A stretch of 64,000 bases of DNA from Burkholderiales bacterium RIFCSPLOWO2_12_FULL_65_40 (GTDB lineage Bacteria > Pseudomonadota > Gammaproteobacteria > Burkholderiales > Burkholderiaceae_C), in the NCBI GenBank assembly GCA_001770955.1, contig MESL01000054.1:1-64000 (forward strand), written 5' to 3'. This document shows, one piece after another, positions 1-64,000 of this stretch. A model generated the notes under the pieces. That model had not been told where the DNA came from. It made no database searches and was given only the letters and a program-made list of their open reading frames with translations. The position numbers and the translations under genes were made by a program. Position 1 is the stretch's first letter, and every line of letters starts with the position of its first letter.

Positions 1-398
1 CGCTTGGCTTCCTCGGCGAACCACTCGACGAAGCTGGCGCCATAGGCCACCTCGCCCTTGGCTTCAGGGAACGGCTTGCCCTGCTCGGCGGTCATGATGG
101 TCCCCAAGTCGTCCTGGTTCGCCATGAGCAGGTCATACCACTTGCGCAGGATGATGGAACGCTCCTTGGCGGTCTTGGAGCGCCAGGCAGGCCAGGCGGC
201 GTTGGCGGCGGAAATGGCGGCCTGGGCATCCTGGGGGCCCAGATTGGCGACCTCGGCCAGAAGCTGGCCGGTGGCCGGGTCGTGTACGGCGAAGCGGCTG
301 GCGCCGCTGATCCATTGGCCGTCGATCAGTGCGTCGGTCTTGAGCAGGCTCGGGTCTTTGAGCTGGGCGAGGGGGCTATGGGCTTGGGAGGTGGGCAT
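1..398 (-). CDS. gabD: NAD(P)-dependent succinate-semialdehyde dehydrogenase, N-terminal part (runs off the window)
   Basis: Reverse-strand translation [33 protein letters not shown]...[63 protein letters not shown] is typical of the GabD N-terminus. Confidence 0.88.
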   Translation of the reverse strand, partial: [132 protein letters not shown]

Positions 399-502
399 GG
401 GGGCTCCGACGGTGCGAATGGAACAGAAAACAGGAACTTACCGCAAATGGCAAAGGCCGAAGTAAACACAGGTGACGTTGGCCCTGTGGCGAAAAGGACC
501 TT

Positions 503-799
503 CTACAGGAACTCGATTTCGATGAAGGCCACTTCCTGGCCCGTGGGGTTGATCACGTTGTGCGCTGTGCCCACGGGGCGGGTGTACGACTGGCCCGGCG
601 CCAGCGGCACGCGCCGCTCGCCTTCGGGTGTCTCCAGCAGCAGCTCGCCTCCGGTGGTGGGCACCACCACGTAGTCGTGGCCGTGGGTGTGCCAGCCGGT
701 CTCGGCGCCCGGCGGAAACCGCCATTCGGTCACCACGGTACGGGCGTTGCGGATCTGCTCGGTGGCGATGGCGGCGGGGCGCGAAGGGGTGGCAGTCAT
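503..799 (-). CDS. small cupin-domain protein
   Basis: 98 aa ORF with cupin motifs (GWHTHGHDYVVVPTTGGELLLE...YTRPVGTAHNVIN). Confidence 0.8.
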   Translation of the reverse strand: MTATPSRPAAIATEQIRNARTVVTEWRFPPGAETGWHTHGHDYVVVPTTGGELLLETPEGERRVPLAPGQSYTRPVGTAHNVINPTGQEVAFIEIEFL

Positions 800-801
800 A
801 A

Positions 802-860
802 ATGCTATTGAAAATGTAGCTATTGGCGCTTGATGGATGGGCTCTGCATGCCGTTTTGGC
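802..860 (+). repeat. two-hairpin AT-rich repeat, copy A
   Basis: ATGCTATTGAAAATGTAGCTATTGGCGCTTGATGGATGGGC; matches other copies in the window. Confidence 0.75.
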
Positions 861-875
861 TGATAACCAGCGAAT

Positions 876-1691
876 TCACTTGCTCCGCCCGCGCAGCCAT
901 TCGAGCGTCATCATCAGCGCCGTGGTGAACAGCGTCAGCAGCGTGGCCACGGCGGCGATCACGGGCGAGATGTTCTCGCGGATGCCGGTGAACATCTGGC
1001 GCGGCAGCGTGACCTGCTCGGGCCCGGCGAGGAACAGCGTGACCACGACTTCGTCGAACGAGGCGGCGAAGGCGAACAGCGCGCCCGAGATCACGCCCGG
1101 CGCGATGACCGGCAGGGTGATCTTGAAGAAGGTGTGCACCGGGCCGGCGCCCAGGCTCAGGCTGGCCTTGACGAGGTTCTGGTTGAAGCCCTGCAGCGTG
1201 GCCAGTACCGTGGTCACCACGAAGGGCGCGCCCAGCGCGGCGTGCACCAGCACCAGGCCGAGGTAGGTCTCGGACAGGCCAATGCGCGCGAAGAACAGGT
1301 AGGTGCTGACAGCCACCACGACGATGGGCACCACCATGGGCGAGATCAGCAGGCCGCTGATGAGCCCCTTGCCCACGAAGCGTGTGCGCGCCAGTCCCAT
1401 GGCCGCGAGCGTGCCCAAGGCCGTGGCCAGCACCGTGGCCAGCGGCGCGACGATGAAGCTGTTGCGGGTGGCTCGCGCCCACTCGGCCGAGGCAAACAGT
1501 TCCTCGTACCACTGCAGCGACCAGCCCGGCAGCGGGTACGACAGGAAGGAACCGCTGGAGAACGACAGCGGCACGATGACGATGATCGGCAGCAGCAGGA
1601 ACAGCAGCACGCCAACGCAGAAGGCGCGCAGCGCCAGCCAGCCGAGCTTGTCGCTCAGTTGGTAATGCGCGGGGAAGTAGGCGGTTTTCAT
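876..1691 (-). CDS. ABC transporter permease, PotC-like (spermidine/putrescine family)
   Basis: MKTAYFPAHYQLSDKLGWLALRAF..., inner-membrane permease pattern, in an operon with a PotA/B/D-like set. Confidence 0.85.
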   Translation of the reverse strand: MKTAYFPAHYQLSDKLGWLALRAFCVGVLLFLLLPIIVIVPLSFSSGSFLSYPLPGWSLQWYEELFASAEWARATRNSFIVAPLATVLATALGTLAAMGLARTRFVGKGLISGLLISPMVVPIVVVAVSTYLFFARIGLSETYLGLVLVHAALGAPFVVTTVLATLQGFNQNLVKASLSLGAGPVHTFFKITLPVIAPGVISGALFAFAASFDEVVVTLFLAGPEQVTLPRQMFTGIRENISPVIAAVATLLTLFTTALMMTLEWLRGRSK

Positions 1692-1712
1692 GGTAGGTAG
1701 TCCGCGCAAGGT

Positions 1713-2972
1713 TTAGCCGAGGTTGAGTTCAGCCTTGCCGAACTTGCGGTAGATGGCATAGAGCACCAGCGTGGTCACCAGCAGCACCGAGCCGAGCGCG
1801 GCAGCCATGCCCCAGTTGACCTCGACGTTGGTGTACTGCGCCACGTAGTAGCTCAGCATCTGGTCGCTCGGGCCGCCCAGCAGGGCGGGCGTGACGTAGT
1901 AGCCGATGGCGGTGATGAACACCAGCAGGCCGCCGGCGGCCACGCCGGGGTAGGTCTGCGGCACGTAGACGCGAAAGAACGCGGCCAGCGGCGTGCTGCC
2001 CAGCGAAACGGCGGCGCGCAGGTAGTTGGGCGGGATGGACTTCATCACGCTGTAGAGCGGCAGGATCAGGAAGGGCAGCAGGATGTGCACCATGGCGATG
2101 ACCACGCCGAGCCGGTTGAACAGCAGCGGCACGGGGGTGTCGGTCAGGCCCAGGGACATCAGGAAGCGGTTCACCAGACCGTTGCTTTGCAGCAGCACGA
2201 TCCAGGCGGCGATGCGCACCAGCACCGAAGTCCAGAACGGCACCAGCACCAGGATCATCATCAGGTTGGCGCGGCGCTCGCTCAAGGTGCTGAGCCAGTA
2301 GGCCAGCGGGTAGCCGATGAGGATGGCCAGCAGCGTCACCGTGGCGCTCATCTCGAAGGTGCGAACCAGGATGTCACGGAAGGCGGCCGCTTCGGCGGGC
2401 ACCTGGGTGATGCGCCCCTCGGGCGTGCGCTGCAGGTCCACTGCGGCCAGCAGGTAGTCCGGCGTCCAGCGCGAGGCGTTCTTGGCGATGGCCTGCCAGT
2501 ACGGCAGTTCGCCCCAGCGGGCATCGAGTGCCAGCATCTGCTCACGGGTCTGGGTGTCGGTCAGTCCGGTGCCCAGCGGCAGCGCGCGGTAGGTGCCCAT
2601 GATGAGCGAGCGCGCGCCGCTGACCTCGCTGTTCAGACGCCGCGCCAGCGCACCGGCCTGCGCCGTCTCCTGCAGCGCCGAGAGATCCCGCACCAGTGCG
2701 GCGTAGGCCGCATCGGGCGGGGCGCTCTGGCGGTCCCAGCCTTTCAGCGCCGGGCCGGTATGCACCAGGGTGTCGGCCACCTCGGGGTTTTCCACGGCGC
2801 GGATCAGCAGGCCCGCCAAAGGCACCATGAACACCACCAGCAAAAAGGCCAGCAGGGGCAGGGTCAGTGCCATGGAGCGCAGGCGGCGCCTGCGCTCGGC
2901 GGTGCGCAACTGGCGCCCCAGATCGTGGGGCGCTTCCTGGTCCTGGGGGACGGCCATGGTGGCGGTGCTCAT
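1713..2972 (-). CDS. ABC transporter permease, PotB-like
   Basis: 419 aa multi-TM permease; AIGYYVTPALLGGPSDQMLSYYVAQYTN is typical of PotB-like proteins. Confidence 0.85.
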   Translation of the reverse strand: MSTATMAVPQDQEAPHDLGRQLRTAERRRRLRSMALTLPLLAFLLVVFMVPLAGLLIRAVENPEVADTLVHTGPALKGWDRQSAPPDAAYAALVRDLSALQETAQAGALARRLNSEVSGARSLIMGTYRALPLGTGLTDTQTREQMLALDARWGELPYWQAIAKNASRWTPDYLLAAVDLQRTPEGRITQVPAEAAAFRDILVRTFEMSATVTLLAILIGYPLAYWLSTLSERRANLMMILVLVPFWTSVLVRIAAWIVLLQSNGLVNRFLMSLGLTDTPVPLLFNRLGVVIAMVHILLPFLILPLYSVMKSIPPNYLRAAVSLGSTPLAAFFRVYVPQTYPGVAAGGLLVFITAIGYYVTPALLGGPSDQMLSYYVAQYTNVEVNWGMAAALGSVLLVTTLVLYAIYRKFGKAELNLG

Positions 2973-3017
2973 GCGGGGGCCTTCATGCGGGTGGGTGTTT
3001 GGCGGTGCGTATTCCGT

Positions 3018-3104
3018 GTCCGAATCACGCGTGTCTAGGCGCGAAGCCGCAGGCAGTGCCGAGGCACGACAAGGCTGAGCAACAACGACACGCGTGATTC
3101 AGAC
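3018..3104. repeat. structured intra-operon repeat, copy 1 (18-bp inverted-repeat stem around a conserved core)
   Basis: GTCCGAATCACGCGTGTC (3018-3035) pairs with GACACGCGTGATTCAGAC (3087-3104), one mismatch. The core is CTAGGCGCGAAGCCGCAGGCAGTGCCGAGGCACGACAAGGCTGAGCAACAACGAC. Confidence 0.75.
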
Positions 3105-3110
3105 AGGGAA

Positions 3111-4154
3111 TCATTGGGCGGCCCAGGCGGCGAAGCGCTTTTCCAATGCCTCGCCCTGGTCGGCCCAGAAGGCCACGTCGAAGCGCAGCGCATCCTTGCT
3201 GTTGGCGGGCGACGTGGGAAGCAGAGCCTGCGTCTTGGCGTCGATCTTGGCCATGGCCTTGTTGTTGGTCGGGCCGTAGGAGATGTGGCGCGCGTACTCG
3301 GCCTGGGCGTCGGCGCTGCTGGCCAGGGCGATGAACTTCATGGCCGCTTCCTTGTTGGCGCCGCCCTTGGGCATGACCCAGAAGTCCAGGTCGTAGATGC
3401 CGCCGGTCCAGGTGATCTTGAGGTTCTGGCCCTCGCGCTGCGCGGCGTCGATACGGCCGCTGAAGGCGCTGGTCATGGCCACGTCACCGGCCACCAGGAA
3501 CTGCAGGGGCAGCGCACCGGCTTCCCACCACTGGATGTGGGGCTTGAGTTCGGCCAGCTTCTTGAAGGCGCGGTCGGCGCCGTCCTTGGTGCCCAGCACC
3601 TTGTACACGTCGGCAGCCTTCACGCCGTCGGCCATGAGGGCGAATTCGAGGTTGTAGCGCGCGCCCTTGCGCAGGCCGCGCTTGCCGGGGAATTTCTTCA
3701 CGTCCCAGAAATCGGCCCAGCCGGTGGGGGCGGTCTTGAGCTTGTCGCCGTTGTAGGCCAGCACGGTGGACCAGACAAAGGCGCCGACGCCGCATTCATG
3801 CACGGCGGCGGGCAGGTAGTCGGATTTGCTGCCGAGCTTGCTCCAGTCCATGCGCTCGAACAGGCCTTCGTCGCAGCCACGGCTGATGTCCGGACCCTCG
3901 ACCTCGACCACGTCCCAGGTCACCTTCTTGGCTTCGACCATGGCCTTGACGCGGGCCTGCTCGCCGTTGTACTCCACCTGGGTGATCTTGCTGCCCGTGG
4001 CTTTCTCGTAGGCCTCGAAATAGGCCTTCTTCTGCGCGACGCCGTTGGCACCGCCGAAGTTCACGACGGTGATGTTGTGTTGCGCCAGGGCTGGCAGGGC
4101 CAGCGCGGCGGCGGCGGCCAGCAGCAGGGGTTGGAAAAGCTTCTTGTGGTTCAT
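3111..4154 (-). CDS. extracellular substrate-binding protein, PotD/PotF-like
   Basis: MNHKKLFQPLLLAAAAALALPALAQHNITVVNFGGANGVAQKKAYFEAYEKATGSKI...; signal peptide and polyamine SBP pattern. Confidence 0.87.
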   Translation of the reverse strand: MNHKKLFQPLLLAAAAALALPALAQHNITVVNFGGANGVAQKKAYFEAYEKATGSKITQVEYNGEQARVKAMVEAKKVTWDVVEVEGPDISRGCDEGLFERMDWSKLGSKSDYLPAAVHECGVGAFVWSTVLAYNGDKLKTAPTGWADFWDVKKFPGKRGLRKGARYNLEFALMADGVKAADVYKVLGTKDGADRAFKKLAELKPHIQWWEAGALPLQFLVAGDVAMTSAFSGRIDAAQREGQNLKITWTGGIYDLDFWVMPKGGANKEAAMKFIALASSADAQAEYARHISYGPTNNKAMAKIDAKTQALLPTSPANSKDALRFDVAFWADQGEALEKRFAAWAAQ

Positions 4155-4194
4155 GGTTGTCTCCTCGGGGTTGGGTGTGGAAAGAAGGGGGGAA

Positions 4195-5271
4195 TCAGAG
4201 ATACACGCGCATGTGCTGCGCCGGTGCATGCAGCTGGACCGTGTGGCCGGGCGTCGGAACGGCATGGTGGTTGAGCGAGAGCTTGACCATGACCTCGGCC
4301 TCGCTGGCCATCTTGCAGCGCAGGCGCAGGTGGTCGCCGAAATAGATCACGTCCATCACGGTGCCGCTCAGGGTGTTGCCACTCTCGCCATCGGCGAGTT
4401 GGATGCGCTCGGGGCGCACGCTGCACTGCACCGCATCGCCCACCGTGGCGCGGTTGACATTGAGGCCGCGCAGGCGGGTGCCGTCCTTCAGTGCCACCAC
4501 GCATTCCTCGCCGTCGGTGGCGTGGACCTTGGCTTCGAGCACCGCGTTGTCGCCCACGAAATTGGCAACGAAGCGGTTGGTCGGGGTCTCGTAGAGCCGG
4601 TCCACGCGGTCGATCTGCTGGATGCGGCCGTCGTTGAATACCGCCACGCGGTCGGACATGGTCAGTGCCTCGGACTGGTCGTGTGTGACGTACACAAACG
4701 TCACGCCCAGGCGGCGGTGCAGCGCCTTGAGCTCGATCTGCATGTGCTCGCGCAGCTGCTTGTCGAGCGCGCCCAGCGGCTCGTCCATCAGCACGAGCTG
4801 GGGGTCGAACACCAGGGCGCGCGCCAGGGCCACGCGCTGTTGCTGGCCGCCCGACATCTGCGCCGGGTAGCGCATGCCCATGGTGTCCATCTGCACCATC
4901 TCCAGCGCGCGCGCCACCTTGGCCTCGCGCTCGGCCTGGGGGAGCTTGCGCACGCGCAGCGGGTAGGCGATGTTCTCGGCCACCGTCATGTGCGGGAACA
5001 GGGCGTAGTTCTGGAAAACCATGCCGAAGTTGCGCTTGTGCGGCGGAGTGCGCGTGATGGGCACGCCGTTGAGACTGATCTCACCGGCCGTGGGGGACTC
5101 GAACCCGGCGAGCATCATCAGCGTGGTGGTCTTGCCCGAACCCGAGGGGCCCAGCAGCGACAGGAACTCACCGCGCTGGATGTCCAGGTTCAGGTCACGC
5201 ACCACCAGGCTGGTGCCGTCGTAGGTCTTTTGCACCCCTCGAAACGTTACGAGTGCGTCGTTTGCGGTCAT
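4195..5271 (-). CDS. ABC transporter ATP-binding protein, PotA-like
   Basis: Walker A GPSGSGKTT, signature MSGGQQQRVALARAL, Walker B LVLMDEP, C-terminal TOBE-like region. Confidence 0.92.
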   Translation of the reverse strand: MTANDALVTFRGVQKTYDGTSLVVRDLNLDIQRGEFLSLLGPSGSGKTTTLMMLAGFESPTAGEISLNGVPITRTPPHKRNFGMVFQNYALFPHMTVAENIAYPLRVRKLPQAEREAKVARALEMVQMDTMGMRYPAQMSGGQQQRVALARALVFDPQLVLMDEPLGALDKQLREHMQIELKALHRRLGVTFVYVTHDQSEALTMSDRVAVFNDGRIQQIDRVDRLYETPTNRFVANFVGDNAVLEAKVHATDGEECVVALKDGTRLRGLNVNRATVGDAVQCSVRPERIQLADGESGNTLSGTVMDVIYFGDHLRLRCKMASEAEVMVKLSLNHHAVPTPGHTVQLHAPAQHMRVYL

Positions 5272-5335
5272 GGGCAGGTGTCCGGTTGTGGATGCGATGG
5301 GGTGAACTGTAGGACGTTCATGCAGAGGCGGACAG

Positions 5336-5400
5336 ATACAGAAAGCGGCCGTGGGGTGCGCACTGTGCAGTACAGAAAGCCTCTACATAGAAACCCTTGG
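5336..5400. promoter_or_regulatory. candidate MocR/GabR-type operator upstream of the potA-like gene
   Basis: ATACAGA-N18-CACTGTGC-N-GTACAGA-N14-AAACCCTTGG; the same ordered words recur at 6930-6995. Confidence 0.45.
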
Positions 5401-5554
5401 ATGAAGGCAATGCCCCAGATTGGTGCGTGGAACGGCGCCTGTCAGCTACCGATTCGATAGCTGCATCGGTGCCGCCGCACAGCGCCATCAGGTCAGGACG
5501 GGGGCCATGAAACATGACACCCGCATGCGCCTGCAAGGGGGCCAACCGCCGCGC

Positions 5555-6853
5555 TCAGGCGGCGATGGCGGCCTCCAGCGACGCGCCGATGATGGCCAGA
5601 CCTTCGTCCAGCAGCGCATCGCTGGCCGTCAGCGGCACCAGGATGCGGATCACGTTGCCGTAGGTGCCGCAGGTCAGCAGGATCAGGCCGCGTTTCGTGG
5701 CCTCGGCAGACAGCGCCTTGGCCAGGGCCGCATCGGGCTGGTGCGGGTTGCCGTCCTGGCACAGCTCCATGGCCACCATGGCGCCCAGGCCGCGCACCTC
5801 GGCGATGCAGCGGTGCTTGCGGGCCAGTTCCTGCAGACCACCCACCAGGCGCAGGCCCACGTCTTCGGCACGCTGCAGCAGGTTTTCTTTCTCGAACACT
5901 TCCAGCACGGCCAGCGCGGCGGCGCAGGCCAGCGGGCTGCCGGCATAGGTGCCACCCAGGCCGCCGGGGGCGGCAGCGTCCATCACGTCGGCACGGCCGA
6001 CCACGGCGGAGATCGGGAAACCGCCCGCCATGGACTTGGCCATGGTGATGAGGTCCGGGGCGACGCCGCTGTGCTCGACGGCGAACCACTTGCCGGTGCG
6101 GCCGGCGCCCGTCTGCACTTCGTCGGCGATCAGCAGGATGCCGTGCTGGTCGCAGACGGCGCGCAGGTGCTGCAGCAGCGCGGGGGGCGCGATGTTGAAG
6201 CCGCCTTCGCCCTGCACGGGCTCGATGATGATGGCCGCCACGCGGCTGGGTTCGATATCGTTCTTGAAGATGCTTTCCAGCGAGTCGATGGCGTCCTGCA
6301 CGCTCACGCCATGCAGTTCGGTGGGGAAGCGCGCATGGAAGATCTCGGCCGGGAAAGGACCGAAGCCGGCCTTGTAGGGCACGACCTTGCCGGTCATGCC
6401 CATGGTCATCATTGTGCGGCCGTGGTAGCCGCCGGTGAAGGCAATGATGCCGGAGCGGCCGGTGTGGGCGCGGGCGATCTTCACGGCGTTTTCCACGGCT
6501 TCGGCGCCGGTGGTCAGGAACATCGTCTTCTTGGCGAAATGGCCCGGTGCCTTGGCGTTCAGGCGTTCGGCCAGTTCCACGTAGGGCTCGTAGGCCAGCA
6601 CCTGAAAGCAGGTGTGGGTGTAGTGGTCGAGCTGGTCCTTGACGGCCTGGATGATGGCGGGGTGCCGGTGGCCGGTGTTGAGCACCGCGATGCCACCGGC
6701 GAAATCGATGTAGCGGCGGCCTTCCACGTCCCATATCTCGGCGTTTTCGCCGCGTTCGATGAAGATCTGGTGGGAGTGGCCGACGCCGCGTGGAATGGCG
6801 GCCTCGCGGCGGGCAAACAGGGCGGCGTTGTTCAGGTGGGATTCGCGTTGCAT
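5555..6853 (-). CDS. gabT: 4-aminobutyrate aminotransferase
   Basis: MQRESHLNNAALFARREAAIPRGVGHSHQIFIERGENAEIWDVEGRRYIDFAGGIAVLNTGHRHP...; class III aminotransferase with LLIADEVQTGAGRTGKWFAVEH. Confidence 0.92.
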   Translation of the reverse strand: MQRESHLNNAALFARREAAIPRGVGHSHQIFIERGENAEIWDVEGRRYIDFAGGIAVLNTGHRHPAIIQAVKDQLDHYTHTCFQVLAYEPYVELAERLNAKAPGHFAKKTMFLTTGAEAVENAVKIARAHTGRSGIIAFTGGYHGRTMMTMGMTGKVVPYKAGFGPFPAEIFHARFPTELHGVSVQDAIDSLESIFKNDIEPSRVAAIIIEPVQGEGGFNIAPPALLQHLRAVCDQHGILLIADEVQTGAGRTGKWFAVEHSGVAPDLITMAKSMAGGFPISAVVGRADVMDAAAPGGLGGTYAGSPLACAAALAVLEVFEKENLLQRAEDVGLRLVGGLQELARKHRCIAEVRGLGAMVAMELCQDGNPHQPDAALAKALSAEATKRGLILLTCGTYGNVIRILVPLTASDALLDEGLAIIGASLEAAIAA

Positions 6854-6929
6854 GGGGGTCCTTCGGGTGCGATGGCAGAGGTTTTTTGATCCTGGCGCCA
6901 CTGTAGGAGCGCCCCCGCGCGGCTAACAT

Positions 6930-6995
6930 ATACAGATACCTTGCAAGCAGGAATGCACTGTGCTGTTCAGACGACCTGTACAGACAAACCCTTGG
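6930..6995. promoter_or_regulatory. candidate MocR/GabR-type operator in the gabT / regulator intergenic region
   Basis: ATACAGA ... CACTGTGC ... GTACAGA ... AAACCCTTGG between divergent genes; matches 5336-5400. Confidence 0.5.
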
Positions 6996-7020
6996 TTGCG
7001 GGCGCAATGTCTGGTACCCC

Positions 7021-8412
7021 ATGTTTTCTTTGAATCCCCAAGCGTCGACGCCGCTGGTTCTCCAGGTTGTGGAGGGCTTCCGGCAACTGGTCGAAGACGG
7101 CACGTTGCGTGCAGGAGCCAAGCTGCCGTCGATACGGCAGTTTGCCCATGCCCATGGCGTGAGCGTTTACACGGTGGTTGATGCCTATGACCGCCTGGTG
7201 GCCCAAGGCTATTTTGTCTCGCGCCCCCATTCGGGTTTCTTCGTGCGGCGGCGGGCCGACACCGCGCTGGAGGCGCCCGGGCCGGCGGGTCAGTACAGCT
7301 TCGACTCGATGTGGTACATGCAGCGCATCTTCGAGAACCGTGCGCTGCGCCTCAAGCCCGGCTGTGGCTGGCTGCCGGGTGACTGGCTGTTCTCCGAAGG
7401 GGTGCGGCGCGGCTTGCGCGCGCTGGCCGCCGAAGAAGTGGACCTGGGCGGCTACGGCGAGCCCAAGGGTTACCTGCCGCTGCGCCAGCTGGTGCGCGAC
7501 CTGCTGGCCGAGCACGAGGTGGTGGTCACGGCCGAGCAGGTGCTGCTGACCCAGGGCTCCAGCCAGGCAATGGACCTGGTGGCCCGGCAGCTGGTGCGCG
7601 CCGGCGATGCCGTGCTGGTGGACGAACCGGGCTATGCCAATCTGCTGTCGGCGCTGCGCTTTCTGGGCGCACGGCTGGTGGGCGCCCCCCGCACGGCCAA
7701 CGGCTACGACCTGGACCTCCTGGAGGCGCGCATCCAGGAACACCGCCCCAAGGTGTTCTTCACCCAGCCCCGGTTGCAAAGCCCGACCGGCTCGACGGCC
7801 CAGGTGGCGCATCTGTACCGCCTGCTGCAACTGGCGGAGAAGTACGATTTCGTGGTGGTGGAGAACGATATTTATGTCGATCTGGACCCCGAACCGCGCC
7901 CCACGCTGGCCAGCCTGGACCAGTTGCGCCGTGTGGTCTATATCAGCAGCTTCTCGAAGACCATCTCGCCCAACATCCGCGTGGGTTACCTGGCCGCGCA
8001 CCCCGACCTGCTTGAAGAACTGGCGCGGCTCAAGATGATCTCGGGCCTGACTTCGTCGGAATTCACCGAGCGCCTGGCCTATGGTGCCTTGCTCGATGGC
8101 CGCTGGCGCAAGCACACCAAGGCCTTGCGCGACCGCCTGGCGGTCGCACAGCAGCGTGTCGCATCCAGCTTGCTGGACCTGGGCTTCGAGCTGTTTGTCG
8201 AGCCCAAGGCCGGCATGCTGCAGTGGGCGCGCCACCCGGCCATCGAAAACTCCAGTGAGCTGGCCTACAAGGCAGCCGAGCAGGACATCCTGCTCGGGCC
8301 TGGCCACCTGTTTATGCTCGACCTGCAGCCCAGCCCCTGGCTGCGTTTCAACGTGGCGCACTGCCAGGACGAAACCGTGTTCGCATTCCTGCGCAGCCAG
8401 ACGACGGGCTGA
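7021..8412 (+). CDS. MocR/GabR-type regulator (GntR HTH fused to a PLP aminotransferase-like domain)
   Basis: N-terminal wHTH (LRAGAKLPSIRQFAHAHGVSVYTVVDAYDRLVAQGYFVSRPHSGFFV), C-terminal class I aminotransferase fold (YISSFSKTISPNIRVGYLAA); divergent from gabT. Confidence 0.9.
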   Translation: MFSLNPQASTPLVLQVVEGFRQLVEDGTLRAGAKLPSIRQFAHAHGVSVYTVVDAYDRLVAQGYFVSRPHSGFFVRRRADTALEAPGPAGQYSFDSMWYMQRIFENRALRLKPGCGWLPGDWLFSEGVRRGLRALAAEEVDLGGYGEPKGYLPLRQLVRDLLAEHEVVVTAEQVLLTQGSSQAMDLVARQLVRAGDAVLVDEPGYANLLSALRFLGARLVGAPRTANGYDLDLLEARIQEHRPKVFFTQPRLQSPTGSTAQVAHLYRLLQLAEKYDFVVVENDIYVDLDPEPRPTLASLDQLRRVVYISSFSKTISPNIRVGYLAAHPDLLEELARLKMISGLTSSEFTERLAYGALLDGRWRKHTKALRDRLAVAQQRVASSLLDLGFELFVEPKAGMLQWARHPAIENSSELAYKAAEQDILLGPGHLFMLDLQPSPWLRFNVAHCQDETVFAFLRSQTTG

Positions 8413-8479
8413 AAAACCCTAAAATCACCGGTTCGCCTGTTTTTGCAGCGCTGCCGCTCTCCCTTCCGAGAAGAAAACC

Positions 8480-11101
<2,622 letters not shown>

Positions 11102-11157
11102 CGCTCCCGGGCAACAACGGGGTGCCGTAGGGGAGCCTTTTCCCCTACAGTGGGCGC

Positions 11158-14121
11158 ATGGACACCCTGCGCGAGGAATCCGGGCTGGCGCCCGGAACCC
11201 ACCGAAGCGCCCTCGCGGGCGCGCAAGGCACGCATTGGTGGCACCGCATCACGGTCCCATCCGGGGTGCTGATCAGCGGGCTGGTGGTGGTGGCCATGCT
11301 GCTCCTGTCGGGGCTGCTGGCCTACCAGGCCAGCACCACGGCACGGGAGGCCATTTTTGCGGCCTCCGAGGACAGCGCTCAGCGCATCAGCCTGATCATC
11401 AGCGAGCGGGTGCGCCGCATCGTGGACCCGGCCGACGCCATCATCCGGCAACTGGCCTTCGATCCCATCACCGCCGCGACCACCTTGCCAGCGCGCATGC
11501 GCCGCTTACCGGTGCTGGCGCGCTTACTCGAACAAAACGCGCTGCTGTCGGCGGTGTTCATGGGCTATCCGGACGGGCAGTTTCTGCTGGTGCGGCCGCT
11601 GCGCGACCCCGCACTGCGCCAGCGACTGGGTGCGCCCGAGGCGGCGGTTTTTCTGGTGCAGTCCATGTCCCGCGAGCGCGGCGCCGTGGCACTGGTGGGG
11701 CGCTGGAATTTTTATGATGCGCAGTTGCGGCTGCTGTCCTCGTCGGTGCGTCCGGACTATCGCTATGACCCGCGCACCCGCCCCTGGTACCTGGAGGCCC
11801 AGGAGCAGAACGCCCAGATTCTGACTGCACCCTACCTGTTCTTCACGACGCATGAAGTGGGTGTGACCCTGAGCCAGGCCAGCGAGGATGGGCGCGCCAT
11901 TCTGGGCCTGGACGTGGCCTTGCCGGACCTGGGGCGCGAGATCGAATCGCTGCGCCTGATTCCCAACACCGAGATCGTGGTGGTGGACCGGGACCTGCGG
12001 GTGCTGGCCTATCCCGACATGTCCAGGGTGCTGGAGCCCGATGGCAGTGGCCCCGGCCTGAACCTTCGCACACTCGACAGCCTGGGCATTCCCAGCCTCT
12101 CGCAGGTGCACAGGCTGGACATTCGGCCGGGCGAATCCCGGCGCTTCATGGTGCACGGCCGGGAGTGGCTTGGGCAGGTGCAGCCGCTGCAGTCGCTGCG
12201 CTGGCGCGATCTGAACATCCTGATGGCGATTCCGACGGGTGAGTTGCTGTCGGGCATTGACAAGAGCCTGCAGCGCCAGGCGTGGGTGGCGGCCAGCAGC
12301 ATCCTGTTCATGGTTCTTCTGGGGGCGCTCGCGGGGCGGCGCGTGGGGCAGAGCCTTTCCATCCTGGCTGCGCAGGCCGAGGCGCTGGCCCGTTTCGATT
12401 TCCGCCGATTCGAGCGACCCCGGTCCTACGTACGCGAAATGCGCGACCTGGGCCAGGTGATGGATGGCATGTCGGAGACCATCGCCAAGTTCCTGGACAT
12501 CACGCACCACATCAGCGCCGAATCACGGCTCGACCTGATGCTCTCGAGCGTGCTGTACGAACTGGTGCACACCACCCATTGCAGCAGTGGCGCGGTGTAC
12601 CTGGTTGCCCCGGACGGAAAGGGCCTGGATCGTATCGCACGCTACTGCAAAGAGCCGGACGACCAGCGGCACTACCCTGAGCACCTGGCCATGGCGCACT
12701 TCATCAACCCCGCCAGCGTGCTGGACGGCGACATGGACTCGCCGGGGCAAGGTGCGCTACCCCAGCACCCCCTGCGCGTGCAGTTGCGCACGCGCCAGGG
12801 GCAACCCCTGGGGGTGCTCTCGTTGCGCTACGTTTCAGACTACCGGCAGGACGACGCCAATTTCCGCATTTTTGTGGAAAAACTTTCGGGCACGCTGTCG
12901 GTAGCCATCGAAACGCGCAACCTCATCGAAGGGCAGAAGCGCCTGTTCGACGCCCTGATCCGCCTGCTGGCCGACGCCATCGATGCGAAGAGCCCATACA
13001 CCGGGGGGCATTGCGAACGCGTGCCGCAGCTGTCGGAGATGCTGATGCAGTGCCTGTGCGATGCCCACGACGGCCCTTTTGCCACCGTGCGCATGACCGA
13101 GGCCGAGCGCGAGGAGTTCCGCCTCGGGGCCTGGCTGCACGACTGCGGCAAGGTCACCAGCCCCGAGCATGTCATTGACAAGGCCACCAAGCTGGAGACG
13201 CTCTACAACCGCATTCACGAGGTACGCATGCGCTTCGAGGTGTTGTGGCGTGACGCGCAAATCAGCTACTGGCAGCAGCGCCAGGCCGGGCTTGATGTGA
13301 TTGCACTGGAAGCACGGCTGCAGGCGCAGCACGCCCGTCTGCAGGAAGAATTTGCCTTTGTGGCCCGCTGCAACGTGGGAGGCGAAGCCATGGCCGACGG
13401 GGACGTCGATCGCCTGGCCGTGATCGGCGGGCAGACCTGGCTGCGCCACTTCGACCACCGGCTCGGGCTTTCGGCCGCTGAACGGGATCGGCTGGGCGCT
13501 TCAGAGGGGGAGGCGCTCCCCGTCACAGAGCGCCTGCTGGCAGACCGGCCAGACCACATCGTCCCCTGGGGAGAGCGGCGCCCTCCGGTGGAGCGGGGCA
13601 ACCCGGCCAACCGCTGGGGGTTCCACATGGTGCTGCCCGCGCAGGCGGCCCATCTGGGCGAGTTGCACAACCTGTCTATCCGGCGTGGCACCCTCACGGA
13701 AGAAGACCGCTTCAAGATCAACGAGCACATCGTTCAGACGATCATCATGCTCAGCAGCCTGCCGTTCCCGCCGCATCTGGCCCGCGTACCCGACATTGCC
13801 GGCACGCACCACGAAAAGCTGGATGGCACCGGCTACCCGCGTGGTCTGGCGAGCGAGCAGCTTACGCTGGCAGACCGTGTCATCGCACTGGCCGATATCT
13901 TCGAGGCGCTCACTGCCGCAGATCGGCCCTACAAGCCGGCCAAGACCCTGTCGGAATCGCTGGCCATCATGGCCACCATGGCGCGGCAAAAGCACATTGA
14001 TGCCGAGGTGTTCCGCTTCTTTCTGCGCAGCGGTGTATGGCGCGACTATGCCGAGCGCTTCCTGTCGCCGCTGCAACGCGATGCGGTGGACGTCGATGCC
14101 CTGGAAAGGGCGCTGGGCTGA
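11158..14121 (+). CDS. membrane sensor with HD-GYP phosphodiesterase domain
   Basis: 987 aa; N-terminal TM and periplasmic sensor region, GAF-like middle, HDCGK ... HHEKLDGTGYPRGL. Confidence 0.88.
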   Translation: MDTLREESGLAPGTHRSALAGAQGTHWWHRITVPSGVLISGLVVVAMLLLSGLLAYQASTTAREAIFAASEDSAQRISLIISERVRRIVDPADAIIRQLAFDPITAATTLPARMRRLPVLARLLEQNALLSAVFMGYPDGQFLLVRPLRDPALRQRLGAPEAAVFLVQSMSRERGAVALVGRWNFYDAQLRLLSSSVRPDYRYDPRTRPWYLEAQEQNAQILTAPYLFFTTHEVGVTLSQASEDGRAILGLDVALPDLGREIESLRLIPNTEIVVVDRDLRVLAYPDMSRVLEPDGSGPGLNLRTLDSLGIPSLSQVHRLDIRPGESRRFMVHGREWLGQVQPLQSLRWRDLNILMAIPTGELLSGIDKSLQRQAWVAASSILFMVLLGALAGRRVGQSLSILAAQAEALARFDFRRFERPRSYVREMRDLGQVMDGMSETIAKFLDITHHISAESRLDLMLSSVLYELVHTTHCSSGAVYLVAPDGKGLDRIARYCKEPDDQRHYPEHLAMAHFINPASVLDGDMDSPGQGALPQHPLRVQLRTRQGQPLGVLSLRYVSDYRQDDANFRIFVEKLSGTLSVAIETRNLIEGQKRLFDALIRLLADAIDAKSPYTGGHCERVPQLSEMLMQCLCDAHDGPFATVRMTEAEREEFRLGAWLHDCGKVTSPEHVIDKATKLETLYNRIHEVRMRFEVLWRDAQISYWQQRQAGLDVIALEARLQAQHARLQEEFAFVARCNVGGEAMADGDVDRLAVIGGQTWLRHFDHRLGLSAAERDRLGASEGEALPVTERLLADRPDHIVPWGERRPPVERGNPANRWGFHMVLPAQAAHLGELHNLSIRRGTLTEEDRFKINEHIVQTIIMLSSLPFPPHLARVPDIAGTHHEKLDGTGYPRGLASEQLTLADRVIALADIFEALTAADRPYKPAKTLSESLAIMATMARQKHIDAEVFRFFLRSGVWRDYAERFLSPLQRDAVDVDALERALG

Positions 14122-14147
14122 ACGCTGCGGCGTCGCGCCCGGTCAGG

Positions 14148-15191
14148 TCAGAACAGCTCGACGTCGTCGTTGCTGACCTTCGTCTTCAGGTGGCCTTCGG
14201 CGATCAGATCGTCGTAGTAGCGCACCTGGTTGCGGCCGTTTTCCTTGGCGAAATAGAGGGCCTGATCGGCCTGGCCGAGGATTTCCACGGGCGAACCGTG
14301 GGCTGTAGAGACGAAGCCCACGCTGACCGTGACCTGCCCGACCTGGGGGAAATAATAGTCTTCGACGTTCTTGCGGAAGCGGTTGAACACCTTGTGCGCG
14401 GTGGACAGACTGGTCGAGCGCAGCAGCACCACGAACTCTTCGCCGCCAAACCGGAAGATCTTGTCGTGGCTGCGGAACGAGGAACGCAGAATGTTGGCCA
14501 CCAGGATCAGCACCTCGTCACCGTACAGGTGACCGAAGCGGTCGTTGACCTGCTTGAAGTGGTCGATGTCCACCACGGCCAGCCACTGGTGGGTGGCATC
14601 GCCAGCGCTTTCCCCCTCGTCCGGGCCCGCTGCCAGGGGTTGTGGGCGGTCGCTCTGCTCGGGGGACGTGAAGCGCGAGAACTGCTCGTCGAAGGTCTTG
14701 CGGTTGAAGAGGCCGGTGAGGGCATCGCGTTCGCTGTAGTCCAGCAGGCTCTGGTAGTTTTTGTAGACGTGGAAGACGTGGGTGATCACGTCGATCTTCT
14801 GCGCAGAGAAGGGGCGCGACTGGACAATTTCCAGGCAGGAGGTGACTTTGTCATGCATCCACAGCGGCAGCCATATGCAATAGCGGCCTTTGCGCGGGGA
14901 TGCGATGGCATGGGGGCTGCGTTCCTGAATGCAGGTGTTCAGCGCCGGGATCTGATCGATGGGCTGGCTTGCAGGGTCGCTGGCGTTCTCGGTTTCGGCG
15001 CTGCGCCATTGGCCGTTGTCCATCCAGGTGCGGGGCCGTACGTACAGCGCATCGTCCTTGGAAAAGACCTCCAGCGCTCGCACCTGCACGATGCTGCTGA
15101 GCGCCTGCAGGGTGGAAAGCACCGATACCTCCAGCCGCAAATGGTCGCGGTGGCCAGTCATTTCTACCAGGTTCTGCAGGATGGGCTTCAT
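14148..15191 (-). CDS. GGDEF diguanylate cyclase
   Basis: RDALTGLFNRKTFDEQF ... FRFGGEEFVVLLRS. Confidence 0.9.
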   Translation of the reverse strand: MKPILQNLVEMTGHRDHLRLEVSVLSTLQALSSIVQVRALEVFSKDDALYVRPRTWMDNGQWRSAETENASDPASQPIDQIPALNTCIQERSPHAIASPRKGRYCIWLPLWMHDKVTSCLEIVQSRPFSAQKIDVITHVFHVYKNYQSLLDYSERDALTGLFNRKTFDEQFSRFTSPEQSDRPQPLAAGPDEGESAGDATHQWLAVVDIDHFKQVNDRFGHLYGDEVLILVANILRSSFRSHDKIFRFGGEEFVVLLRSTSLSTAHKVFNRFRKNVEDYYFPQVGQVTVSVGFVSTAHGSPVEILGQADQALYFAKENGRNQVRYYDDLIAEGHLKTKVSNDDVELF

Positions 15192-15209
15192 AGGGTGCAG
15201 TGTCCAGGT

Positions 15210-16019
15210 TCAGGTGCGGCGCTTGAACACCAGGTCCCACACCCCATGACCGAGCTTCAGGCCCCGGTTCTCGAACTTGGTGAGAGGCCGGTAGTCGGGT
15301 TGCGGGGCATAGTCCTCGGCCGTATTGACCAGCAGGGGGGCGCTGGAGAGCACCTGCAGCATCTGCTCGGCATAGGGCTGCCAGTCGGTGGCGCAGTGGA
15401 TATAGCCACCCGGCTTGAGCCGTGCCACCAGCTTGGCCACGAGCGGCGGCTGGATCAGGCGGCGCTTGTTGTGCTTGGTCTTGTGCCAGGGGTCGGGAAA
15501 GAAAATGTGCACACCGTCGAGGCTGCCAGGCGGCAGCATGTGATCGATGACCTCTACGGCATCGTGCTGCAAGATGCGGATGTTGGTCTGGCCCTGTTCG
15601 CCGATGCGTTTGAGCAGCGCGCCCACGCCGGGTTCGTGCACCTCGCAGCACAGAAAGTTGTCCTGGGGGCGCACGCGGGCGATGTGGGCCGTGGCCTCAC
15701 CCATGCCGAAGCCGATTTCCAGCACCAGGGGGGCACTGCGGCCGAATGCGGCCACGGCATCAAGGGGTGCGGGGGCATAGGGCACGATGAAGCGCGGGCC
15801 CAGGTCTTCGAAGGCTTTGGCCTGGCCCGTGGTGGTGCGACCGGCGCGGCGCACGAAGCTCTTGATGGTCTTGGGATGGGCGACGCCATCAGGCGCCTTG
15901 CCCGCCAGGGGGGCGGCAGTGGTCTCGCCGGAAAGGGCAGCGTCGCCGGGGGCGGAGGCGTTGGGGGGCAGTTCTGTCACGATGTCTGATTGTAGAGATG
16001 CATCCATGCCCTGACCCAC
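15210..16019 (-). CDS. trmB: tRNA (guanine-N7)-methyltransferase
   Basis: [17 protein letters not shown] ... [21 protein letters not shown]. Confidence 0.93.
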
Positions 16020-16951
16020 TGTGCCAGGGCGTCGTGGATCAGGGTGTTGCGAGGATGCACCAATGGGGGTAATCCCAGCACGCTTGCAGCCGCCTCCAGC
16101 GCTTGCAGGGGGGCGTCAAGGTCCAGGGGTGCGGCGCCATGCTGCTTGGAGAGCTTTTCTCCGTCAGCGCCGCGCACCAGCGGAGTATGCAGGTAGCGGG
16201 GCGTGGGCAGGCCCAGGGCCTGCTGCAGCAATATCTGGCGCGGCGTATTGTCGGCGAGATCTTCGCCCCGAACCACATGCGTGATGCCCTGGGCGCCGTC
16301 GTCCACCACCACGGCCAGCTGGTAGGCCCACAGGCCATCGGCGCGGCGGAGAACGAAGTCACCGACGCTGTGCACGACATCCTGCTGCTGTCGGCCCAGG
16401 CGGCGATCATGCCAGGTCAGGGTATTAGATGCTATTGAAAATATAGCTTCTTGCGCTTTATGGACGGGCGCCAGAGCCATTTTTCCCATGTATTGTGTGG
16501 TGGCGAAACGCCAGGCACGGGCCGGCTTTCCTTGCAGTCCGGCGCGGCAGGTGCCCGGATAGGGCAGCTCGGTGTGGCGCTGTCGCATATGGCCTGCGGC
16601 GGCGTGGGCTGCTTCGATGTCCTTGCGGGAGCAGGCGCAGGGGTAGGCCAGCTGGCGCGTCATCAGGTCGTCGAGCGCCTGCTGGTACAGCGTGCCCCGT
16701 TGCGATTGCCAGAGTGGTGGCTCGTCCGCATGCAGGCCGCAGGTGGCCAGCTGGGCGAGGATCTGCTCAGCCGCCCCGGCCACGCAACGCGGGGTGTCCA
16801 CGTCTTCGATACGCACCAGCCAGCGCCCCCCACGCCCGCCATTCCAGGCGCGCGCATCCAGCCAGCTTGCGAGGGCCGCCACCAGCGAGCCCGCATGCAA
16901 GGGGCCCGTGGGGGAGGGGGCGAACCGGCCGACGTAGCCACCTGCCGTCAT
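15977..16951 (-). CDS. gluQ: glutamyl-Q tRNA(Asp) synthetase, with an in-frame repeat insertion
   Basis: [35 protein letters not shown]...; [39 protein letters not shown]. The start overlaps the stop of the upstream gene. Confidence 0.92.
16430..16488 (+). repeat. two-hairpin AT-rich repeat, copy B, inside gluQ (antisense to it)
   Basis: ATGCTATTGAAAATATAGCTTCTTGCGCTTTATGGACGGGCGCCAGAGCCATTTTT. Confidence 0.85.
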
Positions 16952-18042
16952 GCCACGGTGAGCGCCAGTTCCAGTCCGGAAATGAAGGCGTCCTCCAGGC
17001 GGTGCCCCAGGCACCAGTCGCCGCAAGCACCGATGCCGGCCTTGCCGTCCCACAGATGGCTGCGGCCCAGGGGCCGCGTGGTTTGCGCATGACGCCAGCG
17101 GCGCACCTCGGCGTGGGCGGGCTCGGCGCGGATGCCCGTGACCTCGGAGAAGGCCTTGATCAGCTTGGCCTGCACGCGCTCGGCGTCGTCTTCCAGGTGC
17201 TCGGCCGACCAGGCCGGGCTGGCCTGCACGGTCCAGCGCTCGATGATGCTGCGCCCGGGTTTGGACGATTCGCGTGCCAGCCACGCGATGCGGTGGTGCG
17301 TGCTTCGGGCCGCGTTCCATTGCGGCCCCAGCGTGGTCAGGCCGGGGCGCACAGCCTGGGGGAAAGCGAGCATCAGGGTCCAGCACGGCGCCATGGTCAC
17401 GCCGGCCATGGCGGCGGCCAGGCTGGCGCTCACACCGCTGTTGTCGAGCAGGGCCTGGGCGGGTGCAGCGGGCAGCGCCAGAAGCACTGCATCGAAGCCG
17501 GCAAACACATGCTGCCCGCCTTCGGCGGACTGGGTGCACACCTGCCAGCGCTGGGGGGCCAGGCGGTCGGGTTCGATGCGCAGCACATGGGTGCCGGTGT
17601 GCAGGCAGCCGGCCTGCTGCAACGGCAGTGCCCAGGCGTCCACCAGGGTGCCCATGCCGGGCCGGGCCACCCAGTGCGGATCATTGGGCAGCGGGTTGGC
17701 AGCGATCACGCGGCCCGCAGCGTCGAGCACGCGCACCGTGTTGGCGCTCCAGGGGCGGCACATGCCAGGCACGGTGGCCAGGGCCTGGGTAAAGCGCTCG
17801 TCGCGCACGGTGAAGTACTGCGCACCGGCATCAAAGCCGCCAAAGGGTGTCTGCAGCGTGGTGGTGCGTCCTCCGGCATGGTCGGTCTTTTCAAAAACGG
17901 TGACCTGGTGACCCGCCTGCATGAGCGTGCGGGCACAGGCCACGCCGGCCATGCCGGCGCCAATCACGGCGATGCTTCGGGGCGCCGTGGCGGCGCGCTG
18001 GCTTCGGGGGCGGGTGGCTCGGGGCGGTTTGCGTGCAGGCAT
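16948..18042 (-). CDS. FAD-dependent amine oxidase / renalase-like oxidoreductase
   Basis: [43 protein letters not shown](P)-binding Rossmann signature. Confidence 0.85.
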
Positions 18043-18121
18043 GTGCGGGTCTTTCGGGCGGAGGCCAGTGGGGAATAAGGTGATATGTATGCACTCTACA
18101 CGCCTGGCGCCCCCTTGCGCA

Positions 18122-19060
18122 TCAAAAGTGGTGGTGGTTTTCCAGCAAGGCACGGCGGGTTGTCGGGCTCTGCAACTGGCTCAGCCACCATTGCAGCGCC
18201 CGGCCGGGGGCTGTGAATCCCGGACCGCCCCAGGCGTAATGCATGCGGATGCTGCGCGCGGGCCGTGCCACCTTGCGCTCCACCAGATGGCCCGCCTCGA
18301 CATAGGGGCGCACCATGGGCTCGGGCAGGAAGCCGCCGCCCAGACCACGCAACTGCACCTGTACCTTGGCCTGCATGGTGTCCACGGTCAGTACGTCCTG
18401 TCCGCCCAGCAGGCCCATGGTCAGGCCGCCGCGCTGCGCGGAGTCGGCCACGGCCACGGCGCGGTGTTCCAGCAACGTGGCGTCGGTGATCGGCTCGGGC
18501 GCCGTGGCCAGAGGGTGATGGGGTGCCACCACGTAGATGAACAGCAGGTCGCCCAGCAGCTCCTGCTGCAGACCGGCCACGTTGGTTCCGGCCACCGAAA
18601 CGCCGATGGCCAAGTCGGCCCGACCCGAGGTCAGGGCTTCGAGTGTGCCGTTCATGATGCCATTGCGCAGCTTAAGGCGTGTGGGGGGCGCCAGAGCATA
18701 GAAGGCCTCGACCAGTTCGAGCATGGTGTGGGGCGAAACCACGCCATCGACGGAGAGGGTCAGCTGGGGCTCCCATCCGGTGGCAACACGGCGCACGCGG
18801 TGGGCCACGGCATCGACATCGCGCAGCAGCCGCGCTCCTTCGCGCAGCAGTTCAGCCCCTGCCTCGGTGGGGCGGGCCTGGCGCGCGCTGCGGTCGAACA
18901 GCAGCACATCCAGCGCATCCTCGATCTGGCGGACCCGGTACGTCAGTGCGCTGGGCACCAGGCCGAGCTGCCGGGCAGCCGCCGCGAAGCTGCCGGACTC
19001 GGCGATCACCTGCAGCATAGCGAGGTTTTCGGGAGTGAGGACATCGCGTGTGTTTTGCAT
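18122..19060 (-). CDS. LysR-family transcriptional regulator
   Basis: LAMLQVIAESGSFAAAARQLGLVPSALTYRVRQIEDALDVLLFDR; divergent from the pirin gene. Confidence 0.92.
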   Translation of the reverse strand: MQNTRDVLTPENLAMLQVIAESGSFAAAARQLGLVPSALTYRVRQIEDALDVLLFDRSARQARPTEAGAELLREGARLLRDVDAVAHRVRRVATGWEPQLTLSVDGVVSPHTMLELVEAFYALAPPTRLKLRNGIMNGTLEALTSGRADLAIGVSVAGTNVAGLQQELLGDLLFIYVVAPHHPLATAPEPITDATLLEHRAVAVADSAQRGGLTMGLLGGQDVLTVDTMQAKVQVQLRGLGGGFLPEPMVRPYVEAGHLVERKVARPARSIRMHYAWGGPGFTAPGRALQWWLSQLQSPTTRRALLENHHHF

Positions 19061-19165
19061 GGTGGCTTGGTGCGAATTCAGATATTTTGAATTGTTCCAT
19101 CAATCCGGCAGGCCCACAGGATGCTGTGCCGGTTCTACATTGAAGCCTTGAAAGGAGCACACACC

Positions 19166-19867
19166 ATGCTGACCGTACGCAAATCACAGGACCGGGGTTA
19201 CGCAGACCATGGCTGGCTGCAGTCATTCCACAGCTTTTCGTTCGCGGGTTACCACGATCCCCGCCACATGGGGTTCGGCAACCTGCGCGTGATCAACGAG
19301 GACCGCATTGCCCCGGGCACGGGTTTCGGAGCCCACGGCCACCGCGACATGGAGATCATCAGCTATGTGCTGTCGGGCGAACTGGCCCACAAGGACAGCA
19401 TGGGCAATGTGGTGAGCATTCCCCCCGGCGAGGTGCAGCGCATGAGTGCGGGCACGGGGGTGATGCACAGCGAGTTCAACCATGCCCAGGGGCAGACCAC
19501 CCATTTCCTGCAGATCTGGATCATGCCCGACCGCCAGGGCGTGGAGCCGGGCTACGAGCAGAAGGCTTTCGCCGAGGCCGAAAAGCGGGGCCGGTTGCGC
19601 CTGGTGGCGTCACCCGATGGCGCATCGGGGTCGGTCAGCATCCACGCCGATGCCCGCATGTATGCCGGCCTGTTCGATGCAGGTGAAGCTGTTGACATGC
19701 CGCTGGAGACGGGGCGCAAATACTATGTACACCTGGTTCGTGGGGCATTGCTGGTGAATGGCCAGCGCCTGGTGGCGGGCGACGCCGCCCTGCTAGTGCA
19801 GGAATCGCGCCTGGCGCTGGGGCAGGGCGAGGGCGCGGAGGTACTGGTGTTTGACCTTCAGCCCTGA
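19166..19867 (+). CDS. pirin family protein
   Basis: MLTVRKSQDRGYADHGWLQSFHSFSFAGYHDPRHMGFGNLRVINEDRIAPGTGFGAHGHRDMEIISYVLSGELAHKDSMG. Confidence 0.95.
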   Translation: MLTVRKSQDRGYADHGWLQSFHSFSFAGYHDPRHMGFGNLRVINEDRIAPGTGFGAHGHRDMEIISYVLSGELAHKDSMGNVVSIPPGEVQRMSAGTGVMHSEFNHAQGQTTHFLQIWIMPDRQGVEPGYEQKAFAEAEKRGRLRLVASPDGASGSVSIHADARMYAGLFDAGEAVDMPLETGRKYYVHLVRGALLVNGQRLVAGDAALLVQESRLALGQGEGAEVLVFDLQP

Positions 19868-19879
19868 AGGGGCGGCTGC

Positions 19880-20707
19880 TCAACCCGCACGGGCGAGCAG
19901 TGTTTCTTCGATTTTTCCGGCCAGCTGGGAAATGGCCAGCGCCGCCGGGCAGCCGGGGGTGTTGAGCAACAGCAGCTGGCGGCGCATCACGGCGTCACGC
20001 ACGGCCAGGTCGGCCGGGATGTCACCCATGTGGATCAGGCGCAGCGGGCGGCCGGAGTCGGTGGCGACGAAGCGTTCAAGCACCTGCTGCAACTGGCTGG
20101 TGATGGCCCGGCCATCGCCCGGGCGGGCCGCCTGGTTGACGACCATGCGCACATGCTGGCGCTTTTGCTGCATGGCCAGCACCTTGATGGCGGCGTAGGC
20201 GTCGGTGAGCGATGTGGGCTCGGGCGTGGCCACGATCAGCACCTCGGAGGCCAGCGAGACGGAGAACAGCACCACGTCAGAGATCCCGGCGCCGGTGTCC
20301 AGCAGGATGACGTCGAACCGTGGTGCCAGGGACTGGATGACGTTCAGGAACTGGTTGCGCACCTCGGGCGTGAGGCGCGAATACTCGACCATGCCCGAGC
20401 CTGCCAAAACGACCGAGAAGCCGCCGGGAGCGGCAATCACCGCGTCTTCCAGGCTGGATTTGCCGGTGAATACGTCGTGCAGCGTGATCTTGGGGTGCAG
20501 GTTGAGCACCACGTCCAGGTTGGCCAGGCCCAGGTCGGCATCAAGCACCAGAACGCGCTGGCCACGACGGGTCAGGGCCGCCGCCAGGTTGGCAGAGACG
20601 AAGGTCTTGCCGACGCCGCCTTTGCCGCTGGTCACGGCAATGATGCGTGCGCCCTGGGTGGTGGCTGCAGGGGAAAGTGGGGTGGTGGGGGACGGCGCGT
20701 CGCTCAT
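19880..20707 (-). CDS. MinD/ParA-family P-loop ATPase
   Basis: IIAVTSGKGGVGKTFVSANLAAAL deviant Walker A; VLVLDADLGLANLDVVLNL. Confidence 0.88.
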   Translation of the reverse strand: MSDAPSPTTPLSPAATTQGARIIAVTSGKGGVGKTFVSANLAAALTRRGQRVLVLDADLGLANLDVVLNLHPKITLHDVFTGKSSLEDAVIAAPGGFSVVLAGSGMVEYSRLTPEVRNQFLNVIQSLAPRFDVILLDTGAGISDVVLFSVSLASEVLIVATPEPTSLTDAYAAIKVLAMQQKRQHVRMVVNQAARPGDGRAITSQLQQVLERFVATDSGRPLRLIHMGDIPADLAVRDAVMRRQLLLLNTPGCPAALAISQLAGKIEETLLARAG

Positions 20708-20717
20708 CTCTTTGCTT

Positions 20718-21485
20718 TCAGTGGGCGCTGTCGTTGAGGTTCATGGCAGGCAGGTCGCCCCAGCCCGAAGGGGTGTAGAGGGGGCCGAAAAGCATCCCCT
20801 TTTCTTCGGCAGTGACGGTGCTGTCCGGTTGTTCCTCGATGCATACACGGTTGCGGCCTTCCGATTTTGCCCGGTAGAGCTGGTGATCGGCACGGTCGGT
20901 CCAGAGCGGCGTGGTCGAACGGATCCATTGCAGGGCAAAGGCACCACCAATACTGATGGTGACGTCCAGTTCGGTGCTGCTGTCGATGCGCACGGGGGTG
21001 GCGGCAATGGTTCGGCGGATGCGCTCGGCGACGGCCCTGCCGAAGGCCGCCTGGCATGCGGGCAGCACCACGGCGAACTCTTCCCCGCCATAGCGGGCCA
21101 GGGTGTCCATGGGGCGCACACAACTGTTCAATGTGCGTGCGACGGCCTGCAGCACCCGGTCGCCGGCAAGGTGCCCATAAGTATCGTTGACCTGCTTGAA
21201 GCGGTCGATGTCGAGCATCAGCAGCAATGCGGCCTCTCCTGAGCGCGTCACTCGGTCGATTTCGCGTTCGAGCACGGCCTGGAAATGGCGCCGGTTGGCC
21301 AGTCCCGTGAGGGGATCCTTCAACGAGAGATCGCACAGGCCGTCGATCAGCCGTTGCAAGTACTGTGCTGGCGTGGAAGATGCTGGCGTCGTCGGCGCAG
21401 CCCCCTCCAGACCGACCAGTGAGACGGCCGTGTCCAGACGAAGGTCACGCAGATCGACGAGGAGAGAAGGCGCGGTGTGGGGCAC
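20718..21485 (-). CDS. GGDEF diguanylate cyclase
   Basis: KDPLTGLANRRHFQAVLERE ... ARYGGEEFAVVLPA. Confidence 0.9.
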   Translation of the reverse strand: MPHTAPSLLVDLRDLRLDTAVSLVGLEGAAPTTPASSTPAQYLQRLIDGLCDLSLKDPLTGLANRRHFQAVLEREIDRVTRSGEAALLLMLDIDRFKQVNDTYGHLAGDRVLQAVARTLNSCVRPMDTLARYGGEEFAVVLPACQAAFGRAVAERIRRTIAATPVRIDSSTELDVTISIGGAFALQWIRSTTPLWTDRADHQLYRAKSEGRNRVCIEEQPDSTVTAEEKGMLFGPLYTPSGWGDLPAMNLNDSAH

Positions 21486-21528
21486 GGGTGTAACAGGTCA
21501 GATTCTGAAGTGTAACCCCCGAACACGC

Positions 21529-23208
21529 TCAAACGGAGGCGCCGTCGATCCGTTGCAGTGCCTGCAATGCCTCGGCATCGGTGCGGTAAGTGCGCAAGTG
21601 GGGGCCGGGCACAAGAACACGGGCGCGTTCCAGCGCCTGTTCCACAGGCAGCTTGAGGCCGCTGATATGCAGGGTGCAACCCTGGCGCTGCACCAGAGCC
21701 ATCAGGCGCGCGAAGGTTTCCACCCCCGTCACATCAATGCGATTGATCGGCTGGGCGAACAGGCAGATATGGGCAAGTCGGGGGAAATCGGCCATGCGCT
21801 CGGACAGGGTGCGTTCCAGTGCACTGGCCGAGGCAAAGTCCAGTTCGGCATCCATGCGCAGGGCCAGCAGGCGCGGGGCCAGCGGGGGCAGGTGCCACAG
21901 GTGCCGGTCGCGCAGACTGCCGTCGGGGTGCAGACCGACCTCGATGATGCGCGGGTGCAGACGCTGATAGAGAAAGTGGCTCAGGTTCACTACCAAACCC
22001 GCCAGCACGCCCCAGTAGAGGTTGGGGGCGGCCGCCAGCGTCACTACGAAGGTCAGAGCGCCAATCGTGGCCTCGACGCGCGAGATGCGCCAGAGCTGCG
22101 GCAGCAGGGCGGGCTTAATGAGGCCGGTGATGGCTGTCACCACCACGGCCGCCAGCACCGATTGGGGCACGTGGTGCAGCGCCGGGGTCAACCACAGCAG
22201 GGCCACCAGCACCAGCGCGCAAGCAAACAGCGTGGCCCAGCCGGTGCGCGCACCGGCATACAGGTTGATGGCCGAGCGAGAAAAAGAAGAACTGGTGGTG
22301 AAACTGCCGCACAGCCCCGAGCTGATCTTGGCAAGGCCCTGGGCGATCAGGTCCTGGTTCTCGTTCCAACGCGTGCCGCCCTCCTGGTGCTCCACTTTGG
22401 CACTCGACGCTGTTTCCAGGAAGCTCACCAGCGTGATCACCAGCACGGGCATGATCAGCGCGCCCAAGGTGCCCCAGGGCAGGGCACCGGGCCAGTAAGG
22501 CTGAGGAAGACCGGCGGGAAGGGCGCCCACCACGGCACCGCCGCCCGCTTCGTAGCCCAGGGCCCGGCTGGCCAGGGCTGCTGCGCCCATCACCACGATC
22601 ACCGCCGGAAATCCAGGCCAGAAGCGCTTGGCCAGCACCAGTGCTGCGATGCTGCCCAGGCCCATGCCGGCGCCGAGCAGGTCAAAGTGCTGCACGCCCG
22701 GGCTGGCCGCCAAGTCGGCCAGGGGTACCCGCAGGCCCGTAAGGGCTGGCAGCTGGGAGGCCAGGATCAGCAGTGCGGCGGCCTGGGTGAACCCGCTGAG
22801 CACGGGCGAGGTGACGAGGTTGAGCAGCCAGCCGAAACGCACCAGCCCCAGCAGCAGTTGCAGCGCTCCCGTGAGCAGTGCCATCCATGCGGCCAGTGCC
22901 ACCCACTGTGCGCTGCCGGGTTCGGCCAGGCCGGTGAGCGAGGCGCCGATGAGCAGGCTGGTCAGCGCTGTCGGGCCCACGCTCAGCCGCGACGATGAAC
23001 CCCAGAGCACGGCCACCAGCGCGGGTAGGAGCGAAGCGTAGATGCCGGTCACCAGCGGCATCCCGGCCAATGCCGCGTAGGCCACTCCCTGAGGCACCAG
23101 CATCAGGCCCACGGTCATGCCGGCCCAGAATTCTCCCCGGAGGAGCTCTGCATCGGGACGGGGCCATTTCAGAAAGGGGAGCCAGCGGGCGAGCGAAGAC
23201 ACGGTCAT
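21529..23208 (-). CDS. SulP-family anion transporter with C-terminal STAS domain
   Basis: LLRGEFWAGMTVGLMLVPQGVAYAALAGMPLVTGIYASLLPALVAVLWGSSSRLSVGPTALTSLL. Confidence 0.93.
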   Translation of the reverse strand: MTVSSLARWLPFLKWPRPDAELLRGEFWAGMTVGLMLVPQGVAYAALAGMPLVTGIYASLLPALVAVLWGSSSRLSVGPTALTSLLIGASLTGLAEPGSAQWVALAAWMALLTGALQLLLGLVRFGWLLNLVTSPVLSGFTQAAALLILASQLPALTGLRVPLADLAASPGVQHFDLLGAGMGLGSIAALVLAKRFWPGFPAVIVVMGAAALASRALGYEAGGGAVVGALPAGLPQPYWPGALPWGTLGALIMPVLVITLVSFLETASSAKVEHQEGGTRWNENQDLIAQGLAKISSGLCGSFTTSSSFSRSAINLYAGARTGWATLFACALVLVALLWLTPALHHVPQSVLAAVVVTAITGLIKPALLPQLWRISRVEATIGALTFVVTLAAAPNLYWGVLAGLVVNLSHFLYQRLHPRIIEVGLHPDGSLRDRHLWHLPPLAPRLLALRMDAELDFASASALERTLSERMADFPRLAHICLFAQPINRIDVTGVETFARLMALVQRQGCTLHISGLKLPVEQALERARVLVPGPHLRTYRTDAEALQALQRIDGASV

Positions 23209-23352
23209 GCCCCGATTGTCGCCCCCCTGCAAGGACTGCTGCCGATGAACGGCTGGCGCCGCTGTCCTACAAACACTTCGGCGGTGTCCCACCCGCATGC
23301 GCCTTCCCGCTGCCTACAGTGTCCCCATGTTTCAACCGCAAGGAGTCACTGC

Positions 23353-23844
23353 ATGAACCCCATGAATCTGATCGATCGTCCCGCCCACCGCATTGCAAGT
23401 ATCCTGGCCGTCAGCGCCCTGGCCCTGGGCCTGGCTGCCTGCAGCAAGACCGAGGAGCCCACCGTGGGGCAGCGCCTGGACTCTGCCGTCGAAAAGACAG
23501 AGCAGGCAGCCGCCGACGCCCGTGTGAAGGCCGAAGGCGCCATGGAGCGCGCAGAAATCAAGATGGAGCAGGGCGCAGCCAGTGCCGAGGCCACCGCAAA
23601 GGAGGCTGCCAACGCCGCCAAGGGTGCGATGGACGACGCCACCATCACCGCCCAGGTGAGCGCAGGCCTTGCCAAGGACCCTGACCTGAGTGCCGTCAAG
23701 ATCAACGTCGACACCGTCAATGGGAAGGTCACACTGAACGGGCCTGCGCCTTCCACGGTTGCCCGTGACCGCGCCGAGTCCATCGCCAAGGGCGTTAGCG
23801 GTGTGACCTCGGTGAGCAACCAACTGGTCGTGACGCCCGGTTAA
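23353..23844 (+). CDS. BON-domain lipoprotein-like protein
   Basis: Signal/lipobox LAACSKTEEP; BON region DATITAQVSAGLAKDPDLSAVKINVDTVNGKVTLNGPAPSTVARDRAESIAKGVSGVTSVSNQLVV. Confidence 0.88.
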   Translation: MNPMNLIDRPAHRIASILAVSALALGLAACSKTEEPTVGQRLDSAVEKTEQAAADARVKAEGAMERAEIKMEQGAASAEATAKEAANAAKGAMDDATITAQVSAGLAKDPDLSAVKINVDTVNGKVTLNGPAPSTVARDRAESIAKGVSGVTSVSNQLVVTPG

Positions 23845-23937
23845 TGCCACGCTGCGGGGCACGCGGTGCATGCCGCATAAGCCCTGCTTGCAGGCACCCC
23901 CGCGCCGCCTTGGGTTACCCCGAGGTGGCGCGCTACC

Positions 23938-25176
23938 ATGGCTGGCATGAACGACCACGATACTGATCTCGTTACCCGCCTTGTTCACCACGATTACCTG
24001 CCTCCCGCAGGATTTGTAGCCCCCCAGCCGGGGGTGTTCAAGGCCTCCACCGTCATCTTCCCCAATGTCGCGGCCATGCGCACGCGCGAATGGAAGGACA
24101 AAAGCGGCTATACCTACGGCCTGCATGGCACGCCCACCACCTTCATCCTGGAAGAGCGCCTGTGCGCGCTGGAGGGCGGGCTGCAGTGCGTTCTGGTGCC
24201 CAGCGGCCTGGCGGCCATTGGCAATGTGTCGCTGGCGCTGCTCAAGGCGGGCGACGAGGTGCTGGTGCCCGACAACGCCTATGGCCCCAACAAGTCCATG
24301 AGCGAATCCACCCTGGCGCAGTTCGGCGTCCGCACCGTGTTCTACGACGCGCTCGACCCGGCTGACCTGGCCGCGCGCATCACACCCGCCACGCGCCTGG
24401 TGTGGCTCGAAGCCCCGGGCTCGGTGACGCTGGAATTCCCCGATCTGTGCGAACTCGTGCGCATCTGCCGTGCGCGCGGCGTGACCACCGCGCTGGACAA
24501 CACCTGGGGTGCGGGCCTGGCATTTGCACCCTTCGATCTGAGCGGTGACGGCAGTCTGGGCGTGGATGTGTCCATCCATGCCCTGACGAAATACCCCAGC
24601 GGGGGTGGCGACGTGCTCATGGGCAGCGTCATCACGCGCGACCCTGCGCTGCACATGAAAATCAAGTTGCTGCACATGCACCTGGGTCTGGGCGTGGGGG
24701 CCAACGATGCCGAAGCCGTGCTGCGCGCCCTGCCCAGCATCGGCCTGCGCTACCGTGCCCATGACCGGGCCGCGCGCAGCCTGGCGCTCTGGATGCAGCA
24801 GCAGGCTCCGGTGGTGCAGGTGCTGCACCCGGCGCTGCCCGGCTCCCCCGGACATGCGCACTGGAGCACGCTGTGCGGCAGTGCCAATGCGGGGCAGGGC
24901 GCGGCGGCGGGACTGTTCAGCATCGTCATCGACCCGCGACACACCCAGGCGCAGGTGGATGCGTTCTGCGATGGCTTGCGCCTCTTCAAGATCGGCTACA
25001 GCTGGGGCGGGCCGATGAGTCTGGTGGTGCCTTACGCGCTGAGCGGTATGCGCAGCCGACCGACGCCGCACCTGCTTCCGGGCACCGTGGTGCGGTTTTC
25101 CATCGGTCTGGAGGCATCGGCCGATCTGCAAGCGGACCTGCAGCAGGCGCTGCGGCAGGCATTTGGCGCGGCATGA
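23938..25176 (+). CDS. metC: cystathionine beta-lyase
   Basis: Cys/Met PLP-enzyme signature; SIHALTKYPSGGGDVLMGSV and GLQCVLVPSGLAAIGNVSLALLKAGDEVLVPDNAYGP. Confidence 0.88.
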   Translation: MAGMNDHDTDLVTRLVHHDYLPPAGFVAPQPGVFKASTVIFPNVAAMRTREWKDKSGYTYGLHGTPTTFILEERLCALEGGLQCVLVPSGLAAIGNVSLALLKAGDEVLVPDNAYGPNKSMSESTLAQFGVRTVFYDALDPADLAARITPATRLVWLEAPGSVTLEFPDLCELVRICRARGVTTALDNTWGAGLAFAPFDLSGDGSLGVDVSIHALTKYPSGGGDVLMGSVITRDPALHMKIKLLHMHLGLGVGANDAEAVLRALPSIGLRYRAHDRAARSLALWMQQQAPVVQVLHPALPGSPGHAHWSTLCGSANAGQGAAAGLFSIVIDPRHTQAQVDAFCDGLRLFKIGYSWGGPMSLVVPYALSGMRSRPTPHLLPGTVVRFSIGLEASADLQADLQQALRQAFGAA

Positions 25177-25277
25177 GCGGGCCTTTCAGCCAATAACCCA
25201 GCAATCAAGTCGGCTATGTTTTGAGATAAATCAAGAGGGCATGGGGAGGCATACATTGGGTCAAAACCCGGGATCCC

Positions 25278-26066
25278 ATGAACTCCACCACCGCAACGAC
25301 CCCTTCTCAGCCGCCGATCGTTCTGCAGCCGCTTCGCTGGGTGGACCCCTGGCGCTGGTTGCGCCTGGGGTGGGCCGACATGCGGGCGTCTCCGGGGATT
25401 TCGCTGTTTTATGGTGCTTGTTTCTGGGCCATGGCGCTGGTGCTGGGCTGGGTGTTCCGGTCGAAACCGGAGTACGTCATGTCGATGGCCAGCGGCTGCC
25501 TGCTGTTGGGGCCTTTTCTGGCCATGGGCCTATATGACACGAGCCGCCGACGCGAGGCGGGCCTGGTGCCGGACCTCGGCCAGTCCATCACCTGCTGGGA
25601 CAAGCACATGGGCAGCATGGGCATGCTGGTGCTGGTGCTGGTGGTGCTGGAGTTGCTCTGGGGCAGGGCCTCTCTGGTGGTGTTTGCCGTGTTCTTCAAC
25701 ACAGGCATGCCTTCAACCACCGGCGTGATGCAGGCCATCTTCAATCCGCAGAACTGGAGTTTCGTCGCGGTTTACATGCTGGTGGGGGGCGTTTTCGCCG
25801 CGCTGGTGTTCTCGTCCAGCGTGGTCTCCATCCCCATGATTCTCGACCGCGACACCGATGCGCTCACCGCAGGCATCACCAGCATGCGCGTGGTCATCGA
25901 CAACACGGGCGTGATGGTGCTGTGGGGCGGGTTGATCACCGTGCTGGTCGGGCTGTCCCTCTGGGCCTTTGGCGCCGGGCTTCTGCTGGTGGGCCCTTTG
26001 CTGGGGCATGCGAGCTGGCATGCCTATCGCGCGGCCGTCAAGCCACCCGAGCCAGCCGGTGTTTGA
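25278..26066 (+). CDS. DUF2189-like integral membrane protein
   Basis: 262 aa multi-TM; RWLRLGWADMRASPGISLFYGACFWAMALVLGW. Confidence 0.75.
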   Translation: MNSTTATTPSQPPIVLQPLRWVDPWRWLRLGWADMRASPGISLFYGACFWAMALVLGWVFRSKPEYVMSMASGCLLLGPFLAMGLYDTSRRREAGLVPDLGQSITCWDKHMGSMGMLVLVLVVLELLWGRASLVVFAVFFNTGMPSTTGVMQAIFNPQNWSFVAVYMLVGGVFAALVFSSSVVSIPMILDRDTDALTAGITSMRVVIDNTGVMVLWGGLITVLVGLSLWAFGAGLLLVGPLLGHASWHAYRAAVKPPEPAGV

Positions 26067-26121
26067 CGCTGGCGCCGGGCCAAGCTGTTACAGTGGGTCT
26101 CAACTCTAGAAAGCACACACC

Positions 26122-26316
26122 TTGGCAACCCCCAACTACGGATACGAAAAACGCCAGCGCGAGCTCGCCAAGAAGAAGAAAAAAGAAGAAAAGCTGCGCT
26201 CCAAGGCCTCCCAAGCGCGCCATGGCGATGCCCCGGACGCCCAGAATGGCCCGTCGGACGACAGCCCCAGCATCTCCAGTCCGGCCGATGGTCCGGGCGA
26301 CGCCCAGCCAGCCTGA
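26122..26316 (+). CDS. small Lys-rich hypothetical protein
   Basis: 64 aa MATPNYGYEKRQRELAKKKKKEEKLRSKASQ...; recurrent small-ORF pattern. Confidence 0.65.
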   Translation: MATPNYGYEKRQRELAKKKKKEEKLRSKASQARHGDAPDAQNGPSDDSPSISSPADGPGDAQPA

Positions 26317-26363
26317 ACCGCGTGGTGCAGGTTCGTGCAAGGGCACGAACCTCCCGCCAGGCT

Positions 26364-27017
26364 TCAGCTCAGCAGCTTGCGCAGCGCCGGCCAGACGTTT
26401 TCCAGCATGATCGGGTGCGCCTGAGCGTTCGGGTGGATGCGATCGGGCTGGAACCACCGGGCGGCATCGGCCACATCCGCCACTCCCTTCAGAAAGAACG
26501 GCACCACGGCCGTCTTGTGCTGCCGTGCTACAGACTCAAACATGCCTGCAAAGCGCCGCGCGTAGTCGCTGCCGTAATTGGGGGGCACCTGCATGCCCAC
26601 CAGCAGCACCCGGGCTCCGGCTTTCTGCGCTGCCTGCACCATCGCGGCCAGATTGTCCTCGGTGTTCTTGAGGGGCAGGCCCCTCAGGGCGTCGTTGCCG
26701 CCCAGCTCGATCACCACCACGCTCGGTTGGTGCTGCGCCAGCAAGGTGGGCAGGCGGGCGCGTCCGCCCGAAGTGGTGTCACCGCTCACGCTGGCGTTGA
26801 CCACGGTGGCGGTCAGCTTTTCGGAGGCCAGGCGCTTTTCCAGCAAGGCCACCCAGCCCGTTCCGCGCGGCAGGCCGTATTCGGCGCTCAGTGAATCGCC
26901 CAGCACCAGGATCGAACGGGGCGCCCTGGACTGCGCCAGGGCCGGGGCGTTGCAAAGCCCCGCGAGCGCGCTGACCGTTGCGGTCAGGATAAAGTGACGC
27001 CGAAGCCGATCTGTCAT
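26364..27017 (-). CDS. arylesterase / TesA-like GDSL hydrolase
   Basis: ILVLGDSLSAEYGLPRGTGWVALLEKRL ... VVIELGGNDALRGLP ... PDRIHPNAQAH; signal peptide. Confidence 0.9.
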   Translation of the reverse strand: MTDRLRRHFILTATVSALAGLCNAPALAQSRAPRSILVLGDSLSAEYGLPRGTGWVALLEKRLASEKLTATVVNASVSGDTTSGGRARLPTLLAQHQPSVVVIELGGNDALRGLPLKNTEDNLAAMVQAAQKAGARVLLVGMQVPPNYGSDYARRFAGMFESVARQHKTAVVPFFLKGVADVADAARWFQPDRIHPNAQAHPIMLENVWPALRKLLS

Positions 27018-27035
27018 CACAAACAAAAGCCTTTC

Positions 27036-27731
27036 ATGTCCGAAATCCCTTCCTTGCCTGTATCACCCATCATTGCCGTGGAGCATGTCTTCAAGTCGGT
27101 GACCGATTCGACCGGCACACTCGACATTCTGCGCGACATTGATTTCCAGCTGGCTCGGAGGGAAACCGTCGCCATCGTAGGCGCATCGGGCTCGGGCAAA
27201 AGCACGCTGCTGTCGATCATCGCCGGTCTCGATACCCCCACGCGCGGCACGGTGCGTCTGGACGGGCAGGATCTGTTTGCCCTGACCGAAGACGACCGGG
27301 CCGCGTTGCGGGCGCAGAAGGTGGGTTTCGTGTTCCAGAGCTTCCAGCTCATGGGCAACCTCACCGCCCTCGAAAACGTCATGTTGCCGCTGGAGCTGGC
27401 CCAGCAACGCGATGCGCGCAAGCGCGCCACCGAGATGCTGGAGCATGTGGGCCTGGGCCAGCGCCTGGGGCATTACCCCAAGGTGCTCTCGGGCGGCGAG
27501 CAGCAGCGCGTGGCGTTGGCGCGCGCCTTCGTGGTCAAGCCGGCGGTGCTGCTGGCCGACGAACCCACGGGTAGCCTGGATTTCGCCACGGGTGAGACCA
27601 TCATGCAGCTCATGTTCGACCTCAACCGCGAGCAGGGCACCACGCTCGTGCTGGTCACGCACGACCGGGGCATCGCCCAGCGCTGCGAACGCCTGATCAC
27701 CATCGAGGCCGGACGGGTCGCAGGGGTTTAA
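27036..27731 (+). CDS. ABC transporter ATP-binding protein (YbbA/LolD-like)
   Basis: GASGSGKSTLLSIIAGLDTPTRGTV; LSGGEQQRVALARAF; VLLADEPTGSLD; divergent from the TesA-like gene, as for E. coli tesA/ybbA. Confidence 0.9.
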   Translation: MSEIPSLPVSPIIAVEHVFKSVTDSTGTLDILRDIDFQLARRETVAIVGASGSGKSTLLSIIAGLDTPTRGTVRLDGQDLFALTEDDRAALRAQKVGFVFQSFQLMGNLTALENVMLPLELAQQRDARKRATEMLEHVGLGQRLGHYPKVLSGGEQQRVALARAFVVKPAVLLADEPTGSLDFATGETIMQLMFDLNREQGTTLVLVTHDRGIAQRCERLITIEAGRVAGV

Positions 27732-27792
27732 GTGTTATTGGCTTCCAGGGCAATGTAGATAAGCGCTGGTAGCTATTGAACCAATAGCATCC
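27732..27792 (-). repeat. two-hairpin AT-rich repeat, copy D
   Basis: Reverse complement GGATGCTATTGGTTCAATAGCTACCAGCGCTTATC...; first stem GCTATTGG/CCAATAGC. Confidence 0.75.
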
Positions 27793-27814
27793 GGGCGCAG
27801 CGGATAATCACTCC

Positions 27815-28561
27815 ATGTCCAGCCCCAAAGTCCTTTTCGGCTTCCATGCCGTGGGCGTGCGCCTCAAGACGGCGCCGCAATCCATTATCGAAATCTATTA
27901 CGAGGCCACGCGCCGCGATGCGCGCATGCGCCAGTTCCTCGACCGCGCCAAGGAGGCGGGCGCCCGCCTGATCGAGGCCGACAGCCTGCGCATTGCCAAG
28001 CTGGCCGGCAGCCATGGCCACCAGGGCGTGGCTGCGCGCGTGGAGCCGGTCGCCCAGGTGACCTCGCTCGACGAGCTGCTGGAAAACCTCGAAGCCGACG
28101 GTGTGGAGCAGCCCCTGCTGTTGGTGCTCGACGGTGTGACCGATCCGCACAACCTCGGCGCCTGCCTGCGCGTGGCCGACGGCGCGGGTGCGCATGCCGT
28201 CATCGCCCCCAAGGACCATGCCTCGGGCATCAACGCCACCGTGGCCAAGGTGGCCAGTGGCGCCGCCGAGACCATGCCGTACTTCATGGTGACCAACCTG
28301 GCGCGCACGCTCAATGAGCTGAAAGAGCGCAACATCTGGATCATCGGTACCAGCGACGATGCACCCAAGACCATCTACCAGGTGGACCTCAAGGGCCCCG
28401 TGGCGCTGGTGCTGGGCGCCGAGGGCGACGGTATGCGCCAGCTCACGCGCAAGACCTGCGACGAGCTGGTCAGCATTCCCATGAAGGGCGCGGTCGAGAG
28501 CCTGAACGTCTCCGTGGCCAGCGGCGTCTGCCTGTACGAGGCCCTGCGCCAGCGCACGTAG
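27815..28561 (+). CDS. rlmB: 23S rRNA (guanosine-2'-O)-methyltransferase
   Basis: [36 protein letters not shown] ... [50 protein letters not shown] (SPOUT). Confidence 0.95.
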
Positions 28562-28570
28562 CGGGAATCA

Positions 28571-28608
28571 CCCCCCTGTGTCGCTTCGCTCCTTCACCCC
28601 CTTGTATC
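28571..28608. repeat. left half of a REP-like palindrome interrupted by the IS110 element
   Basis: CCCCCCTGTGTCGCTTCGCTCCTTCACCCCCTTGTATC. Rejoined to 29822 onward it forms CACCCCCTTGTATCGCTGCGCGATGCGGGAGGGGGG, with stems CCCCC/GGGGG and ATCGC/GCGAT. Confidence 0.65.
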
Positions 28609-29782
<1,174 letters not shown>

Positions 29783-29821
29783 CAAAGCGCTTGACTTTGA
29801 ACACAGTTGCTCTCTCGTATC

Positions 29822-29870
29822 GCTGCGCGATGCGGGAGGGGGGACGCTCCCGGCGCTGCGGGGCGGCCCT
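29822..29870. repeat. right half of the interrupted REP-like palindrome
   Basis: GCTGCGCGATGCGGGAGGGGGGACGCTCCCGGCGCTGCGGGGCGGCCC directly after the IS right end. Confidence 0.6.
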
Positions 29871-29944
29871 TGCGCGGGAGCACTGGCCAGGGCCGCGCTC
29901 GATGCGTGTGCCGCTGATGGCGCGCAACGTGGTGGAACACTGGC

Positions 29945-30688
<744 letters not shown>

Positions 30689-31285
30689 TCAGGGCAGTTG
30701 CGACAGGTAGTCGGCCACGGCCTTGGCTTCCAGCTCCGTCAGGCGCGACGCCACCAGGTGCATGGCCTCGTTGTCGTTGTTGCGGATGCGCTGGTTGAAG
30801 TCCTTGAGCTGCGACAGCAGGTAACGCGAGTTTTGTCCCGCCAGGCGCGGCAGGTTGGTGGAGCCGGCCGCGTTCTCGCCGTGGCAGGTGGTGCACGCCG
30901 GCACGCCCGACCAGCTGTTGCCCTTGGTGAAAATGTAGCGGCCCACCGGCAGCAGGTCCGTGTCGGAGACGCGGTGGGTCTTGGCCTGCTTGGAGGCAAA
31001 AAAGCCCGCCACCGCGGCAATGCTCTCATCGGACATGTCGGCCACCTGGGGGGCCATGGTGTCGCTGGCGCGCTTCTTTGATTTGAAGTCCTGCAGCTGC
31101 TTGATCAGGTACTCACGGTTCTGGCCCGCGAGCGACGGGAAGATCGGTGACGTGGCGTGCCCTTCGGCACCATGGCAGGTGGCGCAGCGGTTGGCCACGA
31201 GGGCCTCGACGCTGGGGTCGGCCGCCTGTGCCGTGGCAGCGAAGAAGACGGTGGATAGGGCCAGATAAAGCGTTTTTTTGGGCAT
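30689..31285 (-). CDS. diheme cytochrome c4-like protein
   Basis: Two CxxCH motifs (CATCH, CTTCH) and SLAGQNREYLIKQLQDFKSKKRASDTMAP; signal peptide. Confidence 0.92.
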   Translation of the reverse strand: MPKKTLYLALSTVFFAATAQAADPSVEALVANRCATCHGAEGHATSPIFPSLAGQNREYLIKQLQDFKSKKRASDTMAPQVADMSDESIAAVAGFFASKQAKTHRVSDTDLLPVGRYIFTKGNSWSGVPACTTCHGENAAGSTNLPRLAGQNSRYLLSQLKDFNQRIRNNDNEAMHLVASRLTELEAKAVADYLSQLP

Positions 31286-31520
31286 GGCAGTGTCACTCCT
31301 GAAGCTGTGGCTATTGTCGCTGCAATGAGGGCGTGACGGAAATGGTGCGCCCGCACGAGTGGCCAGCTTGCGTTAGCTCAAACAGAGCCGGTATCGATGC
31401 CCCGGATAGCGGTTTGCCGCGTTGACGCCCCCTGGGGCGCTGCTGATACTGGTTGCAACCTGCGGCCAGGCATCGGGATGCCCATTGCCTGTGCTGCACC
31501 ACGACGCAACAGGAGAGCCC

Positions 31521-35870
<4,350 letters not shown>

Positions 35871-35873
35871 GGC

Positions 35874-36782
35874 CTAGCGCTGCCGGGCCACGAAGCGGTT
35901 GCGCCCGGCGCTCTTGGCCTCGTACAGTGCGGCATCGGCCAGGTCCACCAGTGCCTGCGGGCTCTCGTCGGCCTGCGGAACGAGAGTGGCCACGCCCAGG
36001 CTGATGGTGACGTGGCTGTGTGTGGCCGAGTGCGCGTGCGCCAGCCCATGCGCCAGTACGCCCGTGCGCATCTGTTCGGCCAGAAGGGATGCACCCGCGC
36101 TGTCGGTGCAGGGCAGCACACCGGCAAACTCCTCGCCGCCGCAACGCGCAACCAGGTCGGTGGGCCGCGTCACGCTGGACGCCAGGGCCCGGGCTACCTG
36201 GATCAGACATTGGTCGCCCTGGGGGTGGCCGTAGTGGTCGTTGTAGGCCTTGAAGTGGTCGATATCGATCGAGACGAGGGAGATGGGCGCCTGCTCGCGC
36301 GCTGCCCGGCGCCATTCCAGCGCCAGAAAATCGTCGAACCGGCGCCGGTTGCTGATGCCGGTCAGGTGGTCCTGCGTGGTCAGGCGTTCCAGCAGGTCGC
36401 GGCTGCGCTTGAGCTCGATGTGGTTGCGCACCCGGGCCTGCACGATGGACGGGCGAATGGGTTTGACGATGTAGTCGATAGCGCCCATGGACAGGCCCCG
36501 TGCCTCGTCTTCCTCCTCATCGCGCGAGGACACGAAAAGCACCGGAATGCGCGCCGTGGCCGGATGGGCCTTGAGCCGCGAGCACACCTCGTAGCCATCC
36601 ATGCCGGGCATCATCACGTCGAGCAATATCAGGTCAGGCGGCTCGGCCGCCGTCGCCAGCGCCAAGGCCCGTTCACCATTGATGGCGACCTTGACCTTGT
36701 AGTGCTCTTTCAGCACGGCCGAGATCACCTGCAGGTTCTCGGGGGAGTCGTCCACCACCAAAATGGTTGCCTGTGATTCCAT
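35874..36782 (-). CDS. response regulator with GGDEF output domain (PleD-like)
   Basis: ILVVDDSPENLQVISAVLKEHYKVKVAING ... LILLDVMMPGMDGYEVCSRLK ... ARCGGEEFAGVLPCTD. Confidence 0.93.
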   Translation of the reverse strand: MESQATILVVDDSPENLQVISAVLKEHYKVKVAINGERALALATAAEPPDLILLDVMMPGMDGYEVCSRLKAHPATARIPVLFVSSRDEEEDEARGLSMGAIDYIVKPIRPSIVQARVRNHIELKRSRDLLERLTTQDHLTGISNRRRFDDFLALEWRRAAREQAPISLVSIDIDHFKAYNDHYGHPQGDQCLIQVARALASSVTRPTDLVARCGGEEFAGVLPCTDSAGASLLAEQMRTGVLAHGLAHAHSATHSHVTISLGVATLVPQADESPQALVDLADAALYEAKSAGRNRFVARQR

Positions 36783-36980
36783 CGCCAGTCTCCGCAGCGT
36801 ATTCGGCTGGGCAAAAGTGTTGCCGAATGTTCTTGTTTGCGAAAAGCATACGCGGCTTGGCCGCGCGGCGTGCCACAAAACGCCTGCGATCTGCGCTGGA
36901 TCAATGCGCCGTACTGCCTGCTCCGCTTGTAGGGGAAGCAGGGTTACGCAGATGTGAATCAGGGAATGCTGTGCGAAGCC

Positions 36981-37226
36981 GTTCAACCTGAAAACGGCAG
37001 TTGGATGCGCCCGCCGGTGCCGTGATCGGGGTGCCAGGCAAGACGCGACGCCGCCGCGGGCTCCTGCCCGCAAGGAGGAGCAACGCCGCATGGCGCCCCG
37101 AGCGCGGTGCTGGCGGGTGCATAGCGCTCTCACCCAGCAAGTAAACACCATCGGAGCCATCAACGATTGATTTCATGCGGCGTAGCAAGGGATACAAAGC
37201 GGGCAACTGCCGTTTTTAGGTTCAAA
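36981..37226. repeat. MITE-like inverted-repeat pair
   Basis: GTTCAACCTGAAAACGGCAGTTG (36981-37003) and CAACTGCCGTTTTTAGGTTCAAAC (37204-37227) are near-complementary across ~200 bp, with an internal hairpin pair (ATGCGCCCGCCGGTGCCG / CGGTGCTGGCGGGTGCAT). Confidence 0.55.
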
Positions 37227-37815
37227 CCCAGCCCAGCACGCCCAGCAGGGCGCCCGCGCCCAGCATCCACAGCAAATGCAGCCGGGTGCGCCACACCAGC
37301 AGCGCGGCAGCGGCCGTCAGCAGCCACAGCGGCCCGTCGGTGGTGGGCTGCCCCTGGGCACGGCCCAGCACCCACGTGGCCGCCATGAGCAGGCCGATGA
37401 CCAGCGGTGCCATGCCCTGCTTGAAGGCGCGCACCGCACGCCGCTCGCGGTTGCGGTGCGCCCAGCGCGTGGCCAGCCAGGTCAGCGTGGCACTGGGCAG
37501 CATGATGCCCAGCATGCACAGCGCCGCGCCCAGCAGCCCATAGGCCCAGCCGATGGCGCCCGGGCCGCCCGCGTTCAACCCCACATGCCATCCCAGCAGG
37601 GCGATGAACAGCACGTTGGGGCCGGGCGCCGCCTGGGCGATGGCGATGCTGGCGTTGAACTGCATGTCGGTCAGCCAGGCGTTGCGGTCCACCAGAAAGC
37701 GGTGCATGTCGGGCGCCGTGGCGATGGCGCCGCCCACGGCCAGCAGCGAGATCGAAAGATAGTAGAGAAACAGGTGCAGCCAGTCCAGCGGCTGCAGGGT
37801 GATGGCGTGCGTCAT
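37222..37815 (-). CDS. chrA: chromate transporter, short-chain CHR protein
   Basis: LSISLLAVGGAIATAPDMHRFLVDRNAWLTDMQFNASIAIAQAAPGPNVLFIALLGWHVG; overlaps the partner gene. Confidence 0.88.
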   Translation of the reverse strand: MTHAITLQPLDWLHLFLYYLSISLLAVGGAIATAPDMHRFLVDRNAWLTDMQFNASIAIAQAAPGPNVLFIALLGWHVGLNAGGPGAIGWAYGLLGAALCMLGIMLPSATLTWLATRWAHRNRERRAVRAFKQGMAPLVIGLLMAATWVLGRAQGQPTTDGPLWLLTAAAALLVWRTRLHLLWMLGAGALLGVLGWV

Positions 37816-38402
37816 GGCGCGAGCTTTCGCCAGGTCAGCACACAGGCCGCGCCGCCCACCACCAGCAGCAGGCCGTACAGCGGCACGCGCAGCCACACCA
37901 CGCCGACAAAGGTGAGCCCGGCAATGGCGGCGCACAGCCAGGGCCCCAGCGGGTGCGTGCGCAGCGCGGCCGCGAGCTTCAGGCCCATGCCGCCGATCAG
38001 TCCCGCCGCCACGGCCCCCATGCCGCGCAGCGCGCCCGCCATGGCCGGGTGGCTTGCCCACTGGGCATACACCAGCGCCACCGCCAGTGCAATGGCCAGC
38101 GGGAAGGACAGCATGCCCGCCAGCGCCGCAAATGCGCCGCGCAGGCCGAAATGCCGGTCGCCGATCATGATCGAGAGGTTCACCACGTTGGGTCCCGGCA
38201 TCACCTGGGCCACGGCCCAGTCTTCCAGGAACTCCTCGTTCGTCATCCAGCGCTTTTTCTCCACCAGTTCGCGCTGCACCACGGCCACCACGCCGCCAAA
38301 GCCCTGCAGGGCCAGCCAGGTGAAGGACCAGAACAGGTCCGCCGGGTTGCGGGGGCGGGCGGCGGTTTGCGCACTGTCGGGAAGCGGAAGATCGGATGCC
38401 AT
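37812..38402 (-). CDS. chrA: chromate transporter, short-chain CHR protein
   Basis: LFWSFTWLALQGFGGVVAVVQRELVEKKRWMTNEEFLEDWAVAQVMPGPNVVNLSIMIGDRHFG. Confidence 0.9.
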   Translation of the reverse strand: MASDLPLPDSAQTAARPRNPADLFWSFTWLALQGFGGVVAVVQRELVEKKRWMTNEEFLEDWAVAQVMPGPNVVNLSIMIGDRHFGLRGAFAALAGMLSFPLAIALAVALVYAQWASHPAMAGALRGMGAVAAGLIGGMGLKLAAALRTHPLGPWLCAAIAGLTFVGVVWLRVPLYGLLLVVGGAACVLTWRKLAP

Positions 38403-38413
38403 GACTGAGCAGG

Positions 38414-38468
38414 AAAAATGAACTTTTGGCGCATGAATAAAGCGCCAGCAGCTATTTTAATAATAGCG
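38414..38468 (-). repeat. two-hairpin AT-rich repeat, copy E
   Basis: TGGCGCATGAATAAAGCGCCAGCAGCTATTTTAATAATAGC: GGCGC/GCGCC and GCTATT/AATAGC stems in tandem. Confidence 0.8.
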
Positions 38469-38557
38469 CCGCAATTGAATGCTAAGTGCCCCAATGGTAC
38501 GCTTGCACGCTCATGCCAGCCGTGCTGGCGCCACTTCCCTGTTTGCAGGATTTCCCC

Positions 38558-39403
38558 ATGAAACTCATCCGCCATGGCCAGCCCGGTGCCGAACGCCCGG
38601 GCCTTGTCGATGCCCAGGGCGTTCTGCGCGACCTCTCCATGCTGCTGGCCGACATCGGCCCCGCGCAACTCTGTCCCCGCACATTGGCGGCACTGGCCGC
38701 GATCGATGCGGCACGCCTGCCCGCTGTCGAAGGCCAGCCGCGCCTGGGTTGCCCCGTGGGCGGCGTGGGAAAGATCGTCTGCGTGGGCCTGAACTACCGC
38801 GACCACGCGCTCGAAGCGGGCATGCAGTCGCCCGCCGAGCCGGTGCTGTTCATGAAGGCCGTCACCGCGCTGAGCGGCCCGAATGACCCGTTGCACATCC
38901 CGCCTGGCTCGCTCAAGACGGATTGGGAGGTGGAGCTGGGCATCGTCATCGGCACACGCGCCCGCCATGTGCAGGAAGCTGATGCGCTGCGCCATGTGGC
39001 GGGCTATGTGCTGGCCAACGATGTGTCCGAGCGGTCGTATCAGATCGAGCGTGGCGGCCAATGGGACAAGGGCAAGAGCTACGACAGCTTCGCGCCCATC
39101 GGCCCGTGGCTGGTGACGGCCGACGAAGTGCCTGACCCGCACGCCATCGACCTGTGGCTGGAGGTGAACGGCCGGCGCGTGCAGAACGGCAGCACGCGCA
39201 ACTTCATCTTCGGCGTGCCCACGGTGGTGGCCTACATCAGCCAGTTCATGACGCTCGAACCCGGCGACATCGTGCTCACTGGCACGCCTGCGGGCGTGGG
39301 CCTGGGGCAGAAGCCCTCGCCCTGGTTTCTGAAGTCCGGCGACCTGGTGCGCCTGGGCGGCACGGGCCTGGGCGAGCAGGTGCAGACCTGTGCTGGCGGT
39401 TGA
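38558..39403 (+). CDS. fumarylacetoacetate hydrolase family protein
   Basis: IVCVGLNYRDHALEAGMQSPAEPVLFMKAVTALSGPNDPLHIP ... GDIVLTGTPAGVGLGQKP. Confidence 0.93.
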   Translation: MKLIRHGQPGAERPGLVDAQGVLRDLSMLLADIGPAQLCPRTLAALAAIDAARLPAVEGQPRLGCPVGGVGKIVCVGLNYRDHALEAGMQSPAEPVLFMKAVTALSGPNDPLHIPPGSLKTDWEVELGIVIGTRARHVQEADALRHVAGYVLANDVSERSYQIERGGQWDKGKSYDSFAPIGPWLVTADEVPDPHAIDLWLEVNGRRVQNGSTRNFIFGVPTVVAYISQFMTLEPGDIVLTGTPAGVGLGQKPSPWFLKSGDLVRLGGTGLGEQVQTCAGG

Positions 39404-39409
39404 ACCGCC

Positions 39410-39697
39410 TTATTTGTCCAGCGCCCCGCGCAGTGCGTGGCCCGTATTGCGCCAGCCCGCCTTGTTCGCCAAAGGCACCTTGAAGATCTTGAGTGCTGCC
39501 TGCTTCTCGTGCTTCACCCGGAAGACCCTGAAACTGGCCTGCTCGTCGTAGTGCACGAAGCACCACAGCGCGTCGCCCTCGGCCTGCTGGGGGTAGTGGA
39601 CCTCGTGCCAGCACAGGTCGGCCTGGCTCTCGTAGGGCACCTCGAACACGGTCGCGTCGGCCTTGTTTTCGTACTTCACTTCCAGGATTTTTGCCAT
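39410..39697 (-). CDS. DUF6150-like small protein made of ~13-residue repeats
   Basis: MAKILEVKYENKADATVFEVPYESQADLCWHEVHYPQQAEGDALWCFVHYDEQASFRVFRVKHEKQAALKIFKVPLANKAGW. Confidence 0.75.
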   Translation of the reverse strand: MAKILEVKYENKADATVFEVPYESQADLCWHEVHYPQQAEGDALWCFVHYDEQASFRVFRVKHEKQAALKIFKVPLANKAGWRNTGHALRGALDK

Positions 39698-39772
39698 GGG
39701 TGTGTTTCTTTCCGGGGGCTGAAAGGGAGCTGCCGGCTGTGGGTCGGGCGGCGGCCATGGGCGAGGGTAGCC

Positions 39773-39799
39773 AAAAAAACGCCAGCCGGGCGGCTGGCG
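39773..39799 (-). terminator. Rho-independent terminator downstream of the 39851-40468 gene
   Basis: Minus-strand read CGCCAGCC-GCCC-GGCTGGCG followed by TTTTTTT. Confidence 0.8.
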
Positions 39800-39850
39800 C
39801 GGGCTGGCGAAACAACTCGATACCTTGAAGTGACCCACGGTGCATTTACT

Positions 39851-40468
39851 TCACTCCACCTGCACCGCCTCCACAAATACCAACTCGCACGAATCGGCCC
39901 CAGAATCGGTGCGCGACAGCGAACTTGTCCAGCGCCAGCCGCTGGGGTGCGTGGCCTCCACCAGCAGGCCGCGCAGGCGGATGAACTCGCCCCCGCGCAC
40001 CTTGCGCAGCGCGCGCTCCACCGTTGCGTTGGCAGGAATCAGGTGCATGTTGGCTGACGATTGCACGATCTCCGGCACCGGAATAGGCGGCTGGTCGCGC
40101 CATGAATAGAAGTACCAGCGCCGCCCCTGCGAGATGTTCAGGCGCTCGAAGACCGCCGGGTCGGCCATGCGCTGCCAGCCCAGGGCCAGGTCGAGAGGCG
40201 ACAGATCCGATTCCATGCCCAGGTAGTAGTCTTCCCGTCGCAGCACCCGGGCCTGCAGGCCCAGCCGGGCCAGCGGCCTGAGGGTGAACCCCTTGAAGGC
40301 AAAAGCAGGTTCGGTGGCGGGCGTCTGCTCCGGGCTCTGGCTTTGCACCTGCTGCGCCAGGGTGGGGCCCTGTACTTCGGGTGTGCCCACGCGGGTGCGC
40401 ACCGCCTCCACGGCAAAAAACGCCGCGATCAGTACGGCGCTGAATTTGAGGGCGGTCAGGGGCGACAT
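39851..40468 (-). CDS. hypothetical protein with N-terminal membrane anchor
   Basis: MSPLTALKFSAVLIAAFFAVEAVRTRVGTPEVQ...; followed by a terminator. Confidence 0.65.
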   Translation of the reverse strand: MSPLTALKFSAVLIAAFFAVEAVRTRVGTPEVQGPTLAQQVQSQSPEQTPATEPAFAFKGFTLRPLARLGLQARVLRREDYYLGMESDLSPLDLALGWQRMADPAVFERLNISQGRRWYFYSWRDQPPIPVPEIVQSSANMHLIPANATVERALRKVRGGEFIRLRGLLVEATHPSGWRWTSSLSRTDSGADSCELVFVEAVQVE

Positions 40469-40562
40469 GGGGCGGTGAGCGCAGGGGCTGGCCGGGCATT
40501 GTGCCCGCACGGCGGGCGCCGGGGTTCATACTCTGCGTATTGCTCACCCCACCGGGATCGCC

Positions 40563-41270
40563 ATGTCATACGCCACACGCCGCCTGCACCTTGAACGTCA
40601 CCGCACGGATCGCATTGGCTGGCTGCGCGCTGCCGTGCTGGGGGCCAACGACGGCATCGTCTCCACCGCCAGTCTGGTGGTGGGCGTGGCGGCGGCGCAG
40701 GCCAGCCCCTCCACCATCGTGATGACGGCCGTGGCCGGGCTGGTGGCCGGTGCCATGTCGATGGCGGCGGGGGAATACGTGTCGGTGCACTCGCAGGCCG
40801 ATACCGAAAAAGCCGACCTGGAGCGCGAGCGCCACGAACTGGCAACCGACCCCCTGGCTGAAGAACACGAACTGGCCGGCATCTACGTGGGCCGCGGCCT
40901 CGCCCCTGGCCTGGCACAACAGGTGGCCCAGCAGTTGATGGCGCACGACGCTCTGGGCGCCCATGCGCGCGACGAGTTGGAAATCTCCGGCACCATGACC
41001 GCCCGCCCGGTGCAGGCCGCATTGACGTCGGCCGCCGCCTTTGCCGGTGGTGCCGCCTTGCCCCTGCTGGTGGCCGCCGTAGCGCCCGCCAGTAGTCTGC
41101 TCTATTGGGTGGCCGGCACGGCGTTGGTGTTTCTGGCCTTGCTGGGCGGCGTGGCCGCGCGTACCGGCGGGGCGGGCGTGCTGGTGGGCGCCTGGCGCGT
41201 CACCTTCTGGGGCGCGTTGGCCATGGCCATCACGGCGGGCGTGGGGGCGCTATTCGGTGCGCCGGTCTGA
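40563..41270 (+). CDS. VIT1/CCC1 family membrane transporter
   Basis: RTDRIGWLRAAVLGANDGIVSTASLVVGVAAA ... AGAMSMAAGEYVSVHSQADTEKADLERE. Confidence 0.94.
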   Translation: MSYATRRLHLERHRTDRIGWLRAAVLGANDGIVSTASLVVGVAAAQASPSTIVMTAVAGLVAGAMSMAAGEYVSVHSQADTEKADLERERHELATDPLAEEHELAGIYVGRGLAPGLAQQVAQQLMAHDALGAHARDELEISGTMTARPVQAALTSAAAFAGGAALPLLVAAVAPASSLLYWVAGTALVFLALLGGVAARTGGAGVLVGAWRVTFWGALAMAITAGVGALFGAPV

Positions 41271-41529
41271 CAAAACCACCTGACCACGCCCCCAGGCGAC
41301 CGCGGCATGCCCCGTTGCACCGCGCGAAGCGGTCGCTTGATCGTCGCAAGCAGGGGGGGCTTTCCCCACTAGCGATATTTGCTGACACCGATCCCATCCA
41401 TTGCCCCGCAGACCACGTGTCGCGCTGGCCTCATGGTCGGGAGATGTTGCTGCATTCCAAAACTTCCCCGACACCCTGTATGGACACGCATGCGGTGGTG
41501 GCCTCGTCGATGCCCCATGCGTTGCACCC

Positions 41530-42858
41530 ATGAGCGATACGCTGCTTTTTAACCTCGGGTTCGCCCTGGTCGGCCTGCTGCTGATCGTGATGACGCTGAG
41601 CAGTTCACTCATCTCGCGTGTGCCCTTCAGCTCGGCGATTTTGTATCTTGCCGTGGGCGTGGGCATTGGCCCCTGGGGGCTGGGCCTGCTGGTGCTGGAC
41701 CCTGTGGATGACGCGCACCTGATCGAGCGCCTGACCGAGATGGCCGTGCTCATTTCACTGTTCAGTGTGGGCCTCAAGCTTGATCTCCCGCTGCGCGACC
41801 GGCGCTGGCGCATTCCGGTGCAGCTCGCTTCGGTGTCGATGGTGATCACTGTGGGCGCGATCACGGCCGTGGGGGTGTGGTGGCTGAACTTGCCGCTGGG
41901 CGCTGCGGTGCTGCTGGGGGCCATTTTGGCGCCTACCGACCCGGTGCTGGCGTCCGACGTGCAGGTGGCTGACCCGCAAGACCGCGACCGCCTGCGTTTT
42001 GGGCTTACCGGGGAGGGGGGCTTGAACGATGGCACGGCGTTTCCGTTCGTGATGCTCGGACTGGGGCTGTTTTCGCTGCACGACCTGGGCGAGTGGGGCT
42101 GGCGCTGGTGGGCTGTGGATGTGGTGTGGGCCGTGGTGGGGGGTGTGGCCATTGGCTTCCTGCTCGGCGCACTGGTGGGGCGCTTCATCCTGTACCTGCG
42201 TACCCGCCACCGCGAGGCCCTGGGCCCGGACGAGTTCATGGTGCTGGGACTCATTGCATTGGCCTATGGGGTGGCCCTGCTGTGCCACACCTATGGTTTC
42301 CTGGCTGTTTTTGCCGCCGGGCTGGCACTGCGCCGTGTGGCTGCGCAGCCCGCAGCGCCTGGCGCCACCACACAAGCCGCTGAAGCAGGTGAGGGCGGCA
42401 CCGCCGACGGTTTGGAAGCCGATCATTCGCCCGGGCATCTGATGCATGCCGTCGAACGCTTCAACGCCCAACTGGAGCGGATCGCCGAGGTGGCAGTGGT
42501 GCTGGTGGTGGGCGCGCTGCTCACGGAGGTCGACTTTGGCACCGAGGTGCTGTGGTTTGTGCCCGTGCTGCTGCTGGTGGTCAGGCCCCTGGCGGTTTAC
42601 GTGGGGCTGGTGGGTGCCAAGGTGGAGCGCTCCCAGCGTCGCCTCATTGCGTGGTTTGGGATTCGCGGCATCGGCTCCATCTACTACCTGATGTACGCCA
42701 TCACCCACGACCTGCACCCGGTGATTGCGCAGCGCCTGCTGGCCATCACGCTGGCCGTGGTGGTGGCGTCGGTGCTACTGCACGGCGTGTCGGTGACGCC
42801 GTTGATGCGGCGCTATGAACGGCGCAAGCTGGACCGCCACAGCAAGCCCGACCAATAG
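41530..42858 (+). CDS. NhaP-type Na+/H+ (CPA1) antiporter
   Basis: LGAILAPTDPVLASDVQVADPQDRDRLRFGLTGEGGLNDGTAFPFVMLGL. Confidence 0.9.
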   Translation: MSDTLLFNLGFALVGLLLIVMTLSSSLISRVPFSSAILYLAVGVGIGPWGLGLLVLDPVDDAHLIERLTEMAVLISLFSVGLKLDLPLRDRRWRIPVQLASVSMVITVGAITAVGVWWLNLPLGAAVLLGAILAPTDPVLASDVQVADPQDRDRLRFGLTGEGGLNDGTAFPFVMLGLGLFSLHDLGEWGWRWWAVDVVWAVVGGVAIGFLLGALVGRFILYLRTRHREALGPDEFMVLGLIALAYGVALLCHTYGFLAVFAAGLALRRVAAQPAAPGATTQAAEAGEGGTADGLEADHSPGHLMHAVERFNAQLERIAEVAVVLVVGALLTEVDFGTEVLWFVPVLLLVVRPLAVYVGLVGAKVERSQRRLIAWFGIRGIGSIYYLMYAITHDLHPVIAQRLLAITLAVVVASVLLHGVSVTPLMRRYERRKLDRHSKPDQ

Positions 42859-42913
42859 GTTGGCGACAGGGCCGCGCACCACCAAAAAAGCGGGATTTTC
42901 TGCCGCCCAAACA

Positions 42914-43999
42914 CTACGCCAGAACGACCTGGTTTCGCCCTGCGGCTTTGGCGGCGTACAGCGCGGCGTCGGCCCGGGCGTACAGGCCGCCAGCGTCTTC
43001 CTTCTCCTGCAGCGTTGCCACACCCAGGCTGATGGTTGTCGGGTGCCCCAGCCAGTTGGCTTGTGCCACCGCGATGCGCATGCGCTCGGCCACTTCCAGG
43101 GCACCCTGGGCATCGGTGTTCGGCAGAATCACGGCAAACTCCTCGCCGCCCACGCGGGCAACGACGTCGATGACCCGGGCACAGCCGCTGAGCAACCGGG
43201 CGATCGCCAGCAGCACCTTGTCGCCCGCCTCGTGGCCAAGGCTGTCGTTGATGCGCTTGAAATGGTCCACGTCCAGCATGAGCAGGCTCAGCGGGGCATC
43301 TCGGCGGTCCACAATGGCCAGTTCGAGTTGCAGGCTGTGGTCGAACGCCCGCCGGTTGCGCAGCCCGGTCAGGGCGTCGGTGGTTGCCAGCTCGCTCAGT
43401 GCCCGGTTGAGTTCATCGACCTTTTGCAGCTGCGCCAGCAACTGCTGGTTGAGCGCATCGGCATCGCGCAAGGCCTTGCGCAGCCGGATTTCGCGCAGGG
43501 CCGAGTGGGCCAGCTCCACAAGAACCTTGATGTCCTGCTCGGTCCACTGTTTGGGCTTGAAATCCACCGCGCAGAAACTCCCCAGCACTTCTCCGTCTTC
43601 GGTGCGCAGCGGAATGCCTGCATAGGCCCGCACCCCCAGCGACCCGACCGTGGGAACGTCCCGGAACACCGGAAGCTGCGTCACGTCCTCCAGGATCAGC
43701 GCCTCTCCGGACGCCAGGGCATAGTGGCAGAACGTGCGCCCCTTCAGCTCGCGCGTGCTGCGCAAAGGCTCGCCCATGCCATAGGCGCTCTTGTAGAAAT
43801 CGCGGTGGGCATCCACCAGCGACACGAAAGTGACGGGCGCCCCGGTGAGCTTGGCCGCCAGACGGGTCAGCCGGTCAAAACTCTCTTCGGTGGGGGTGTT
43901 CAGCAAGCCGGTGTCGCGCACCGCTGCCAGACGCTGGGGGTCGCTGAGCGCGGCCTGAATCTGGGCTTCATCGGCAGGCTTCGGGGGCATGGAAGTCAT
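42914..43999 (-). CDS. GAF-GGDEF diguanylate cyclase
   Basis: GAF-like region with FCHYALASGEALILEDVTQLPVF; ARVGGEEFAVILPNTD. Confidence 0.92.
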   Translation of the reverse strand: MTSMPPKPADEAQIQAALSDPQRLAAVRDTGLLNTPTEESFDRLTRLAAKLTGAPVTFVSLVDAHRDFYKSAYGMGEPLRSTRELKGRTFCHYALASGEALILEDVTQLPVFRDVPTVGSLGVRAYAGIPLRTEDGEVLGSFCAVDFKPKQWTEQDIKVLVELAHSALREIRLRKALRDADALNQQLLAQLQKVDELNRALSELATTDALTGLRNRRAFDHSLQLELAIVDRRDAPLSLLMLDVDHFKRINDSLGHEAGDKVLLAIARLLSGCARVIDVVARVGGEEFAVILPNTDAQGALEVAERMRIAVAQANWLGHPTTISLGVATLQEKEDAGGLYARADAALYAAKAAGRNQVVLA

Positions 44000-44078
44000 G
44001 GGCCATGGTAGCAAGTTCACGCAGAAAACGCCGGGGTGGGGCCTTGCCCGGCACCGCCGCCACCCCGGCCCAGGGGCA

Positions 44079-47000
44079 TCAGCCGCGCCAGGCCACTTCG
44101 CCCCCGGTGGGCACCGCCTGCGCCCGGCCCAGCGCCTCCAGCGTTTGCAGCAGCGTGGGCAGGCCCTTTTTCCAGGGGCCACGGCCCTTGAAGCGCGATT
44201 CGATGGACGGCAGAGTGAGCGGCGCAGGGCTGGCGGCCAGCACGGCGGCCACGGCGCGCACCTGCTCGGGCAGGGTGGCGGGCCAGGGGTGCTGCTGGGG
44301 TTTGGAGTGCTCTGGTTTTGATAGCGGATTTTCACTATCCAAATCGGCCTCTGGCGCTTTCTCATCTTGCGGTAGCAGCTCCTGTTTTTGCAGTAAATTT
44401 TGCGGATTTTGAAAGTCCGGCCGCAGCCAGCGCACGCGGCCCTGGGCTTCTTCTGCGGCGCGCCGGGTGTTGAGCTGCACCAGGTGGGCCAGGATGTCGT
44501 CGGTGCTGGCACCGGCGGGCAAGCCGTAGGCCGCCAGCACGGCCGCATCCAGCTCATCATGCAGCTCGCGCAGCACGCCCACCAGGCCCTGGGTGTGCTG
44601 GGTTTTCTCTTTGGCCGTGAGCGCGCGGCCTTCGCGCAGGGCGGCGAGCACGTTGTAGATGCCGGTGAGGGTGAGGCCGGTGTTGCCGGATTCGGGCGCC
44701 AGCACGCGCTTGCGGTGCTGGTCGATTTGCTCGGCGAGGTGGGCAATGCGTTCGCGGAGCTGCGGGTTCAGGCCGGTGTCTTCGTCGGGGAAGGGGAAAG
44801 TTTCGAAGCAGCGGGATTTGCTATAGACCGGGTCGTTGCCGACCCCTAAATTTCCGCCTGTAGCCAGAGCCCAAGTTACATGCAGCGTGCTTGAGAGGAT
44901 GCCGAGATGAAGTGCCTCGGTTGAGGCAACAACGACCAATTTGTGTTCGGGTCTGCTCTTGCCGTCAATGAACGAAAAAACCCGGTGTTTGGCTGTCTCA
45001 ACGGTCACGATCAAACGCGAAAGCCCTTTCGAGGCTTCACGTAGTTGCTCGTTGCTGCGGCGAAAGAGCCACCAGTTCGCGCGTACCTTTGGGTCAGCAT
45101 TAATCTGGCGTTCAGGCCAAACAGTGTCATGCAACCTTTGCCAAATTTGTGGTGCGTCGGCGCGCAGCGCTTCTGCCGTAGTGCCGTGCACGTCGATGAC
45201 CGAGTAACCGCGAGGAGTGGCGGTGATGTCCTTACCGTTGAAAAGCGGAAATATCCAAGGTACGCACTCGGCGTGCTGGCGAAGTGCCTCGGCTTCTTCG
45301 CCGGTAAGCACAAAACCGCGTCCGCCCAAGAGGTAGCCTGTGTTGGAAATTCGCTGGTTTGCTTGCAAAGGGCCAGCAGCAGCCACGTTGGCTCCTACCT
45401 TGAGATCGGCGTGAATCAGGCCCGTTGTGCTGCGCAGAGTGACGGTTACTTCTCCATGTTCGCCAGACTGCTCGGAAATGACGTGATTCAATACACCTTG
45501 ACCTTCGCCCGGTGCCAAGACGGTCATAGCAATACGTACGGCGGCACCGTTGGCGCTGTCCACCCAAGGGTGGTCGGGAATCGCCATTTCCAGGTGCGTG
45601 CCTTTGTCCAGCGCTGCCTGCACCACGCGGCGGTTGAAAACCATAGTCAGGCTGTTGGTGGTGATCAACCCCATGCGCCGCGTGTGGCCTGCAGCCACTT
45701 GCGCGGCTGCGTGGTGCCACCAGAACATCACAAAGTCGGCGCTTTCCGGAATCTCGGGCCACGCGCCGCGCAGGGCTTGCACGTAGCCGTCGCCCAGCGC
45801 ATCGCGCATCCGCAGTTTTCCAATAAACGGCGGGTTCCCCACAATGAAATCCGCCTGCGGCCACTGCGCCTGCCGGGCGCCCACGTAGCGCCATTGCGGC
45901 ACCTGGGCGGCTTCGTCGGGCACCTGTTCGCCGGTGACAGGGTGGGTTTTGAACGTGGTGCCGTCCCAGCGGCTGAGCAGCTGGCCGTTGGCGTCGTAAG
46001 CCACTTCCTGCGCGTCCCAGGCCAGCACGGCGTCGCGGCATTCGATGTTGCCGTAGTTGTGCACCACGGGCTCGGCCACGCTGGCGGCGCCCCGTGTGCG
46101 GATGTGCCACTGCAGGTAGCCAATCCACAGCACCAGCTCGGCCAGGGCGGCGGCGCGTTCGTTCAGCTCGATGCCGCGCAGTTGCTGCAGGGTGACGGTT
46201 TCGCCTTCAAAGCCCAGCTGGTCTTGCGTGTGCCCTAGTTCTTCGAGCTGGTTGACGACTTCGCCCTCCAGGCGCTTCAAATGCTCCAGCGTCACATACA
46301 AGAAGTTGGCGCTGCCACAGGCCGGGTCGAGCACGCGGGTGGTGCACAACTGGTGGTGGAATTTTTTGACCTCGGCGCGGGCGTCCTGCAGTTTGGCTTC
46401 TGCCGCTTTGCCCTCCAGCGCGGCGGCCTCATGCGCCAGCACCAGGGCGGCGGCCTGGGCGTTGGCCCAGTCTGCGCGCAGGGGTTCGATGACGGTGGGC
46501 AGCACCAGGCGTTCGACATAGGCGCGGGGCGTGTAGTGCGCGCCCAGGGCGTGGCGCTCGGCGGGGTCGAGCGCGCGCTCCAGCAGGGTGCCGAAGATGG
46601 CGGGTTCGACCTCGCGCCAGTTGGACTTGGCGGCGGCAATCAGCAAATCCACCTGCTCGGGCGTGAGCAGCAGGCTGTAGCCGTCTTGCCCCGCGCCTTT
46701 GAACAGCTTGCCGTTGAAGTGCAGCACGGGCTTGGCAAGGGCCGCGCTAAAGCCGCCCCGGTCCATGTCGGCCCACAAAATGCGCAGCATGTGCTGCAGC
46801 GTGGCGGGGTCGTCGCGGTGGGTTTGCAGCAGGCCCAGAAAGGCGCCTTTGGGCAGCAGCTCCACGTCTTCGGCAAACATGGAAAACAGGCAGCGGGTGA
46901 GGTAAGCTGCTACGGTTTCAGGAGCTATTGGCGCTTGACTGGTAAGCGTTTGAGGCTGATTTTGCTTGCTATTTGCGCTGCCCCCGTTTTCGAGCGACTG

Positions 47001-47651
47001 CGACAGCCGCGCCAGCAGCGCGGCCACGTCGCGCGTGACCTGGGCGCTGATGCGGGCGGGGTTGAGGCTTTCGGGGTCGCTCCAGATGCGGCGCAGGCGC
47101 TCTTGCACCTCGGGCCGGGCCAGGTCGGCGAGTTGCAGGCGGTGGCTGCGCGGGTCGGGGTAGGGGGTGTAGGTGCCGCCGCTGCGGCTGAATTCGGCAT
47201 ACACCTCAATCACAGTGCCTACGTCCACCACCAGCACAAAGGGCGGGCGGCCCTCTTGCGCGGGCAGGGCGCGGGCGTAGGCCTCGCCCTGGCTGCGGGC
47301 GCGCAGCAGGCCGTCGTCAAAGCCCTTGGTGTGGCTGCCGGCCTTTAGCTTTTTGGCCTCCAGCACAAAGTGGCCGCGCCGGTAGCAGTCAATGCGCCCG
47401 GCGCTGGCACTGCCGTCGCCATGCGTGAAGGTGACGGGGCGCTCGAACATGTAGCTTTGCTCGGGCGTGGGGTGGGGCTTGTCCACGCCGAGCAGCTGGC
47501 ACAGGTCCATCACAAAGCTTTGCGCGGTGGCCAGCTCGCTGGCGGTGGTGCCGCTCCAGCGCTGGATGAAGGCGTGGGTGGCGGTGGCGGCGGCGGCGGC
47601 GGCGTGGTCGGCGGGCGCTTGGGTGCCTGTGGCGGTGTGGTTGTCTCCCAT
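44079..47651 (-). CDS. MmeI-like (Type IIL) fused restriction endonuclease-DNA adenine methyltransferase
   Basis: 1190 aa; N-terminal D-x9-ExK ([13 protein letters not shown]); methyltransferase motif [26 protein letters not shown]; motif [14 protein letters not shown]-terminal specificity region. Confidence 0.85.
44316..44400 (-). repeat. two-hairpin AT-rich repeat, copy F, inside the MmeI-like gene (sense)
   Basis: Reverse complement CTGCAAAAACAGGAGCTGCTACCGCAAGATGAGAAAGCGCCAGAGGCCGATTTGGATAG. Confidence 0.65.
46905..46965 (+). repeat. two-hairpin AT-rich repeat, copy G, inside the MmeI-like gene (antisense)
   Basis: AGCTGCTACGGTTTCAGGAGCTATTGGCGCTTGACTGGTAAGCGTTTGAGGCTGATTTTG. Confidence 0.85.
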
Positions 47652-47836
47652 GCGGGAGATGATAGCGGGGGGTGTCAGTGCCGCCGCTTCATCCCCGCGC
47701 CGCGCAGTGGAGGCCTCTGCTTACTCACCCAGGTGTCAGGGATTCGGTGCGATGGCTGCACGGTTGCGCTGTCTACGCCCATCTACTTGCGGCTTGCCGT
47801 GTTTTCTTCTTTCAAAGTCGGGTTGAAGCGGGCGTT

Positions 47837-48052
47837 TCAGGCGAAGGTATTGACCTGCGTCCCCAGCGTGCCCGAGGTGGCCAGCTGGGGCTGGGGCACG
47901 GATTGCGCCATGGCGTCGATCATGATCGTGGCGGTGGCTTCCTGCATGTCCAGCGCCTTTTTCAGCATGGTGATGTGGACCGCGTCGGACGTTTTGGCGC
48001 TGGCCAGCGAGGTGGCGGTGCTGACAATGCTGTTGGCGAGGGAAACGTCCAT
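47837..48052 (-). CDS. YjfB-family putative motility protein
   Basis: 71 aa MDVSLANSIVSTATSLASAKTSDAVHITMLKKALDMQEATATIMIDAMAQSVPQPQLATSGTLGTQVNTFA. Confidence 0.8.
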   Translation of the reverse strand: MDVSLANSIVSTATSLASAKTSDAVHITMLKKALDMQEATATIMIDAMAQSVPQPQLATSGTLGTQVNTFA

Positions 48053-48116
48053 GGCGAAGCTCCAGACAGGGAATACCGTGTTATCGGCTGGCCCCGCTGT
48101 TTCTGAAGCTGTTTGT

Positions 48117-48710
48117 TCAGCCGGGCGCGTCGTCCCACCCCACACGGCCCTGGCCGATGTCGTTGATGCGCTGCACGAAGGCAGCGGCATGGGCTTCGGG
48201 CAGGCGCAGTTGCAAGGTGACGACGGTGCCGTGCTGTACCTGGAGCAGTTCGGCCCCGGCGGCGTCGATCTCGCGGCGCAGCAGGCCTTCTTGCGCGTAG
48301 GGCACCAGGCATTGCAGGGTTTTCATGCGCTGCAGTTGCACCTTCGGCGCTGTCAGCAGGGCCTGGGCCACGGTGTCGGTGTAGGCGCGCACCAGTCCAC
48401 CCGCGCCGAGCTTGACGCCACCGAAGTAGCGCACCACGGTGGCCAGCACGCCTTCGAGGTCCTGGTGGCGCAGCACGTCGAGCATGGGGCGCCCGGCGGT
48501 GCCGCCGGGTTCGCCGTCGTCCACCGCGGCCGACTGGCCGCCCGCCAGCAGCGCCCAGCAAATATGGGCGGCGCCGGGGTGTTCCTTCCAGAGTGCATCG
48601 ACATGGGCCTGGGCACTGGCCCGGTCGGGCATGGGCTGCACGCAGCCGATGAAGCGGCTTTTCTTGATGATGAGTTCGCTGTGCGCGGGAGCGGCGAGGG
48701 TCTGGGGCAT
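48117..48710 (-). CDS. YigZ / IMPACT family protein
   Basis: ELIIKKSRFIGCVQPM ... DDGEPGGTAGRPMLDVLRHQDLEGVLATVVRYFGGVKLGAGGLVRAYTD. Confidence 0.95.
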   Translation of the reverse strand: MPQTLAAPAHSELIIKKSRFIGCVQPMPDRASAQAHVDALWKEHPGAAHICWALLAGGQSAAVDDGEPGGTAGRPMLDVLRHQDLEGVLATVVRYFGGVKLGAGGLVRAYTDTVAQALLTAPKVQLQRMKTLQCLVPYAQEGLLRREIDAAGAELLQVQHGTVVTLQLRLPEAHAAAFVQRINDIGQGRVGWDDAPG

Positions 48711-48743
48711 GGAACCGCCAAGCTTACCCGGGCGCGCACCGGC

Positions 48744-50096
48744 TCAACGCGGGGTGGCTTCGCCCAGAATGCCGCGTGCCATGTTGCGGCTGTGCGCGCC
48801 AAAGTTCCGCATCAGCGTGGCGATGGTGGATTCGAGTGCGGCCCGGGGCGCGTCGCCCTGGCGTGCGACTTCGGCCACGAGGTCGATGGCCTTGGCGTGC
48901 ACGCCGAAGTCAAAGGCGGGGTCGTTCACGTAGCCGGTGGGCACGGTGGCGAGCATCTGGTCGGTGACCGTGGTGCCCAGCGCGTGCGCCTGCCGAGCCA
49001 CGGTGTCGCGTGCGTAGTTGTCGCTCCAGGGGCCATAGCTGGTGTCGCTGGCGGTGTCGCGCAGGGCCTGGTCCACGCTGCCGGGTTGGCGCGCCTGGGC
49101 AGCGGCCTGGATCATCTGGCTTTCATAGCGCTCCAGCACGAAGTGGCGGTTGGACAGCAGGATGATCATGTCGTTCTTGGCGCCCGGCATGCCCAGCATG
49201 GCGAGCAGATTGATGCCGATGAGCCGCGCCGACGAGAAGCCCGGCGCCAGGCTGGCGTGGTAGGGCTGGGTCAGGTCTTGCAGGTAGTGCAGCGCCAGCC
49301 CGGCAAAGCGCCAGCCCCAGTAAGGGTGGCCAGTGCGAAAAGCCAGCCGGGAGAGGCTTTCGTATTGATGGATGCGCAGGAGCGGGTAGGTGCGCTTGAG
49401 GAAGCCCGCCGCCATGTAGATGGTGCTGGACTCGTGGTAGTAGCCCATGTGGAAGGGCGCCTGGGTGGAAAAGTCGAGGTGGGGGTTGCCAAACGGAATC
49501 TTGCCAAAGCCGTAGCGCGGGCCCCATTCCGAGGGGTTGTCCTCCCACAGGTTGAGGTCGAGCCCATAGTCGGGTTCGTCGCTGGCAGAGGCCAGCACGA
49601 CCAGGGGCGCCACGCTGTCGCCCGCACGCAGGCGCACGAAGGTGTGGCCGCCGCCGTCCTTGTCGCGGGCGGGCAGGGCGCTGACGAGGTCGTGTGCCAT
49701 GCTTTCAGCCTGCGGTGCTGGCGCCCAAGGGTCGGGCTGCACGTAGAGCGCGAAGCGGCTTTGGGGCGAGACGCGCAGCGCCGTCAGAAACGCCCGGCGC
49801 AGCGCCTCGGGGCCTTGTTGCGCCACGGTGGCATCAAAGCGCAGCGGCGCGGGCAGGGGTGGGTAGTGCGCGATGTGTTTCTGGGCCCAAGCGTCCTGGT
49901 CCGCCAGCAGTTGGGCTATGGGCTGGGCCTGTGCGGCCAGGAAGGCTTCGAGCGGCTCGGCCGGCACGGCGGGGGCTTGCGCCACTTCGGGCATGGCCTC
50001 GAAGGCGCGGTAGTTGGCCAGGGCGTGGTTGCTCCAGGCCCACGCGGGGCTGGTGGCGCTCATGGCGAGCAGGGCGGTGATCAGTATCTTTTGCAT
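48744..50096 (-). CDS. secreted zinc-dependent phospholipase C / P1-nuclease-fold hydrolase
   Basis: Signal peptide ending AWA|W; HYLQDLTQPYH (HxxxD-x5-H) and RHFVLERYE (HxxxE) match Zn-PLC ligand spacing. Confidence 0.7.
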   Translation of the reverse strand: MQKILITALLAMSATSPAWAWSNHALANYRAFEAMPEVAQAPAVPAEPLEAFLAAQAQPIAQLLADQDAWAQKHIAHYPPLPAPLRFDATVAQQGPEALRRAFLTALRVSPQSRFALYVQPDPWAPAPQAESMAHDLVSALPARDKDGGGHTFVRLRAGDSVAPLVVLASASDEPDYGLDLNLWEDNPSEWGPRYGFGKIPFGNPHLDFSTQAPFHMGYYHESSTIYMAAGFLKRTYPLLRIHQYESLSRLAFRTGHPYWGWRFAGLALHYLQDLTQPYHASLAPGFSSARLIGINLLAMLGMPGAKNDMIILLSNRHFVLERYESQMIQAAAQARQPGSVDQALRDTASDTSYGPWSDNYARDTVARQAHALGTTVTDQMLATVPTGYVNDPAFDFGVHAKAIDLVAEVARQGDAPRAALESTIATLMRNFGAHSRNMARGILGEATPR

Positions 50097-50110
50097 GTCA
50101 GCACTCGGGT

Positions 50111-51673
50111 TCAATCCTGTGAAGGGTAGCCGGTGATGGCGCGGATGTCGCGGTACAGGGGCTGTAGCCTTTCATACATGCGGCAATAGACGCGCCGGTA
50201 GAGCTGCTCGTAGGTGCGGGCGTGCTCGGGCTCGGGCTGGAACACCTGCCCGATGCGCGTCATCTCGCGCACCGCAGTGGCAAAGTCGGGATGCAGCCCC
50301 AGGCCCACGCTGGCCAGGATGGCGGCGCCCAGGCCGCTGGTCTCATACAGGTGCGGGCGTTCGCAGGGCAGGTTGAAGATGTTGGCGGTGATCTGCATGG
50401 CTGCGTCGCTCTGCGAGCCGCCGCCTGAGACGCGCACGCGCTCAATGGCTGTTCCGCCACGTTTCTCGATGCGCTCCTTGGCTTCGCGTAGCGCGTAGGC
50501 CAGCCCTTCGAGGATGGCGCGGTACAGGTGGGCGCGGGTGTGCACGTCGCCAAAGCCGATCACGGCGCCCTTGGCCTCGGGGCCAGGTACCTTGATGCCG
50601 GGGTTCCAGAAGGGCTGCAGCATCAGGCCCTGCGCGCCGGGCGGTACGGCGTTGACCAGTGCATCGAACAGGCTTTCGGGCGGCACGCCGCGCTCTTGTG
50701 CCAGCAATTGCTCGTGCTGGCCGAACTGCTCCTTGAACCAGCTCACCATCCAGAAGCCGCGCGTGATCTGCACCTCGGTGTTGTAGTGCCCCGGCACGGC
50801 CGCCTGGTAGGGCGGAATGAAGGGCGTGGCCTCCAGGTAGCGCGGCGTGGTGGTGTTGATGGTGGCGGCCGTGCCGTAGGAGAGGCAGGCGATCTCGGGC
50901 GTGAGGCAGCCCGCGCCGATCACTTCGCAGGCCTTGTCGGCCGCGCCGGCCACCACGCTCAAGCCCGCGGGGATGCCCGTCTGCCGCGCGGCCTGTTCGG
51001 AGACCGTGCCGATCACCGTGCCCGGCGGCACCAGCTCGGGCAGCATGCCCGGGCGGATGGGCAGGGCGTGCCACTTCCAGTCGTGCGGCGGCGCCCAGCG
51101 GCCTTTTTTGTAGTCGAACGGCACATAGCCCACCTGCGAGGCCACCGAATCGACAAAGCGCCCCGTGAGCCGGTGGTGCAGGTAGCCCGAGAGCAGCAGG
51201 AACTTGTCGGTGCGTGCCCACAGCTCGGGCTGGTGCTGGGCGATCCAGTTGGCCTCGGCCTCGCGTTGGAAGTGGCGCACGGTGTCGCGCATGCCGATGG
51301 CGGCAAAGGCGGCCTCCCACCACCAGGGCAGGCGCGGGGCGTGCTCGGCGCGGCGTTGGTCGAGCCAGATCATCGAGGGGCGCAGCGGCTGCCCGTCGGC
51401 GCCGAGCGAGACGGTGGTGCCGCGCTGCGTGGTGACCACGACCCCGGCGATGGCTTCCTTCGGGATGGAGGTGCTGGCCCACAGGCACTCGCAGGCCTGG
51501 CACAGGGTCTGCCAGAAGGCGTCGGGGTCGTTCTCCATCCAGCCCGGTTCGGGCGAGCGGTAGGTGGTGATCGGCACCTGTGCCTTGCCCGCCAGGTTGC
51601 CGTGCAGGTCGAACAGCAGGGCGCGCACGCTCTGCGTGCCGTTGTCGATGGCGAGCAGGTAGGGCTTTTTCAT
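50111..51673 (-). CDS. FGGY-family carbohydrate kinase
   Basis: YLLAIDNGTQSVRALLFDLHGNLAGKAQ ... PGWMENDPDAFWQTLCQA ... VRVSGGGSQSDAAMQITANIFNLP. Confidence 0.92.
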   Translation of the reverse strand: MKKPYLLAIDNGTQSVRALLFDLHGNLAGKAQVPITTYRSPEPGWMENDPDAFWQTLCQACECLWASTSIPKEAIAGVVVTTQRGTTVSLGADGQPLRPSMIWLDQRRAEHAPRLPWWWEAAFAAIGMRDTVRHFQREAEANWIAQHQPELWARTDKFLLLSGYLHHRLTGRFVDSVASQVGYVPFDYKKGRWAPPHDWKWHALPIRPGMLPELVPPGTVIGTVSEQAARQTGIPAGLSVVAGAADKACEVIGAGCLTPEIACLSYGTAATINTTTPRYLEATPFIPPYQAAVPGHYNTEVQITRGFWMVSWFKEQFGQHEQLLAQERGVPPESLFDALVNAVPPGAQGLMLQPFWNPGIKVPGPEAKGAVIGFGDVHTRAHLYRAILEGLAYALREAKERIEKRGGTAIERVRVSGGGSQSDAAMQITANIFNLPCERPHLYETSGLGAAILASVGLGLHPDFATAVREMTRIGQVFQPEPEHARTYEQLYRRVYCRMYERLQPLYRDIRAITGYPSQD

Positions 51674-51684
51674 GGGGTCTCCAT

Positions 51685-51742
51685 TGCTCTTATTGTCATA
51701 GCTGTTGGCGCTTGATGGATAAGCGTTTGAGGCTGTTTTTAT
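51685..51742 (+). repeat. two-hairpin AT-rich repeat, copy H; overlaps the stop codon of the GlpD-like gene
   Basis: TATTGTCATAGCTGTTGGCGCTTGATGGATAAGCGTTTGAGGCTGTTTTTA. Confidence 0.8.
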
Positions 51743-53325
51743 TCAAACTCTGGCAGCGTGGCGCCGGGCAACTGGTAGTGCGCTGCGATGAGGGCGCGGT
51801 AGCGGGCCGTTTCCTCTTGCCAGCGCGCATCGCTCCAGCCCAGGTGCGGTGCGCAGAGCTGGCGGATGCGCGGCAGGTGTTCCAGTGCGCCGTGCGCCAG
51901 CAGAAGGCCCAGCCGCGTGCGGCGCAGCAGCAGGTCGTCGAGGTGCTCCACCGCCTCGTGGCGGGCGGCCAGTGCCAGCTCGATCCACAGTGTCTGCGTG
52001 CCGGCAATGCATTCCAGGTCTTCGTCCTGCGCACCGGCGCACAGGGGCGCGGCCAGACTGCCGTAGCGTGCCTGCAGGCGCTGGCGCACAGCCGGGCTCC
52101 AGCGCGGGTTCAACAGGCTGGCGGGGGTGAACAGCGGCGCATCGTTGCGCTCGAACGGTTTGCCCACATGCGGCGTGGCCAGGGCTAGCGCGTCCTGCGC
52201 CATGAGGCGAAAGGTGGTGAGCTTGCCGCCGGTCAGCGTGATGAGGCCCGATTCGTCGCGCACCACATGGTCGCGCGTGGCTTTCGAGGCGTCCTTCTGG
52301 CCGTCGTCGAGCACCGGGCGCACACCGGCGTAGCAGGCGGTGACGTCGGCTGGCGTGAGGCGGGCTCCGGGGAACTGGTCGTTCACGGCGTCCACCAGAT
52401 AGTCCACCTCGGCCGGGGTGATGCTGGCCTCGGTGTCGAGCGGTTCGCGATGGTCGAGGTCGGTGGTGCCGATCAGCGTGGCGCCTTCCCAGGGGTAGAG
52501 GAAGACCGGACGCCCGTCGCGCGGGTGCATGAGGCTGATGCTCTGCGCCACCGGCAGGCGCCAGAACGGCACCAGCAGGTGGCTGCCGCGCAGCGGGCGC
52601 AGCAGGGGCTTGCTACCCGCGCCTGCGCGCAGCCGGTCGGCCCAGGCGCCGGTGGCGTTGACAACGCAGCGGGCACGCACGCCATAGGTTTTCCCGTCCA
52701 GGGTGTCCTGCAAATCCAGGCCGGTGGTGCGTCCGTGCTCCAGCCGCAGCCCACTGGCAGCCATGTAATTGAGGCTGGTGGCGCCGAGCCGCCGCGCCTC
52801 CTGCAGCACGCGCAGCACCAGCCGGGCGTCGTCGGTCTTGGCGTCCTGGAACACCAGCGCGCCGCGCAGACCTGGCGGCGCCAGGCCGGGCGCAATCATT
52901 TGTGTGGCGGCGAGGTTGGCGTGGAAATGGCCCCGCTGTCCGGCCATGAGGTCGTACACCACCAGCCCGGTCTGCATCAGCCAGCGCCCGGGTTTGCGGC
53001 CGGGGCAGTCGGCGAACAGAAAGCTCTGCGGCTCGACCAGGCCCGGGGCCTCGCGCAGCAGGCGATTGCGCTCACGCACCGAGTGCAGGGTGGTCTTGAG
53101 GTCGCCTTCCTTCAGGTAGCGCAGCCCGCCGTGTACCAGTTTGGATGAACGGCTGGACGTGCCCCAGGCAAAGTCGCGCTGCTCCACCAGCAGCACGCTC
53201 CAGCCCGCTCGCGCGGCCTGCTGCGCCACGCCCGCACCGCTGATGCCTCCGCCGATGACGACCAAATCCCACTCGTGTGCTTCTAGCCGTGCCAGCGTCT
53301 CGGCGCGCGGGGGGAAGGTGTTCAT
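51739..53325 (-). CDS. glycerol-3-phosphate dehydrogenase/oxidase (GlpD-like)
   Basis: WDLVVIGGGISGAGVAQQAARAGWSVLLVEQRDFAWGTSSRSSKLVHGGLRYL ... ITLTGGKLTTFRLMAQDAL. Confidence 0.92.
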   Translation of the reverse strand: MNTFPPRAETLARLEAHEWDLVVIGGGISGAGVAQQAARAGWSVLLVEQRDFAWGTSSRSSKLVHGGLRYLKEGDLKTTLHSVRERNRLLREAPGLVEPQSFLFADCPGRKPGRWLMQTGLVVYDLMAGQRGHFHANLAATQMIAPGLAPPGLRGALVFQDAKTDDARLVLRVLQEARRLGATSLNYMAASGLRLEHGRTTGLDLQDTLDGKTYGVRARCVVNATGAWADRLRAGAGSKPLLRPLRGSHLLVPFWRLPVAQSISLMHPRDGRPVFLYPWEGATLIGTTDLDHREPLDTEASITPAEVDYLVDAVNDQFPGARLTPADVTACYAGVRPVLDDGQKDASKATRDHVVRDESGLITLTGGKLTTFRLMAQDALALATPHVGKPFERNDAPLFTPASLLNPRWSPAVRQRLQARYGSLAAPLCAGAQDEDLECIAGTQTLWIELALAARHEAVEHLDDLLLRRTRLGLLLAHGALEHLPRIRQLCAPHLGWSDARWQEETARYRALIAAHYQLPGATLPEFE

Positions 53326-53334
53326 ACGGTTTTG

Positions 53335-53416
53335 CATTCGATCGGATAACTAGGCGGGAGCCGAAGACAGTGCTGTAGCACGGCGAGGTGAACCAACGAC
53401 GTTAGACGGTCGAAGG
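53335..53416. repeat. structured intra-operon repeat, copy 2
   Basis: Core CTAGGCGGGAGCCGAAGACAGTGCTGTAGCACGGCGAGGTGAACCAACGAC aligns to copy 1; the outer arms (ATTCGATCGGATAA / TTAGACGGTCGAAG) differ from copy 1 but still largely pair. Confidence 0.65.
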
Positions 53417-55039
53417 CAAAGCCGTGTCCGCCCATGGTCCGCCGTCCTGCAGTAGCTTTCCGGGGTTCATGATCCCGTGCGGGTCGAAATGGCGGCACAG
53501 CCCGGCCAAGGTCTGCATGCCCAGCGGTCCTTTCTCATCGACCAGGTGCGCGGCATGGTCGCGCCCCACGCCGTGCTGGTGGCTCACGGTGCCGCCGTGC
53601 GCGGCAATCTGCGCGGCCACGGCGCGTTTCAGCTTCTGCCAGCGCTCAAAATTGGGCGCAAAGCCGCCCGCAGCGGTGGGCCAGACGTACTGCGCATAGA
53701 TGCTGCTGCCCTGCGGGTATACGTGCGAGAGGTGGGTGAAGGCATGCACCGGCTCGCCGAAGCTGGCGAACACGTCGCGCGCGGCCTGCTCCATGGCGTG
53801 CATCAGGGGCTTGACCTGGGGCCAGTCCACCGCGGTTTCGATGGTGTCCACGCTGTAGCCCAGGTCCCACAGCGTGTTGCGCAGGTAAGGGCCTTTGAAG
53901 CGGTTGGCCGCCCATTTGCTGCCCATGGCCGGGCCGATATAGACCGCGCCGTGGCGGCCCAGCGTGCGCCGGGCCTCGCGCAGGGCGTGGCGTGCGGTGG
54001 CCGGGTCGGCGGTCACGCCCAGCATCAGCAGGCATTTGCCCTCGCCGCAGCCGCGCCAGGCGAGGTAGCGCTCCATCAGGCCGATCAGGCGCTCGTGGCC
54101 GGCGAGCTGCAGGTTGGTTTCGGTCTCGATGCCGTTGGACAGGCGCAGCATCGACAGCGGCAGGCGCCGCTGCACCAGCGCGCGCACGGCGGCCTCGGCG
54201 CTGTCCCAGTCGGGCAGGAAGAGGGCGTGAAAGCTTTCGTGCCCGGGCAGGGGCGAGACGCGCACCGTGGCCTCGGTGAGGATGCCGAAGCGCCCCTCCG
54301 AGCCGAGCACCAGTTCGCGCAGGTCCGGCCCGGCGCTGGAGGCGGGCAGGGTGGGTAGCACCAACGTGCCCACGGGCGTTTCCATGCGGCCGCCCGCGAA
54401 GAGCTGCTCGATGCGCCCGTAGCGCAGCGACTGCTGGCCGCTCGAGCGCGTGACCACCCAGCCACCCACGGTGGAGTACTCAAACGACTGCGGAAAATGC
54501 CCCAGCGTATAGCCCTGAGCGCGCAACTGGGCCTCTACCTGCGGCCCCGGCGTGCCCGCGCCGAAGGTGGCGAGCTGGCTGGTCTTGTCCAGGTGCAGCA
54601 GCCGGTTCATGCGCGTGAGGTTCACCGAGAGAATGGGCCGCTCGCCCAGCGGGCAGTCGAGGTGCCCGGCCACGCTGGTGCCGCCCGCGAACGGGATCAC
54701 GGTCCAGCGGTTCGCCTGCGCCAGGTCCAGCAGCTCGCGCACCTGCTCGCCCGACTCGGGGAAGGCCACGCCATCGGGCACCGGGGGGAGTTGGCCGAAC
54801 CGCTTCTTGATCCAGTCGGCATAGCTCTCGCCCAGCGCCATGGTCAGGCGCGTCGAGGCATCGCGCTGGATCAGCGGGTGCCCTGGCAGGCGCGAAGCTG
54901 GAATGCCCGCCAGCAGGTCTTCGCGCCGGGCGTCCTGCCCGGGGTATCCCGGCCCGAGGCGCCGGGCCAGCATGGCGCGGGCGCCGTCGCCAAGATTCAT
55001 CGAGGTGGCATCGTCGCCCCAGCCGTTCCATCGCCGCAT
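53402..55039 (-). CDS. FAD-binding oxidase, AGPS (alkyl-DHAP synthase)-like
   Basis: VIPFAGGTSVAGHLDCP ... GHFPQSFEYSTVGGWVVTRSSGQQSLRYGRIEQLFAGGRMETPVG ... GLCRHFDPHGIMNPGKLL. Confidence 0.85.
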   Translation of the reverse strand: MRRWNGWGDDATSMNLGDGARAMLARRLGPGYPGQDARREDLLAGIPASRLPGHPLIQRDASTRLTMALGESYADWIKKRFGQLPPVPDGVAFPESGEQVRELLDLAQANRWTVIPFAGGTSVAGHLDCPLGERPILSVNLTRMNRLLHLDKTSQLATFGAGTPGPQVEAQLRAQGYTLGHFPQSFEYSTVGGWVVTRSSGQQSLRYGRIEQLFAGGRMETPVGTLVLPTLPASSAGPDLRELVLGSEGRFGILTEATVRVSPLPGHESFHALFLPDWDSAEAAVRALVQRRLPLSMLRLSNGIETETNLQLAGHERLIGLMERYLAWRGCGEGKCLLMLGVTADPATARHALREARRTLGRHGAVYIGPAMGSKWAANRFKGPYLRNTLWDLGYSVDTIETAVDWPQVKPLMHAMEQAARDVFASFGEPVHAFTHLSHVYPQGSSIYAQYVWPTAAGGFAPNFERWQKLKRAVAAQIAAHGGTVSHQHGVGRDHAAHLVDEKGPLGMQTLAGLCRHFDPHGIMNPGKLLQDGGPWADTALPSTV

Positions 55040-55064
55040 GAATGCATACTCCCTGTTGGTTTTA

Positions 55065-55331
55065 GAACCTGTTCAAGATCTTTTCATGGGGTACGTTGCC
55101 CCGCAAAGGCTGTGGCTGCAAGGCGCAAACCACAGCCGGGCTGGTGGCCCGGCGAGGATTTGCAACGCCGCGGACGCAGCCTTTGCGGGGCAACCCGAAG
55201 GGCATGGCTCCAAAACCGCCACGCTCGTCGTTGCCCACCTTGCCCATACATGGGTATGGGCGGCGGCGTGCGCCTAGATCGTGGCGGTTTTGAAGCCATG
55301 CGTACCCCATGAAAAGATTTTGAACAGGTTC
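55065..55331. mobile_element. 267-bp MITE-like element with 31-bp TIRs and TTA target duplication
   Basis: GAACCTGTTCAAGATCTTTTCATGGGGTACG (55065-55095) versus CGTACCCCATGAAAAGATTTTGAACAGGTTC (55301-55331), 30/31 complementary; TTA at 55062-55064 and 55332-55334. Confidence 0.8.
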
Positions 55332-55372
55332 TTAGCCACTGTAGGCGCGGGCCGCCCGTTTGCCATTCCGCA

Positions 55373-56398
55373 ATGCCGCCAACCGATTGTTCGATCACGC
55401 CAAAAGCGCCGCCGCCCCGTGTCGTGGCGCCCTATGCGCGCACGCTGTGGGACGCCGCGCGCGCCGAGGGCGTGCCGCAGGTGCTGGGCCGCGAGGCCCC
55501 GGGCGAGGAGGACATGCCCGTGTCCGACTATCTCGCCCTGCTGCAGCAGGCGCTGGCGCACGCGGGGCCGGGCTTTGGCTGGCGCCTGGGGCAGAGTGTC
55601 AAGCCCACCACCTATGGCGTCAACGGCATCCTGCTGTTGGCCTGCCCCACGCTCGGCGAGGCTTTGCAGCAGGTGCTGCGTTTCGAGTCGCTGGTGCACG
55701 ATCTGGGGCGTTCGTCCTTCACGCAGCAGGGCGACACCGTGGAATACGCCTGGCGCAACGACTGCGCGGGCCACCCGGCGGCCGATGCGCTGGCCGAATC
55801 GGTGTTCGCGGGCATCCAGACCTGCGCGCAGTGGCTTGTGGGCCAGCCGATTGCGGGGTTTGAGTTGGAGTTTGCCCACCACCGCGACGAAGCCACCGCG
55901 CAGGCGATTGCCCAGGCCAGCGGGGCGCGCGTGCGCTGGGGCTGCGCCGCGCACCGCGCCGTGTTCCCGGCAGCGCTGTTGGATTGGCCGATTCCCCAGG
56001 CCAACAAGACGCTGCTGCCGCTGTTGCAGCGCCATGCCGACGAGCTGTTGCAGGCGCGCCACCCGCGCGAGGGCGGCATCGTGGCCCAGGTGCGCCAGAG
56101 CATTTCCAACCGGCTGGGGCAGGGCGCCGTGAAGCTGGCCGATGTGGCGCGTGACCTGCACCTGTCCACGCGCACCCTGCAGCGCCGCCTGTTGGACGCT
56201 GGCGTGGCCTACCAGGCGCTGCTCGACGCCACGCGGCACGAGCTGGCCTGCCATTACCTGGCTACGTCGGCCATGCCGATTGCCGAAGTGGGCTACCTGC
56301 TGGGTTATCAGGAGCCCACGGCCTTCCACCATGCCTTCAAGCAGTGGCAGGGCCAGGGGCCGGGGCAGTACCGGGCGCAGACGCGGGCGTCGGGCTGA
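55373..56398 (+). CDS. AraC-family regulator with N-terminal arabinose-binding-type domain
   Basis: LADVARDLHLSTRTLQRRLLDAGVAYQALLDATRHELACHYLATSAMPIAEVGYLLGYQEPTAFHHAFKQWQG. Confidence 0.93.
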   Translation: MPPTDCSITPKAPPPRVVAPYARTLWDAARAEGVPQVLGREAPGEEDMPVSDYLALLQQALAHAGPGFGWRLGQSVKPTTYGVNGILLLACPTLGEALQQVLRFESLVHDLGRSSFTQQGDTVEYAWRNDCAGHPAADALAESVFAGIQTCAQWLVGQPIAGFELEFAHHRDEATAQAIAQASGARVRWGCAAHRAVFPAALLDWPIPQANKTLLPLLQRHADELLQARHPREGGIVAQVRQSISNRLGQGAVKLADVARDLHLSTRTLQRRLLDAGVAYQALLDATRHELACHYLATSAMPIAEVGYLLGYQEPTAFHHAFKQWQGQGPGQYRAQTRASG

Positions 56399-56593
56399 TC
56401 ACGCGGCCCGTGAGGACGGGTGCGGCGTGCAAGCTGTGATTTCCATCACGGATGCGGGCGCTTCGTGCGCCCGCAAAGCGCCTGGATGCGGGGGAATGTG
56501 CGTTCTGTCACACGCCTGTATGCGTTGCTTTCCTACACTGGCCTTGAAAAGCAGCCCCTACGCTTGTACGCACTCCCCAAGGAAAGAATCGCC

Positions 56594-56794
56594 ATGTTCG
56601 CAACCCACCTCGCCTCGCCCCTGCAGCAGTCCCTGGTCAGCCATGTCTTTGGCCGGTTCATTGCGCGCACACCGCCAGGCAACCCTGCCGTGGCTGCGCC
56701 TGGGGTGATGGACGCCATGGCGGCCCCAGCGCTGGAGTCCGAGATGGACGAGCCCGACCTCGCACAGCGGGTGCGCGAACTGGGCGAGTGGTAA
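56594..56794 (+). CDS. small hypothetical protein
   Basis: 66 aa MFATHLASPLQQSLVSHVFGRFIARTPPGNP...; preceded by AAGGAAAG. Confidence 0.5.
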   Translation: MFATHLASPLQQSLVSHVFGRFIARTPPGNPAVAAPGVMDAMAAPALESEMDEPDLAQRVRELGEW

Positions 56795-56836
56795 GCGCAT
56801 TGCGGCGGGTGGTGCTGCAGGGCAGGCTGCGCAAGG

Positions 56837-57433
56837 TCAAGGCTTGGGGGTTTTGCCCGAGGCCATGAAGGCTATCAACGCCATGCGCATGGCTTCTTCG
56901 ACCGTCATGTCCACCGGCACTGTCCAGCTGCGCGGCACAAACACGGTGTAGCCACCGATCATGTAACCCATGGGCAGGTAGACGGCCACCTGGTCTTCCA
57001 GATCGCCGATGCCTCGGGGCAGTCCTTTCATGCTCTGGCGCGTGACCAGGCCGATGATGCCCAACTCGTTGCCCGGCATCTTGAGCAGCACCACCTGTTG
57101 CGCATCCTGCTCGTGCGGCGCGAAATAGTCGGCAAAGTTCTTCAGCGACGAGTAAATGCTTTTCACCACCGGCAGATTGGTGAAAGGCAGTTCCACCCAC
57201 GACAGCAGTCGCGAGGCAATCGGCAGCGAGATCAGCACACCCAGCGCCACGATCAGCAGCGCGCCAAGCGCAATGCCCAGGCCGGGCAGGTAGAAATCAC
57301 CGGTGATGGGGCGGATCAGCGCCATGGCGGAGCGCTCGGTCCAGGTGACGAAGAGGATCAGCACATAGACCGTGAGGGCCACGGGCAGAAAGGCGATGAG
57401 GCCACGGAAGAAATACTGGGAGATGCGTTTCAT
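56837..57433 (-). CDS. DUF502-family membrane protein
   Basis: MKRISQYFFRGLIAFLPVALTVYVLILFVTWTERSAMALIRPITGDFYLPGLGIALGALLIVALGVLIS. Confidence 0.9.
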   Translation of the reverse strand: MKRISQYFFRGLIAFLPVALTVYVLILFVTWTERSAMALIRPITGDFYLPGLGIALGALLIVALGVLISLPIASRLLSWVELPFTNLPVVKSIYSSLKNFADYFAPHEQDAQQVVLLKMPGNELGIIGLVTRQSMKGLPRGIGDLEDQVAVYLPMGYMIGGYTVFVPRSWTVPVDMTVEEAMRMALIAFMASGKTPKP

Positions 57434-57648
57434 GGCGGTTCGGGCGGGCAAGAATGGAGCGATTCCAGCATAGCAGCCGACCCAGATGGGTACAGGTAGG
57501 GCACCGGTATCTTTGAAGGATGCCGGTGCGGCCAACACCTGCTCGGCGTGGGGGCAAGCGGTGACATGTGCGGATTTCGGAGGTGCGCCGTAAAATCAAC
57601 GGTTACCCCACATGGCCGCCGTCATTTCCGCAAGGCCGCCCACCCCCC

Positions 57649-60030
57649 ATGACTGCCTACGTTGACGTCTCCCTGTTTCCGCGCGCCGCCAAGCCGCTGA
57701 CCAGCTACCGCCCCTTCTGGGCCAAGCGCTTCGGCACGGCCCCGTTCCTGCCGATGAGCCGCGCAGAGATGGAGCAGCTGGGCTGGGACAGCTGCGACAT
57801 CGTGCTGGTGACAGGCGACGCCTATGTGGACCACCCGAGTTTCGGCATGGCCGTGATCGGCCGATTGCTCGAAGCCCAGGGCTTTCGCGTCGGCATCATC
57901 GCCCAGCCCGACTGGCAAAGCGCCGAGCCCTTCAAGGCGCTGGGCAAGCCCAACCTGTTCTGGGCGGTGACGGCGGGGAACATGGACTCCATGATCAACC
58001 GCTACACGGCCGACCGCAAGATCCGCAGCGACGACGCCTACACCCCCGGCGCCGAGGGCAACCGCCGCCCCGACCGGGCCGCCGTGGTCTACAGCCAGCG
58101 CTGCCGCGAGGCCTACAAGGACGTGCCCATCGTGCTCGGCGGTATCGAAGGTTCGCTGCGCCGCATCGCCCACTACGACTACTGGAGCGACAAGGTGCGC
58201 CGCTCCATCGTGGTCGACGCCAAGTGTGACCTGCTGCTTTACGGCAACGCCGACCGTGCCATCGTCGAGATCGCCCACCGCCTGGCCGCGCGCGAGCCGG
58301 TGCTGAGCATCACCGACGTGCGCGGCACCGCCTTCGTGCGCCGTAGCACGCCCGAGGGCTGGTTCGAGATCGACTCCACCAGCGTGGACCAGCCCGGCCG
58401 TGTGGAAGACCACATCAACCCCTACCAGACGACGAGCGAGCAGGCCGCCGCCCAGGGTACCAGTTGCAGCGCCCCGAATACTACGGTTTCGATAGCTGAT
58501 GGCGCAGATCCAGTAAGCGCTGGAGTCCAAAATGACTCTAAAAAATTAGACGGCAACACGCACAAGCTCAACTTCGTGCCCAACCCCAGCTTGGCGGCCA
58601 AGCGCAAGCTGCCGCCGCAGGACCGCACCGTGATCCGCCTGCCCAGCTACGAGCAGGTGCGCAGCGACGCGGTGCTCTATGCCCACGCCAACCGCGTGAT
58701 GCACCTGGAAACCAACCCCGGCAACGCCCGTGCCCTGGTGCAGGCGCACGGCGAGGGCACCACCGCGCGCGACGTGTGGCTGAACCCCCCACCCATCCCT
58801 TTGACCACTGCGGAAATGGACTACGTCTTCGACCTGCCCTACGCGCGCAGCCCGCACCCGCGCTATGCCGACGAGCGCGGTCGCCACGACGGCGCGACCA
58901 AAATTCCGGCGTGGGAGATGATCCGTTTCTCGATCAACATCATGCGTGGCTGCTTCGGAGGCTGCACCTTCTGCTCGATCACCGAGCATGAGGGGCGCAT
59001 CATCCAGAGCCGCTCGGAAGAGTCCATCATCCGCGAGATCGAGGACGTGCGCGACAAGGTGCAAGGCTTCACTGGCACCATCTCCGACCTCGGCGGCCCC
59101 ACGGCCAACATGTACCGGCTGGGCTGCCGCACGCCCGAGATCGAGGCCGCCTGCCGCAAGCCCAGCTGCGTCTACCCCGGTATCTGCCAGAACCTCACCA
59201 CCAACCACGACCCGCTCATCAAGATCTACCGGCGCGGTCGCGAGATCAAGGGCGTGAAGAAGATCCTCATCGGCTCGGGTCTGCGCTACGACCTGGCCAT
59301 CCAGTCGCCCGAATACGTCAAGGAGCTGGTGCAGCACCATGTGGGCGGCTACCTGAAGATCGCGCCCGAGCACACCGAATCGGGCCCGCTCACCAAGATG
59401 ATGAAGCCGGGCATCGGCAACTACGACAAGTTCAAGCAGCTGTTCGACAAGTTCACCGCCGAGGCGGGCAAGAAGCAGTTCCTTATTCCGTACTTCATCG
59501 CCGCCCATCCGGGAACCAGCGACGAGGACATGATGAATCTCGCCATCTGGCTGAAGAAGAACGGCTTTCGCGCCGACCAGGTGCAGACCTTCTACCCCAG
59601 CACCATGGCCACCGCCACGGCCATGTACCACACGGGCATCAACACCCTCAAGGGCGTGCACCGCGACGAACGCGGCGAGAAGGTTGACGTGGTGCGCGGC
59701 GAGAAGCGCCGACGCCTGCACAAGGCCTTTCTGCGCTACCACGACCCGGCCAACTGGCCGCTGCTGCGCGATGCGCTCAAGAGCATGGGCCGCGCCGACC
59801 TCATCGGCAACGGCAAGCACCACCTGATTCCGACTTTCCAGCCGATGAATACGGGCGGTTGTGGTGCGCGCAAGAATGAGAAATTCCTCACCATTCCGTC
59901 GATGGTGACCGAAAAGGTGCCCCCCAAGGCGGCGGGGCCCAAGCCCGGACAGATACTGTCCCAGCACACCGGCCTGCCACCCCGGGTGACCGGCAACGCA
60001 CGGCCCGGGCCGAAAAAGAAGCCCCGCTGA
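57649..60030 (+). CDS. ygiQ: YgiQ-family radical SAM protein, with an in-frame repeat insertion
   Basis: [66 protein letters not shown]; radical SAM CxxxCxxC in [20 protein letters not shown]. Confidence 0.95.
58477..58535 (+). repeat. two-hairpin AT-rich repeat, copy I, inside ygiQ (sense)
   Basis: AATACTACGGTTTCGATAGCTGATGGCGCAGATCCAGTAAGCGCTGGAGTCCAAAATGA. Confidence 0.8.
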
Positions 60031-60041
60031 GGGCTTTTTCG
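60013..60041 (+). terminator. Rho-independent terminator overlapping the 3' end of ygiQ
   Basis: AAAAAGAAGCCC-CGCTGA-GGGCTTTTTC. Confidence 0.65.
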
Positions 60042-60139
60042 GCGGCGTGGCCGCTGGCGGAATTCGGTTTCGATGGCCGCAAAAATCATGCTGCTCCAAG
60101 CGGCATGGTCTGCCAAAATATTCCTTGTCCGCTGGTGCT

Positions 60140-60216
60140 CCAGGGGATTTCCTGGCAACCCCCTGCAGGGGTGGCTGAATCGGTTATCCCGGGCCTTGGC
60201 CCGGCCTCACCCCTGG
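60140..60216 (+). promoter_or_regulatory. structured 5' leader of the CPA2 antiporter gene
   Basis: Outer stem CCAGGGG (60140-60146)/CCCCTGG (60210-60216), inner CCCCTGCAGGGG (60160-60171) and CCGGGCC-TT-GGCCCGG (60189-60204); ends next to the start codon at 60223. Confidence 0.4.
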
Positions 60217-60222
60217 AAGCCC

Positions 60223-61947
60223 ATGGAACACAACATTCCCCTGATCACAACCCTGGCGGCGGGCTTCGGCATCGCGCTGGTGCTGGGCTTTCTTGCCGAG
60301 CGCATCCAAGTCCCGGCCCTGGTGGGTTATCTGGTTGCGGGCATCATCATCGGGCCAGCCACGCCGGGATTTGTGGCCGACGTGCACATGGCGGCGCAGT
60401 TGTCCGAAATCGGCGTGATGCTGCTGATGTTCGGCGTGGGCCTGCATTTCTCGCTCAACGACCTCATGGCGGTCAAGCGCATTGCCATACCCGGTGCGGT
60501 GGTGCAGATGGGTCTGGCGACCGTGCTGGGCATGGGGCTGGCGTCGTGGTGGGGCTGGACCCTGGGTGAAGGGCTGGTGTTCGGGCTCTCGCTGTCGTGT
60601 GCCAGCACCGTGGTTTTGCTCAAGGGACTGGAATCGCGTGGCGTGCTCGACAGCATGAATGGCCGCATTGCCGTGGGCTGGCTGGTGGTCGAGGACCTGG
60701 CCACCGTGCTGGTGCTGGTGCTGCTGCCCCCGTTGGCCGGGGTGCTCGGTGGCCCGGTGGCGAGCCACGCGGCCGACGCCAGCCCGCTGTGGAAGACCAT
60801 CGGCCAGACCCTGCTGCAGGTATCGGCCTTCATTGCGCTCATGCTCATCTTCGGGCGCCGGGCCTTGCCCTGGCTGCTGTGGCAGGTGGCCAAGACGGGT
60901 TCGCGGGAACTGTTCACGCTCTCGGTGGTGGCCTGCGCCATCGGTATTGCCTATGGGGCGGCCGCGTTGTTCAGCGTGTCGTTTGCCCTGGGCGCCTTTT
61001 TTGCCGGCATGGTGATGCGCGAGTCCGAGTTCAGCCACCGGGCGGCGCAGGAATCGCTGCCACTGCGGGATGCGTTTTCGGTGCTGTTTTTCGTCTCGGT
61101 GGGCATGCTGTTCGAGCCGCAGATCCTGCTGGACGAGCCTGCCCATGTGCTCGGCGTGGTGGCCATCATCATTGTCGGCAAATCCATCGCGGCGCTGGGC
61201 CTGGTGCTGGCCTTTCGCTACCCGCTCAATACCGCCCTCACGGTGGCGGCAAGCCTTGCGCAGATTGGGGAGTTCTCGTTCATCCTCGCGGGGCTGGGCC
61301 TGTCACTGGGGCTGCTGCCCAAGGAAGGCATGAGCCTGGTGCTTGCCGGGGCGCTGATCTCGATCGCCCTCAATCCATTTTTGTTTGCCGCGGTGGAGCC
61401 GGTGCGCCGCTGGATTCTGGCGCGCTCCGACCTGGCCCGCCGCCTGGAGCAGCGCGACGACCCTTACGCCGAGCTGCCCATGAGCACCGAACGCAAATAC
61501 CTCCAGGGGCAGGTGGTGCTGGTGGGCTATGGGCGGGTGGGGCGCCGCATTGCCCGTTCGCTCGATGAAGGCGGCATTCCCTATGTGGTGGCGGAGCAGA
61601 ACCGCGAACTGGTCGAAGATCTGCGCAAACAGGGCGTGGCCGCCGTGTCCGGCAATGCGGCCGAACCCGCCGTGCTGATCCAGGCGCACATTGCCGACGC
61701 GGCCATGCTGGTGGTGGCCACGCCCGACCCGCTGAACGTGCGTCAGATGGTGGAGACTGCACGCACGCTGAACCCTGGCATTGAAATCGTACTTCGCACG
61801 CACAGCGAGAACGAGTCAGACATGCTGCGCATGGATGGCGTGGGCACGGTCTTCTACGGCGAGGAAGAGCTGGCCAAAGGCATGACGCGCCATGTGCTGG
61901 AGCGCTTCGCTCCCGGGGGCGAAGCCCCTGCCGGAAAGCACGCCTGA
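60223..61947 (+). CDS. monovalent cation:proton antiporter-2 (CPA2, KefB-like) with RCK/TrkA-N domain
   Basis: LGFLAERIQVPALVGYLVAGIIIGPATPGFVAD ... GQVVLVGYGRVGRRIARSLDEGGIPYVVAEQNRELVEDLRKQG. Confidence 0.93.
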   Translation: MEHNIPLITTLAAGFGIALVLGFLAERIQVPALVGYLVAGIIIGPATPGFVADVHMAAQLSEIGVMLLMFGVGLHFSLNDLMAVKRIAIPGAVVQMGLATVLGMGLASWWGWTLGEGLVFGLSLSCASTVVLLKGLESRGVLDSMNGRIAVGWLVVEDLATVLVLVLLPPLAGVLGGPVASHAADASPLWKTIGQTLLQVSAFIALMLIFGRRALPWLLWQVAKTGSRELFTLSVVACAIGIAYGAAALFSVSFALGAFFAGMVMRESEFSHRAAQESLPLRDAFSVLFFVSVGMLFEPQILLDEPAHVLGVVAIIIVGKSIAALGLVLAFRYPLNTALTVAASLAQIGEFSFILAGLGLSLGLLPKEGMSLVLAGALISIALNPFLFAAVEPVRRWILARSDLARRLEQRDDPYAELPMSTERKYLQGQVVLVGYGRVGRRIARSLDEGGIPYVVAEQNRELVEDLRKQGVAAVSGNAAEPAVLIQAHIADAAMLVVATPDPLNVRQMVETARTLNPGIEIVLRTHSENESDMLRMDGVGTVFYGEEELAKGMTRHVLERFAPGGEAPAGKHA

Positions 61948-61963
61948 GGGCGCTGCATCTGCT

Positions 61964-62013
61964 GCGCTACTGAAAAGAGAGCTGCCAACGCCCGTTTAAT
62001 GGGATCTGCAGCC
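61964..62013 (+). repeat. two-hairpin AT-rich repeat, diverged copy K
   Basis: GCGCTACTGAAAAGAGAGCTGCCAACGCCCGTTTAATGGGATCTGCAGCC aligned to the consensus. Confidence 0.5.
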
Positions 62014-62271
62014 GTGCGATGTACTCAGGGCCGCTGGGCAGGCCGCAGGGGCGGTGCGTTCAGCAACGACTTGCGCGCACACATGAACTTTGCGCAGTGT
62101 GCCACGCTCTATCCCTGTGTGTACGGGCCGCGAAAAAAGCACCGATGCGTTCGAAAACACCCTGTTCAAGGGCGGGCCGAGGTGCTACAAAGGGCCGTAC
62201 CGATCGCGATTCCGAATGCAACACCGTGGTACTGCCTGAGTCCGCCAAGGCGTGCCGCCACAGGAGGTCGT

Positions 62272-64000
62272 ATGGATGCCATCAGCAATTTCGCCGCGCG
62301 TTATGCCCGTTCGCGTGAAGAGGAAATGTCGATCGACGAGTACCTCGCCGAATGCAAACGCGATCCCATGGCCTATGCCACGGCCGCTCAGCGTATGCTG
62401 GCGGCCATTGGCGAGCCCGAGATGGTCGATACGCGCAACGACCCGCGCCTTTCGCGGCTATTTGCCAACAAGGTCATCAAGCACTACCCCACCTTTGCCG
62501 AGTTTTACGGCATGGAGGACTCGATCGAGCAGGTGGTGAGTTTCTTCCGCCATGCCGCGCAGGGGCTGGAGGAGCGCAAGCAGATCCTGTACCTGCTGGG
62601 CCCCGTGGGCGGGGGCAAGAGTTCGATCGCCGAGCGACTGAAGTATCTGATGCAGAAGGTGCCGTTTTATGCACTCAAAGGGTCACCGGTGAACGAATCG
62701 CCGCTGGGCCTGTTCGACGCGGTGGAAGACGGGCCGGTGCTGGAAGAGCAGTTCGGTATTCCCCGGCGCTACCTGCAGCGCGTGCTTTCGCCCTGGGCCG
62801 TCAAGCGCCTGGAGGAGTATGGCGGCGACATCCGCCAGTTCAAGGTGGTCAAGCGTTACCCCAGCATCCTCAAGCAGGTGGGCATCGCCAAGACCGAACC
62901 GGGTGACGAGAACAACCAGGACATCTCCAGCCTGGTGGGCAAGGTGGACATCCGCAAGCTTGAGAGCTTTGCCCAGGACGACACCGACGCCTATAGCTAC
63001 TCCGGCGGCCTGTGCCTGGCCAACCAGGGCCTGCTGGAATTCGTGGAGATGTTCAAGGCGCCCATCAAGGTGCTGCATCCGCTGCTCACCGCCACGCAGG
63101 AGGGCAACTACAAGGGCACCGAGGGTTTTGGCGCCATTCCGTTCGATGGCGTGGTGCTGGCGCACAGCAACGAGAGCGAGTGGAAGGCGTTTCGCAACAA
63201 CAAGAACAACGAGGCCTTCCTGGACCGCATCTACATTGTCAAGGTGCCGTACTGCCTGCGTGTCAGCGAAGAAACCCGCATTTACGAGAAGCTGATTCGT
63301 GAGTCGTCGCTGGGCGCCGCCAAGTGTGCCCCCGGTACCCTGAAAATGATGGCCCAGTTCTCCATCCTCACGCGTTTGAAGGAACCCGAGAACTCCAGCA
63401 TCTTCAGCAAGATGCTGGTGTACGACGGCGAGAGCCTGAAAGACACCGACCCGCGCGCCAAAAGCTACCAGGAGTACCGCGATTACGCCGGGGTGGACGA
63501 GGGCATGAACGGCGTCTCCACCCGGTTTGCGTTCAAGATTCTGTCCAAGGTGTTCAACTTCGACAGCGCCGAGGTGGCCGCCAACCCGGTGCACCTGATG
63601 TATGTGCTGGAGCAGCAGATTGAGCGCGAGCAGTTTCCCGCCGAACTGGAAACCAAGTACACCAGCTACATCAAGGAATACCTCTCGCCGCGCTACGCCG
63701 AGTTCATCGGCAAGGAGATCCAGACCGCCTACCTGGAGAGCTACAGCGAGTACGGGCAGAACATCTTCGACCGTTACGTCACCTACGCCGACTACTGGAT
63801 CCAGGACAACGAGTACCGCGACACCGACACCGGCGAGGTGTTCGACCGGGGCGCGCTCAACGCCGAGCTGGAAAAGATCGAAAAGCCGGCGGGCATCGCC
63901 AACCCCAAGGACTTCCGCAACGAAATCGTCAACTTCGTGCTGCGCGCGCGTGCCAACAACCAGGGCAAGAACCCGAGCTGGACCAGCTACGAGAAGCTGC
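62272..64000 (+). CDS. prkA: PrkA/YeaG-family serine protein kinase (runs off the window)
   Basis: RBS AGGAGGTCGT then MDAISNFAARYARSREEEMSIDEYLAECKRDPMAYATAAQRMLAAIGEPEMVDTRNDPRLSRLFANKVIKHYPTFAEFYGMED; P-loop LLGPVGGGKSSIAERLK. Confidence 0.95.
   Translation, partial: MDAISNFAARYARSREEEMSIDEYLAECKRDPMAYATAAQRMLAAIGEPEMVDTRNDPRLSRLFANKVIKHYPTFAEFYGMEDSIEQVVSFFRHAAQGLEERKQILYLLGPVGGGKSSIAERLKYLMQKVPFYALKGSPVNESPLGLFDAVEDGPVLEEQFGIPRRYLQRVLSPWAVKRLEEYGGDIRQFKVVKRYPSILKQVGIAKTEPGDENNQDISSLVGKVDIRKLESFAQDDTDAYSYSGGLCLANQGLLEFVEMFKAPIKVLHPLLTATQEGNYKGTEGFGAIPFDGVVLAHSNESEWKAFRNNKNNEAFLDRIYIVKVPYCLRVSEETRIYEKLIRESSLGAAKCAPGTLKMMAQFSILTRLKEPENSSIFSKMLVYDGESLKDTDPRAKSYQEYRDYAGVDEGMNGVSTRFAFKILSKVFNFDSAEVAANPVHLMYVLEQQIEREQFPAELETKYTSYIKEYLSPRYAEFIGKEIQTAYLESYSEYGQNIFDRYVTYADYWIQDNEYRDTDTGEVFDRGALNAELEKIEKPAGIANPKDFRNEIVNFVLRARANNQGKNPSWTSYEKL

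Follow-up and report, generated by a model that had tools for sequence, protein, structure and literature searches.

A probable IS5-mobilised MITE of Burkholderiales shares a structured core with elements bearing many different ends

How did a palindromic, gene-less segment come to lie between two divergent genes of a Burkholderiales bacterium, and which part of it is kept where related elements occur? The window, that is, the whole 64,000-nucleotide stretch of DNA that was analysed, carries such a segment between a FAD-oxidase and an AraC gene, and an earlier note on this DNA had read it as a MITE with IS5-type mobilisation. The features of the locus are these:

53402 to 55039, minus strand: gene of a FAD-linked oxidase (PF01565/PF02913); the insertion with its TTA flanks starts 23 bp upstream of the start codon.
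55062 to 55334: whole insert with flanks, between the FAD oxidase and AraC genes.
55062 to 55064, no strand: left copy of the target-site duplication TTA (sequence; flanks of related copies).
55065 to 55331: element proper, 267 bp between the TTA copies.
55065 to 55095, plus strand: left terminal inverted repeat (TIR), GAACCTGTTCAAGATC..., forming the outer stem of the Y (repeat search, fold); its outer part matches the ends of an IS5-family insertion sequence (IS) at locus L224.
55095 to 55194, plus strand: left arm, a hairpin of about 100 nt (repeat search, DNA and RNA folds).
55107 to 55180, plus strand: module M of the left arm, with loops AGGC and GCAACG and covarying helices (covariance model, 81.8 bits, E 8e-19; this copy belongs to the seed of the model, so the score is not independent).
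55194 to 55202, no strand: inter-arm mini-hairpin CCCGAAGGG (sequence; pattern CCCnnnGGG).
55202 to 55301, minus strand: right arm, a hairpin of about 100 nt (repeat search, DNA and RNA folds).
55216 to 55289, minus strand: module M of the right arm, on the opposite strand (covariance model, 63.3 bits, E 1.4e-13).
55301 to 55331, minus strand: right TIR (repeat search).
55332 to 55334, no strand: right copy of the target-site duplication TTA (sequence).
55373 to 56398, plus strand: gene of an AraC-family regulator (PF12625/PF12833), whose start codon lies 38 bp downstream of the end of the insertion.

The earlier note had given TIRs of 31 bp with one mismatch, a TTA duplication and a length of 267 bp; the sequence and a repeat search agree on all three, the search pairing 55064-55095 with 55301-55332 (32 nt, 97%). 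Its inner repeats likewise lie where it had placed them. The left arm is bounded by an inverted repeat at 55095-55119/55170-55194 (88%, the outer 18 bp perfect) and the right arm by one at 55202-55226/55277-55301 (92%), and the hairpin GCCCATAC-ATGG-GTATGGGC is located at 55242-55261. The predicted fold is the outer stem with two branched hairpin arms that had been envisaged, and its stability is far beyond chance: -115.4 kcal/mol as DNA (z -15.2) and -196.5 as RNA (z -16.4), with none of 200 shuffles equally good in either case. Missed at that time was the CCCGAAGGG between the arms, which forms a conserved part of the build. The element is indeed free of transposase: we found no transposase reading frame within the 267 bp, and the open reading frames listed inside it are mechanical.

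A location between divergent genes would also suit a conserved, immobile regulatory region of the FAD-oxidase/AraC pair. However, the orthologous gap lacks the element in seven relatives (L185-L191, identified by AraC orthologues with a divergent FAD-oxidase-like upstream neighbour), and related copies lie elsewhere in the genome. In the closest empty site, that of genome G024 (AraC 97% identical), the sequence is CCCTAGTTGTCGCGCCACTG; at this place the window has CCCTGTTGGTTTTA, the element and TTAGCCACTG. The gap, about 62 bp in G024, is lengthened by the element in the window. These empty sites refute the immobile regulatory region, to which we assign practically no probability. Because seven relatives have the same gap without it, the element is a genuine recent insertion, and would be a non-autonomous element that arrived lately between the two genes. 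The contrary picture named in the earlier note, a single conserved copy without an empty allele, does not hold, since empty sites and other copies both exist. Copies of class A, defined by the ends GARCSTGTT..., number one full copy in the own genome, besides C57 without the right arm and the remnant C31 without the left arm, and full copies are present in relatives. The element stands 7 bp away from a GGGAG that resembles the ribosome-binding site of the FAD-oxidase gene. A simple scan found no promoter-like site inside the element or in the region, and just one terminator-like match, at chance level, in the window region.

Which enzyme may have moved it is indicated by the flanks and the ends. 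A 3-bp duplication of the TNA form is a mark of the IS1031 group within the IS5 family. In a list of 30 class-A copies, compiled by hand, 17 have identical 3-bp flanks, all of the TNA form (TTA, TCA, TGA or TAA), and none of 20000 shuffles reached as many. A full IS with the same TIRs had been proposed as something to look for, and a congener supplies it almost exactly: the IS at L224 921-1766 is 846 bp long, has GAACGTGTTCACGATCT at both ends, nearly identical to the ends of the window element, and lies between TAA and TAA. Its transposase scores over the NCBIfam IS5_3 cut-off; with two overlapping reading frames, it may require a frameshift. Two further end types also have matching IS5-family ISs, assigned, like that of L224, by transposases over NCBIfam cut-offs. 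Class-B elements (GGGCCTGTTAACACTA, flanks YTA...TAR) match an 827-bp IS in L227 and L238 with ends GGGCSTGTTAACACTA, and GAGCGTGTTATGCACT elements (L299) match an 875-bp IS in L221. The own genome, a 94%-complete draft, yielded no IS with the exact ends of the window element; at L345 it carries an IS of the IS5_4 type, whose transposase frame is open and whose GGCAACGCTGATTAAGG ends resemble those of L386. TIR matches without a partner showed no IS ends around them, and several are partial copies.

The empty sites, the identical 3-bp flanks and the congener IS with nearly the same ends thus support the reading as a MITE, together with its TIRs, TTA duplication, multiple copies and lack of a transposase, and the IS5-type mobilisation that the earlier note had proposed is supported as well. 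Mobilisation would have occurred in trans, by an IS5-family transposase of IS5_3 type that makes 3-bp TNA duplications and resembles the IS1031 group. In this the element is like MITEPsy1 of Pseudomonas syringae (PMC3189936) and R0/R2 of P. fluorescens SBW25 (PMC2718517) which, in the accessible parts of these papers, are short and gene-less with IS-matching TIRs and a target duplication, mostly intergenic and apparently moved in trans.

The interior of the element adds a second layer. Each arm carries one copy of a module of about 75 nt, which we call M, one on each strand, facing each other; M has the build stem, loop, stem, loop, variable tip, with near-invariant internal loops between covarying helices. 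Among 47 aligned modules below 88% identity (A1), three helices are supported, 86% of cells are paired, and covariation reaches 0.618, compared with 0.171 in shuffles and no more than 0.20 when the alignment is slid. Since the seeds were selected by the loop letters AGGC..GCAAC, loop invariance in this alignment is circular, and the independent checks are two other sets. The first, 27 elements found by blastn alone, all 264-269 bp long, has the loop letters in 26 of 27 left arms and 26 of 27 right arms, on opposite strands. The second comprises 32 double-arm elements of other families and distant relatives, mostly 262-276 bp long: the second arm has AGGC..GCAAC exactly in 18 and with at most one mismatch in 27 (exact in 0.65% of shuffles), and CCCnnnGGG stands between the arms in 30. 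The double-arm form, about 265-276 bp, thus has a common build of end, arm, CCCnnnGGG, inverted arm and end. Most M copies examined sit in palindromes of one build, and single-arm copies also occur.

Module M is widespread. A strict-pattern search found none in the own genome, since the copies there vary by single letters; the covariance model finds 37. Matches occur in 43 of 61 relatives, many with 26-51 copies. Of 299 genomes from across the Proteobacteria, 59 have matches; at most 16 candidates per genome were scored in this set, so that its copy numbers are lower bounds. Carriers include Acidovorax, Simplicispira, Variovorax, Polaromonas, Roseateles, Ideonella, Piscinibacter and Comamonas, as well as plasmids of Pseudomonas aeruginosa, Azotobacter, Halomonas, Cupriavidus and Martelella, on which M falls outside the listed genes where annotation exists. 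The window element itself has no match in the plasmid and phage collections, but other members of the superfamily do match plasmids.

Several records stand beside this survey. A viral contig of IMG/VR (L183) has M at 4772-4845 and 7205-7278, at least one of them within a palindrome that has a single arm and GGAACCTCTGAACAATTCC ends. A Desulfovibrionaceae-labelled MAG (L070, L170) carries the Burkholderiales form of M, possibly on mis-binned contigs. The small genomes (about 2 Mb) G195, G148 and G152 (L295, L298, L307-L313), of the same phylum and of another class or deeper, hold at least 9-16 copies each, several with AGTGTCCTGTCCC-type ends. In Xylophilus sp. ASV27 and Piscinibacter sakaiensis (L097, L102, L108, L141, L169), M elements stand at the start or end of many contigs, probably where the repeats interrupt short-read assemblies.

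The ends of these elements vary. M is found under more than ten terminal repeats that differ clearly (counted by eye; some have the short start GRGCCTGT in common), six of these end types within the own genome. In Comamonas, the central parts of L159/L171 and L110/L118 are identical nearly letter for letter and their ends are unrelated; in Variovorax, L094 combines class-B ends with a class-A interior and has a core near-identical to that of L154, which bears other ends. From such pairs we infer that ends have been exchanged between elements. Among single-arm elements of the own genome (L379, L381-L385, L387-L389), several with CTGAGAAGGTGTGAATGAATCC or CTGAGAGGCTGAGAGTCTTTC ends also carry M. 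On plasmid pMM593 of Martelella mediterranea (L375 2448-2716), a 269-bp element has ATACCAAGGATCAGTGATTAG ends, unlike the IS5 type, and its mover possibly belongs to another IS family.

We consider it highly probable that the window element is both a MITE moved by IS5-family transposases and a member of a superfamily sharing this core. The kept part of the superfamily would be the Y core, two convergent M hairpins around the CCCnnnGGG mini-hairpin, and the terminal repeats its exchangeable part, with exchange as the putative route. Since the terminal repeats match IS ends where tested, the same core should be movable by different transposases, as a portable structure. In the accessible parts of three papers on bacterial MITEs (PMC10969869, PMC2718517, PMC3189936), every MITE is assigned to a single IS and a common core goes unmentioned; a Y-shaped core common to many unrelated ends therefore sets the present elements apart from MITEPsy1 and R0/R2, by descriptions rather than by sequences.

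Need the interior have any role? An ordinary IS5-derived MITE could hold a roleless leftover palindrome whose compensatory changes arose through hairpin-templated repair. Template switching does correct palindromes, and hairpin-templated repair can also yield compensatory changes; the TIRs, the TNA duplication and the matching IS all suit such an origin, as does the lack of a clear strand bias of M relative to flanking genes (11 versus 7 single-arm copies, by a crude gene caller). Repair should, however, remove mismatched loops, yet the loops are best conserved while the helices diverge: in 77 M sequences below 80% identity, drawn from 135 aligned matches, loop positions are 95-100% conserved and most helix positions 30-70%. 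The same build, moreover, returns under unrelated ends in other classes. We regard a roleless interior as unlikely.

Other observations bear on which strand folds. At paired sites of 40 sequences less than 75% identical, from loci outside model building, G.T pairs number 43 and A.C pairs 7, a count weakened by shared ancestry in that one column supplies 14 of the 43. This excess suggests that the folding strand is the one reading AAGGCGC...GCAACG. M could be a functional RNA spread by the elements, acting within read-through transcripts as a terminator-like signal, a processing site or a place where proteins bind. G.T (G.U in RNA) far above A.C and the covariation of the helices fit an RNA, as does the placement of M between convergent genes in 20 cases versus divergent genes in 7 (crude gene caller). 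Against this, co-directional contexts show no clear strand bias, the sole terminator-like match in the window region is at chance level, and Rfam gave no match at gathering score in 10 M loci and matches of chance level alone at E<=1 in the window. An RNA role is a tentative possibility.

M could instead act as single-stranded DNA, folded into a hairpin that a recombinase, nuclease or binding protein would recognise in the way of REP hairpins or attC sites. The strand asymmetry and the stem, loop, stem, loop, variable tip build would fit; the duplications and ends, however, suit DDE transposition, and Y1 (RAYT-like) transposases occur in M-rich and M-poor congeners alike. We find a DNA hairpin of this kind rather doubtful. 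REPINs and REP doublets with RAYT (PMC3116915, PMC3733652) are similar in that an inverted hairpin pair forms the mobile doublet, single units also occur, copy number is high and location intergenic. M elements differ in units of 75-100 nt, two conserved internal loops, DDE-type TIRs with duplications, and copy numbers that Y1 genes do not track; a RAYT partner was rejected, PF01797 showing no correlation with copy number.

Integron attC sites are strand-specific folded hairpins whose loops are conserved and whose tip varies, and M resembles them, by analogy, in these traits. Unlike attC, M elements lack the RYYYAAC...GTTRRRY end boxes, lie outside cassette arrays and are flanked by TIRs. An attC site was rejected by eye, with GTTRRRY/RYYYAAC boxes absent at the module ends and no cassette array.

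Our best guess is that the fold acts as a single strand, presumably under selection, RNA being somewhat likelier than single-stranded DNA; that the core has such a selected function seems fairly likely. Since the M copies face each other, the first M met by a transcript or strand would be in sense orientation, whichever side it came from. The M superfamily was not found described in Rfam or in the accessible parts of bacterial MITE papers, subscription literature being outside the scope; motif strings matched one paper in the literature as far as its text was available, on gene expression in Desulfovibrio and not on repeats.

In conclusion, the wider proposal is that of a class of mobile elements defined by a structured core rather than by its ends, with ends exchanged across proteobacterial classes and a selected single-strand function; we put it forward as conceivable, somewhat short of probable. 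The usual view of a bacterial MITE is that of a deletion remnant of a single IS, defined by the ends of that IS. Here the ends vary, and the interior is kept across classes, down to loop letters and covariation. Should the core have a function, an undescribed structured motif, RNA or DNA, would be present in many genomes in dozens of intergenic copies that lack annotation (up to about 50 per genome here), and the contribution of non-autonomous elements to their own spread would become testable with a small construct.
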